DNA from: Hydrangea macrophylla
Taxonomy: Eukaryota; Streptophyta; Magnoliopsida; Cornales; Hydrangeaceae
Reading direction: 5' to 3'
Assembly (NCBI GenBank): GCA_033977485.1
Contig: CM066988.1
Location: 53,133,649-53,197,648, forward strand
DNA length: 64,000 nucleotides
The notes under the pieces were generated by a model. That model saw nothing but the letters and a program-made list of their open reading frames with translations, was not told the DNA's origin and searched no databases. A program made the translations under genes and the position numbers. This document shows, piece by piece, positions 1-64,000 of this stretch; within the stretch, counting starts at the first letter, position 1, and the number at the start of each line of letters is the position of its first letter.

Positions 1-8
1 TGCAGAAG

Positions 9-13
9 AGTCT
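9..13. repeat. Target-site duplication, left (agtct)
   Basis: The five bases before the first LTR read agtct, the same as the five bases after the second LTR (9078-9082). A 5-bp duplication is what Ty3/gypsy integrase makes. It fixes the element ends and shows that 1-13 and 9083 onward were once contiguous. Confidence 0.93.
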
Positions 14-526
14 TGTCACACCCATTCTAGAAATTTATGATTTTGAAAATGCATCATTTGAGATTTTGAAATTATTAATGTTATTAATAATTTGAGTTGA
101 GGTTGACTGTGAGTCAACGGTAAGGTGTCAGTGAGGACACGGGAACATGGCAGTTCATATTGCATGGGCATGAGTAAATGGCATTTATGTGATTTAAATG
201 GTATTTGACTTTATCTGGTATTCCTGTGAATAGTAATTATACCTGTGTAGTATAATTCTGGTATTTGGATACTTTTGTATATCATTTGAGAACTGTGGCG
301 AGAACGTGAGTGATACGTTAATTAACAGGTAGGTTGTGTAGAGATTTCACAGAATATAGTTTTCGGACGTTATTTTTGGGACCCAAACGAAACCTAGTCG
401 AAAACTTTTGGAATTTATAATTTTCACTCGTAAAGGCATAAAGTGAACGTGTGCAAAGTTTCGAGAGCTAATGAGAAGTTTTGAGAAACTTGCGGGGAGG
501 TAAACGTAATTCCCAGAAAGTTTGCC

Positions 527-534
527 TATAAATA
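527..534 (+). promoter_or_regulatory. Probable TATA box of element 1 (5' LTR)
   Basis: TATAAATA in a GCC-TATAAATAG context inside the LTR, the expected place for the retrotransposon promoter. The same motif is at 7330-7337 in the right LTR, and a TATATATA box sits in the aligned place of the related element at 11888-11895. Confidence 0.6.
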
Positions 535-1648
535 GTGGTGGATGAGATTCATTCTCATCCAAACACTTCCAAAATATCTAGAGAGAGGAGAGAGAAGGGA
601 GATTGAGCCAACGGGCTTTGCGACGCCGATCGACGACCGTTCGTCCATCAGATTTTCTCCAGATTTCAGATTTGAACTCGTGGAGGTACGATCTACGTTT
701 TGATACTACTTAGGCCGTGTTTGGCCAATTTTTGTAAAAATCTAAATTCTAGACTTTTGGGGAAAACCCAGTAAAACTTATAGGAATTGCCTCAAATTTG
801 AAATTCGACAATTAATTAGCCCCCTAGACGATCCTTCAAAGTTTGAAGAGATTCGCACGAGGTATGAATTCTAGATCTATGAAATATATGGATTTTCATG
901 TCTTGAACATCAACTTTGATATCCTTGGATCTAGGCGAAATTCATTTATTAGTTAGGCCCGTTAATTATGCACGTGAAATTATATAAAAAGCACGTATAA
1001 CTGTTTATGTGAGCACGTTATGTGTCTACTTGGGTCAAAGGGGAGTTTGGTGCAAATTCATCCGGGGTAAGCTCCTCGAACCTTGAGGATTATGATGTTG
1101 CTTGTGATGGAATTAGAATTGTGGTTGTGTCTGGATTAGAGGTGGGCCCAACCAGGACACGGTACCTGGTATGGAGGAAGGCCCAACCAGTGTACGAGAT
1201 GCGTGGGAGAGGTGGGCCTCCTACAGCATCGACCGGATGAATGCGTACCACTCACCCTAGAGACTATTTCTATGTGTTTTAGATGCTTAAACCATGAATT
1301 GTCATATAAGCATACATTTAGAATTGTGCACTCAGCATATAGCTGAGCAGTGGAGATGTACTCCATTGCAGGTAAAAAGAAAGACAAGAAGAATCGTGAG
1401 GAGTGAGGCCGAGGAACGCCAGGGAATTACAATTGTACATGTTTTTGTTTTAATCCTCACCTTGTGTAAGGATTTGTAAATTATAAAATGTTGTAATAAA
1501 ATCATGGATTAGTTTTGTAGCACTGTAATCTTGTAATTGAACGTCTGTAGTTATATTTAATAAGTTGTTATTGGTGTTGGTTGTGATTGTTTGTGGTTTT
1601 GAGAAGCCTGGATTAGTATTTTCACAACAGGGCTGCCCAGTAGGGGAG

Positions 1649-2042
1649 CAGTCGACTGGACCCTATGTCAGTGGACTGGATCCCGTGTGATTGAGACACT
1701 GAAAGTGAATAGTAAGAGAAGCAGTCGACTGGACCTTTGATCAGTCGACTGAACACTGTTGATTTTTGGCTACTGCTTCTAATAATGGTAAAACCAGTCG
1801 ACTGGGTCCCCAGATCAGTCGACTGGACCCCCTTTTGAAAATGTTAATTTTGGTTCTGCATAACACAATCGACTGGGGGAGTGAGCAGTCGACTGAACCA
1901 CTATAGATTTTAGCTACTGATCCAAATAGTAACCAGTGCAGTCGACTGGGTCCCTTGATCAGTCGACTGGACCCTTGTTGAGGAATTTCAGGTTTTGGTT
2001 TCTGCTAGGCACAGTCGACTGGACCCTAGGCACAGTCGACTG
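1649..2042. repeat. Phased array of CAGTCGACTG palindromes (5' LTR)
   Basis: Twelve sites start at 1649, 1669, 1722, 1742, 1795, 1816, 1866, 1886, 1939, 1960, 2012 and 2033. Ten are perfect CAGTCGACTG; 1669 and 1866 differ by one base. Sites come in pairs 20-21 bp apart, and pairs repeat every 71-73 bp. Sequence between sites has diverged far more than the sites. All sites contain or resemble GTCGAC. Confidence 0.95.
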
Positions 2043-2277
2043 AACCCCTGTTTTCAAAACTGAATCTTTTGAATGTGTTTTCACTTGGCCAAAACTTTTT
2101 ATAACTCAAATTTTCAATGGATTTGTCAACTCAGAGGGCGATTTCCTAAGTTTTAAAATACCCAGGGTTGTTTTAAAGTTCTTTCTGCTGCGTATTGTTA
2201 GATGATGATTGGATGAGCCTTGGTGGCGTGCCACGTGTCCTATTTCCACACGTAGTGGGATGGGTCGTGACATTTAT

Positions 2278-2289
2278 TGGTATCAGAGC
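2278..2289 (+). other. Primer binding site (initiator-Met tRNA)
   Basis: TGGTATCAGAGC lies five bases after the LTR end. It is the standard plant sequence complementary to the 3' end of initiator methionine tRNA, which primes minus-strand DNA synthesis. Confidence 0.9.
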
Positions 2290-2315
2290 GAGAACTATCG
2301 CCACACACACGACGT

Positions 2316-5300
2316 ATGAATGAAATGGCAGAAATGATGGGGAATATGGGGGAAATGATACGGAATATAGCGGTGCGACTGCCTCCCACACCCCACATTG
2401 AAGTGGAACCAATAACAGTAGTGCATGCACCCGAAACTAGAGGCATAAGATCCGTATCCGAGCAATTCACTTGAAAGAAACCAATGGAATTTCATGGGAC
2501 GCCTGATACAACATTGGCTGAACATTGGGTCATGGACATGGAACAAACTTTTAGATCTATTCCGGTGTCAGATAAGGAAAAGATTGAGAACGCAAGTGAC
2601 GTACTGCGGGGTGAAGCCCAGAACTGGTGGGTGAATGTCCTAGACCAAGGAGCACCGATTACTTGGGAGGGGTTTAAGGCAGAATTCAATCGCCGGTTCT
2701 TTCCGCAAGCCGCCTACAATGCAAAGAAGAGAGAGTTTGATAACTTGAAGCAGGGAGATATGATTGTAACCGAATATACTTCCAAGTACAACGCTTTGTT
2801 GAGATTTGGAAAGGGTTCTATGCCAGAGGAGGAAGATAGGGCAAGGAAATTCGAAGAGGGTTTATGGGAAAATATTCGTCTAAGGGTGGAAACCTATGAA
2901 CATTCGACTGTGGCAGCAGTACAACAAACGGCGCTAGTGGCCGAGAGTGGAATGGAAAGGTCGAGGCAGAATCAGCACGGTAAACGAAGCAATGAGAGTG
3001 GGGATAAGAACCAAGGCGGATCTTTCAAGAGGCGGTTTCAAAGAGGCTCTGGTTCTAGTTTCAGTGATTTCAGGAGAACGCCAAGTAACATACCATTGTG
3101 TTCACTTTGCAACCGACCACACTCAGGCCGATGTTTCATAAGCAAAACCCAAAGCAGGAACCAAGGCAGGAGTAGTACAAATTCAACACCCGACATGAGA
3201 GGCAAGTGTTATGATTGTGGAGTATTTGGGCACCAAGCCAGGGATTGCCTGAGGAAGTATCCTCAGCAAGGAGCTAGTTCTATGGCTTCTAATGGGTCGA
3301 AGCCTAGACAATCCAATGACGGGGGACAAAGGACTGAACAACGTCAAGGGAGAGCATATCAGATGAACCCAGGAGATATGACTACTTTAGAGACAGTAGT
3401 CTCAGGTATGGTGCTTGTATGTTCACACTTAGCACGCATACTTATCGACTCGGGATCTACGCATTCATTTGTATCGCATGCTTTTGTTGAACATTTGAAT
3501 GTTGAATCGGCACCGTTAGGATATGAATTGTCTATTGCCGTACCTCTTAGTAAATCGATAATGACGTCTACTATATATAAGAACTGTGAGATCAAACTAA
3601 GTGAGAAGTTGATGACTGTAGACCTTATACCAATTTTGGTGAACCATTTCGATGTAATTTTGGGAATGGATTGGTTAGCTCTTAATCAAGCTACGATAGA
3701 CTGTGAATGGAAAGAAGTTAAATTTCGATCACCGGTGCATGGGAACTTTTGTTTTCAAGGGAGCGGGGTTACACCGCCATCGTACTTGATTTCAGCTATC
3801 CGAGCGGGAAGGTTATTGAAAAAGGGATGTCAGGGATTTCTATGTTCAGTGACTGATGTCTCAGCGACCGAATCAAGAGTAGAAGACATTCCAATAGTGC
3901 GTGAATACCCAGATGTGTTTCCCGACGACCTACCAGATGTTTTTATTGAGAGAGAGGTTGAGTTCACTATTGAGATAATGCCAGACTCAAGACCTGTATC
4001 CAAGGCACCGTATAGAATGGCACCTGTGGAATTAAAAGAACTGAAAATCCAACTACAAGAACTACTTGACAAGGGTTTCATTCGACCAAGTATTTCACCA
4101 TGGGGAGCTCCAGTGTTGTTTGTAAAGAAGAAAGATGGTTCGATGCGTATGTGCGTTGACTACCGAGAGTTGAACAAGTTGACAATTAAGAACAAGTATC
4201 CACTGCCGAGAATCGATGACCTATTTGATCAACTTCATGGGGCACAAGTGTTTTCCAAGATAGATTTGAGATCGGGTTACCATTAGTTAAAAGTGAAGGC
4301 CGAAGATGTTGAGAAAACAACTTTCAGAACGCGTTATGGACACTATGAGTTCTTAGTTATGCCGTTTGGAGTTACGAATGCACCGGCAGCATTCACTGAT
4401 CTTATGAATCGAGTATTCAAGGATTATTTGGATGACTTTGTAATTGTATTCATTGACGATATCCTTATCTATTCACCGAGTGAGATAGAACATGAGAACC
4501 ACTTGAGGTTGATACTTCAGAGATTGCGAGAGAAGCAATTGTTTGGTAAATTCAAGAAATGCGAATTTTGGTTGTCTAGCATTACTTTTCTTGGTCACGT
4601 AATTGACAAGAATGGAGTATCAGTTGATCCTCACAAAGTAGAAGCTGTATCTAATTGGCAAAGGCCGACATCCGTATCTGAAATTCGAAGTTTCTTGGGA
4701 TTAGCGGGATACTACCGCCGTTTTATTGAACATTTCTCGAAGATTTCATTGCCGATGACAAAGTTAATGAGAAAGGGTGTTATTTTTTAATGGAGTCAGA
4801 AATGTGAAGACAGTTTCCAAGAGTTGAAATCACGATTGACGAGAGCACCTATTTTGACAATACCATCCGGACTCGAGGGGTTTGTGATCTATAGTGATGC
4901 GTCACATCAAGGGTTGGGATGCGTGTTGATGCAAGGTGGTAAAGTAATTGCTTATGCTTCTAGATAGTTGAAGACACATGAGATTAATTATCCGACTCAC
5001 GATCTCGAATTAGCCGCGGTAATTCATGCTTTGAAGATTTGGAGACACTACTTGTACGGGGAAAAGTGTGAGATATTTACGGATCACAAGAGTTTGAAAT
5101 ACATTTTCACCCAGCGGGACTTGAATATGAGATAGCGAAGATGGTTGGAGTTGATGAAGGATTACGATCTTTCGATTGAGTATCATCCGGGAAAGGCGAA
5201 TGTAGTAGCCGATGCGTTAAGCTGGAAGACGCTGAGGAATTTAGCCGACGAGCTAACTCAACAAAAAGAATTGGTAAAGGAGATGGAACGATTAGAATTG

Positions 5301-6774
5301 GATGTAATTCTAGAGACTAGGGGTGGTGTAATGATGGCGATTATAACACACTCAGATATTATTGATGAGATCAAGAAAGAGCAGTTTAACGATGTCTACT
5401 TATGCAAAATGAGAGACGAGATACCCTTGGGAAAACGACCTGGTTTTGTATTAGAACAAGGAACGTTGAAACTAGGAAATCGATTATGTGTACCGAATGT
5501 GAAGGACTTGAAAGAGAGAATTCTAGAAGAAGCTCATAGTACAAAATATTCAGTGCACCCGGGAAGTAATAAGATGTACAGAAACATGAGAGAAAACTTC
5601 TGGTGGAAGGGTATGAAGCGTGAAGTCGCTAAGTTTGTATCTAAATGTTCGGCATGTCAACAGATCAAAGCAGAGAGACAAGTACCCACGGGTTACTACA
5701 GCCATTGCCAGTGTCAGAATGGAAGTGGGACGAGATCATGATGGACTTTGTTTCTGGATTTCCGCGATCGCATAATAAGAATGATAAGATTTGGGTTATA
5801 GTCGACCGACTAACCAAGTCAGCTCATTTTCTACCGATTAAGACTACTAAGCCGTCCAAATTAGCGGAATTATATGTGAGAGAGATTGTAAGGCTACATG
5901 GAGTCCCAACTGTGATTGTATCAGATCGTGATAGTAGTTTTACGTCAAGGTTTTGGGGAAGTTTACAAAAAGCTATGGGTACGAAATTGAGTTTCAGTAC
6001 TGCATTTCATCCTCAGACCGATGGACAGTCAGAGCACATTATTCAGACGCTAGAGGATATGTTGAGACTTTGTGTATTAGATTTTGGGAGTGATTGGGAG
6101 AAGCATCTACCATTGATTGAATTTGCGTATAATAACGGATTTCAGTCAAGTTTTGGTATGGCACCATATGAAGCTTTGTATGGGCGTAAGTGTCGATCAC
6201 CAATTTGTTGAACTGAGGTTGGAGAAAGGAAGTTATTAGGACCTGAGTTAATACAGGTGACTACTGAGAAGGTGAAGTTGATTCAAGAGCGACTTAAGGT
6301 AGCTCAGAGCCGTTATAAGAGCTATACGGACTCGAAACGACGACCGATGAATTTTGAGGTTGGAGATTTTGTATATTATCGCCTTCGAAAGGCATTGTAC
6401 GATTTGGAAAGAGGGGAAAGCTCAATCCGAGATTCATAGGACCTTTTGAAACCCTAGAGAGGGTAGGTCCAGTAGCTTACCGATTGGCATTGTTGTCAGA
6501 ATTGGAACATGTACATAATGTATTTCATGTATCAATGTTGAGACGATGTATGACAGATGCGAATAAGATCATTGTACCTGAACCGCTACAGATCCAGAGA
6601 GACCTGACTTATGTGGAACAACCGGTCGAGATTCTTGATCGAAAGGAACAAGTTTTAAGAACTAAAACGATTCCGATGGTGAAGGTATTATGGCGTAGTC
6701 ACACTGTTGAAGAGGCTAGGTGGGAAAATGAGGAAGACATGCGGAATAAGTATCCGTACCTGTTCGACATATGA
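2316..6774 (+). pseudogene. gag-pol polyprotein of element 1, broken
   Basis: Domains in order: gag (to about 3190) with a CCHC zinc knuckle at 3207-3248; aspartic protease with D-S-G at 3447-3455; reverse transcriptase with F-I-D-D at 4449-4460; RNase H around 4890-5130; integrase with an HHCC finger (about 5530-5660) and catalytic D, D, E codons at 5744, 5924 and 6032; chromodomain-like tail at 6484-6774. Breaks seen: in-frame stops at 2472, 4284, 4788, 4965, 5133 and 6209, and frame changes near 5690-5695 and 6390-6415. The stops at 4284, 4965 and 5133 are TAG where relatives have glutamine; 2472 is TGA where an arginine codon is likely; 6209 is TGA where relatives have tryptophan. These fit C-to-T or G-to-A decay. 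The start at 2316 is the first methionine of a gag-like N-terminus; 2277 is an alternative start. Confidence 0.93.
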
Positions 6775-6804
6775 GGTATAAGTTTGGGGACAAACTTTCT
6801 TTTT

Positions 6805-6815
6805 GGAGGGGAGAG
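6805..6815 (+). other. Polypurine tract of element 1
   Basis: GGAGGGGAGAG lies one base before the right LTR, after the gag-pol stop. It is the usual plus-strand primer site. Confidence 0.85.
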
Positions 6816-6816
6816 T

Positions 6817-9077
6817 TGTCACACCCGTTCCAGAAATTTATGATTTTGAAAATGCATCATTTGAGATTTTGAAATTATTAATGTTATTAATAATTTGAGT
6901 TGAGGTTGACTGTGAGTCAACGGTAAGGTGTCAGTGAGGACACGGGAACATGGCAGTTCATATTGCATGGGCATGAGTAAATGGCATTTATGTGATTTAA
7001 ATGTTATTTGACTTTATCTGGTATTCCTGTGACTAGTAATTATACCTGTGTAGTATAATTCTGGTATTTGGATACTTTTGTATATCATTTGAGAACTGTG
7101 GCGAGAACGTGAGTGATACGTTAATTAACAGGTAGGTTGTGTAGAGATTTCACAGAATATAGTTTTCGGACGTTATTTTTGGGACCCAAACGAAACCTAG
7201 TCGAAAACTTTTGGAATTTATAATTTTCACTCGTAAAGGCATAAAGTGAACGTGTGCAAAGTTTCGAGAGCTAATGAGAAGTTTTGAGAAACTTGCGGGG
7301 AGGTAAACGTAATTCCCAGAAAGTTTGCCTATAAATAGTGGTGGATGAGATTCATTCTCATCCAAACACTTCCAAAATATCTAGAGAGAGGAGAGAGAAG
7401 GGAGATTGAGCCAACGGGCTTTGCGACGCCGATCGACGACCGTTCGTCCATCAGATTTTCTCCAGATTTCAGATTTGAACTCGTGGAGGTACGATCTACG
7501 TTTTGATACTACTTAGGCCGTGTTTGGCCAATTTTTGTAAAAATCTAAATTCTAGACTTTTGGGGAAAACCCAGTAAAACTTATAGGAATTGCCTCAAAT
7601 TTAAAATTCGACAATTAATTAGCCCCCTAGACGATCCTTCAAAGTTTGAAGAGATTCGCACGAGGTATGAATTCTAGATCTATGAAATATATGGATTTTC
7701 ATGTCTTGAACATCAACTTTGATATCCTTGGATCTAGGCGAAATTCATTTATTAGTTAGGCCCGTTAATTATGCACGTGAAATTATGTAAAAAGCACGTA
7801 TAACTGTTTATATGAGCACGTTATGTGTCTACTTGGGTCAAAGGGGAGATTGGTGCAAATTCATCCGGAGTAAGCTCCTCGAACCTTGAGGATTATGATG
7901 TTGCTTGTGATGGAATTGGAATTGTGGTTGTGTCTGGATTGGAGGTGTGCCCAACCAGGACACGGTACCTGGTATGGAGGAAGGCCCAACCAATGTACGA
8001 GATGCGTGGGAGAGGTGGGCCTCCTACGGCATCGACCGGATGAATGCGTACCACTCACCCTAGAGACTATTTCTATGTGTTTTAGATGCTTAAACCATGA
8101 ATTGTCATATAAGCATACATTTAGAATTGTGCACTCAGCATATAGCTGAGCTGTGGAGATGTACTCCATTGCAGGTAAAAAGAAAGACAAGAAGAATCGT
8201 GAGGAGTGAGGCCGAGGAACGCCGGAGAATTACAATTGTACATGTTTTTGTTTTAATCCTCACCTTGTGTAAGGATTTATAAATTATAAAATGTTGTAAT
8301 AAAATCATGGATTAGTTTTGTAGCATTGTAATCTTGTAATTGAACGTCTGTAGTTATATTTAATAAGTTGTTATTGGTGTTGGTTGTGATTGTTTGTGGT
8401 TTTGAGAAGCCTAGATTAGTATTTTCACAACAGGGCTGCCCAGCAGGGGAGCAGTCGACTGGACCCTATGTCAGTCGACTGGATCCCGTGTGATTGAGAC
8501 ACTGAAAGTGAATAGTAAGAGAAGCAGTCGACTGGACCTTTGATCAGTCGACTGAACACTGTTGATTTTTGGCTACTGCTTCTAATAATGGTAAAACCAG
8601 TCGACTGGGTCCCCAGATCAGTCGACTGGACCCCCTTTTGAAAATGTTAATTTTGGTTCTGCATAACACAGTCGACTGGGGGAGTGAGCAGTCGACTGAA
8701 CCACTATAGATTTTAGCTACTGATCCAAATAGTAACCAGTGCAGTCGACTGGGTCCCTTGATCAGTCGACTGGACCCTTGTTGAGGAATTTCAGGTTTTG
8801 GTTTCTGCTAGGCACAGTCGACTGGACCCTAGGCACAGTCGACTGAACCCCTGTTTTCAAAACTGAATCTTTTGAATGTGTTTTCACTTGGCCAAAACTT
8901 TTTATAACTCAAATTTTCAATAGATTTGTCAACTCAGAGGGCGATGTTTCCTAAGTTTTAAAATACCCAGGGTTGTTTTAAAGTTCTTTCCGCTGCGAAT
9001 TGTTAGATGATGATTGGATGAACCTTGGTGGCGTGCCACGTGTCCTATTTCCAGGCGTAGTGGGATGGGCTGTGACA
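6817..9077 (+). repeat. 3' LTR of element 1
   Basis: Copy of 14-2272 with the same ends. In this copy all twelve CAGTCGACTG palindromes (8452-8845) are perfect and the spacing from first to last (384 bp) is the same as in the left LTR. TATA box at 7330-7337. Confidence 0.95.
8452..8845. repeat. Phased array of CAGTCGACTG palindromes (3' LTR)
   Basis: Twelve of twelve sites are perfect palindromes here, including the two that are mutated in the left LTR. Pairing and period match the left array. Confidence 0.95.
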
Positions 9078-9082
9078 AGTCT
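9078..9082. repeat. Target-site duplication, right (agtct)
   Basis: Same five bases as 9-13. Confidence 0.93.
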
Positions 9083-11580
9083 TGAAGGATAGCTTGAAGA
9101 TACTTGAAGGTCTCCATCAAATAAAGAAAATTTGAGGTTTTCTTGGAGGTAATACTCTAAGTCTTATTAGTTTTAAACTAAATTCAATCATAATTCATAG
9201 AATTTTTAGGATCTTTTACACAATTTTCAAAAAGTCTCTTCCTACCTCATTTCATCACACACCACTTGAATTGTGATTGAATTCCTTTGTATTTGTTGAT
9301 TTGGATCTAGATAGTTTTTGGGTTTAAAATAAAATAAGTTTTTTTCAAAATAGAATTCAATTTGGATCATCAATTGGGTTTTAACTTCATCTCTTTTGTT
9401 CATGCTCTTCTCTTGGGATTCATGAGATCTTCAATATCTCACTTGAATCTCTTGAATTTGATCCTCCAATTTACTATAAATCTATGATTTATACGAGAAT
9501 TGGAGTTGATTTTGATCATATCCTTATACAATTGGTGGGTCTAAAACCTATACTCATGATTTGGATCCATCAATTTGGAGGTTTAATGAAGTTCTTCACA
9601 TTTCATTGAAATCTATGGAGGTTGAATCCTCAAGGATCGATCATTAATTTGGCAGAGGAATCAAAGGAAATAAGTTATGAATCCTCAAGGACCATTAATT
9701 TGGAAGAGGAATTTGATTTAAGATCTAGTGGAAATTATGATTTTTCTATTAGATTCAAGTATTTTAAGTTCATTCATGAGATTGAGTAAGACCTAAGAAC
9801 CCATTTCTAGATTCGTTTATGAGATCTATGATGGAGTTCCTAAGTTCCTCCAAGGCTAAATCCATGAATCTTTGTAATAAGTGAGTATTATCTTGTTGCT
9901 TACAACCATACTTGGTCCATATTCTCCATACAATTATAAATCAAGTTTGGTTTGAATCATGGACATTTATTCATCTGTGGTGCAGTGATTTCAATGACAA
10001 TCTGTGAAAGAGTTTGAATTAAATCATGATCCATTGGAAGTGAATGAGACCAATTGGAATTTGTTCCTAACTCATAGATGTACCGCTGTGATTTTTGTTT
10101 TGATAAGAATTCATAGTTAACATGATTTGGTCATGGGTTTTGCAACCTGGTCACTCTCTGTCCAAAATTTCAAAACAGTAAATCAATTTGAATTGAATAG
10201 ATCAGAGCCTTAAACATGCATTTTGAGCTTCAAATAATTTTTTCCATGAAGTTAAATGTGTTAATAAGATCCTCTAAAAAGATTGAAGTAATTCAGATTT
10301 GTTTATTATTTTTAGAAAATCATACAAAATCTCTGAATAGAGAGTTGATAAATTCTGAGTTGTGTCTGGTTATGGTCCAATCCCCAGAGATTGGACCGTT
10401 CGATCTTTGATTTTCTTTTTGTGTTAGAAGCTAGACTCACCGAGGCCCCTTTTTGTCCAAAAATTATCAAGATCAAACCATGGGAACTATGCTTTTCCTA
10501 TTTCTGACAGTCTGGTCTGCTCTCTGTAATTCATGAAATTCTGTGATAGATTTGATAAACTTTGTAAATAATGATCCAAATTGAATTTTCTATGATCTAA
10601 GACTTAAACTATGTTTTGAACAAAGTTAATTAAGTTTAAATTCATGGGCTAAATTATCCAAATCAATGAATGATTCTTAGCTTATTCATATTCATGCATT
10701 CATTGTCATTTCATATGCATTGATTCTTATAATTAGGACATTGTTTTGTATTAAGATAAGCTATATTGGTTGAGCATATTCATGGATTCCTTTCAATCAT
10801 GTTGAGATTGTACCATCTTTATATGGATATTACATTGGCTCCTAATTGAGACTTATATATCTATAGAGGTGTTGTGATTTCAACCAATTAGATGGAATTC
10901 ATGATTTTGGTCAATTGTCTCCATGTTTGTTAGATTCAAGCTAGGAATTTGGCATGCTATTTAGGATTTGATGTCATATTTTGTTCAAAGCATGTGGACT
11001 AATCTTTGTTTTGTAGCGCTATCGAGGTATGATTTTCTGACTTTCCACTAGTTTATTTTATTTCTTAATTTTTATTGATTTTTCGACTGCATGCGCGACA
11101 CCTTAGATTAGGGTTTGCCTTATGTGTATATATGTATTAGAGATCCTTTTTAGGTTTTCTATTTATTTATATGCATTGTACGTTTAAAATTCGTGACTGG
11201 ATCCCGGGTAAGTTTCTTTGCTCCTTATTGCATGTCATATTGTTTGTTACTTGAACTATGTGGTTTTGTATGCCATTTTATCGTTAACAATCTTACACCC
11301 CTTTAAAAGTGCTTTTGAAATGTATACTTATATCTATGTGTTAGTTGAGAGCATGATTAGATTAATTAATTCGATTAAAAGGATATCAAGTAGAGGCCTA
11401 TTACGAGATATGAGAGGGGGTGTTTTAGTCTGCAAGGCTCCTTCCCCTCTCACTCCATAATCCCCGGACCTAGAAATCTCTGGTTTCCAAAAGATCAGTT
11501 TGCTTTTAAAATGGTTTTTAATTCTCCTTTAAAAATTAAGTGGCGACTCATATTTGAATTTGAAAAGTTAAAAAATATGG
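9083..11580 (+). mobile_element. Probable Tat/Ogre-like gypsy LTR remnant
   Basis: AT-rich, no believable ORF. Near its right end is a stretch with CCCCGGACCTAG and then AAATTAAG followed by TGGCGACTC at 11541-11549. TGGCGACTC is the arginine-tRNA type primer site typical of Tat/Ogre gypsy elements, so the sequence before it may be their long LTR and leader. No second LTR is visible and the left end was cut by element 1 (bases 1-8 belong to it). It could instead be unrelated non-coding DNA. Confidence 0.45.
11541..11549 (+). other. Possible Tat/Ogre-type primer binding site
   Basis: TGGCGACTC follows an A/T-rich end, as in Tat and Ogre elements. Only nine bases match. Confidence 0.4.
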
Positions 11581-11599
11581 TTAGCCTACGATATCCACA

Positions 11600-13484
11600 G
11601 TGTTTCACTATCCGTATTATTATCTGGTTTAGAATATGTTTCTGTCGTTATTTTTAGTATCCTTGTGAGGACAAATTAACACGCTACATAATAAGTAGGC
11701 TAATTAGTAATTTCGTAAAATCATGTGGAACTGCGTTTTAGCAACCAAACGAAACTTAGACGAAAACTTTTATAATTTATAATTTTTACTCATGAAGCAA
11801 TGAATTAGACATGTAAGATGTTTCGGAGAATAATTAGATGTTTTGAGAACTCGTGGAGAGGTAAACATAATTTCTGAGAGTCGTGGCTATATATAGAAAG
11901 AGGTGAGATATTTTCATAAGTTATAACCTAAATTAGAAAACAAGAGAGGGGATAGATTGGGAAATTCTTGGCTTAGAGCTTCAAGATACAAATCGACGAA
12001 CTTCCGTCCGTTGATTTTTCTCCAGATTTCATATTTGAACTCCTCGAGATAAGGTCGTCGTTTTGATATCCACTAAGTCTTGTTTGGATAAGTTTTTTGA
12101 AAACTCAATTTTGGGAATTTTCATAAAAGTTTATAATCGAACTTTTGATCGATAGGAATTGTATTAGACGAACTTCTACACGTTCTTTGTGCTCGAGTTT
12201 TCTTTGGAACGGAATTTAGGAGCATTAATCGGAGGTGAGCGATTCAACTATGTGTTTTGGAATAATTTCTTGACATGTATTCACTTTTTGTATGAAACAT
12301 GTTTCAATTCATAGCTATATGCTGTGTAGTTCATATTGGACAATTATATTGATAACTAGGCCCAATTGTATGGTGAAATGTTTGATTTATGTCGAAAAGC
12401 ACGGTGAAATGTGTGTTGAGCATGTTTAGTTGCTATTTAGGTCAAAGGAGTGGGCGTACCAAGCCATTGTTTTGGAGTCATTCTAGGCATAAGGTCGCAC
12501 ATTTGAAGAAAAGAAACGTGAGTCTTACCTAGTCGCGTGCACGTATTGGTGAGGAGTCACGAACTAGAAGTGTGAACCATACACGTGAGACTCTGAAGAC
12601 TAGTATGAAATGTAGAGAATGTGAATGCGAGCATGTTTATAATTCATGTACATTGTTGTTTTATTCGCTAAGTGTTGGCTTAAACGAATCAAAATATGTG
12701 TGGTTATTTAAATAACCATTTCAGATGTCAATGCCTATAAGTAACAGGGGAAGTGAACACGGGGTATTGGGAGTTCAATTAGAAGGCGACTCAACATGTT
12801 TACCTTATAGTTTTGAAATAGAAATGTTGTAATGAGGATTTTATGACTTTTAACCATGATTAACTTGGAACCTTAGAACGAATTTGTGATGTTGTAATAG
12901 ATAGTAATCTTTTGTAATTATGTTTTGGTTATATTATAATTCAGTTAGGATTACTTTGGAATGAGTTTGGAGTGTGTAATTAGTCTTTGGATGAAATCAA
13001 AAAACCATTAACTTGAAAATTCTGCAGAATGCCCTGCAGTTGGGAAAACAATCGACTAGGTCATGACTTCAGTCGACTGGGTTTCGTGTTTAGGTAAATT
13101 TCTCTTTCAATTTTTCGGGAAAGCGACTAAGTCGATTGGAAAATAAAATAGTCGACTAGAAATGTCACCAAAATGGGAGATTCTGCTAGATTTGATTCCA
13201 ATCGACCGAATGAGTCCAGTCGACTGAGAATTGGAGGCAGCAGTCAACCGGACATGGCAGTCAGTCGACTGGAGTAGATCGCTAGAGATTTCTTGTTCTC
13301 TACAAATTCCAAATCAGTCAACTGAGATCGTGACACAGTTAACTGGATTGCTGGTTTAAAATGGATTGTTTTCTTTTCCGCTACGAGTTTTGAAACTTAT
13401 ATTTTGGGAATGTCAGTGGACTGATTTAGCCTCGGTGGCATGCCACGGGCTTCGGTTCCGCTATTGTGGGATCGGGCTGTGACA
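11600..13484 (+). repeat. 5' LTR of element 2 (left end eroded)
   Basis: Aligns with element 1 LTR from the AACCAAACGAAAC block (11738) through a TATATATA box at 11888-11895 to an end reading GGGCTGTGACA. It keeps paired, partly mutated palindromic sites between 13049 and 13345. Confidence 0.8.
13049..13345. repeat. Paired CAGTCGACTG-like sites in element 2 LTR
   Basis: Five pairs of sites starting at 13049/13070, 13129/13149, 13199/13217, 13241/13262 and 13315/13336, that is 21, 20, 18, 21 and 21 bp apart. Several are one or two bases off the perfect palindrome. The spacing between pairs is less regular than in element 1 (80, 70, 42, 74). Confidence 0.85.
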
Positions 13485-13487
13485 TTT

Positions 13488-13501
13488 AGTAGCATCAGAG
13501 C
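13488..13501 (+). other. Degenerate primer binding site of element 2
   Basis: TAGTAGCATCAGAGC follows the LTR in place of the usual TGGTATCAGAGC. Recognisable but mutated. Confidence 0.65.
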
Positions 13502-13766
13502 TATAAGTTTATAACCTTGGGAATGAGTGACGATATATGCTGAGTGACATCGAGTGGAGCGTATGATTGTGACGATGACATTGTTATCATTGTAGAAATG
13601 CTTCATATGTTTGCATTTGTTAGTTGTGATGATGATCTGTGCGCATATATATATATATATATATTATGGCATGGCATGGCATGCATAGTCTTTATGCATT
13701 CTACTCATCAGGGTGAATACTTGATACATCATGACTGAGCCGATAAAAGAGTTGTCACCGCATCAT

Positions 13767-14722
13767 GAATGGATCAGATAGTGAATATGGTGGGGAATTT
13801 TGTTCAAGCTATAAGTGAATGAGATCATATGAACCTCCAAGCCCCATAGTTGAGGTTCCATATATTAATGCACCACCAGTACCACAACCTCAACATACAA
13901 TCACAGAACAGTTCCATAAACGGAGGCCGACTTTGTACCATAGAAACTGATATAGACTGAGCCGATCATTGGATAATGGATATGGAGAGACATTTCCTAA
14001 CAGTGACATGCACCGACGAGGAGAAAACTCTTTGTGCATCTGATATATTGATGGAAGAAGCATTAGATTGGTGGAACAATGTGCTTGAAAAAGGGAAACC
14101 AACTACGTGGGAAGCATTCAAAGAAAAATTCAACAAGCGTTTCTTCCCGCAAACAGCTCAAACTCAGAAAGCGTCAAGAGTTTGCAAATTTGGTTCAGGG
14201 AGATATGACCGTAGGTGAGTATGTCTCTCGTTATAATACTTTGCTATGTTTTGCAAAATCTACAGTTCTGACTAATGAGGATAAGGCTCGCAAGTTTGAG
14301 GAAGGGCTTAGGGAGAATATAAGCAGTCGTGTTGACACTTTCTAATACCTGAATGTCTCTCTAGTTGAGGAAGCCGCCCGCATTGCCTAGAAAAGTGTCG
14401 AACAATATCGTCAAGGGCAATAAGGGAAGAGAACGAACGATAATAGGAGCAAAGGGCAAGGGAATGCTAAGAAGCCATTCACGCAAGGTTCGGGATCATA
14501 TGTGGGTAGCCAAGGAGAGAGTATGTTCATCGGAAACTTGAGACCGTTATTCCCAACATATAAAACGCGACACAAAGAGACTTGTCATTTGTTGAGCACT
14601 TGTTACATTTGCAAGCAACTAGGACACATATCCCGGAATTGTCCTCAAAATACGAATATGACTACACCGAACACAACCTTAAACACCAATATCTACAACG
14701 CGAAGATGAGATGGAAATGTTT
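13767..14722 (+). pseudogene. gag remnant of element 2, left part
   Basis: Gag-like segments are spread over frames: a WWNNVLEKGKPTTWEAF block (frame of 13976), then QGDMTVGEYVSRYN and [11 protein letters not shown] (frame of 14079), with a first CCHC knuckle at about 14610-14645. At least one frameshift near 14160-14170 and stops at about 14343 and 14390 break it. It is cut at 14722, inside the codons of a second zinc knuckle, by element 3. The knuckle resumes at 25263. Confidence 0.8.
14718..14722. repeat. Target-site duplication of element 3, left (tgttt)
   Basis: Matches 25263-25267. Removing element 3 and one copy joins the two halves of the element 2 gag reading frame through the zinc-knuckle codons. 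Confidence 0.93.
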
Positions 14723-15015
14723 TGTCATACCCCGGAGCGGCAAAACAGAGAAAAATAAATTTCCTTTTTGGGTCCATAGGGAATGACGGGTGAAAGTCAT
14801 TAATTATCCACACCACACAGTACTAGTCCACAAGATAAACAGGAACAGTAAATAACTGAATATAAAACGTTTCTATCTATTACACAACATCAGAGTGTGG
14901 TCCACAGGATCACAACAGGTCTGGAGACAACATATGCCCAAGTACCCGTTAACTAAAACAAAACAGAGTTCAACAGAACAACAGAAATGAACTAAGTATG
15001 ACTATCTTCAGATCT

Positions 15016-15195
15016 TCAGCTGGCGTAAGGATAGTCATCAGCATAATATTCCTCTCCCGTAGAACCTGCACCAGTTGGGCAATCCTCTACATAATCCAAA
15101 TCCGGGTTGTAGCCATCACCGTAAGTTCCAATACCAACATTGTTAAGGATAGGGTAGTCTGGACGGGGAATGTCCAAGCAATAAAGGCCGTCAGC
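15016..15195 (-). CDS. Small acidic, Tyr-rich ORF inside the element 3 LTR
   Basis: Open frame of 59 codons after an upstream stop. It reads CLDIPRPDYPI near the start and ends YADDYPYAS then stop, rich in Tyr, Asp and Gly. The copy in the other LTR (23364-23543) has one internal stop. A similar ending (EDYGFAS) closes an ORF at the same relative place in the solo LTR at 48447-48692. No methionine start is seen. It may be the end of a spliced LTR-encoded peptide, or only shared ancestry of the LTR DNA. Not recognised as a known family. Confidence 0.35.
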   Translation of the reverse strand, partial: ADGLYCLDIPRPDYPILNNVGIGTYGDGYNPDLDYVEDCPTGAGSTGEEYYADDYPYAS

Positions 15196-15387
15196 TTATT
15201 AAAAACTGAGTGAGAACTAACTAACACAGTCATATAGAAATAACGTAATCATCAGTTATGAACGATATATAATAGTGATACTAATTATATCTCTTCCTCT
15301 TTTAGTTGGACACATCATTAACCGATTCTCATCATCTACCAACTCTAAGGCTGACTAAACCAATACCTATTAACCATCTCGAACTAA

Positions 15388-15681
15388 TTATATCATCACA
15401 ACATACCAATACTCTTGTTCACCACTATACCGCTTTTAAGAACTCTTGCGAGCACCCATACATTGTTATCATATAACGACTGGTCTACGGATGTACCAAT
15501 ACTCTTGTTCACCGCTTTTAAGAACTCTTATTGTTCACCGCTTTTAAGAACGCTTGCGAGTATCATACATATATAGCTCCGGCAAATACAAACCATGGGC
15601 GTGCCACATCTACTCTTGTTCACCGCTTTTAAGAACTCTTACTGTTCACTGCTTTTAAGAACGCTTGCAAGTAATGTGCAC
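15388..15681 (-). repeat. Hairpin cassettes in element 3 LTR (3' copy)
   Basis: Three units at 15388-15476, 15491-15570 and 15601-15681. Each has self-complementary outer arms different from the others, for example GTGC, ACAT and ACT on the left of unit three facing AGT, ATGT and GCAC on its right. Inside are arms of GTTC facing GAAC around ACCGCTTTTAA. Units two and three have two such inner arms, giving a possible three-way junction; unit one has one. Confidence 0.75.
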
Positions 15682-16034
15682 CCATAATTCTCAAGATCCT
15701 GATTAAATCCTTGTTACACACTTATCGGATTCAATCTAAGCGAATCATCAGTTCGACTCACATAACCTCCAAGATAACCAATAACCCACTGACTCAAACA
15801 CTAGTTACTCAATGCTACCCACGGTTATTATCTCAAATCCTTATCTCGTAATCGCATCATATTATTACTAACTTTCTGAACCTGACTGCGTTACTCACCA
15901 TATTATCTCAATCTAATTATCGTATCCCATTACCTCCATAATCTATAATATCGCATAATAGAAACATGAAACAACAATTAAACAACTACGCATTATGAAA
16001 CAAAGCTAAAGGAACACATCCATGTTCTGCTGGG

Positions 16035-16199
16035 TTCGATCGATTGAAATCCTTTCGATCGATTGAAGAACTGTGATGTTCGATCGATCGAAGTATTCTC
16101 GATTGATTGAAGTGGAGGTGGTCTCGATCGATTGAAGCCATTTCGATCACTTGAGACTCAGTGGTGTTCGATCGATTGAACGTAGTTCGGTCACTCGAA
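16035..16199. repeat. TCGATCGA-type site array, 44-bp period
   Basis: Eight 14-bp sites like TTCGATCGATTGAA start at 16035, 16054, 16079, 16098, 16123, 16142, 16167 and 16186. Spacing alternates 19 and 25 exactly, a 44-bp period. The matching array in the other LTR is 24378-24541. Confidence 0.93.
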
Positions 16200-16649
16200 C
16201 TTTGTCTTCACCAGAATTCTGCAGTGAACGTGCAGAATCTAGTAGGGGTTATTTGGGTTAATATGTTCAAAACATATAAAATGTCATAACTAAGATACCA
16301 AGTGAGTTTGGAGCTCACTGAAAGATCGTAAGGGCGCTTTTGGAAAGTGTGAGCTTTGAAGCTTTAATGGCGGCCTCCTCTCTCTCTTCTCTGCGTCAGT
16401 TTCTTCTATCTCTTTCTCTGTCTCCTTCTTTTCTCCTCTTTGTCTTCTCCTTCTTACTTCTGTCTCTCTCTAACTGTGAGTATATATATAGGAGTATGTG
16501 TGTATATAGATTAACACACAAGCACACACACTCTCTAACTCTCTCAAGTTCAGCAAACCCTCACACACACAAACACGACCATATATATAGAGGGGGGGAG
16601 TGTAGATGGCAAGGTTTGCGGGAAACCTGGGAATACAAATGATTACAAG

Positions 16650-16842
16650 TTTGATCGATCGAATGGAGTTCGATCGCTCGAGATAAGTTCAGCCAGGTTT
16701 GATCAATTGAAAAGACTTTGATCGATTGAAGTAGGGTCCACGTATTAAATTCAGTTCGATAGAGTTTCGATCTCTCGAACAGGGTTCGATCGCTTAAACT
16801 TTGGAAATACTCGATCGCTCAAACGAACTTCGATCGACCGAA
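16650..16842. repeat. Second TCGATCGA-type site array
   Basis: Eight sites start at 16650, 16669, 16698, 16717, 16766, 16785, 16810 and 16829. Pairs are again 19 bp apart. Matching array in the other LTR: 24994-25184. Confidence 0.9.
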
Positions 16843-16920
16843 GGTAGAATTTTAAATATGATCAAGGGAAGTACATAGAATCTTGTGCATAAATATTTAT
16901 TGAAAATACAGGGTATTACA

Positions 16921-16937
16921 TCATCCACCACTCATTA
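16921..16937 (-). other. Polypurine tract of element 3
   Basis: Read on the minus strand, AATGAGTGGTGGATGA ends directly at the LTR start TGTAATACC. Confidence 0.75.
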
Positions 16938-16972
16938 AGGATTTCGTCCTCGAAATCAAAAACATAGAAGGT

Positions 16973-19900
16973 CTAAAACAAAAATGAAAACTTCTCACGC
17001 ATCTTTGACTCTAGCTCCCACAAAGCTTCACCTTCATCATGATGCTTCCACTGAATCTTAACTAACGGAATCTCCTTGTTCCTGAGCTTCTTGATCCCAC
17101 GATCTAAAATGCGAACCGGTATTTTGTTGAATGTAACGTTGTTGTTAACTTCAAAATCTTCGAAGTTGATCTCGTGTGATGGGTTATGAGCACACTTCCT
17201 TAGCATACTGATGTGGAAAACGTTGTGCACTCCTGACATCTTTGACGGCAATGCAAGTCGATAAGCAACTTCCCCAACACGTTCAAAAATCTCAAACGGT
17301 CCAATGAATCGCGGTGATAGCTTGCCTCTCTTCTGACCAAATCTGACAACACCTCAAACAGGCGAAACTTTGAGTAGCACGTTATCTCCAACGGCAAACT
17401 CCAAGTCTTTGCGTCGCTTGTTAGCATAACTCTTGTGTCGGGTCTGAGCTGTCTTCATCTTCTCACGTACTATATGAATCTTCTCGCTAGTTTCTCGTAC
17501 CATCTCTGGCCCAAGAAGTTGAGTATCTCCAACTTCGGTCCAACAAAGCGGCGATCGACAAGGTCTTCCGTACAAAGCTTCAAACGGCGCCATCCCCATG
17601 TTCGAATGATAACTGTTGTTGTAGGCGAACTCAATCAAAGGTAAGTGCGTCTCCCAAGAATTCTCAAAATCAATGACACAAGCACATAACATGTCATCAA
17701 TTACTTGATTGACTCGTTCAGTCTGCCCATCGGTCTGTGGATAAAAGGTTGAACTCAAGTTTAATGTTGTTCCCATCGCTGTTTGGAGACTCTTCCAAAA
17801 TTCTACAGTAAAGTGCGAATCTCGATCTGATACGATAGACACAAGTACACCGTGTAACCGTACTACGTGTTGTAGATACATTCGGCTCAAACGTTCTTCT
17901 GGATATGTCATACTGTAGGCGATAAAATGTGCAGTCTTTGTAAGTCGATCCACGATTACCCAAATAGCGTCGTGGTTCTGCTATGACTTCGGCAATCCTA
18001 CTACGAAATCCATAGTGATGTGTTCCCATTTCCATTGAGGAATCGGTAATGGTTGTAGAAGTCCAGGTAGTTTCTGATGTTCTGCCTTTACTTGCTTACA
18101 AGTAAGACACTGAGATACATACTCAGCTACCTCTCTCTTCATTCCCATTTCCATTGAGGAATCGGTAATGGCTATAGAAGTCCAGGTAGTTTCTGATGTT
18201 CTGTCTTTACTTGCTTACAAGTAAGACACTGAGATACATACTCAGCTACCTCTCTCTTCATTCCTTCCCACCAGAAATTCCTCTTCAGATTCTTGTATAT
18301 CTTCGTACCTCCAGGATGAATCGTCATCCGTGACTTATGCGCTTCATCCAATATTTCTTTTCGGAGATTTTCTTCGTCAGGTATGTAGAGTCTACCTTTA
18401 CATCGTAAGGCTTCGTCTATACGAATACTCCAGATCTCTGGTTCCTTGGCTGACATCTTTGCGAACCATAACTTCAAATCTTCCGTTGTCTGTTGGGCTG
18501 CTAGGATACGACTGATCAAAGTTGGATGTACCATCAAACATCTGAAATGTTGTCTTTCCATTGGTTCCACTAGCTGAGCTCGAATTCAACTAACACTTCC
18601 AATGCTTTTAATTCTTGAATTAGTAATGCAACGATCACTAGTCGAGGTTTACAACTCAAATCATCTGCTACGATATTTGCTTTACCTGGATGGTATTGTA
18701 ACGAAAAGTCATAGTCCTTGAGCAACTACATCCATCTTCGTTGTCGCATGTTCAATTCCTTCTGAGAGAACAAATACTTCAAGCTCTTATGATTGGAAAA
18801 GAGATCAAACTTCTCTCCATAGAGATAGTGTCTCCATATCTTCAATGCAAACACTATTGCTGCTAGCTCCAAATCATGCGTCGTATAATTCTTCTCATAC
18901 ACCTTTAACTGTCTTGATCCATATGCAATGACATTCCCATCTTTCATAAATACACAACCTAATCCTTGGTGCGATGCATCACTATAGATCATATACCTCT
19001 CTCCACTCTTAGGTATCGCAAGTATTGGTGCAGAAGTCAATCTTTCTTTTAACTCCAGAAATGCACTCCCATGCTTGTCTGTCCATTCATACTTCATCTC
19101 CTTCCTTGTCAAATTAGTTAAAGGCCCTGCTAACTTGGAGAATCCTTCTATAAATCTCCAATAATATCTTGCCAAACCCAGAAAACTTCTGACTTCGATC
19201 ACGTTGGTCGATCTGTTCCAACTTAAGACCGCATCAATCTTAGATGAGTCCACTAAAATACCGTTCTGAGATATAACATGTCCCAAGAATTTGACCTCCC
19301 ATAGCCAAAATTCACACTTGCTGAACTTTGCATACGACTTGCTATCTTGAAGCGTCTGCAAGGCAATCTGTAAATGCTCCTTATGGTCTTCCTCCATCTT
19401 TGAGTAGATCAGTATGTCGTCGATAAATGCTATAATGAATTTATCTAGATATGGTCTAACTACTCTATTCATTAAGTCCATGAACACTGCTGGCGCATTC
19501 GTCAATCCAAAAGGCATAACTAGAAACTCAAAATGCCCGTATCTTGTCCTGAACGCAGTTTTCGACACATCCTCCGGTCGAACTAGAAGTTGGTGATACC
19601 CCGAACGTAAATTGATCTTTAAAAAGATCCTGGATCCTTGTAACTGGTCAAATAGGTTATCTATCCGAGGTAGTGGATATCTATTCTTGATCGTTACCTT
19701 GTTCAACTCTCTGTAGTCTATGCAGAGTCGAAGTGTTCCGTTCTTGTTTTTCACAAACAGAACTGGTGCTCCCTAAGGTGACGTACTCGGACGCACAAAT
19801 CCTAGATCTTCAAGTTCTTGGACTTGCTTCTTTAGTTCCAACATCTCAGTTGGTGCCATCCTATATGGAGTCTTCGATATTGATAATGTACCAGGTACCA

Positions 19901-20426
19901 ATTCCACGCAAAAGCCTATTTCTCTTTTTGGTGGCAGTCCTTTAATATCCTGGAATATATCCTGAAAGTCTTGTACAATAGGAATCTGATCCATCTTAAG
20001 TTTCGTATTGTTACTATTGATCATAGCTAAACCACTTGTCAAGAACATGTCGCTCGTCGTCTGACACTGAAATCTGATCGTCAGTCTTCCTTATATCGGA
20101 AATACAATCGTCCTTGTAGGGCAATCCAGGTTGGCTCTGTACTTAGTCAACCAATCCATCCCTAGGATAATGTCAAATTCTAACATCGATAGAACTACTA
20201 AGTTCGCTGGAAGATTCCTATCTCCCAAGGTAAATGGGCAATCTTTACACACTTTACCCAGCTTAACAGTCACTCCCAATGGTGATATAGCATTAAGTGC
20301 TGGTTCAAGTGTCTGGGGTTCTAAACCCAACTGACGTACAATCTTAATAGCAATAAATGAACCTGTAGTTCCAATATCGAATAAAGCTTTAACTGGACTA
20401 TGAAAGAGTACAAGCGTACCTTCCAA
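16973..20426 (-). pseudogene. Protease-pol region of element 3, broken
   Basis: Read from 20426 down: protease with a D-I-G-T-T active-site variant (Asp codon 20378-20376) where D-S-G is usual; linker 20048-19773; RT and RNase H open from 19754 to 18726 with F-I-D-D at 19427-19416; integrase finger 18570-18172; integrase core 17953-17354; chromodomain-like tail 17251-16973. Breaks: a stop just before the RT (19773 region), one after RNase H (about 18725), a 119-bp tandem duplication that shifts the frame at 18025-18262, and a stop near 17353. The RT part is the longest intact block (342 codons). Confidence 0.92.
18025..18262 (-). repeat. 119-bp tandem duplication in integrase of element 3
   Basis: 18025-18143 and 18144-18262 are almost identical direct copies, starting CCCATTTCCATTGAGG. 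119 is not a multiple of three, so the duplication breaks the integrase frame. Confidence 0.9.
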
Positions 20427-20429
20427 ATA

Positions 20430-21601
20430 TTACTGCTCATCAGCATTAAAGCCTGATTCCGCTGGAATGATAGCATTCATCCTTGTCTGATCTGGGAGTC
20501 CTTGAATTCTTTGAACTGGTGCCCCATAATATCCTCCTTGTGGTATACGGCAGTCCTTGCTCAAATGTCCTAGTTTGTTGCAATTTTAGCAGGTAGCATC
20601 TATCTGGCGGTTAACTCTGGAAGCTATGCAGAACTTTGCAATGTGCCCTTGCTTTTCGCAATTAAAACATCCTCTGATGTTGGTTAGCGGAGCTATTTGC
20701 AGTGCCTGTGGCTGTGGTTCTTGTTGGCCATATTGCTGGGGTCGAGAATAACTCTGCTATGGCTTCTTGGTTCCTTCCCAGGTTCTCTTGTTCCTTTGAA
20801 AATTTTCCTAGGGTCTCCAACTTTGGGTATTCCTCGGTGGTTGGTTCTAGAAATTTCGTGACTGGACCCTCTTGACGACTGAGGTCGATTTATCTATGGT
20901 TGCTGTGCTGGATAGGCATCTTTCTCCAATCCTATAGCAAATCTAACAATTCCTTCAAAGGACTGATTCAGATGACCAACCAACATATGTCTGAAGTGGG
21001 GGTTCAATCCTTGGTGGAATCTTTTCACCTTCTTGTGCGGAGTGTCTATCATATGCTGGGCAAATCGAGATAGATGCTCGAACTGTGTTGTTTATTCCCG
21101 TACAGTCCATCCTCCTTGAACAAGATTTAGAAAGTTCTTTTCTTATTGATCTCTTTCATCCTCTGGGAAACACTTTTCCATAAATCTTGCTCGGAATGTC
21201 CCCCAAGGCATTCTCCTGATAGCTCGGCTCCTATCGTAGCTCTTTCAGCTTCCCATCAGTTTGCGGCAGGTAAGTGAGTTGAAACATAGCAAGGCGACGT
21301 TTCTCTTGTTCGTTGTACTCTAGTGCTTCAAAGATTAATTCCATCTCCCTTATCCATTGTTCGCTTGCCATGGTTTTTTTAACCCGTCGAACTTCTCGGG
21401 ACATAAACCATGAAAGTTTGCTAATAGCTTATCGCCCGTCTGTCTCAGTGGCGGTGGTGCAACAGGTCTCTGATGAGTAGAGTGAATATAAGTATCTCCC
21501 ACATGCTTCATCCTTTGCATGAAGGCTTCGAAAACTCCCGTTGGATCCATTCCCTCCGGAATAGGGAATCCCAACCGTGCTTGATTCCTTGGTCTAACCA
21601 T
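20430..21601 (-). pseudogene. gag of element 3, broken
   Basis: Starts MVRPRNQARLGFPIPEG at 21601 and has a LLANFHGLCPEKFDG gag-like block, then several frame changes. Two CCHC knuckles follow: one at about 20668-20627 reading C-F-N-C-E-K-Q-G-H-I-A-K-F-C, and a second near 20600-20560 with a stop inside it. Gln and Gly rich spacer between gag core and knuckles. Confidence 0.85.
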
Positions 21602-21967
21602 GATGATAACGAGTGCCGCCTACAAGAGACTAAATGATCAGCTGAAAGTCTTCTCGCAAAAACAAAAACAAGATAGAATGAGAAGCAACAAGAAATAACA
21701 GTCCTACTAGATAACTCACCAAAGCAACCATACAATCAAGGCTCGTATATATGTCAAAAGATGTACCGTATAGTACACACTAGTCAAACTGTGTACCACA
21801 TGGGACAAAACAAAACATAGTGCTAAGGTCAGCTATTACAATACTACTACTAAGTATAACATCTATACAAAGCTATGGTCAAATAGCTATCTCTCAAGCT
21901 CCCAAAAATCTGGTGGACAACATGTCCTGATATAAACTAACAAAAGCTAAACCCTGTAAATCCTGAC

Positions 21968-22926
21968 TCAAAAGTCGTCGGCATCTAATCCTCCTGCTGG
22001 TGCCTCATTCTCTGGTGCAATATCCATCTCCATAGGTGGATCGGCCTCTGCTGGTGCTACTATACCTCCAACTACCACTCCTATATCCCAATCCTCAACA
22101 ATCATGTTGTCAACCTCCATCTTCTCAACATCAAATGCTGGCTCGGCAACATTGGTGATCAACTTAGCAAAATCCCCAACAATATCCATAGCATCTGCTA
22201 ATGCAACCTGTCCTATCGGAACTCTAGCTGGCTGTGAAACCATCGCTGTTACCCACTTGGCTGCCATGTTGGCAATAGCTACCATATGTAATACAGGTCT
22301 TCTTGGTAAATCAAACTCCATGGGTATCTCTGGTACTATAATATCCTCTGTCTCAACTGTAGCATCCTCTATGCCCTCATCTCCTGCTATATCATCCCCT
22401 CTGGCAATAACATCCTCATCAACTAACTCTGGGTCCTCCTCCGGATCCTCCTCTGACTCCTCGTCATCCTCGACTGGCTCGACGTCCTCTGCAGGATCCT
22501 CCTCTGGCTCAGCACCTACTATCGGCTCAGCCTCTGGTAACTCTGGCTACTCAGGCAGCTCCTGTGGCTCTGGAATGGGTACCTCAGGTACCGGTGATGG
22601 TGGTACTACTGCAAGTGCTGCCTCAATAGGTCCTCCAAGAATGGCTCGAAGCTCAACAACATCCATCTCCAGCTTACTCTAGATCAAACGTAAAGTCTCC
22701 TGGTAAATATCTCTGCCAATCCTAGCTGAATGGTAAGCATCCAGACGCATGTCACATAAAGAGCCTTCCACATGTCCTCCTCTAGATATCGACTAACTGT
22801 CTGGTGTATGCGGTCATGATAAAACTCTGGATCAACTGGCTCCATGGTATCCCCATGGATCACGTGTCCTCTATAGGCATCGGTTACAAACTTATGAAAC
22901 TTTGAATCCATAATGCTAACCTGCAA
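21968..22926 (-). pseudogene. Extra acidic ORF between 5' LTR and gag of element 3
   Basis: Reading from 22926 there is an ORF start (MQVSIMDSKFHKFVTDAY), a frame change near 22745-22720, then a Glu, Asp and Pro rich stretch (about 22590-22330) leading into MEFDLPRRPVLHMV and ending GGLDADDF at 21968. Two TAG stops (about 22683 and 22545) interrupt it. In total about 310-320 codons are coding-like, in the sense direction and before gag. No family recognised. The serine-rich frame on the other strand (22104-22682) is a mirror of the acidic repeat. Extra ORFs before gag are known in some Ty3/gypsy groups such as Ogre, but are unusual for a Tekay/Del-like element. Confidence 0.65.
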
Positions 22927-23050
22927 AGGAAAACTATCTATCGTCAGGAAGACGAACTTATCTTAAACTCATATCTCATCTCAAGGATCTTAAAATGCTA
23001 AGACCGGATGGTGTAGAATCGTTTAGTGAGCGCAAGTATCACAAACCTAG

Positions 23051-23063
23051 GGCTCTGATACCA
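23051..23063 (-). other. Primer binding site of element 3
   Basis: Minus strand TGGTATCAGAGCC, eight bases inside the 5' LTR end. Initiator-Met tRNA type. Confidence 0.9.
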
Positions 23064-23730
23064 AAAACCCTGTCACGCTCCGAAGCAGCAAAAATAGAGA
23101 AAAATAAATTCCGTTTTAGGTCCATAGGGAATGACAGGTGAAAGTCACTAATTATCCACACCACACAGTACTAGTCCACAAGATAAACAAGAACAGTAAA
23201 TAACTGAATATAAAACGATTCTATCTATTACACAACATCAGAGTGTGGTCCACAGGATCACAACAGGTCTGGAGACAACATATGCCCAAGTACCCATTAA
23301 CTAAAACAAAACAAAGTTCAACAGAACAACAGAAATGAATTAAGTATGACTATCTTCAAATCTTCAGCTAGCATAAGGATAGTAGTCAGCATAATACTAC
23401 TCTCCCGTAGAACCGGCACCAGTGGGGCAATCCTCTACATAATCCAAATCCGGGTTATAGCCATCACCGTAAGTTCCAATACCTGCATTGTTAAGGACAG
23501 GGTAGTCTGGATGGGGAATGTCCAGGCAATAAAGGTCGTCAGCTTACTGAAAGCTGAGTGAGAACTAACTAACACAGTCTCATAGAAATAACGTAATCAT
23601 CAGTTATGAACGATATATAACAGTGATACTAATTATATCTCTTTCTCTTTTATTCGGACACATTATTAACCGATTCTCATCATCTACCAAAGGCTGACTG
23701 TACCAATACCAACTGACCATCTCGAACTGA

Positions 23731-24025
23731 TTATATCATCACAACATATCAGTGCTCTTGTTCACCGCTATACCGCTTTTAAGAAATCTTACGAGCACCC
23801 ATACATCATTCTCATATAACGACTGGTCTACGAATGTACCAATACTCTTGTTCACCGCTTTTAAGAACTCTTACTGTTCATCGCTTTTAAGAACGCTTAC
23901 GAGTATCATACAAACATAGCTCCGGTAAATACAAACCATGGGCATGCCACATCTACTCTTGTTCACCGCTTTTAAGAACTCTTACTGTTCACCGCTTTTA
24001 AGAATGCTTGCAAGTACTTTACACC
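23731..24025 (-). repeat. Hairpin cassettes in element 3 LTR (5' copy)
   Basis: Same three units as 15388-15681. In unit one the inner end of the outer arm is GTGCTC facing GAGCAC, paired here although the other LTR copy has a mismatch. Unit three has lost part of its right arm. Confidence 0.7.
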
Positions 24026-24377
24026 CATAATTCTCAAGATCCTGATTAAATCCTTGTTACACACTTATCGGATTCAATCTGAGCGAATCATCAGCTCGAC
24101 TCACATAACCTCCAAGATAACCAATAACCCACTAACTCAAACACCAGTTACTCAATGCTACCCACGGTTATTATCTCAAATCCTTATCTCGTTATCGCAT
24201 TATACTATTACTAACATTCCGAACCTAACTGCGTTACTCACCATATTATCTCAATCTCATTATCGTATCCCATTACCTCTGTAATCCATAATATCGCATA
24301 ATAGAAACATGAAACAACAATTAAACAACTACGTATTATAAAACAAAGCTTAAGGAACACATCCATGTTCTGTTGGG

Positions 24378-24541
24378 TTCGATCGATTGAAGTCCTTTCG
24401 ATCGATTGAAGAACTGTGATGCTCGATCGATCGAAGTATTCTTGATCAATTGAAGTAGAGGTGGTCTCGATCGATTAAAGTCATTTCAACGCTTGAGACT
24501 CAGTGGTGTTCGATCAATTGAACGCATTTCGATCACTCGAA
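24378..24541. repeat. TCGATCGA-type site array (5' LTR copy)
   Basis: Eight sites as in 16035-16199 with some point changes and a 1-bp loss; pairing retained. Confidence 0.88.
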
Positions 24542-24993
24542 CTTCATCTTCTCCAGAATTCTGCAGTGAACGTGCAGGATCTAGTAGGGGTTATTTGGGT
24601 TAATATTAAACGTCCAAAACATGTAAAACGTCATAAGTAAGATACCAAGTGAGTTTGGAACTCACCGAAATATCGTAAGGGGGCATTTGGCAAATGTAAG
24701 CTTTGAAGCTTTAATAGCGGCCTCCTCTCTCTCTCTTCTCTGCCTCAGTCTCTTTTGTCTCTCCTTCCTTTCTCCTCTTCTTCTTCTCCTTCTTGCTTCT
24801 GTCTCTCTCTAACTGTGAGTATATATATAGGAGTATGTGTGTATATAAATTAACACACTAGCACACACACTCTTTCTAACTCCCTCTCAAGTTCAGCAAA
24901 TCCTCACATACACGAACACGACCATATACATAGAGGGGCGGGAGTGCAGATGGCAAGGTTTGCGGGAAACCTGGGAATACAAATGATTACAAG

Positions 24994-25184
24994 TTCGATC
25001 GATCAAATGGAGTTCGATCGCTCGAGATCAGTTCATCCAGTTGATCGATTGAAAAGACTTTGATCGATTGAAGTAGGATCCACGTATTAAATTCAGGTTA
25101 GTAGTGTTTCGATCGCTCAAACAGGGTTCGATCGCTTGAACTTTGGAAATGCTCGATCGCTCGAACGAAGTTCAATCAATCGAA
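24994..25184. repeat. Second TCGATCGA-type array (5' LTR copy)
   Basis: Copy of 16650-16842 with point changes. Confidence 0.88.
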
Positions 25185-25262
25185 GGTAGAATTTCAAATA
25201 TGATCAAGGGAAGTATATAGAATCTTGTACATAAATATTTATTGAAAATACAGGGTATTACA

Positions 25263-25267
25263 TGTTT
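25263..25267. repeat. Target-site duplication of element 3, right (tgttt)
   Basis: Same as 14718-14722. Confidence 0.93.
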
Positions 25268-27032
25268 TGAGCATGGCCAACCGAGGCATATAGCAAAGAA
25301 TTGTCCGAGTAAGAGATAACTGAGAATGAGTACCGAGTCATCGAGTATGCCGAGCGGGTCAAAGGTATGACCACGAGTGGATAAATGGAAGGGAGTCGAG
25401 CAACAACAAGGACGATATCTTCAGCTTAGGCCGGGGAATACGGATGATATGGTCGTATCAGGTATTCTTCCTATTTGTTCATATCCCACACGTATACTAA
25501 TAGATTCTGGTTCAACGCATCCATTTGTGTCCCGTGATTTTATTAAGCATTTATCTGTTGAGTCCGAACCATTAGGATATGACTTGTGAGTATCATTGCC
25601 TAATAGTGAACCTCTAATAAATTCTTTGGTATTCAAGTCATGTGAAAGCATGATAGGTGATAAGGTTTTGAGTGTCGATTTGATTATGTTGAAAGTGAAT
25701 TACTTTGATGTTATTTTGGGTATGGATTGATTGTCGGTCAATCAAGCTAAAATCGATTGTGAGCAAAAATGGGTTAGTTTCCATCCACCGGGTCAAGAAG
25801 AGTTTACTTTTCAGGGTAGTGGTGTGATTGTACCGCCATACTTGATATCGACGATTCAAGCGAGTAAGATGTTGAATAAAGGTTGTTCGGGTTTCTTCTG
25901 TTTGATTGTTGATACACGAGTTCTTGGACCACTAGTAGAAGATATTCCAATAGTTCGAGAATTTTTAGATATTTTTCCCGATGAGTTACCCGATGTATTG
26001 ATTGAAAGAGAGCTTAAGTTCACGATAGAAGTAGTATCAGGGTCACAACCGGTATCCAAAGCACCATATCGAATGGCATCTGTAGAATCAAAAGAAGGGT
26101 TTTATCCGACCTAGCGTTTCACCTTCGGGATCTCCAGTTTTATTTGTGAAAAAGAAGGATGGGACAATGCGTATGTGCATCGACTATCGTGAGTTGAATA
26201 AGTTGACCGTCAAAAAAAATATCCATTGCTGCGAATAGATGACTTGTTTGATCAATTGCAAGGGGCTCAGGTATTCTCGAAGATTGACGTGAGATCCGGT
26301 TATCACCAGGTGAAGGTCAAGGAGGAAGATATTGAGAAGACAGCTTTTAGGACCCGATATGGTCACTTTGAATTTTTGGTAATGCCGTTTGGAGTGACTA
26401 ACGCGCCAATAGCTTTCATGGACTTGATGAATCGTGTTTTCAAGGATTATTTAGATGAGTTTGTTATTGTATTTATAGATGACATCCTAATCTATTCCAA
26501 GAGTGTTGAAGATCACGAACACCATCTGCGATTAGCCTTATACCGATTACGCGAGAAGAGCTTGTTTGAAAAATTAAAGAAATGTGAGTTTTGGTTATCG
26601 TAAATTGCTTTCCTCGAACATAGTGTCGGCTAAAGGAAATTCTGTAAATCCTCATAAGATAGAAGCAGTTACCAATTGGTTAAGACCGACGAATGTGACA
26701 GAGATCTAAAGTTTCCTAGGATTAGCTGGTTATTATCGAAGGTTTGTGAAGGACTTTTCACGTACTGCAATGACTATGACACAATTGATGAGGAAAGATG
26801 TTGCTTTTGTATAGAGTTCGGAATGTGAGGAAAGTTTTCGAGAATTGAAGAGTTGATTAGTGAAGGCACCGATCTTAGCTGTTCTGACGGGGACTGAAGG
26901 GTTTATCATTTATAGTGATGCTTCAAATAGAGATTTAGGTTGCGTTCTTATGCAACGTGACAATGTCATTGCGTATGCACCGTGACAACTTAGACCGCAC
27001 AAGAAGAACTATCCGACACATGATCTAGAATT

Positions 27033-27144
27033 GGCCGCTATGATTTTTGCATTAAAGATTTGGCGTCATTACCTATACGGGGAGAAATGGCCGCTGTGAT
27101 TTTTGCATTGAAGATTTGGCGTCATTACCTATACGGGGAGAAAT
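27033..27144 (+). repeat. 56-bp tandem duplication in RNase H of element 2
   Basis: 27033-27088 and 27089-27144 are copies starting GGCCGCT and ending GGGGAGAAAT, with two differences. 56 is not a multiple of three. Confidence 0.92.
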
Positions 27145-27894
27145 GTGAGATAAATACGGATCATAAGAGTTTAGAGTACTTGTTTACTCAATGAGACTTG
27201 AACATGAGGCAAAGAAGATGATTAGAGTTGATGAAGGATTATGATCTGTCCATTCACTATCACCCGAGCAAGGCGAATGTAGTCGCCGACTTTCTTAGTC
27301 GTAAGGCACCAACCAACATAGCATTGGACTTGACTTCTCAGAGAGAATTGATTCAAGATATAGAGAATTTGGAATTTGAAGTGATTCCGAGAATTGAAAG
27401 TGGCTTGATGTCGACGATCGTGGCACAACCACTCTTGATTCACGAGATCACGGAGAAACAACTTCAAGACGTGACTTTGAAAAAGATTTGTGATGAGATT
27501 CCGATGGGCAAACAATCGTGATTCACTTTTGAGAATGATGTTTTGAGATTGAAGGGTAGAATTTGTGTACCTAACGAGTAAGAATTGAAACGGAACATCC
27601 TAGAAGAAGCGCACAATACGAAGTACACCGTTCATCCAGGGAATACCAAGTTTTATAGAGACTTGAGACATGTTTATTGGTGGCCGGGAATGAAGAGAGA
27701 GATAGCACTCTATCTTTCACGATGTACAAGTTATCAACAAATGAAGGCCAAACGCCAAGTACCTTCGGGATTGTTATAACCGTTACTGGTAGCCGACTGG
27801 AAATGAGAACACATTACAATGGACTTTGTCAGTGGGTTTCCGAAGTCTAAGAAATTGAATGTTATTATTTGAGTTGAAGTCAGGCACATCAGTT

Positions 27895-28200
27895 GTTATT
27901 TGAATCCAAGTTGGTCAGACCACTTGGACTTCTTAAGGGAGGTCAAGGGTTCAAAAATGGGAGGTCAAGGGTTGGAAGGACAGACTTGATCAAGTAGCTA
28001 GACGAACTGTATTTAGAGCTCGATGTGAGTTCAAATCCGACTGTCCACTTATCTCCTGACTTACTACGTGTGCGTGTGTTATGGGGTAAGTGCATGTGCC
28101 CAGAGTTTGCCCACTGTCCTATTTTGATTAAACCGTGTCAATAATTCTGTCCAAAAAACGACAGTAAAGCCAGATCCTCGTCTGAAAAAAAAATTTATTG
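27895..28200 (+). mobile_element. Possible SINE-like sequence
   Basis: Contains TTGGTCAGACCACTTGGACT and GGTCAAGGGTTC, resembling the A and B boxes of tRNA-derived SINEs, and ends in a run of A at about 28188-28196. No target-site duplication was established. Confidence 0.3.
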
Positions 28201-28421
28201 GTAGTTGATTTCCGAAAAATTACGATGAATCTGGATCCTATCGTCCGATCCCTCTTCCGATCCCCCCAAAAAACAGTTTAATTGCTAAAAACTAGTCCAA
28301 CAGCCTTGTAATACACATTTGTCATTTTGTCTTTACCGAAGCATCTCTTACGATTTGGGTTCAGCCGAATCAACATTGTCCAAACTGTTGTGTATAGTCA
28401 GCAAGTTAAACCCCCCAAGAA

Positions 28422-28424
<3 letters not shown>

Positions 28425-28455
<31 letters not shown>
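28425..28455. repeat. CA microsatellite
   Basis: About fifteen CA units without interruption. Confidence 0.97.
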
Positions 28456-28459
<4 letters not shown>

Positions 28460-28460
28460 A

Positions 28461-28782
28461 GATAATTAAATTTCAGTCACCTTTTTGTGGGATAACTAAG
28501 AGTTAGTCTATTACTTTTTTTATTTTAGAAGGATATCTATCTTAAGTGAAAAATCAAAAACACATCAAAACTTGTTGAGAGCAAACTGTCCAAACGTTGC
28601 AACTCACCAAACCGGTCAGGAGCAACTTACAAACGGTGTCCTAATGGGTTTTTCGACACCAATTGGTCAAAGTTTTGATGTGTTTTAAATTTTTTTCACT
28701 TAAAATAAATATCCTTCTAAAATCAAAAAAGTAATTGACTTTCTTAATTATCCCACAAAAATGTGACGAAAAATTAATTTTC
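28461..28782. mobile_element. Foldback (MITE-like) element
   Basis: Left arm 28461-28573 and right arm 28672-28782 are inverted copies, for example TTTTTGTGGGATAACTAAG facing its complement and AACACATCAAAAC facing GTTTTGATGTGTT. The 98-bp centre is unique. No clear target-site duplication. Confidence 0.75.
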
Positions 28783-29976
28783 CCAAAGATGAAACAAGAA
28801 AACCCAGGGGGGCTGTTGGGAGATGAAGTAGAGACCACAACTGGAGAGTGGAACACTTCAATTCACCTTTCAAGTGCACAAATGGAGAGTCACTAATAAT
28901 ACATTAAAGCTTTATTTGGTTCGCATGGAAAAATCAATAGTTGTATTGTATGAACCCTGATAGTCAGTTGATTGCCAAACTGATTCAACTTTTTCAATAA
29001 TCTCAAATACTTGAATGAGAAATTAATGTAAAATTATCACAATTAAGCATTGTTACAATTCACATATTCCAACAAATCTAAACCTTCTGAACCACAAAAC
29101 TGAGACATCAATAATTTATCTGGAAAACCAATGAAAAAAATATCATGGTACCAGTCATTTTCCATATTATCACTATTAAAAAAAACGTTTAAATTTAAAG
29201 TGATAACTACTGACACCAAATAATTTGAGACAGGTTTGGTTGAGTTTAATTGATAAAATCGATAGTTGTATGAATCCTGCAAATGGAGATGATATGGAGA
29301 CCATAACCGGAGAGTGGAACCGTTCCATGCACCTTTCAAGTGCTTAACTGGATGGTCGATAAGCTCTACTTGATTCATGAATTTCATGAGGCAAAAAAAA
29401 AAAAAAAAAAAAACCACAAAGGCAAACGCTTACTTTTGATTGGTTGGTAAGAAAAATAGTAAAGAAATTAGATAGCCGAAGTCAAGGTAACAAATTTTTA
29501 TTTTGTGACTCAATTTCTTTCTTTCCTAGACTTGCTACTATAGTTTCTAATGTTATTTTAACATAAGAGTAAAAAGACGAATAATAAGAAAATAGCTTTT
29601 CATGTATCGTTCCTTTTCTTTTTCTTTTCCCTCACTGTATCCGCAAAGCAAGCAGAGCCTATGAGTAGTCAGACAAACATAGTTCTATAAATGTACACTT
29701 TAAAAATACCTAGGATCCAAATAGGCGGTTAGCAAAAATTCGAACCATCGAGAAAAACAAATGGTGTGAAATTCAACTATTGTTTCTTGTATCAAGAAGC
29801 GGCAAATGGAAAAAGTTCACCAAACCACAAAAATAAGGCTGTGGTTCAAACGATTCTAGGGGGGGGGGGGGGGCCACAAGCCCCGCTCAATGAGATTCCA
29901 GGAAACCATTTGCTACTCTCTTTCGAGACTCTTCGATTTTTATAAATCTTCAGACTGTTGTATTTCTCATGTATTT

Positions 29977-30155
29977 TCAAGTGTCGATTCTCTCATAGAA
30001 GTATATGTATCCCATGTCCTTGGGCAGATTTTTGGAAGCACCGACTTTGTCATCATTGAATATTACCCACCTACCGTCCTTGTAGATGTGAGCTACGTAA
30101 TGGCCACAATGGGTTGAGGTGCCAATGTGGCTCACTAGTCCCTTAAGCCGGTATT
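29977..30155 (-). CDS. UBP14: UBP14 exon 20 (catalytic His, stop)
   Basis: Begins after CACAG and completes a Lys codon with exon 19. It holds the [14 protein letters not shown] box with the general-base His and the FNDDKV box, ends in ERIDT and TGA at 29979-29977. Confidence 0.96.
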
Positions 30156-33100
30156 CTGTGCAACAAGAAGTACCAACAATTAAATCACACATCAAGACCA
30201 ATTAGCAAAATAGTACAAAAATCATCCAAAGAAACGATTATGTCCACAGTAACAAGTAGTTGACATCGGATTAAGACAACAGCTAAACAGAGGACGGGTT
30301 TTGGATCCTTAGCAGCACTTTTGGGGGCTGCCAAGACTGCGGAATTTTTTTTAAAGAACAAAAGAATAAAATAAAAACAAAATAATAATTAAAAAAAATG
30401 TGGTCCATTCAATGCCGCAAAGGTGCTGCCGCGTGGGCATTGCGGTGCGGCCGAGGATCCCCACCCCAAAGGACATTTCAATAGGGGAGTCTACACTTTC
30501 ACATCAACATCTATTATATATATCTAAATTTTGAGGCCAAAAGTCTCCTGTGAGACTATCCACGTGGCATCTCTCTCCATGCACAAAAACTCCAATCTGT
30601 CTTCTTCTATATTTTCCGCTTCTATAATTAATGAATCTACATGGCCTCACTCTTCTAGAAGCGCCTATTCCTCTTGCGGAGGCGACTCTTGGCCTTTCAC
30701 TTTCCCACTATCTGGATCTGAGGTTACTTCTTTGACAATTTCAATTATGTACAAATAGTTGAGTTTTGAAAAAACTCCTCAAGCTATTCTACTCTCCCTT
30801 CTATCCCAAACGAATTCAGAAAACCCTCACGGAAAGTTGCCGCCGACGAGAACAAGAGGACTAAGAAGCTGTGGTGGTTGTAGACATTGTTGGTGACGAG
30901 AATTTGTAAACCAATTGTACCCATATTCAAACAGCAGCAAGTGGGTTTGGACGGGAACTGAGGAGCCGCCGAAGTGTACTAAAAACCAATTGTACCCACT
31001 ACTCTTCCCTCTTATTCTCCTGCGGGGCGGCCGACGGCGAAGAATCATCGATCGAGGCGGCAACGCGTTCGGGAAAGGTCGACAAATCGTCGACTTCCTC
31101 GCCACCCAACAGAGCATCCTCACCACCCAAGAGAGCAAAAGAGTTCTCGTGATCAGTCATTGAACACCAACAGTACCGAAACAGAGGCACTCAGAGAGTG
31201 TTATAGAGAGAACCAACAAAACCCCAAATTTATGTTTACCTAGCTATAGTGGCTCTGTTTACATATATATATATAGCAAGAAGTCACAACATATATATAT
31301 TGACACCTAATTTCTATGTTTACATAGAATATAGTGGCTCAACTAATATAGCACTTTTTTTTAGAGGTTTTTGGTGATAAATTTTTTGTTTGTTTTGGGA
31401 ATTTTCCGTTTCTTCTTCTGGGTTTTGAGTGCTTAGAGCATGATCTGGTAGGGTATTTTTGGTAGGTTGCTGATTGGGTGTCTCAAGGATGTTCAGGGTA
31501 GTGGTTGGTTTCCCTGGGTGTAATATTGGCCCTCTTTGAGTTTGTTTGTTAATAAATTTTCTATTTTGCTGATGAAGAAGGGACTTTGACAAAAATGAAT
31601 CAAAGAATAGGGTGTGCCGAGTATAGATTAATGTTTTGTTTATTCTCTTTTTGAATTGGTAATTATATGAAAATTTGAATTCAATTTACCAAATTCTTAA
31701 TTTTAGTTAATCTGATAGAAATGGAAAGTGTGTATTTATTTGTGAATTACAAATTTAGAGGCTAATTAGGAGGTCTAGAGAGGGAAGTTTGCAAAATCAG
31801 GGGAGAGAATGTTCATGAAAATCATAGCTTTTGGTGGAGCTCATTTGTATAGCAATTATATGAGATCATTGACAAGCCTGCAGAAACATGGATTTGATTT
31901 TGTACTCTTGCTTGGAACCATTGTATCCATCTTGGTGTTACGCAATCATCTGCAACTTGATAGTTTAAGGTTACCAGACGATTGCTTTGCTTTTCTCCCC
32001 AAGTTTCAGATTTCCAATAGTAATACTATGCTTCCAAAATTTATATACCAAATTGCTTCTTAACCCAGTGACAGTAGAACTATTGAAAACAACTTCCAAT
32101 AAAAATGTAGGTGGTCACAATTATTCAATGTTAAGGCTGTTTAGGCTTCGTTTGGTTTATGAGCCCGTGCATTTGCACGGGTAATCGACTAGTTCTTCTC
32201 AATAATTGAGCAGGCGAAAGACGAATTGTTCACGAAAGAAAAAAGTTTCACTACAACGTACAAGTTGTACAACTCCAGCAATTTCAGGATAGGGTTAAAC
32301 ACATTTGGCCCCCCTGTGGTTAAGACCTATTTTCGCTTTAACCTTCCTATGGTTCAAAAGGTGACACTTAACTCCTGGGGTTGCGACTAAATTAGGGGCT
32401 GAAAGTCACAGTATATTCAATAGTTTTTGGGAGCATAGCAGCATTATAATTAACGTACAATTTTATTTAACTGATGATATTACAAATAGTAGTAGCAAGG
32501 TTAGCATCAACAGCAAAAAAAAAAAAAAAAATGCAAACAAAATAAAAAGGTTGAGGAACTAACTTCCCCCTCCATCAGGTAGAGCAGCATCAACGACGGG
32601 TGCAGTGCTCGAAGTAGTTTCCATATCTGACGCACTAGACCCACCAGGATGGTTAAATATCCAATCTGTTGCTTTCTCAATGTCACCATGCTGTCAAGAA
32701 TTGATACATAAACAAAAGGTTTGAAGATTATTGACTTGTAAACCCAAAAACCTCAGAACTAAAAAATAGCCATTAAAATTTTACCGAAGCCTTCAGTGCT
32801 TTCCGAGCTATTTCCTCTTCAAATCCAAAGGAAATTAAAGTTTCAACTTTTGATTGATCGACAAATGATAACACAGCGTCACCAATTCGTGCCTCTTGGC
32901 CAATAGGGGCATCAATGTCTGCCAAAAGAAGCATAAATTAATACCTTCTGTAGTCTAACCTAACTGCAAGAAACCATGTTGTTTAGGGAATAAAACTTTC
33001 TTAAGAGGTTGTTTGGACAATATAAGGAACCGGTTTCTAAATATCCTGGTGTTTGTGTAGCCTCTCTTTGGTTAGATTGACTTGAAAATATCCCAACAAT

Positions 33101-36100
33101 TGATTCTTTATCAAACCAACTTATACTTGGTTTTCATACACACCAAATGAATGCGAGACTGGGTCTGAACCTGATCTTTTTTTAGGCATTCCCAAACAGT
33201 CCCGAAGATAGCAATTAAGTTGGAATACCGAATACCTGGATCATCCATGTGAGAAAGTAACCAATTCATTGCCTCTTCCACTCCAGCATTTGAGGTGTTG
33301 ATAGCAGCTTTTTGACAATGAAGATAGTTAAATCCCATTGACACAAGCTGGGACACGATATCCTCGTTCGCCACAAGCTTCTCAGGTTCTGCATCACCCC
33401 TGGCAGCTGTGTAGAAAAAGAATAATATACAGTATGGTCCATTAATATCGAGGAACATATAAAAACATACAAAACAATTTTCCAAAATGGATAGATCATG
33501 ATACGTGCACCTATGGACACATGGACGTGGTGGGTATTAGATGATGCAAGCAAAAAGGTTATGGGTTGTTAAGAGTAATTAAGCCTTGATATAGGTGATA
33601 AGCAAGGAAGCCCGGACTATTCTAAAAGGTCGAAGCACCCGCACTCCATACGCACTCCGTACCCGCACTAGCATGGATTCTTATCGATGTGGCAGGGTGT
33701 TTCTTTAGATTTTTTTAATTAATATTTATAATTATAAAAAAATAAAATAAAATAAAATAAAGGGACTCTTAACATAATTTTAGACAATTTTGAGACAAAT
33801 TAAGAATGTTAGGATTTGGATTACACGCAAAATGCCAGTATTGCTTATTTATGCTTGTTATTCGACTTAACTGCATAGAAAAATTCAGTGTATGGGCTGA
33901 TTCCAGGCAATGTATAGTGTTAAATGGGCTGATGTTCGTCTTCCTAATGCTCTGGTGACTTGGGATTGAGGAGAATAATAGATTGGTTCAAGTTGTCTAT
34001 CTTTAGAAATTTGTGGCAAGTTGTCTGTCAAGCAGGTTCATTATGGGTTGCTTGGGTGCATGGCTACCAGCTTAGAGGAAGGAGTTTGCCAACCCCTTCC
34101 TCCTCTTCTTGGTTCTGTAATGTCTTCGACAATTCAAAGATTGTTTTAAAATTCATCTTCGTTATGTGATTAGTGATGGCAAAAAGAGTTTCATTTGGTT
34201 TGATGGGATGCCTTTTTGACAAATATGGTGATCAACTGTTTCAAGTAGCTGCTCTTGGAGCTCGAACCAAAGTGCAATCTATTGTGAGTGGGACAACTTG
34301 GAAGTGGCCTTTTACTAGTAATTCTTTACTTGTTGAAATCAAAAATGATTGGCCTCCTCTCCTCCTCCCTGATGCCTCACAGGAAGATCAAGTTTTCTGG
34401 ACTCTTGCTTCGCCTGATACTTTTACTGTGACTGCTATTTGGGATGCTTTTCAGCCTCATTATAGAAAGTTTCATGGGCCTCTATTCTTTGGTTTTCGCA
34501 GAATATTCCTTGCCATACATCTATGCTTTGGTTGGTAATTAGAGATAGGATTCACACTCGGATCGCATGCTCTGGTGGAATATCCAAGGGTCAGGTAAAT
34601 GTCTTCTTTGTGATGATCATCTTGAATCAAGAGACCATTTATTCTTTACTTGTCCCATTTCAAATCAGGTTTGGAGTAGTAATTTGCGCAAGAACTCCCT
34701 TCAGCGGCTCCCTTTGCTATGGTTAGATGAGCTTCAATGGGTTGCTACAAATTCAAAAGCAAAAGTTTCCCAAACCATGTTGGAAAATTAAGTTTTGCTG
34801 TCACTATCTATATTTTGTGGCGTGAAAAAGGTGTAGTAGGCAGCATGGTCAGTGATTTTCAATGTTGTATTTTATACTTTTAGGTTTAGAATTCTTAGCA
34901 TGAAGAATATTGTTGATACTCTAATTAATAGGGTTTACATTCCTTAGTTACTTTATAATGTTTGGCTAAATTTTAGCCCAGTTCTAAGAAAATTCTCATT
35001 TATCCAAAAAAATATATATTGTATAATCTATAAAAGTATTTAAAAGTATATTTTTACTAATTCATTATTAGTCCCCGTGCCAGCGTGCCCGCATACTATC
35101 GAGCCGCATCCGCATTGGTGCTTCCTAGGTGACAAGTTAAAGTAGTATTAATGGGTAGCAGTGTGTGTGTTGCCACTGTTCCTATTTTCTTGGTTCAGTG
35201 GAGTCACTTTAGGAGTTATTTGTTAAAATTCATTTCTTAGTTTGTAATCTCTTATGAAAGGAGAAGTCTTATGATTAAAAATGGAATCGTATTATATTGT
35301 CCAACACAAATGCTGAAGTTTTGGAGGTTAAGGCTCCCTCGAAGTAGCCAATTTGGAGGTCGGATCTCCTCGAATTGAACCAAGAACGTGCCAATCCAAT
35401 TGTGCACGTAACAACAGTATCAGAGCAGCACGGTATGGGATGCGGTTCCGCAGTCATGTTGTAGACGGGGAGACCTGGGGAGGGATCCTACCCGGAGTGC
35501 CACCCAGCAGGGAAGATGGGCCACCGTGGACTTCGTTTGCTAAGCATGGTGGATTGTTACCATTCCATATCAACCAATTATGGGATTGGTTGGGGGTTTA
35601 TTAACTCATAGGCACCCTCCCCTTTCAAGGGTGAATTCGACCTTGTGGGTTCATAACAGTTATACAGATGATAATTTTTACTCCCTCCGTCCCAAAGTAA
35701 GAGTCCTTTGTTCCATTTTGGGATGTCTCATTTTAAGGCTCCCCTTTGAAAAGTCAGTGTATTTTAACTACACTCTTTCCAAGTTTATCTATTGTTGTAG
35801 CAGTATATACCTAAATGCCAAAGCTTCTCAATGAGATGTAATATGCATAAACACACTCTCTTACTCTCTTTCGATGTTTCCAAAGGATTATATAAAACAA
35901 ACGAGAAGCATATATAAATTGCATGCAGAAGTGAGAAATAACAAAGAGTAATGCTATGTTTCCCAAATTTCTATCCCAAAAGTGCTTCCCAAATGATGTG
36001 GCAGAGGGGCCAGGTAACAACATCCAATCAAAATTCATCTGGTCCAACTGCATTAGACCTGGCCCACTGCCACATCACTTGGGAAGCACTTTTGGGATAA

Positions 36101-39100
36101 AAATTTGGAAAGCATTGCATTACTCAATAAACAAATAGATCTTAACAACAGACGAAACTACAGAGGAAATGGGTGCCAATTAGTAAAACATATCTGTGCA
36201 GGGGTACGTGCAAGTACAACTATAGAAGAAAAAAATGTAATTGAACGATAGATTAAATTGAATAAGGAATCTAACAAAGAGACAGGGATCACATACCAGC
36301 TTCAGGTAACAGCTCTTCCCTAGGCTGAAGACCTTTGCTGCGCATTCCACTAATGTCTATGACATCATCGACATCTATATAGACATCTGAATACACAACA
36401 GAGAATAGAAATAACTGTCAACTTATTCCAAACATAATAGAATTGCTTTTCAAGAAATTAAATGAAGCCAATACCAAGCTTTTTTGGCACCCAGCCTTCC
36501 TCCATGACAAATTTGCGCATGTGCAACACCAGATAATCAGGAAACGATGTCAGACCAGCAGTTCTGCGGAAATAAATGGAACATGCCAAGAAGCATGTTA
36601 GCTACTTGTCTAATAGTATCCTAAAGACTCTAATAGTATTAAAGTCTCTAATTCTATGACTTTTGCTACATTCCTATGATAATTTTGTAACAGAATAACA
36701 TAGATTTAATATTGTGTCCCCAAGTCCTTAGATTCATGAGTTTTTGAAAAGTTTGACGCTTAGGTACGTACCAGCAGCCAACACCCACACCTGAGTCCAA
36801 GTAACATAGCTCAGAACATATAGATATACAACGGTTTTACATAATCAGCTTTTTTATTACACTCGGAAAACGTTAGTGATTCTCAGTATGATCTTTCCCT
36901 TATTATTAAGTCAATAGCTCATAAACAAGTGACCACCAACTCACACATACATTGCCACAGATTATTTAGATGCCCGTTTGTAGAAAAATAAGAACTACAT
37001 GTCGTAAAAACACATGCTAAAAGAAAGAAGAAAAGTGGGAAATAGCAGAAAAGCTTACTTGACTGCTGTTGTCTTAGCTTTCAAGGCAGTGCTGTAAAAG
37101 TCGTGCACTTCCTCTGCCTCTGAAAAGCTAGCTAGGCAGTCAGCCAAACGCACCCTTGGGCGGACAATTTTATCGGTGGCCCTGAAAGAACAAGACATGC
37201 ATATTACGAGAAAGACTGATAAGTAACGATTGAATAAAACCAAGTCCATATGTACTCACACGTCTTTCCCTTCTGATTCCTTTTCTGGCTTCAACTTGCG
37301 CAAGCGGTCGGGTTCCTCTGAAATCTCAACCCATGTCATCATATAGCATGGATGTGTAATTAATAAAAGCATGGCTGTTAGAATCAGTCGATTCCCTTGA
37401 ATCGATTCGAGATTCATACAACCCGGTGTGATTCAGTATTGATAAAATTCCAGATTCATAGTTTTGAACTTTGAAGTTTTCAAGTTTTTGAGTCTGAGCC
37501 TTGATATTGCATGAAACTTGTTTTAACTTGTTATTTTGTTCATCTTAAGCAATGTACTTGTGTTTTTCTGCATATACAATGCATACATATCGTTATTTCT
37601 TCTTCTTTTTTTTAAATAATAATTTAATTACATTCATAATTTTGATTTAAACCAATTTACAACTTGACAACCATGACAAGAGTAGTCCAGTAGCTTACCT
37701 CCGTAAAAAGCTTTATGCAATGGTATACTAAGAGAGAGAATATAATCATGTCTTCTATTATAAGCAACTTTTCCGGATGGACATGAAATTCGCTCTTCAA
37801 TGCCAAACTTGAAACTTCTAGAAGGGTCCAATCCAGGGTTACCAGTATTGGCTCGTTCAACTTGGTCAATAAAATGTAGGAAGAACTCCAAGGCATCCTA
37901 AACATAATATGGCATCCATTTTCTATGTAAACATACCAAAATGATAGTGGAGAAAATTGGATAGGAAAATAAAAATACCAACAAGCAATTAACAATCCTG
38001 GTTGTTAGAATTGGTCAAAATTACAAATCAGTTTGAGTTTTATGCCATCCGGACACGATTCATGATTCAATACACTGATAATTCATAATTTTGAACTTCG
38101 TTGCAGGAAATCGTGCATATGGTGTACGAATCTCATCAAAAACCACAATTCAGCTGTTTTTCGTGAGATTCAAGATTGAGTCACATGATTCTCTCACACG
38201 AGTTTTGTGGTTCCCACTCGCCTAGAAGCCCTACCAGCCGAGAAAGAAGAAGAATTACCGCACGTTCCCACTCGTCGTCTTCGCACGACTCACACCAGCA
38301 CAGCAGAGCTCCGTGTCCTATATGGCTCCAGGTGTGTCTTCCTCTTCCTTCTCTCCTTTTCTCTCTGATGTAGTAATTATGCTATATAGTGGTAATTAAT
38401 ATGGATTAGTACTTTAGGCTTTATTAGTGATACTTTTATATTGTTTAGTTTTGATTGTCTTTTGTGTTGGTCATAAGCATGTGAGGTTAGCATGAGTTAA
38501 CCAGCATATAAATAGTAGGCTAGGGCTAGGACAAATTAGTTATGGGATATTTTGTATTGAATTGGTTGTATACCAAGTGAGCCTTAAGAGCTATTTAATG
38601 GAGATTCACTTCCCAAAACCCTAGTTCTTCAATTACTTTCCAATTCTCTTGTTATAGCAAATCTCTTTTGCATCTCTCTCTCTCTCTGAAGGCCATGGCT
38701 GCTGTTGTATAATAACAAGGAGAAGACACGGAAACCCTAATACATGTGTGTGTGTGTGTATATTATATTAAAACACTTAACATTTAAGTTTATTATGAAC
38801 AGATCCCTTAAGTTTTTACAAATATTAAAACCTTACTTACATTCTTTTATTACTTCTTTGCAATTAACACCACATAACTGATACTCCCTCCGTCCCATTT
38901 TATGTGTCCATCTTGGGGAGTCCAACTATTTAAGGGGACAAAAAGAATCTACACCTACTTTCCACATTTGCCCATAATCATTGCACTTTTTTTATTATTA
39001 TTTTATTTTGGTATTGATTGCAAGGAAGGGTAGTTGGGGAAACTAAGTAAAATTTATATACTAATTTAGGAAAGTGGACAACAATTTTGGGACATCCCAA

Positions 39101-42100
39101 AAAGGAAAGATGGACACATAAAATGGGACGGAGGGAGTATATATCTACTATTTTAACCCCAAATCTATGATTATTTCTAAAAGAGCCACAAAGAAACCAT
39201 AAATTTTAAAGACATATTGTCTTAAGTGCTAAAATACTGGAGAATTTTCCCCCCTCACGATAATAAAAAATATACACATATTTAATTAACATAGACGCTT
39301 CCTAAACACCCCAAACCTTAGACTCTTCTATGTTCGCCCGCACCCCCGCTCCGGCTTCGTGCAACTTAGATTTTGAATATCTAAGTTTCAAGTGGTAACT
39401 TTAACATTTTGAGCCTTGCTATGGCATGAAACTTGTGTTAAATTGTTATTTTGTTCATTTTAATCATTGTATTTGGGTTTTTATATATGTGTGCAGTGCA
39501 TACATATTCTTATATTTGTTTTCGCAAAAAAAGCAAATCTTAGGATTCATAATTCAATAAGATTCGCGATCAATCAATTTGCAAACAGATGCATGATTTG
39601 ATTCACAATTTGACAGCAATGACAACAATAAAAATAGTGTAGTGTAGATTCTGTAGAAAACTAACAAGTCCTCCATGAAAATAAAAATGCCAACCAGGTG
39701 GACCATCTACAGGTTACACCAGCTAAAAAATACAACCGCAAGGACACTATAAGTAACAAAACAGATGGTTACATCATGCATGCGCTTTCAGCTTATCTGA
39801 CCGGCAGCACTTTCTTTGTATGTGTTGAATACGACAGAACAAAACCTCGTTAGTACAGAAGTTTGCAAATATTGTGACTGATCAACTTTGACCATATTCT
39901 TATCTTAAAACTAAATCATGCCACGGGGAGTAAATAGGAGAAAATCTAATGGAACCAGAAAGTTGGCGGATTAAGAGTCCTCTAACCATAACCTTAAGTC
40001 TGTTTGCTATGTGGACATAGAATGATCGTAAACGTAAAACAAAAATGAGAAGGAACCCATTTCCCTAGTGTTTTACTCCACTCTCATATAACACTAGAAG
40101 TCAATTTTTCCAAAATATAGTAGAAAGATAGAAACTCAAGAAAATGGGAAGGGTACTGAGTTACCAAATAAATAACAAAGAAAAGTATTTTCTTTCCTCA
40201 CTTTTCACTCTCTTATCTTTTCCTTTCTATTTCCTCACTGTTTTCCTTATTAACCAAACAAAGAAAAGTAGTTTCCTCAATGTTTTCTTTCCTGTTCCCT
40301 CACAAAATCCATGAACCAAATGGGGTCTAAAAGAATATTTCTCAGGTTTGAGTTATGCATTCAAGGTAGTTGACATTCTTCTTTCTATGTTACATTATTG
40401 ACTTGGTGACATAAGCAATCTTCTCTATATTAATACAAATACTGTTTGCAAAAATGAATCTCTTGATCATGATGACAGATTTGAGGATTGCCCAGCATAC
40501 CTGCTGTCTCATGGTGGAAAATTCAGGATGACTAGCAGCAATGACCGCCTTGAACATTCGAGGAGGTATTCCCTCCTGTTTCTGAAAGTCGGAGGCAACA
40601 AAAGAAAAAAAGTTAAAAATAATTGTAAAAGCATAGGAAGGAAGATGTGAAACAGACCAACAAAAGTAGCATTGTACACTCTAAAAGATGAACTTCTTGA
40701 CACCAAACCAGCTATATAAAACGGGGGGTAAATTACACTGACCTCCCTTGAGACTTATGACTTTTTTACACTTGGACCCATTTTCCCAAAACCTATTAGA
40801 AAATGCAACAAAATTTCACGTACCAGGAAATAATTTTTTACAAATGCCAAAATTGCCCTTCACAGAACCTTAAACGTCAAGTAATTGATCTTTAAATAAC
40901 ATTTGTTTGCATTTGAATTAACATTTTATAAAACATTAATCACATGAAGTTTAAGATTGTGTGAAAGTAGTTTTGGTATTCAAAGAAAATATTTGTTGAT
41001 GTCAGCACATCTCATAACATTTTCCTCAGTCGTTTTCCTCGTAACAACGTTATAAACTTCAAGGGAGGTTAGTGAAATTTTGTTTAACTGCTGGGCTAGC
41101 TGAAATTATGCCATACCTCAAGGCGAGAGCATTTTTGCTCACCCAAAATTTGGTACACCAATGCTCACCCAAGCATCCCATTGGCCAATGCAGTGGGGCC
41201 CAGGATTAAACAAATGTTGTTTAATATTGTTTAATCCTGGGCCCCACTGCATTGGCCAATGGGATGCTTGGGTGAGCATTGGTGTACCAAATTTTGGGTG
41301 AGCAAAAGTATTTTCCCTCAAGGCCGAAGGGAGATAAATGTAATCTACCACACCCCCTACCACCCCACAAAAAAAAAAAAAAAAAAAACTCAAGTGATGG
41401 AACTGCAATTTAACTTTATCATGAAACCACACAGGGTGGATTAGGAAATTCAAATCACAAAATTCAAGGCAACTTTTAAGGAAAGATTCAAAATATGCCA
41501 ACGGAAATAAGACTGAGCAAAGGGTAAAAGGTCCAGCCAGAAAGCTTACAGCACTTGGAGTCGTGTTCGCAACATTTGCAGTATCATCTTTCTAGATGAC
41601 AACAAAAAAGAAAATGTCATTTCACAGAAAACCGAAACCAATGGCATAAGAACTACCAGACTATAAATTATATATACCTCCGGTGCAGGAATTGAATATT
41701 TACCCGACAACAATCCATGCGCCAGTTTTGTCCTACCAAGCAATAAAAAAGGTGTAATAAAGCTTCAAACTCATGCACAACCAAAATTAATACATGCTAT
41801 TAGAGGTGTCAAGCGGGCCGGGCCGGGCCAGGCTTGAGAGAGGAGGGGGGTGTCCGCCCCGGACTGGTGGCACGGGTCTAGCGGGCCGGACCGGCTAGCG
41901 GGCTTCCATCAATTTTTCAACTTTTTTGACCGGGCCATGGTGGGCTTCAGGCCGGGCCAGGGCGTGGACGGGAGGATGGGTGTCCAGCCCGGCCCGGGGT
42001 ATGTGAATCAGGCCTAGCAGACCGGGCATGGTGGCGGGCCGGGTTTTAGCCCGAAAAAAGCGCGGCAGGCCGGGCTCAATCCAACCCGGCCCGTTGGACA

Positions 42101-45100
42101 CCTCTCATGCTATACAGTTGCAATTCTCATTTTCCATTCCTTAAGAACAAATTTGATGGTAAGCGAGTTTAAACAAAGAATGAGAAAAGGAAAAATAATA
42201 AAAAAATAAATAGCGTCCAATAGAAGGCTTCGAAGTGCTAGGAAAAATCAAAATGCAGGCCACTCTACAACTACATTATTTCATCGCCAAGAAATAACAA
42301 CTTATTAGTACTCATAATGAGTGCAGAGTTTTGATAATGGTAGCTTTGTTAGTTTGTTAACCACAAAAGACTTGCGCATTTTCCTTATTATCACTCTTTT
42401 CTAAGGAAAAAAATAATTCATTATCGCACAAGGAAAATCAGATAGTGGTACAATAGAGAGATTATCTCATCAAAATTGAACTTTTGACAATATCCAAAAA
42501 AAACAAATATTAAACTGTTGACAAAGAATATTGACCCAAATGGACAGCAAACAAAAAGCATGCCCAGAAAATAGTACGAGTATCATTGAAGCACACAATT
42601 TTACCAGACATGTATTTCAACAGATTCAACTGTTCTTCTATAATTCCATGAAATGAATTCTAAGGCAATTTCTTTAACGAATCGGTGAACATGGAAGGGT
42701 TATAATCTCTTGGAGGTTAAGCAACAAAATTATAAAGCATAAGATGGCCCATGATTCTTAAAAAAAAATACCCATCAACTGCCTGATTTGATACTACAAA
42801 CAACAGGGTGTCAATTACAACAAACTGTATAAGACATCTGAGAACAAAACTAATAATCTTGTCACTTACAACTGCATATTGAGGTCTACAGTTGGATCAG
42901 CAGGAGCAGTCTCAAAAGCCATTTTCAAACTTTGGTTCATGTAGTACCTGATGGGATGAATAAAATCAACAAAAGGAAACATAAAGTCAATACAACCTAT
43001 TTCAGGGTGGTAGGCTATGGTAAATTCTTACGCATGAAACGAAAATAATCCACTGACCGTAAAAAGAACGATTGTGTTGAGAACACAACTTGCATAGTCG
43101 CAGCCAGGTAGCAGCTGAAAGGGAAAATATGAGAAAAAGCAGCAAGCACACATGACCATTGTTTCAAATCGTTAACCGAATCTTGCATCAAATTGCCAAA
43201 ATTACGAATCATAAAGGGTTGTGATCGCAACCATGCACGCTCTTTAGAAAATAAATAATAATAATAATGTATATACTATTGTAAAAACACATGTACCGTG
43301 CTTGAACTGAATTTTGCACTAGTGCAATATAAAGGCTCAAAACATTGAAAGTTTTCCATTTAAATCCTAAAACTTCAAAGTTCAAACTATAAATTGCGAG
43401 TCATAAGGAATCGTAGGACTCAAATCGACTCATATGAATCGATTCGCTTGAATCGACCGCTTCTAAAAACCATGCACATGATTACGCTCTCTCCGGTAGC
43501 AAACTCCCAGGACTGCTGTTTTACCTGTTCCCTAGATTGACAAGTCCGGTGTAGCCCGGTCCAAATAGTGGTTCAACCTCCTGTCCACTTTCTTGAATTC
43601 GGTTCCAGTCAAAATTAGTGTTTTGGTCAAGTTCCCTTTCGGCAGTAGTCATTTCAGTCTGGAGTTTTAAAAAGAAAAATTAGCAATTTTAATAACATAG
43701 AAAAAACAAAAGTATGTGACAGGGAATGTGGTCCGACCCTTCCCCGAACCCCGCATTGCGGGAGCTTCGTGCACCAGGCTGCCCTTTTTTATGCGATGGG
43801 GAACAAATGGGCGATTTTGTGATTCTCATATTTGACCCATGAGGCAATTGTAATTAGTTATATTCTGGGATTATCTTGTTTGACTTATATTTGCTTGTCC
43901 TTATCTATCTTTTAATTAGTTTTCAAATAAGGAAACTCTTTTAAGTAGGAGTCTTTAATTTTCTTCTATAAATAAGGTGGCAAATTATGTATTTGGGATA
44001 GTTTACGATGACTAAAAATTGAGTTGCTGCTTTTGAGAGCCTAAGGTCTTGGTGGGTTCCAAGAGCACTTCTTCTTCTTCTTGGTGGATTCCAAAACATG
44101 TTCTTATTTCTTCTGTGTACTTCAATTGTTAAGTAATTTTCCATCAACATTTTAATTTCTTTGAGTGCCCTGCATCAGTATGGTTTCATTCTGAAGATGC
44201 ATTCGCTCAACATGGGGAAAAAGAGTTACTTTCAAATGGCTCAATGTGAATAGAGATTTATTTACTTATGTGTGTGTGTGTAATGGTATATGTACTGGGA
44301 AGAGACATCCACTTGTAAAGTTGTATACATTAGTAGGAAGAGAATAATTAAAGTCCAACAATAAGGTAACAATGTGAATGGTCCACATAAAAGTAATTGG
44401 AGAAATGAATGGAAGTCTTTAAAAATAAACTTTCAATGGTAAAGTTTGCCTGAACAGAGGTTCAAAGCCTAAATTCAAACCTATAATATGGTAGATAGAA
44501 CTTAGAAGTGATCAACCCAAAGTCAACCTACCAACATGATAGTCTCAAGAAGGAAAAAGCCCATAAAAGTCAGAATAATGCTATAATTCCCCAATTTGTA
44601 TTTACTTTGAGAATCTGAGGATTTCTTTTTTTTTTTTTTGTGCAAATTGGCAATAATTGAGCTTTTAAACAATATTGATACTCCCGGAGATGATGTTCAT
44701 TGTGTTATCTGGAGTCTGGACTATAGCAACTTAGTGTGGGTGATCGTGATGATTCGTGGCGAAATTGGTCCTCGTGATTTACCATCTTAGTTTTTTTATC
44801 TCATTTTTATATTTTTAGTTCTTACAATAATAATAATAATTAGCTCTATTATTGGTAACTAGAAATTTTTTGGTCACTTGTATCAGGGTGAGATTGGTTG
44901 TAATTTTGAGTGAGCTGGCAGTGGTAGGTTTACACTTTACATATGAAGGAGAAGATGAGGAGTAAGCACAGTTTTGGTGGTGGTGAGTTGATCACTGCCT
45001 CCGAGTTCCTTGATAACATGTCAAGATGAAATTGGTCATCTACAACTTTACCATCTTACTGATTTCTATCATTTTTCCCCCCAAAATTTTTAATAATTAG

Positions 45101-48100
45101 TTCTTAAAAGTGCAAGTGAAATTGGCTGTAATTTTGTTGGTTTATTTTTACAAGGATAGAGTGGGTATCTCAAGGAAACTAAAAACCGATTTCAGCAAAA
45201 TCTGTTTCCTCAACATGTGTAATACCCGTAAAATTTTTGTAGCTAGTAAAATGAGATCCCGTATTTTGGTTCGTATTTCCAGTAATTGATTTCGTAAATT
45301 CAAAAAACGAACATATACATGAGTGTGTTTATAACTTAGACTGTATATTCGGACCCGGACTGACATTGCACGCATACCCGTAATTTCTGTACAGAAATTA
45401 GACTGCACGGCACGTGGTCCTAGGCAACGACTAAACTATACAATTATAGAAATAGGAATCTTTCCCTAAATGGGTAGTGTACCACCCAAACCTACTTAAA
45501 CCTATTGTGTATAAGCTTTACACAAACCACCCCCTACAACCCGCCGGATTTTAACCCCCACACCTCCACCGCCGGTACACACTCTCCCACCCCCTCTCTA
45601 AACCTATCACTCAGTCCCTTCCATATTATTGTCACATAGATACCCAAATCTGTGTATATAAATGAATATATGTATAGGTGTGTTTATATATGAGAGTTGA
45701 GAGTTGAGAGAGAGAGTTACCGAGAGTTTGAGAGAAATGAGTTAACCCACACCCACAATTTTCCCCCTCTATCACTCCTGTTCCTCACCATCACACACTC
45801 AAGCCATAGAAGCAGAGGAGGAAGAAGAGGTCACAAAGAGAGAGGGGCACGCAGAGAGAGAGAGAGAGAGAGAGAGAATCCGAAACTGTGGTAAGACCCC
45901 CCTATACTTCCCCTCATTGATTTTCTGTATTTTAGTACCTCACGCACACACACAGACCCCCAGTCGCGAACCAAACAGAGCCTAAGCCCTCTGTCACCCC
46001 AAAACCACCATTAAAGCACCTCACCGGAGCTTTATTTTGCAAATATGACCAAAGCCCATTTTTATTACACCAAACAGACCCCCTTGGTCCCAGATAGACC
46101 CCTTTTAAGCAGCCTTTGAAAAGAACAACGTTTGGTCCACCATGCAGACCATTATTCCTTAAAAACCGAAAAAGAATAATTGAATAGTAGGACCCTAAAA
46201 CGAATGAACCTTGACCCTAGCTTATAGTATATTGTAGAGGGCCCCATTCCGGTCCTTTTGGCGTTGACGGCACCAATTTTTATGGAGAGGAGAGTGAGAT
46301 ATGAGAGAGAGAAGTTTTCCGGCGAAAACGGGCGTCGCCGGCGGCGGCGAGGGCTCACCGGAGAAGACACGACCCGAATAGATTAGGGTTATATCGTTTA
46401 CCCATGGGTCGGGTCGGGTTTCGGGTCGGGTCGGGCCAATATGGGAGTATATATGGTCGTGGGCTCGGGTTATAACAATCGAATGGGTATTGGGTCGGAT
46501 CTTTTAAGTTGGATCGGTCTCAGTGTGTAAACGGGTAACACGTTGGTTCGGGTTGGATTTGGGCTGACCCGCGGGTTTAGACTAATAGTTAATTAGTTAT
46601 TTTTATATCCTTAATTATTCTATTAATCCTGATTTACGAATTTATATATTGTTTTAATAATAATTAATGTTTTATTAATTCTGTTAATTCAGATTAGTAT
46701 TATATGTATTATTTACTATTACTACATATTAATAAATAAATATAAATAAGTATAAATGGCCTTTAAATGACTTAAAAATAGTTTTAAAATACTATAAATT
46801 GTATTTTTATAATCTGAAATATTATTGTCCATAATAATCTTATATTCTGAAATTTAAAACAAAACTCTTATATAATATACTTATAATTTATTTAAGTTTC
46901 TTATAAATAATAAGTAATTGTTTTAAATTAAAATAATTAGGTAATAAATACCTAATGACAATTTTAAAATATGAGAAAATTTTATTAAATTTTCCTAAGA
47001 CCTAATGTCTCTAACTTATAAATTATTATTTATAAGGCCCATACTTTGGTATTTCTAATAATTACTAATCGTTATTTAAGGACCCGTTTGGTTGTATTTA
47101 ATTTATTTAAATACCAAACGAACTCTGAGAATAATGAGAAAAATACCACTAGCTTATTTTAAGGCCTAGTATTTAATAAAAATATTTATAAGGGTCAAAT
47201 GTCTTCCTAAAATATATTTTATTATTAGGGTGTTTTAAGTCTATTATTTGACGATTAAACTTCAGAAATTCATAATAAATAAACTGTAGCTCAGAAAAAT
47301 ACGCGATCAGTTCCTAGAGTCTTAGAATAACGTCTAGAACATCCCCTTAAAGTTTGGTGACCTTTCGACACGGTCAAAAATACAGCTTATCTATAAGGCC
47401 CAAACTGGTATAGAAAACCCAGCCTTTTATGCGACGGAATCCGATTTGAGTCTAGTCAATGGCGTTAAACTCAGAATGATGCCTAGATCATCATGTTGAG
47501 GTTTAGGAACCCACCCGGCACAATTACCATTATGCCCTTAATTTTAGTATGTTTATTAATCAACATTCTATGAATTTATATACTTTGTAGGAACCACCGC
47601 TACACTCGTTTATACGCACCCGCTTCAAGGTGAGTCGTCGAAACTCACTTGGTATATTATAGAATTATTCTTTGTACATATATGTATACCCAGTGCGTCC
47701 TGTGTGGACGATACTGATAAGTATTAATCATGTGAATGTTGAGATTCCTACTTATATGATGAATCCATGTTAGTTAACTATACTCCATGTCTAGTTAATA
47801 ATCATTGACATTCTAGCTTATTATGTTTTCACGTTTATACAGTCACATGAACATTCATATGAACATAGTCGAGTCATGATGTCAATGTTGACGTCTGCAT
47901 GGTTAGTCACGGGGACTAACCCAGTCATATTGTTACACACATTGAATGGACCGCAGTGGTCCGAGTGGTACAGTCAAGTAAATGGGAACAACGATGAAAC
48001 TGCTATAGGGCCCTGCTAGACGACGATAGCCAGAATTTCCATTGAAATCATTGAAGTTATGTATGAGTGGATGGTTGATACGCTATAGGGCCATGCTAGG

Positions 48101-51100
48101 CGACGATAGCAAAGTATCCATCTGAATACAATAGTTACCTTTTGAATGCTATAGGGCCATGCTAGGCGACGATAGCGCTGTAACTATTCAATTCTCCCGT
48201 CAAGGTCACGAGGACCTAAGGGTCCAATGATTACACTCTTTTAAAACCAAAATTTGCTATAGGGCCCTGCTAGGCGACGATAGCAACGTAATCATTCTAC
48301 TCTAAGCTAACGGTGTTACACTGGTAATGTAACAAGTTACATGAGTCAGTTGTGGTGTCTGTGGTCGAGTTAAAGTCGAATATATCGATACTGCATTGTG
48401 TCGTCATACTACCATGTCACATGCTCATTAATATTATTCCAAGATATTGTTGTATCTGCATATCCTTATATGTATTAGGAGTGATCGATTAAGACGATTT
48501 CACTTAGCTTCAAAAGCTAACGGCTCCTTCCCTGCCCTGGACATTTTACGTCTAGGTTATAATGAGGAGAACTATCAAGGTAACCCTAAAGGTGAGTATC
48601 ACTATCCTCAAGATGGGAACTATCAGGGAGATGATCCTGAGGCAGACTATCAGGAAGAGTATGATAACGAAGATTACGGGTTTGCCAGCTAGAAGAAGGA
48701 CTCTGGCCCACTTTCGTATTAAGACTTACTTTATGTTTTAAATAGTTATCTTTTGTTATGTAATACTTTAAGTGGCGTCGATCGCCCAACTTATCTTTTG
48801 TGGTTTTCATTTGGAACTTCTGTAATAGCCTAAGTAGCAAATACTTTAAGTTCCCCCATGAATACCATTAGACGCTTTTGCAATGCCTTACTCTGATATA
48901 TATAATTATGTTAATATGTTGCACGGACAAGGTCAATTTTATGTAACTCGTCATTCCCTATGGGTCCAGAAAGAAAATTTTAAATTTTCCCTATTTTTGG
49001 CTACTCCGGGGCGTGACATCATGTACTTCTTAACAGATCGGGAAGCTATCACCAACAACAAAAACTGAAGGGAAATTGATGTAATTTCTCAATGTTAGTG
49101 ACAGCAATATTTTTTACCCACACGTTCACTAAATTTAGTGCAATTCACCCTTTCCATGGGTATGGCTTCATAACGAAGATTGAGAACCTAAATTTTCCAC
49201 CCAATGGTACATCAAATTGCCTTGTAGAATTCTCTTTCCAACGTTAAGTCCAGATTTATTTGGTCGCATTAAAATTACTTGAAAAGAATACGAAGAAAAA
49301 CATGCACACATATCACACACATTAAGAGTGCGAACTCCAGACTAGATGAAGCATAATTGCATTTCGTAATACATACTCACCTTTTGCATTGATGAAAAAT
49401 CAATTCCAAAAAATGCCAGATGTTGTGCTAAAAGTGGATCAAGAACACTTTCATCCTCCGGATAACAGAAGACATCTGAGCTGCCACAATTCTCAACTCG
49501 TAAGTATATTTGAATAAAGATAAAATCATGTTCACAAACAAAATTTAGTCTTGAGAACATGTTGAATGAAGACGAAAAACTAACAAAAAAAAACTAGAGA
49601 TAGCATATTGCAGCCAATTTAAGACCAAACAGCTACATTAAAAAAATGGCTTATTTCAACTACAGGAACATGCTTGGTAGCAATGTGTCAGGCAACCAAT
49701 TTATAAACAATTATGCTCCGTTTCGACCCAGAGAAATGGAGAGAAGAGAAGAGAAAGTAGGGTTCTCTCCACCCTTATTGAATAGATAGGAGAGAAGAGA
49801 AAGGGAATATAACTTTCTCATGTTCAATTAGCTTTCATCAGAGTAATTGAGTAAATAAATAAAGTATTTAAGACCAGTTTCAATTATGCTCCATAGCCTT
49901 TGAGTTTGTTGGCCTTTCAGGTGGCACCAGTTTAGCCTCGGTTCCTTCATTTTGATTGACGGATTTGCGGAGAGAAGAGACAAGATCTCATCCAAAGTAA
50001 GAGAAATTTGGGTTCTCTCCACCCTGTTTGGATATAGAGGAGAGAAAAGCAAGAAAATATAACTTTCTCTTATTCTGTTAGCTTTCATAAGAGAGAAGAA
50101 GATAAGGTATGTAGAACCAATATCTTTTGTCACCCTCTACAGAATAATGATACTTCATAAGTGCGACAGATTAGGAATATCCAGGTCTTTTATAGAACAT
50201 TTTTATTTTCCGTCTCTTGACTCTCTTTCTCTTCTCTTGAGTTCCTGCAACTTGAAGATTAAAAAAATTTGTGCTCCTTTCCCTCTTACTTTCTCTCCAA
50301 TTCTCTCCACTAACCTTCTCCTCCCTCCAAACTTAACTTACAAAACAAGAGAAGTGGAAAGAAAGGGGTTCTTTTATTTTCTCTTCTCTCTAACTTCTCT
50401 CAATCCAATTATAGTGCTAGAGACACACTTGGTTCACATTGGATGAGGATGAGAACCATTTCTACTCGATAAACAGCCAACACATTAATCGTCCATTAAC
50501 AATGTGCAGGCAACAAGCACAAAACAATATGACATCTCTACTTCTGGTATGCGTTATTTCACTTCTTTATGCCCATTAAGTACACAATTTTAAGATCCAG
50601 TTTTTCTGGGTAGCTTTAACTGGACCCTTCTATCGACTTTCCTAATGACTGGCTTTCTAATTTACCTCAAATCTATGACATCGACTCAGGTATGTGTGTA
50701 GGGCACCGGTACATGTCTAAGTATCACATTTCCCAAATTACTGAACTTAAGGACACGGAGAGACGACAATAAATTTACATTCTTCTTATATTTCTAAGAG
50801 AAAAAGTGTTTTTAGGTAACAAATAAGACTTTAAGATGAGTATTCATTCATTTTGAAAGAACTTTAGCAAAAGGAATAAAATACAGTTTTAACCTACCAT
50901 TACACAACTAACTAACATGCATCTTGGTGTGTGACCAACCAGAACTATCGGACACTTAACCCATACCCCTCCATTGACTCCAAAAGACCATCTCAACACC
51001 AAAACCAAGTTTTCTGACATAAAAAATTGCGCATATTCCTAATTGATCAAATGGATTGGAAACTCTTATCTCAATCTTCTAAGTTTAATGTTTGTCTTGT

Positions 51101-54100
51101 TGAATCTCAATTGGCCTCGAGAACAACTCTAGGCCTTAAATTGCCCCATCCATCGAGTTACTTGTTAATAACTGCGAATGTGTCTCAAATCCCTTCTATT
51201 TCTGTTATTTAACCCTCAAAATTGGGTAATGGAGAATTAAAAGTGGCACATGTTGCACCCCAAGACTATCCTAGGACAGCGTCACGAACTTTTCATGAAA
51301 ACGAGTTATTCATCTAACCAGGGAGAAAGTTATCTGGCTCTTGTGACGCCAACATCTTGAATTCATTGACACTTCAACATATGAGGGTGTTCCATGTGCA
51401 AGATCATAAGACACTCTAAGCACATAAACATCTTCCCCCGTCTCATTTCATTTCTTCAGAAAATGGAGCAATCATCATCTAAATGAACTGTTTTCCTAGG
51501 TGATTTAAAAGTCTTTCTGGGATGTACACGTACCCTCCTGTGGGTTTCTTTTGCACATCACGATTCCACAGTTTCAGAGATCACACAATGGAGTACTCAA
51601 CAATTAAGAAACTAGACACCATGATCTCCGTGCAGAAAACCAATAGGTGTTTTCTGATGATTGAGACAAACAAGCCTTTTGAAGACAAAAGATAATTCCT
51701 CCCACCAAGATGCAAAGAACTACTCCTTTTTACACAGCTAGAAATCTTCATCACCAACTAGGAATTCCCTCCTTGTATTCTCACCTTGATGTCAATTCGC
51801 AATTAATCTCTTATTCTCATACAAATATGGGCCTGCTCTTCCAACTTTCTTTCTCATACAATATTCAGAGAACAATTACAACTACCGCGTAGGCGCCTAC
51901 CATGCAATTAAAGCTAACCACAACTATTAGATATAAATGTCCACTCTATCATGAGAAACGTCCAAATTGTTGGGATGTAGTTGAAACTTGATATATTGTT
52001 GGGCACATTCTATGACAAGTTAAGCTTTTGGAGCACCTGGTCACTTAACGTGGCATAGAGCCTTGTTTATTGGGGTCTAGGGGTTCAAGTCTTCGTCCCT
52101 GTTTGTAATTGCACGTTGTTCTGTTTATTTCCTCTCCACATGCGATACGGAGTCTCACATGAAGGAGTGTGTTGAAACTTGGTATACATTATGGGACCCA
52201 CTTTCTAACAGCTTAAACTTTTGGAGCAATAGCTGCCTTAACACGTGAATGTGTGGAAAATACATACTATTGGATAATTATTCACCAGAATAACTATACA
52301 ACATCATACATTCACTATTAACAACTCTGGTCATTAAGGTTAGCATTACCTGCACCCTCAAGATCAGCAGTTACTGTCCCAAGTTTTACAGCAAGAGGGT
52401 AGTGCGTTTCATTGTAGTGGTCAATAGCATGGTTATTACCACCAGTCCCGTCCCAATTTCTCCTACCACAAAGGATCATCCCATCCGTTAAATTTAACCA
52501 CAGATTTTCAGTCTGGTCACATTTTGCGCATCTCCACCCAGATGGAGAAATAGTAACACCGTTGTCAATCTGTTCCAGATTCAACGCATATTGACTTATT
52601 AGTTTCGTATCAGCCGTCCACGATGCAACTTGCTCTTTCCGCTCAGCGCCTTCAGCCAATAAAATACCATCAGCCGCTAATCTTACCTGCAAATAAATAG
52701 AAATTTCTTGTTCGAGATGAAAGGTTTCATCAAAACACAACTCAACCCAATAAAGCTTTTGTGCTAAATTATTTGAAATTTCTTCCGTCCTACTTAGTCT
52801 AAGATCGTAGCCTCATTCAACCTACACATTATCGAGTCATTCTATTTACCTCTACCCCTAGCATCACATATGTTACATGGACTCGGATGCGGGTGTCGGG
52901 TGCGGGTACATGTGTAAGTGTTAGACTTCACCAATTCATGAATCTAAGAACTCGAGACATGGTAGTAAATCTATTATTTCCCTTATGTTTCCAAGAGAAA
53001 GTGTTTTTATGCAATAATAAGACTTTAACATGAACTTTGTAGCAAAAGAAATATAATTAGAGACTTTAATACACTATTATACAAGTGGATAACAAGCTTC
53101 TTGGTGAGTATCCGACCAGAAATGTCGAACACATCTCTCATACCCTTGTCCGAGTGTCAAGCGTAGGACACTGGCACTTCAACTTATTAAGAGGAGTCCA
53201 TGTAACATGCAGCATTTCTTATTTTAGCCTCTCTCTTTCCTAGTAGACAAATTAAAATAAGTGACAATAAGAAGAAAAAAGAACCTTCTCTGGTAACTCT
53301 ACCGAAGGAAAGGGAAGAGACATATAATCTGGTAAGATGACTATACTGTGAACTTCTTCATATTCGGGTTCATTGTTGTCAAATCCGCCATCAATACCTG
53401 TAAATCAAACGCAAAAGAAGGATAATTTGAATGTTGATCTCTCGTGACTCATGTCAAAAGAATATTTAATGAATTTCTTGCAAAGATACCACATCACTCC
53501 ACAAACTAATCGCTACCGATGTAAAAATTAAGAACAAACCATAAGTTTCTACATGAAAACCCATAGAGCAGAGAAGCATCAAAGTCAAAACGAGTCACCA
53601 AGTGCACTCGTCTAGGAATATGAATCAAAATTATTCTCATTGCATTTATACAACAATAGTTTTCTTAAAATAAGTAAATAAATAATGAAAGATACTTAGT
53701 TAAGATGATTGGACCTCCGGTGAAAATACAAAGTTTAGAAACTAAAATTCAAAAGCAATTAAAAAATTCATAAATTCTGCTTTTTATGTACCTTTTACAA
53801 GTATATGTAATTTAAGTATTCATACTTTTTATATACCTTTTACAAATATATATGTAATTCAAGTAAAGAAAACTTAACACATTGGAAAATAATTGTAGAA
53901 TGACAAGAAATCATAAGTCATAAAAACCAGTATTAAACCAAAATAGATGAAAAAAAAAATTTACAGGTCATTCAAATGGCACATAATGCTCCCCTCAATT
54001 AAAAAATAATGCCACATAATGGAGAAAAAAGAGTTGAAAGCTTAGAAGCACGAAGCGGGGGCTGGGGCGGGTGCGGGAGCGGGAGCGAGGAAGCGTTAAA

Positions 54101-57100
54101 CTTTAAGAGGTTCAAAGGTTGGGAGCGTTTAAGAAGCACCAAATATTTGATATAGATATATTCTATATCTAATTATTGCATAGGAATTTAGATTGACATA
54201 ATATATTTTGATTGTAAATTTTGTTTTTGAAAGTCTTAAGCCATATGTTCCGACATAAAAATATTTCTTCGGTAAAATATTTGAGCAAAATAAGAACTGG
54301 AATCTATTTATAGGCTATTTTGAGACTTGGATGTGATGGCAGCGGGGTGGGACCGAGGTTCTAACATGAAGGGAGCGAGGTTCCGACAAGCTTCTTAGTA
54401 AGAAGCGCGGAATCGAGAGTTTGAGGAGGGAGTGTGACCAATTTAGAAGGTTCCTGATTCTAAGGTTGAAAGTTACAAGATTCTCTTTTTCCATTCATTT
54501 TACAATCATATGGTCGAAATAAAAAATCAAAATCCCAAACATAAAATTTTCAAAAAAGATAAAATGTCGATATATAAGTTTAGACCAACTCCAATGGAGG
54601 TAGCAAATTTGGCCCATTTCTCTCATCCGAGGGAGGTAGCAAACACCACCTCAAATTTGACAACCCCCCTCCCCCTCCCCCTCCCCCTCCCCCTCCCCTC
54701 TTGAGGCAGCATATTTGAGGGTTTGCTTTATGATGTAGCAAACCATTGTTGGCATTATTTTATTCTCACACTTAGAAGCACGAAGCGGGGGCGAGGGCGG
54801 GAGCGGGAGCGAGGAAGCATTAACACTTTAAACGGTTCGAAGGTTGGGAGCATCCAAGAAGCGTCCAAATATTTGAGATAGATATATTCTATATTTAACT
54901 ATTGAAGAGGAATTTAAATTGATATAAGATATATTGATTGTAAATTTATTTTTTGAAAGCCTTAAACCATATGTTCCGACATAAATAAGAACTTGAATCT
55001 ATTTACAAGCTATTTTCAGATTTGGTTGTGATGGGAGCAGGGTGGGAGCGAGGTTCTGACATGAGGGGAGCGAGGTTCCGACAAGCTTCTTAGTAAGAAG
55101 AGCGGAATCAAGAGTCTGAGACAGGAGAGTGCCCACTTTAGAAGGTTCCTGCTTCTAAGATCTCACACATTGACCATTCTAGTTTTATTTTGACCATTGA
55201 TACTTAATTTGACTATTAAAGGTAATTAAATAATCATTTCAATAATAATTTAAGAAATATTTCAATTTAAAGAATAATAATACAATAATTTTGACCATTA
55301 TTGCCAAACATTTAAATAATAAATTAATTTAATATTATATTTTTAAATTCTAATGTTATTACATATAGTGTGAATATTCACAAAGGTGCATTAAAAGTCA
55401 AAAAAGGTAAAAGTATTTCAAAAAAACTATCTCCAAAGCACATCAAAACATAAGTGTATTCTACAAACACTTTAGCTTTAAGTTTAAACACGAAATGCAT
55501 AATATCATCCAAATAACCACTACAAATTCAGCTAGTGGTACCCAAAGCTATTAGAATGACAAAAAAAATTTATGAAACCAGATTTTCTGAAACCGAAATA
55601 CACATTTCTATAGGATTCAGTACGAATTATGAAATATTGGTGTTGCATTTTCTACAATGTAAAGTTGAGGAGTTGGAGTTGGAATTGGAATAAAATAGAC
55701 TTGTACCAAAATTAATTCCAATTCCATGTTGCTCAACAAAACATAGCTTGATGTATGCACAAGTATATACCATAAAATTCTACATTACCTATAGCCAAAA
55801 GGGTTGGTTTTTTCAAAGGTCTATCCTCAGGAACTGGCTTCTTTGTCTGCTTTATATGCAAATAAACTGGGTTTCCAGTCTTCTGAAAGTTCCAATCCAC
55901 ACAGTCCTTCCCAAAGGCCAGAAACGTGTTCATGTCGACGAACAATCCACCTTCAGATTTCTGGAAGCACCACATTTACACCATGAAAACTCATGAACAT
56001 CAAAAAGCACATAAATTCATACAATTAGGGCTCGTTTGTTCGGTGGATAACTAAGAGTCCATGATTATACTGTGTTTGTTTGGACTCTAGGTATTGTAAT
56101 GTGTGGTTAAAATTAATGCTCCCTAGGGAGGGGTGTAGCATTAGAAACGTGGTCATAAGCTTTAAGTGGGATTGTTGGTTAAAAGTACCATAATACCCCT
56201 GTCATATATATACCACTTTCCCTTTAGAATCTCTACTTCGTTCACTTTTTGAAGAACTCATGAGAGCAGAAGTAGAGGCGACACAAAGGAGAAACTTCTC
56301 ACTGACTAGATGACGGCGAAATCGTCACCGGCTGCAGTAGGCGACGCCGGCGAAACATCTCACCGAGCTCACTGTCACCACATAGCGCCGGTACCGAGGT
56401 ATAATTTGGTGTTCCTTTGTTGTTTTTGATTTCTGAAGTATGGCTTTCATAATCTAGGGTTTTTTTGGTAGATATACAATATTTTTCTATATTCATCAAT
56501 CCTAAAGTTTGATCTATCAAAGATCTAAGCACTACAACCCTTTCTTTTTTTCGATTTTAATTTCCAGATCTATCACAGATTTACAATTTTTCTTGAGTTT
56601 TCAAGTTACATCTACAATGTTTTTGAGTTTTGTTGTTAGATTTACAATTTTTTAGTGTTCTTAATTCCACCAATGATGTATGTACCTGAACCAGAACAGA
56701 TACATTCATTTCGGTTTTGATTTGCTTGGGTTTTCATAATTTCGGGTTTTGAAATTTAATACTGACATCAAAGTGTGAGCTTAACTGGCGTTTGAAATTG
56801 TAACCGATCATTTTGGGTCACAGGAAGAAATTGTTGAATCAACACTGTGTGATTGAAAATAACTTTCTCTTGAAAGCCTTTCATTTTCCTTTAACTTTTT
56901 CTTGGGAACCAAGCAGGGGTTGTTGTTCAAAGATTTTGAATAATGAGTGCGCTCTGCTTTTGACTAGCTGGGATTTTGTCTTTTCTTTAAACTGTAACTT
57001 TGATTTATGACTTCCCATTTTACGTTATCTTGATTGCTCATTGCAAGTTGTCAGGACCACCCAATTCTCATTTTTTGGTCTAGTTTTACTCAGTTTTTGC

Positions 57101-59124
57101 CTGCACATTGCCCATTGTCTTCTTGCAGCTATACTCATTTTTGTGCCCTGCAAGTTGGGAAAATTCAAACTATTTTACACCACTTAATGTGGCTGGAACA
57201 TAGGTTCTCTATTTGCCTTTGAGCTGTGTGGATCATAATTCACTACTATGTAATGTTTAATGAACTTGAAGAAGAGAAATTCAGATTGAAAGAATGAAAG
57301 AAAAAGGGGTGTCCACTAGTTTTTCTTGGTGTTTTTGCAATTTGTTCGTGGGTGAGGACATATTATGATATTTGTTCTTCTTTTTTTGTGTGTAGGAGAG
57401 AGAAAAAGGTCAATATATATGATCCAAAACATCATTACTAGCTGTTGTAAAATGTGGAACTCAAATGCTCAATTTACTTCAAATATTGTGTATATATTGC
57501 TGAATTTGGGCTGCTGCTGATATTTGGTTGTTCTGTATTCATGAGATTTCTTATGGGAAGGTTTTGGGAGACTGTGAAGGGGTGTTTAACTTTCAATGTT
57601 CACACTTGCTTCTACAAATCTCATATGCAGCTTGTGTGATTAAGGACTTGGTATATTTTAGTAGTGAGTTAATGTTGGTATCGTAGATAATTGGGCCTAA
57701 ATGGTTGATATTCTATTGCTTCATCATCCGCTTATAAATTATAAATTGATTCTATTGGGCAAACTCATAGATCGGCTTACTAATTTCTATAATTTTATTT
57801 TCTTGCAGGTACATGAGCAGAGAGGAGGAAAGAGCATCTACATATCTCGATTTTAAATCTGCTTACTAATTTCTGTCATTTCCTTTTCTTATAGATAATC
57901 TAAACCTTTCATTGTAATAATATTAAGATTGTTGAAAATAAATAAAAAGCTCGAGTATTTGGGATGTATGATGGATATTGGATGTGTAAAGAATGTTCTC
58001 ATTTTTTAATGTCTGATTAGATGTCCTGGGTGTAGTTGATGTTATAGAAAATGCTTAGTTGAAGGTATTTTGGTATCTTCATTGCAATTTAGTTAATATA
58101 TATATATATATATACAAAAAGGGTATTTTTGAAAAGTCACAAATTTATTCAGATTTATACCATGGTTACCAAACGCAGGATTGGATTATTTTGATTTTAT
58201 GCCCAGTATAATCCGTTACAAACCAAACACAGTATAAAAATAATACTGCACTGTTTTATCATGTGGTTAGTTATCCCAGCATAACTAGATACACTTTTAT
58301 ACTATACCCCTTTATCCTATCCAGCAACCATACGAGGCCTTAAGGAAAATAATGAACTAAAATTGACTCCAGGTGAGGGGCTACATGTTAGGCTGAAATT
58401 TGGGAAGAACACATTTATATGCGTAGTTTAATGCTTTTGAAAATTATTACTTTCCTAACTTGACCCCACTAAAATAAGAGATGGGTGTCAAATTTGTAAA
58501 TTGATGAGGCAAAATAAGAGATGGGTATCAACTTTGTAATTAGATGAGGTTCAAACAAACCAATTCTATTTGTCAATCAATTCATGTATTTAACAAAATG
58601 GGTACGTGTAGAACACCAATATTTTATGGTGTCATTATATGATCTAAAACCACATTTTTGTGATGTTGAATCTCATCAAATTACATCCTACTACACCCAC
58701 ATTCTGTGATGTAGTTTTAGGTTATCGGCTACGCCACTGCTTGACTCTCACGTCGTTTAAAATAATTTTGCAACCCTGAAAACGAAAAATGGTGTCATCC
58801 AAAGCCAAACATTAATTCATTTTTCTTATACCACAAACCTAAAGAGAACATCAAACCTAGCCGCCCAAAACTGGTAAAGTTATAGTACTGACGAAAGCAA
58901 ACCCAAAACTTCGAATTTCTCATTTTCAGTGTGCAACCCGAGCTAAAAAAATCCACAATTCCTAAGAAACCAAACGGGATGATGGTAATAGAAAATAAAA
59001 AATTTAAAAAAAAAAAAAAAAAATTTACCGGAGCATCGAAAGAAATGCAACATTCTTGTTTGTAGATGCGATTGGTGGGCTCTGGGATTCGAACCCGGGA
59101 GAGGTTCGATCGAAGAAGCTCCAT
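29977..59124 (-). CDS. UBP14: Ubiquitin-specific protease 14 (USP5/isopeptidase T family), 20 exons
   Basis: Joined exons (minus strand): 59124-59029, 55960-55789, 53397-53285, 52686-52350, 49475-49381, 43658-43525, 43114-43058, 42947-42870, 41732-41678, 41591-41550, 40581-40501, 37897-37699, 37317-37260, 37181-37059, 36563-36475, 36386-36297, 33406-33236, 32918-32785, 32690-32564, 30155-29977. They total 2430 nt, 809 residues plus stop, with all introns GT-AG and all phases compatible. The Arabidopsis protein is about 800 residues. Domains: N-terminal cryptic zinc-finger region, ZnF-UBP (about 178-240), catalytic Cys317 in G-N-S-C-Y, two UBA domains (about 615-660 and 680-720), catalytic His769 in H-C-G-H-Y and Asp785 in N-D-D-K-V. 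The family trims unanchored polyubiquitin from its free end, feeding the ubiquitin pool of the cytosol and nucleus. In Arabidopsis UBP14 (TTN6, DA3) is needed for embryo development and limits endoreduplication. No break was seen. Confidence 0.97.
30297..30470. mobile_element. Possible small MITE in intron 19
   Basis: Imperfect inverted ends with GGATCCT on the left (30305 region) and AGGATCC on the right (30455 region), flanking an A-rich centre and GC-rich GCCGCG pieces. No target duplication confirmed. Confidence 0.3.
30510..32192 (+). mobile_element. Non-autonomous Helitron in UBP14 intron 19
   Basis: Left end is A then TC (TCTATTATATATATCTAAA), right end is CTAG followed by T, so it sits between A and T as Helitrons do. 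Eight bases before CTAG is a hairpin, CCCGTGCA (32164-32171), two-base loop, TGCACGGG (32174-32181). No Rep/helicase ORF, so non-autonomous. 1683 bp. It carries a coding-like fragment on the minus strand. Confidence 0.88.
30999..31190 (-). pseudogene. Captured coding-like fragment inside the Helitron
   Basis: Sixty-three codons, GC-richer than the surroundings, containing [19 protein letters not shown] and an acidic, Ser/Ala-rich end before stop. The second Met is the more likely start. Downstream on the same strand (30998-30830) the sequence stays GC-rich but broken, and a 15-base block is repeated at 30907-30921 and 30984-30998. I do not recognise the parent gene. Capture of host gene pieces is a known Helitron habit. 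Confidence 0.5.
32564..32690 (-). CDS. UBP14: UBP14 exon 19
   Basis: Begins [17 protein letters not shown], the end of the second UBA domain, then a low-complexity Ser/Thr linker to LPDGGG. The donor is A then GTTAGT, leaving one base of a Lys codon. Confidence 0.94.
32785..32918 (-). CDS. UBP14: UBP14 exon 18 (UBA2 start)
   Basis: Contains DIDAPIG and [21 protein letters not shown], the first two helices of the second UBA domain. Acceptor GGCAG, donor TCG then GTAAAA. Confidence 0.95.
33236..33406 (-). CDS. UBP14: UBP14 exon 17 (UBA1)
   Basis: Contains [19 protein letters not shown] and the [12 protein letters not shown] end of the first UBA domain, which binds ubiquitin in the family. Confidence 0.96.
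33850..35015 (+). mobile_element. LINE (L1-type) 3' fragment in intron 16, antisense to UBP14
   Basis: Broken coding sequence on the plus strand in several frames: PLFDKYGD-like and [15 protein letters not shown] blocks, then the zinc-binding region found after plant LINE reverse transcriptases ([19 protein letters not shown] at about 34597-34655). It ends in an AT-rich tail with CCAAAAAAATAT near 35010. The RT core is missing, so it is 5'-truncated. Confidence 0.8.
35681..35820 (+). mobile_element. Stowaway-like MITE end (partial)
   Basis: TA then CTCCCTCCGTCCCAAAGTAA, the classic Stowaway (Tc1/mariner) terminus. The matching right terminus is not visible, so the element is truncated. Right limit is a guess. 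Confidence 0.6.
35946..36125. mobile_element. MITE with long inverted arms, intron 16
   Basis: GAGTAATGC ends the left arm and GCATTACTC the right. The arms pair over about 65 bp (AAAAGTGCTTCCCAAATGATG faces its near complement). Flanking nine-mers AATAACAAA and AATAAACAA are similar, which would fit a decayed Mutator-type duplication. Confidence 0.7.
36297..36386 (-). CDS. UBP14: UBP14 exon 16
   Basis: [20 protein letters not shown], part of the USP domain before the UBA insertion. Both edges are in phase. Confidence 0.95.
36475..36563 (-). CDS. UBP14: UBP14 exon 15
   Basis: [20 protein letters not shown], a strand-rich USP core segment strongly conserved in the family. Confidence 0.96.
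37059..37181 (-). CDS. UBP14: UBP14 exon 14
   Basis: [20 protein letters not shown], continuing the USP domain. Confidence 0.96.
37260..37317 (-). CDS. UBP14: UBP14 exon 13 (58 nt)
   Basis: Small exon, charged: [19 protein letters not shown]. It sits in the variable insert of the USP domain. Start and end are fixed by phase and by CAG and GTGAGT. Confidence 0.88.
37330..37620 (-). repeat. Dispersed intronic repeat (copy 1)
   Basis: The stretch with GAGCCTTGATATTGCATGAAACTTG and the following text up to GCATACATAT recurs at about 39365-39510 with modest change. Similar openings (GTTAGAAT followed by GATTCA-rich text) occur at 37998 and 43150-43460. Unknown transposon family. Confidence 0.55.
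37699..37897 (-). CDS. UBP14: UBP14 exon 12
   Basis: [19 protein letters not shown], then [20 protein letters not shown]. The aspartate-rich D-A-x-E-F box is a USP landmark. Ends with one base before GTAAGC. Confidence 0.96.
37898..40500. other. Intron 11 with dispersed repeats
   Basis: Contains a repeat related to 37330-37620 (37998-38110 and 39365-39640), a TG run at 38743-38759, a complete Stowaway MITE, and a GC-rich piece near 39335-39365 resembling the hAT pair at 54041 and 54771 in inverse orientation. No exon-like sequence seen. Confidence 0.6.
38884..39137. mobile_element. Stowaway MITE, complete
   Basis: CTCCCTCCGTCCCATTTTAT on the left faces its exact complement on the right; the inverted arms run about 30 bp. 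TA target duplication at 38882-38883 and 39138-39139. 254 bp, no ORF. Tc1/mariner superfamily. Confidence 0.95.
40501..40581 (-). CDS. UBP14: UBP14 exon 11
   Basis: [20 protein letters not shown] then FSTMRQQ, the conserved segment before D-A-L-E-F-F. 27 codons, phase 0 at both ends. Confidence 0.96.
40727..41086. mobile_element. MITE-like element with inverted ends, intron 10
   Basis: AAATTACACTGACCTCCCTT on the left and AAGGGAGGTTAGTGAAATTT on the right are inverted near-copies. Interior is AT-rich without ORF. Exact ends and duplication not settled. Confidence 0.6.
41116..41324. mobile_element. Palindromic Mutator-like MITE with 9-bp duplication
   Basis: Element 41125-41315 (191 bp). The two arms of about 85 bp are almost perfect inverted copies around a short centre near 41212-41228. 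Nine-base duplication CCTCAAGGC at 41116-41124 and 41316-41324, the size made by Mutator-like transposases. As it lies in a transcribed intron, the pre-mRNA could form a long hairpin. Confidence 0.93.
41550..41591 (-). CDS. UBP14: UBP14 exon 10 (42-nt microexon)
   Basis: Fourteen codons, [14 protein letters not shown], between CTAG and GTAAGC. It lies in a poorly conserved loop, so the evidence is phase, splice sites and position. Confidence 0.85.
41678..41732 (-). CDS. UBP14: UBP14 exon 9
   Basis: [19 protein letters not shown], conserved helix of the USP thumb. Acceptor GGTAG, donor GAG then GTATAT. Confidence 0.94.
41793..42113. mobile_element. GC-rich hAT-type MITE with 8-bp duplication
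   Basis: Element 41801-42105 starts TAGAGGTGTC and ends GGACACCTCT. CATGCTAT occurs on both sides (41793-41800, 42106-42113). Eight-base duplications mark the hAT superfamily. Interior is strikingly GC-rich with many GGGCCGG blocks. Confidence 0.93.
42870..42947 (-). CDS. UBP14: UBP14 exon 8
   Basis: [20 protein letters not shown] then VDLNMQL. Follows the catalytic Cys helix. Confidence 0.95.
43058..43114 (-). CDS. UBP14: UBP14 exon 7 (catalytic Cys)
   Basis: 57 nt. The Ser codon before the nucleophile is split between exons 6 and 7; Cys317 is the first whole codon, then [17 protein letters not shown]. Confidence 0.96.
43525..43658 (-). CDS. UBP14: UBP14 exon 6
   Basis: [20 protein letters not shown] and the [10 protein letters not shown] box that opens the USP domain. 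Confidence 0.96.
43690..43800 (+). mobile_element. Possible SINE tail in intron 5
   Basis: Contains CCCGCATTGCGGGAGCTTCG and GTGCACC followed by CCCTTTTTT, a wording common at the 3' side of plant SINEs. The tRNA-like head is not clear. Confidence 0.35.
45856..45880. repeat. GA microsatellite in the solo LTR
   Basis: About ten GA units, downstream of the probable TATA box; CT/GA tracts also occur at the same part of element 3 LTRs. Confidence 0.9.
47981..48296 (+). repeat. Four hairpin cassettes with constant core and variable arms
   Basis: Each has a 29-base core at 48002-48030, 48082-48110, 48148-48176 and 48256-48284: stem GCTAT/ATAGC, inner stem GCC/GGC, six-base loop. Outer arms differ per unit but pair with themselves: 47981-47988 with 48037-48043 (one bulge); 48070-48081 with 48114-48122 (three-base bulge); AATAGTTAC 48130-48138 with 48180-48188 (perfect); AATGATTAC 48226-48234 with 48288-48296 (perfect). 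Confidence 0.9.
48447..48692 (+). CDS. Small acidic, Tyr-rich ORF inside the solo LTR
   Basis: 81 codons, ending with repeats of Tyr, Gln, Gly, Asp and Glu ([14 protein letters not shown], stop). The segment from [10 protein letters not shown] to the stop compares with the ORF in element 3 LTRs (CLDIPRPDY to YPYAS). Both lie between the hairpin cassettes and the LTR end. The N-terminal third is not supported. Function unknown. Confidence 0.35.
   Translation: MLYLHILICIRSDRLRRFHLASKANGSFPALDILRLGYNEENYQGNPKGEYHYPQDGNYQGDDPEADYQEEYDNEDYGFAS
49381..49475 (-). CDS. UBP14: UBP14 exon 5
   Basis: [20 protein letters not shown] then [11 protein letters not shown]. The acceptor is CTCAG at 49480-49476, not the CAG eight bases upstream, because only that one keeps phase with exon 4. 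Confidence 0.95.
49476..52349. other. Intron 4
   Basis: Holds two related GA-rich blocks (49735-49855 and 49970-50110) with an inverted counterpart at about 50270-50440, probably a decayed MITE; a dispersed repeat at 50690-50975 whose relative lies at 52870-53190; and a repeat with two GTTGAAACTTG blocks at about 51970-52215. No exon-like sequence. Confidence 0.55.
52350..52686 (-). CDS. UBP14: UBP14 exon 4 (ZnF-UBP)
   Basis: Longest exon. [20 protein letters not shown] then the zinc-finger UBP core: W-R-C-A-K-C (Cys180, Cys183), I-L-C-G (Cys200), N-N-H (His213), D-H-Y (His217), T-H-Y (His222). This domain reads the free C-terminal Gly-Gly of ubiquitin in the family. Confidence 0.96.
52870..53190. 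repeat. Dispersed repeat in intron 3
   Basis: GGATGCGGGTGTCGGG start, then a body (AAGAGAAAGTGTTTTT, AATAAGACTTTAA, GACCAGAA blocks) also present in order at 50690-50975. Two copies of one unknown repeat. Confidence 0.65.
53285..53397 (-). CDS. UBP14: UBP14 exon 3
   Basis: [20 protein letters not shown] then [16 protein letters not shown]. The donor GTTCTT is weak but phase and homology fix it. Confidence 0.93.
54033..54472. mobile_element. hAT-type non-autonomous element, copy A
   Basis: Element 54041-54464 starts CTTAGAAGCA and ends GATTCTAAG, with an exact eight-base duplication GTTGAAAG at 54033-54040 and 54465-54472. GC-rich GGAGCGGGAGCG near the left end, AT-rich interior. Confidence 0.9.
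54663..54703. repeat. CCCCCT-type microsatellite
   Basis: About six units of CCCCCT between the two hAT copies; G-rich on the other strand. Confidence 0.93.
54763..55167. mobile_element. hAT-type non-autonomous element, copy B
   Basis: Element 54771-55159 starts CTTAGAAGCA and ends TGCTTCTAAG, a perfect 10-bp inverted end. Flanks TTCTCACA and ATCTCACA match at seven of eight. Same family and orientation as copy A, with internal differences including a deletion of about 35 bp. Confidence 0.9.
55789..55960 (-). CDS. UBP14: UBP14 exon 2
   Basis: [19 protein letters not shown] and the [20 protein letters not shown] segment of the N-terminal zinc-finger region. Acceptor TCCAG, donor ATAG then GTAATG. 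Confidence 0.96.
56025..58342. mobile_element. PIF/Harbinger-type non-autonomous element in intron 1
   Basis: Element 56028-58339 starts GGGCTCGTTTGTTCGGTGG and its other end reads, reversed, GGCCTCGTATGGTTGCTGG. TTA flanks both sides, the PIF/Harbinger target size. Near both ends are TACTGTGTTTG blocks in inverted orientation. 2.3 kb, no transposase seen. Inside, 56311-56400 is GC-rich and exon-like (ATGACGGCGAAATCG, ending before a GT) and may be a captured piece. Confidence 0.8.
59029..59124 (-). CDS. UBP14: UBP14 exon 1
   Basis: ATG at 59124-59122, [20 protein letters not shown] then [12 protein letters not shown], very like the N-terminus of plant UBP14. Donor CCG then GTAAAT. Confidence 0.97.
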
Positions 59125-59757
59125 AGAAGTCTCAATTCAAAACCACTTCGCAGCAAAATTGCTGGGATGAAGAAGTAGAGAGAGAGAACGAGAGAGAATC
59201 GATTCAGAAAATAAGGATGATTTGCTTACTGAGTGAGTAGGTAAGATATGAATATATTCTTTGCCCTAACCAGGCATTTCAGGTTAGGGAAAGAAAGCTT
59301 GTGTTTTCTATCTACGGCGAAAGCTTTGTGTCAAGTCAAGTCACCTCTCTATATACATGGGCCGAAAGAGAGAGAGAGAGAGAAAAGAAAACTTGTGTTT
59401 TCTGTCTATGGTGAGTCCCAAACAAGTCCCTCTCTCCGTCTTACCAAAGGACCAAAGGCTCAGTGTTGGTCTGCCTTGAATTTCAGGGGCTCTTTGGGTT
59501 GAAACCAAATTAGGATCACGTAAGCCCAAGGATAGCCGTAGGCCCATAGACCTTTTCACAGAGTAATTTTCTTGTAATTTTAAGGGGTGGTTTGGGTTGG
59601 CCTAAAATAGGATCACCTCAGCGTGGCTTAACTGGATTAAGACCTTATCTAGTTATGTTTTTTATTGAGTAAAAATGTTATGCTTCCCTAATTTAGTTAT
59701 CGAGTGTTTTAGCATGTAAATAAATATGCACGCAAGCATACGAGTCGGGTATAGGCT
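59125..59757 (-). promoter_or_regulatory. UBP14 5' UTR and promoter region
   Basis: Upstream of the ATG is a CT-rich leader on the coding strand (59175-59200). A TATATAG box is at 59355-59349, about 225 bases before the ATG. A short direct repeat (CTTGTGTTTTCT at 59299 and 59391) is present. Boundaries are inferred; the copia LTR starts at 59758, leaving a short promoter space. Confidence 0.4.
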
Positions 59758-60195
59758 TGTTACCTAGCGGAATAGCCCGACGGATCGCCGAACGGTGTTG
59801 TTACGAGCCCGGCGTCTTCACCCACGAACTGCTGCTCCATGTTACCTCCGTGCACTCTCTTATGCATCGCCTAGGTCGTAGAGGACGCTTTTTGAGCCAT
59901 CCCCATAAAAGTCACGCGCTAGATCCCAAGCCCTTGTGGTGATAGGCTAGAGAGAGAAACCGTGGGGAGAGAGAGAGAGAGACTGCATGAGATAGAGAGA
60001 GAGAGAGAGAGAGGCTGAGATTTTATGTCTCCTTAGGTTTTCAATATGTAATACACACACATATATATAAGCACAACGAAAACCTAACAGGCTTGGGACT
60101 CCAAAGCCCGTAACTTGGTGTCCAAGCCAGGTCTTATTGGACCTAGTCCAATAACATGTGGGTGCCCGTATGGCCCGACCACAATATGTGTTACA
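59758..60195 (-). repeat. 3' LTR of a Ty1/copia element
   Basis: 438 bp, minus strand, starting TGTAACACATATTG and ending TAGGTAACA. It has GA/CT runs at 59970-60012 and a TATATATA at 60061-60068. The partner LTR and target duplication lie outside the window. Confidence 0.78.
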
Positions 60196-60211
60196 TCTCC
60201 CACTCACCCAC
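60196..60211 (-). other. Polypurine tract of the copia element
   Basis: Minus strand GTGGGTGAGTGGGAGA ends at the LTR start TGTAACAC. Confidence 0.75.
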
Positions 60212-61249
60212 ATAGGGTTAGTTCTAAAACTAATCTCTCAACACAACGGAACTTCTCAACTCTTCATACAGGGAAATAGAACGTGCGACCTTACGAAAAG
60301 AAAGTACAGCGACAGGAGTGTAATGCCAAACCATCACCATAACCAACAAGACACATCACTCGGAAGCTTCTTGTGCATGCCTTAGACGATTCAACCACAC
60401 CAGACATAGCATTCTCAATCCCTCGGTGAAAAGAAGTGCTGCACCACCTCAATGTAATGTACTCATGACATATCAGTAACAAAATACGATTGTCGCAGGC
60501 CTGCTAATGAGTCACAAAAACATGGTGTGTTATTGAATGGTCTTCCCTGAGCCCACATGTCAATCCGACTAACTAACCGCTTTCCTAGACACGCCCCATA
60601 GAACGGAATTGCCTCGTCGTCCTAGGATAGCATGCTAAAGTAGTTGTCATCAAGCATCCTCTTCATGACATAGTCTCAAGTCGTGAAGGCAACCAGTTTG
60701 TAGGATAACCAATGTCTTGGATATGCTACATGGCTCACACAGCAATGAAGAGGAATCCATTCACTGCTCCACAATCGATCGCAAAAGCACATATAGTATG
60801 AAATGTATGCTATGGCGTTCTTCCATAAAAATGGGCATGTCACTCTATGTTTGGAAAACAAGTAACGCCATACGAATCTTAGTCTAGACGTTACACAAAA
60901 CGTCTAACCAGAGTTTTCCAGCACAGTCGCCACTCCTGGCGTTTGTCTGAAAACTCACATTCGGCTATAAACAGGCTACATAGAGTCGTGGGATATCTCT
61001 ATGTTCGACCAAGTATAAGGTCTCATCTTAGATCCATCTAAGGCGACATATAGAAATAGCTGTTCTTATACTGCATAGATATAAGTGTTCAAGCTCGCTT
61101 TCTAAGCGCTATGGACACATATGTCCTAGCTAGCTATCTAAGCGCTATGAACACATGTCTCATCTTGCTCGCCATCTAAGCGCCATGGACACGCATGTCC
61201 TAGTTCGCTATCTCGGCGCCAAGGTGAATCACCCGTGTGAGCAGGTCGA

Positions 61250-63900
61250 TTCAAGCCCGGTGACATATAAAAAATGTGCATTCATTCCATTTATAACAAA
61301 TATATATGGAAACCAACTAGTTTGTAAAAAAAAACTTGAATAATAATGTCAATACCACAATAAAATGTCTAAGCACATCAAATCCCCCAATGGAGATGTG
61401 CCTTAAGACAACTTCCCTTTGTGCAAACCACATCTCAAATGTGACACGTGCTAGAATGGTTTTGAAATCTTTTGCATATGCTCAGGCTTACGTGCTATCA
61501 CCTTCGATGAGCACAACCTCATCACAATGAGATAAAGAGCCTAGCCACTGCAAAAACTCTTCAACCAAAACAGCTTCTCTAACAGCTACAGAGCACACCA
61601 CTATTATGCTTCCATCGTGGAGAGCATAAGGCAAGGTCAACAGTACTCCTGCGAACAAATTGCAAGATACTCTTCACTACTCTCTAGTGATAGGACTATG
61701 GTTGCTACGGCAACGACTAATTAAACAAACCGCATAGAAGACATCTGACCGAGTACACACATTAGCATACTTCAGATTCCCCATTACGGACGCATATGGC
61801 AAACTGGACATTTGTTTCCTCTTCTCATTATTCTTAAGACTTTGATCTAAGGTCGAGGAGAGTCCCTAAAAAATGGGATGTCTATGGGTTTTCAGTTTTT
61901 CATGTGAAAACGTTCAAGAACCTACATCTTGTAAGTCCCTTAAGACAAACAGAGGAGCTTCTGAGAACAATATCTCACAGTCTAAACTTCCAACACATAG
62001 TTGGAATCACCCATGTCCTCAATCTCAAACTGAGAGGACAACCACTCTTAAGTGGTGACAATAAAACTCATCTCATTCCCAGCTAAAAGGACGTCATTAC
62101 CATATAAAGAATTAGAACACTTTCCTTGGACCATTTAATGTACACACATTGTACCATTGCCTAGACGATTGTTAACTTGAGATAATAAATAGATCGTTTG
62201 AGACAGCACACTTTTGCGCTCATTCCCTTTGGTCACAACACTAATGGGATGATCCATATTTATCTCGTCGCCTTGTTCTCCATTCAGAAAAGAACGGTTT
62301 AAACATCTAACTAAAAAAGGTTCAAAAACTAAATATGCGACAATTGCTAGGATAAGGCAAATGGAGTCAGATCTCACCCTTTGGGAAAACATGTTTCCAT
62401 GGTCTATACCCTCTCTGGGTACAAACTATCGCCACAAGGCGCGCCTAATACTTGTCAATTAAACTATCTACCTTGCGTTAGATTTTGAAAACATACTTGT
62501 CTCCAATAGTCTTACGCACAGGCGGAATGTCAACTAACTCCAAGACTTTATTTGCGTCCATAGAGCTTATCTCATCTGGTATAGCAACTATCCACTCAGT
62601 TTCAGCAAACGAAGAGAAATTCCTCAACAAAAGAAGTAGGCTCATCCTCATCCACTTGTGCACACATTTGCACACATATGAAAATGTCTTCCTCAGTTTC
62701 AAACAGCGATAGGGAACTTTTTCCTCATCACCATACAGTGTACTACCTGAGAATCTTGAATGCCTAGTGGTGCACTCCCACTAGCGTCTAGCGGTGTACT
62801 CCCACTCGGGTGGAGACTAGTACCATTTTACAGCGATTATTGGATGTGGATTCTCAATCTTCCCACCCTCGCTTAAAGATGGCATGTTGTCTTTAACATC
62901 CTCCAACTCATAGAGGTCAAGATATCTCTAGGTAATACAAATCTGGGGAAGTCATTCTCATTATCATGTGGCACCATTTGTCATTCATATACCCGTTTGT
63001 TCATTATACATAACATAGGCTGTCGAGCTATTAAAATACCTTATAAAGGTATACTTTCTAGCTCTTGAGCATAGTTTCTCGTACTTATACTAGGTATAAT
63101 GAACATGATCTTCTGAGCTCCACGGGCGCAAATGCTCCAAAATGAGCTTTTCGCCTTTCCATAGCTCATAAGGGGGTAGAGGGAATTGACTGAGAAGAGG
63201 CACTCTAGTATGTAGGCAACAATCAATAGTACATCCCCCAAAACAACTTTGGGAGGTTGACTTGCGTCATCATTGTCCTAGCCATATCTAGGAATGTCAT
63301 ATTCCTTCTTTCTGCAACACCATATTGTTGCGGAGTTTTCGGAATAGAAAGTTGTTTGCGTTTCCCCTTTTTCCTCACATAGTTCCCAGAACTGATTAGA
63401 TAAATACTCGCGATCCTCACATCGCGCAAAATCATCTATAAAAGTGAGAAAATAAGAGGCGCCATGACGTGCCTTTACAACCATAGGTCCACAGACATTT
63501 GAGTGAACTAGCTCTAATGCTTGAGTAGCTCTAATAGCCTCTCTAAAAGGCTTTCAATATGCTTTGCCAACTAAGCAAGACTCATACATAGGCAGGTCAA
63601 CCTCAGCGAGTGGGCCCAAAAGGGCTTCTCGAGCTAATCAAGTCATCCCATTACATCCTATGCGTTCAAGTCCAGCATGTCATGTCTCAGAATAAATGAA
63701 TAACAGAGGAAACTAGAATTATATAAAAGAACTCTTAAGTAGTTATCCGTAGATAACCATGTCCTAGTAACACTACCACAAAAAAGTATCCATCTACCCT
63801 TACCATTGCGTTTAGGCCCACTGGCCTTGCACTTACTTCCACTTATGGAAGTAGTGGTCAAGAGTATAGCTATACGGTTCACCTTACCTTTTTGGGCGCT
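61250..63900 (-). pseudogene. Copia pol remnant
   Basis: Segments in different frames, from right to left: pre-integrase text (63882-63600), integrase with GASYFLTFIDDFAR (63460-63415) and TPQQYGVAERRN (63340-63300), RT start with DANKVLELVDIPP (62570-62525), RT middle with VRSDSICLILAIVAYLVFEP (62380-62310) and FLNGEQGDEINMD (62280-62240), RT end with FHMKN (near 61900), RNase H-like end with YANVCTRSD and EAVLVEEFLQWLG (61770-61530). Stops and frameshifts occur throughout. Confidence 0.82.
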
Positions 63901-64000
63901 CCGTATTCAGCTCAACATGTCAGAAGATGTCAAAACCAAAACTTTAACATTTCTGTTGTGGATCATGATTTGTTTTCTATGGACCCGCGAATCAGGCAAA

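Follow-up and report, generated by a model that had tools for sequence, protein, structure and literature searches.

The window, a 64,000-nucleotide stretch of Hydrangea macrophylla DNA, contains a solo long terminal repeat (LTR) of 3801 bases (~3.8 kb; 45218-49018) that has TG...CA ends and a near 5-base target duplication, and this LTR houses four related hairpin cassettes. Their 29-base core, GCTATAGGGCC[C/A]TGCTAG[G/A]CGACGATAGC, occurs four times on the plus strand of the window at up to 3 mismatches (starting at 48002, 48082, 48148 and 48256), with 0 occurrences expected from 100 shuffles, which confirms the fourfold repeat described in an earlier sequence-only reading. A cassette model (R1) applied to the window returned the four cassettes and a chance-level match on the minus strand (39390-39468, E 1.3). 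The LTR and its array are laid out as follows.

45218..49018, plus strand: solo LTR, TGTAATACCCG...GGGGCGTGACA, with flanks ACATG and TCATG (4 of 5 bases equal)
47948..47962, plus strand: small hairpin GGACC(GCAGT)GGTCC ahead of the array, read in the sequence and part of the computed fold
47981..48043, plus strand: cassette 1, arms 47981-47989 and 48035-48043, core 48002-48030
48070..48122, plus strand: cassette 2, arms 48070-48081 and 48114-48122, core 48082-48110
48130..48188, plus strand: cassette 3, arms 48130-48138 and 48180-48188, core 48148-48176
48203..48217, plus strand: small hairpin AGGTC(ACGAG)GACCT in the gap between cassettes 3 and 4, from RNAalifold on 18 arrays
48226..48296, plus strand: cassette 4, arms 48226-48234 and 48288-48296, core 48256-48284

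The core helices GCTAT/ATAGC and GCC/GGC can form as previously described, except in cassette 1 of the window, which has GAC in place of GGC. The resulting head comprises a five-pair stem, an asymmetric internal loop, a three-pair stem and a six-base loop, and it is flanked by outer arms that are separated from the core by 0 to 21 bases on the 5' side and by 3-4 bases on the 3' side. The two perfect nine-base stems reported earlier are those of cassette 3 (AATAGTTAC/GTAACTATT, 48130-48138/48180-48188) and cassette 4 (AATGATTAC/GTAATCATT, 48226-48234/48288-48296), whose arms are exact complements. A small bulge had been ascribed to both remaining stems; this holds for cassette 2, where GATGG(TTG)ATAC/GTATCCATC has a 3-base bulge, and the arms of cassette 1 in the window copy read AATGGGAAC/ATTTCCATT. 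Among the 59 cassettes typed as position 1, 31 carry AATGGGAAC/GTTTCCATT, which makes nine pairs, one of them G.U. Each cassette position has its own arm pair, and in the copies read the same four pairs return at their respective positions, contrary to the suggestion that the arms had been re-acquired.

The host of these cassettes is a high-copy Ty3/gypsy, chromovirus-like family, presumably Tekay-like. The core matches 8,219 times in the Hydrangea macrophylla genome (control, 0), and exactly four cassettes at the standard spacing are present in 35 of 41 LTR sources; in viral and prokaryote contigs the pattern gave 0 exact matches, a result uninformative on other plants. The primer site TGGTATCAGAGC, presumably a match to initiator tRNA-Met, lies 3' of the LTR at four loci (L010, L028, L029 and L048) and, with one mismatch, at L026. 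One relative (L009) has gag, protease, RNase H and integrase pieces in that order; the scanned frames contained no RT piece. Two open frames (156 and 331 aa) lie upstream of its gag without a Pfam match, and a protein search with the 331-aa frame yielded 1118 candidates, 0 of them at E <= 0.001. A weak Pfam Chromo match was found in this relative (E 0.0014; 18.9 bits, under the 25.1-bit cut-off).

Pairing of each unit with itself was assessed against shuffled flanks. In the window copy, the summed own-arm duplex energy gave a z of -5.4, with 0 of 1000 shuffles as good, and the three arrays tested ranged from -5.4 to -5.8, again with 0 of 1000 in each. Taken singly, cassette 1 was equalled by 11.9% of shuffles and cassettes 2-4 by 2.0, 0.6 and 0.4%, while arbitrary places in the LTR paired as well as cassettes 1-4 in 42, 8, 16 and 24 of 271 cases, respectively. 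Averaged over 35 arrays, the best partner of every 5' flank is its own 3' flank; the window copy is exceptional in that the 5' flank of cassette 2 slightly favours the 3' flank of cassette 4 (-13.8 versus -12.9). Folding energies were mildly below shuffles for single cassettes (z -0.2 to -2.8) and unremarkable for the whole array (z -1.7 sense, -1.1 antisense). RNAalifold on 18 arrays recovered cassettes 2-4 including their arms, together with the core hairpin of cassette 1, whose outer flank was paired otherwise; its covariation term was about zero (+0.25).

Sequence diversity was 0.042 in the arms compared with 0.140 in the flanking LTR and 0.104 in the spacers within the array, so that the arms are about 3 times less variable than the flanking LTR, and 0 of 5000 random block sets were as low. 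Between the four positions, 5 of 9 arm pairs are changed on both sides and all 36 of 36 modal pairs hold; pooled covariation was 0.458 versus 0.236, a value reached by 0 of 500 shuffles. Pairing was kept by 15 of the 26 kinds of change common to at least 2 loci and by 9 of the 35 private ones (Fisher p 0.017), although several shared changes break a pair, among them A.C at position 5 of cassette 2 (22 loci) and A.A at position 7 of cassette 1 (6 loci). Because the arms show very little variation within a position, covariation there was not significant (of 2000 shuffles, 109, 2000, 948 and 681 equalled or exceeded the observed value at positions 1-4). The core helix is constant among copies, its conservation estimate being biased by the way the loci were found. 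The sequence-only reading had named two tests, and they gave different answers: arms pair more than shuffled flanks do, but covariation among copies of the same cassette is not significant. Its proposal of a structure kept by selection is nevertheless supported by the conserved arms, by pairing far above shuffles and by the compensating differences between positions. Overall, we regard the hairpin structure as well supported, with its function being inferred.

The array lies between two blocks that resemble splice signals, followed by a short open frame.

47630..47648, plus strand: upstream anchor hairpin GTGAGT(CGTCGAA)ACTCAC, splice-donor-like, at no more than 1 mismatch in 56 of 63 sources
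48517..48555, plus strand: downstream anchor CTAAC...TGGACATT...CGTCTAG, branchpoint/acceptor-like, the block being present in 52 of 63 sources
48556..48692, plus strand: short open frame that lacks an ATG and ends FAS-stop, a weak candidate for an exon

Both anchors have a putative role in splicing, as judged from their motifs; the sites are motif-like and not strikingly conserved. Diversity by codon position in the short frame (0.128, 0.092 and 0.130) gives a weak coding signal.

The window also contains a second LTR family, whose array follows the same design and is enclosed by the same two anchors but is unrelated in sequence.

15391..15692, minus strand: second-family array, units 15616-15668, 15505-15557 and 15415-15449 plus 24-base flanks
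23734..24035, minus strand: second copy of this array, units 23959-24011, 23848-23900 and 23758-23792 plus 24-base flanks
16302..16318, minus strand: upstream anchor hairpin GTGAG(CTCCAAA)CTCAC
15159..15194, minus strand: downstream anchor CTGAC...TGGACATT...CGTCCAG

The core of these arrays is unrelated in sequence to that of the first family, and their arms are self-pairing (z -7.7 and -7.2; 0 of 2000 shuffles). In a third LTR family (about 13-2272) there are CAGTCGACTG palindromes but neither anchor.

Our preferred reading, held tentatively at somewhat below an even chance, is that the cassettes form a docking array on leader RNA, perhaps one used in packaging. If this region is transcribed, the leader of the LTR transcript would contain four RNA hairpins, each presenting the constant head on a stalk of its own. 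Differences between the stalks would let each unit fold on itself rather than pair with the units beside it. Recognition by a protein would fall on the repeated head, giving the element RNA a multivalent docking site for a single protein. That protein would most likely be the element's own Gag or nucleocapsid, and the array would then be a packaging or dimerisation signal. Located between the donor-like hairpin and the acceptor-like block, it may be part of an intron and be kept only in unspliced genomic RNA. Packaging, transfer, translation and protein binding would look alike at the level of sequence, and any one function is putative.

It is possible, though distinctly less probable, that the same RNA hairpins act on splicing or translation without packaging, by shortening the distance from donor to acceptor in a leader intron or by restraining either splicing or ribosomes, thereby setting the proportions of spliced and unspliced RNA. 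In both families a donor-like hairpin precedes the array and a branchpoint/acceptor-like block follows it, these anchors recur in 56 and 52 of 63 sources, and splicing of a plant LTR element transcript has a precedent in BARE1 (PMC3735527). Shortening would require stems and not a constant head, yet the head is the constant part, and the splice sites are motif-like only.

Repeats acting as DNA, as enhancer elements bound by a transcription factor or a chromatin protein and with an inverted symmetry that marks a dimeric site, seem improbable to us. LTRs are regulatory DNA, and 29 bases are nearly constant at four places in each, but the arms differ in compensating ways between cassettes and the commonest cassette 1 includes a G.U pair. 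The offsets of the arms from the core (0 to 21 bases 5', 3-4 bases 3') also fit a looped single strand better than a duplex dimer. Similarly doubtful is a mutational by-product, in which template switching during replication or reverse transcription corrects quasi-palindromes and yields compensating arms without selection, the cassettes being old tandem copies. Such a process predicts perfect arms that differ between units, and selection-like covariation is indeed absent within positions; against it, arm conservation exceeds that of the surrounding LTR, arms and spacing are stable across the copies read, and an unrelated array occupies the same place in the second family. A self-cleaving ribozyme repeated four times is very improbable: invariant bases in a stem-loop whose outer arms are free resemble small ribozymes, and hammerhead-bearing plant LTR elements exist (retrozymes, PMC4918200), but four cuts would break the genomic RNA and no Rfam ribozyme family matched 46000-50000 up to E 5, in line with the absence of a hammerhead noted earlier. 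Across all Rfam families, this interval had none at threshold and three sub-threshold matches, all outside the array.

To our knowledge, little is established about the cis-acting RNA signals of plant Ty3/gypsy elements, and a literature survey judged by titles and abstract openings found no description of such hairpin arrays. A constrained array with thousands of core matches and an unrelated counterpart in a second family offers concrete segments for the study of Gag binding, splicing and packaging. In the HIV-1 5' leader, a donor-bearing hairpin is followed by packaging hairpins. The docking array, in a leader that would be LTR-derived, is similar in placing further hairpins after a donor-like GTGAGT hairpin (compare PMC4974535); it differs in having one common head, four repeats, a location inside the LTR hundreds of bases past the donor-like site, and a packaging role that is putative. 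A broader proposal, which we consider unlikely, is that chromovirus LTRs contain a rapidly re-invented packaging or RNA-fate element, an intronic constant-head array that follows a donor-bearing hairpin and whose stalks are orthogonal to one another; families would evolve unrelated heads for it in the same place, as if co-evolving with their own Gag. If true, such arrays would parallel, by independent origin, the donor and packaging hairpins of the retroviral leader.

Among plant elements, the family resembles Tekay and other plant chromoviruses (PMC6317226) in the Gag, protease, RNase H, integrase and weak chromodomain match of one relative, a tRNA-Met type primer site and the near 5-base duplication; the available portion of that source does not describe hairpin arrays, and the relative here has 156- and 331-aa frames before gag. 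Retrozymes (PMC4918200) are likewise plant LTR elements that carry a structured RNA motif, whereas the present array has no hammerhead and its family is a full coding element. For BARE, also a plant LTR element, the accessible text of PMC3735527 reports separate translated and packaged RNA pools and splicing, and mentions packaging and dimerisation signals; that element is of the Copia superfamily with its intron within gag, and this text describes no repeated hairpin cassettes. The packaging stem-loops of satellite tobacco necrosis virus (PMC6475782) also recur as hairpins that share the recognised part and vary in their stems, but they are dispersed and degenerate, while those described here are in tandem with a constant 29-base core. 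A constant head on unit-specific stalks would naturally allow identical hairpins to stand side by side without mispairing.

The array of four hairpin cassettes lies in a solo LTR of a Ty3/gypsy chromovirus-like family, possibly Tekay-like, and the LTR is flanked on its outer sides by ACATG and TCATG. Each cassette consists of a core, or head, on its own self-pairing arms, or stalk. The constant 29-base core was indeed found four times, as the sequence-only reading had described, with starts at 48002, 48082, 48148, and 48256. Successive cassettes follow one another at intervals of about 80, 66, and 108 bases, an arrangement shared by 35 of 41 sources, and the arms are specific to each position. 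Gaps of 3 to 4 bases lie between the core and the start of the 3' arm, and 0 to 21 bases between the end of the 5' arm and the core.

LTRs in the window and arms typical of each cassette position across copies
45218-49018, solo LTR of 3,801 bases, start TGTAATACCCG, end GGGGCGTGACA
47981-48296, plus strand, four-cassette array
Cassette 1, arms AATGGGAAC/GTTTCCATT, one G.U pair
Cassette 2, arms GATGG(TTG)ATAC/GTATCCATC or GATGA(TTG)ATAC/GTATCCATC
Cassette 3, arms AATAGTTAC/GTAACTATT
Cassette 4, arms AATGATTAC/GTAATCATT
14723-16921 and 23071-25263, minus strand, two copies of a second LTR family

When as many as three mismatches are allowed, the core has 3,948 forward and 4,271 reverse matches across the 19 contigs (2.22 Gb) of the host genome; a reversed-pattern control has none. 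About 100 core places among the matches listed, all on contig 1, were the source of 40 sampled stretches. Some arrays among these listed matches lie 10 to 11 kb apart, and a primer site follows the LTR at loci L010, L028, L029, and L048, and with one mismatch at L026; many copies are therefore LTRs of whole elements. Stop-to-stop pieces of one element (L009/L010) matched gag, protease, RNase H, and integrase, with a chromodomain match below Pfam's cut-off. LTR pairs or near neighbors are 94 to 99% identical (L028/L036, 98.6%; L026/L034, 96.6%; L010/L009, 94 to 95%). Between the primer site and gag, L010 (reverse strand, past the 5' LTR) carries open frames of 156 and 331 amino acids; neither matched a Pfam family, and a protein search found no relatives of the longer one.

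A relaxed pattern, with core stems fixed and a loop base changed, occurred at 22 places (control, 0), including a clade that is diverged in the tree (L049, L050, L053, L062, and L065). Five or six cassettes are present in copies L049, L058, L062, and L063; L049 and L062, of the diverged clade, have six, with the cassette 3 and 4 pair doubled.

Self-pairing of the arms, described for each cassette, exceeded chance for the summed set but not for every unit. Summed flank duplex energies gave z scores of −5.4 for the window copy, −5.8 for L013, and −5.7 for L024, and for none of the three did any of 1,000 shuffles equal the observed value. In the matrix averaged over 35 arrays, the best partner of every 5' flank was its own 3' flank, by a narrow margin for cassette 2 (−8.9 versus −8.5); in the window copy, the 5' flank of cassette 2 prefers flank 4 slightly to its own partner. 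Some single units were not significant: shuffles did as well in 11.9% of cases for the window's cassette 1 and in 23 to 24% for cassette 2 in L013 and L024. Of 271 arbitrary places of the same geometry in the window's solo LTR, 42, 8, 16, and 24 paired at least as strongly as cassettes 1 to 4, respectively. From these single-unit comparisons, it is the four-cassette set that is exceptional in pairing, not the individual units.

Across 41 LTR sources, column diversity was 0.041 to 0.042 in the arms, 0.104 in the array spacers, 0.140 in the flanking LTR, and 0.051 in the cores, the last being biased because loci were found through core matches. Loci were chosen without regard to the arms. All 5,000 random sets of eight ten-base blocks were more variable than the arms, and arms differed from spacers at P = 0.0004, neighboring columns not being independent.

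The covariation expected among copies of one cassette was not significant: shuffled arms were equal or better in 109, 2,000, 948, and 681 of 2,000 trials for positions 1 to 4. The core helix is constant and without covariation. RNAalifold, run on 18 arrays hand-picked from those with four cassettes, recovered cassettes 2 to 4 with their arms, the cassette 1 core hairpin, and an additional hairpin at 48203-48217; it gave the cassette 1 outer flank other partners and returned a covariation term of +0.25. Two-sided changes do occur: A-U to U-A in cassette 1 (L012, L058, L063, and L069), A-U to G-C in cassette 3 (L049 and L053), and two in cassette 4, where L053 has U-A in place of C-G and L049 has C-G in place of U-A, the latter pair being U.G in L062. 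Shared pair-breaking changes include A.C at position 5 of cassette 2 (22 loci) and A.A at position 7 of cassette 1 (six loci). Pairing was kept by 15 of 26 kinds of change shared by at least two loci versus 9 of 35 private ones (Fisher P = 0.017, ancestry ignored).

Between positions, modal arms form 36 of 36 standard pairs (cassette 2 bulge left out), their own matching is the best of 24, and both sides differ between cassettes at arm positions 1, 4, 5, 6, and 7. Sixty-two distinct arm pairs were pooled, after 3 of 243 cassettes with more than four arm changes were dropped; L001 to L008, which overlap other loci, were left out of arm counts. Of the cells, 90.5% pair. Pooled covariation was 0.458, compared with 0.236 ± 0.016 for shuffles (none of 500 as high), the cells being non-independent and mostly reflecting four arm types, and fell to 0.06 to 0.19 when slid. 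Neither pairs with two-sided change (128 of 500 shuffles as high) nor further pair types (56 of 500) exceeded shuffles of the pooled arm pairs.

The second LTR family bears, at the matching place, an array of unrelated sequence. Its three units have a different core, built from near-copies of GTTCTTAAAAGCGGTGAAC; units 1 and 2 have two, and unit 3 has a single altered one. The outer arms around it are unit-specific, self-pairing, and about 20 bases long. Summed pairing gave z scores of −7.7 and −7.2 in the two copies (0 of 2,000 shuffles each). Own pairing was strongest for every unit of the first copy; in the second, that of unit 1 was not (−13.2 versus −15.3). BLAST and motif searches identified blocks common to both families, namely, the LTR end, a hairpin GTGAGT...ACTCACTTGGTAT, and CTRAC...TGGACATT...CRTCYAG, and both arrays sit between the latter two. 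Judged by sequence, these anchors look like a hairpin-held splice donor followed by a branchpoint and acceptor. The donor-like hairpin is present in 56 of 63 sources and the downstream block in 52; letter-by-letter conservation of the splice-like sites is not striking. A TATA-like box lies at 45655 and, if used, would place the array far inside the transcript.

That the head stays the same while the stalks differ points to the head as the part that is read. Distinct stalks would prevent pairing among neighboring units, as the cross-pairing table indicates on average, and multivalent display of one head would fit docking of a multimerizing protein, such as Gag. We infer that the region is transcribed, spliced, and bound by a partner. 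Location in a leader intron would restrict the array to unspliced genomic RNA. Retroviral packaging signals are confined to unspliced genomic RNA, and the proposed intron-confined array would resemble them in this respect. Alternatively, the array might control splicing or translation, or act as DNA enhancer repeats; the palindromes might also arise from mutational correction or, much less probably, the cassettes might constitute a ribozyme.

After the downstream block, a short ATG-less open frame (48556-48692), acidic and tyrosine rich, has a weak codon signal and ends FAS-stop; its second-family counterpart, likewise lacking ATG and of similar composition, ends YAS-stop. Neither anchor was found in a third LTR family (13-2272 and 6816-9077), whose LTR carries about ten CAGTCGACTG palindromes near 1640 to 2050. 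At 61092-61213, a 36-base tandem repeat of 3.3 copies contains GGACACATATGTCC-like palindromes.
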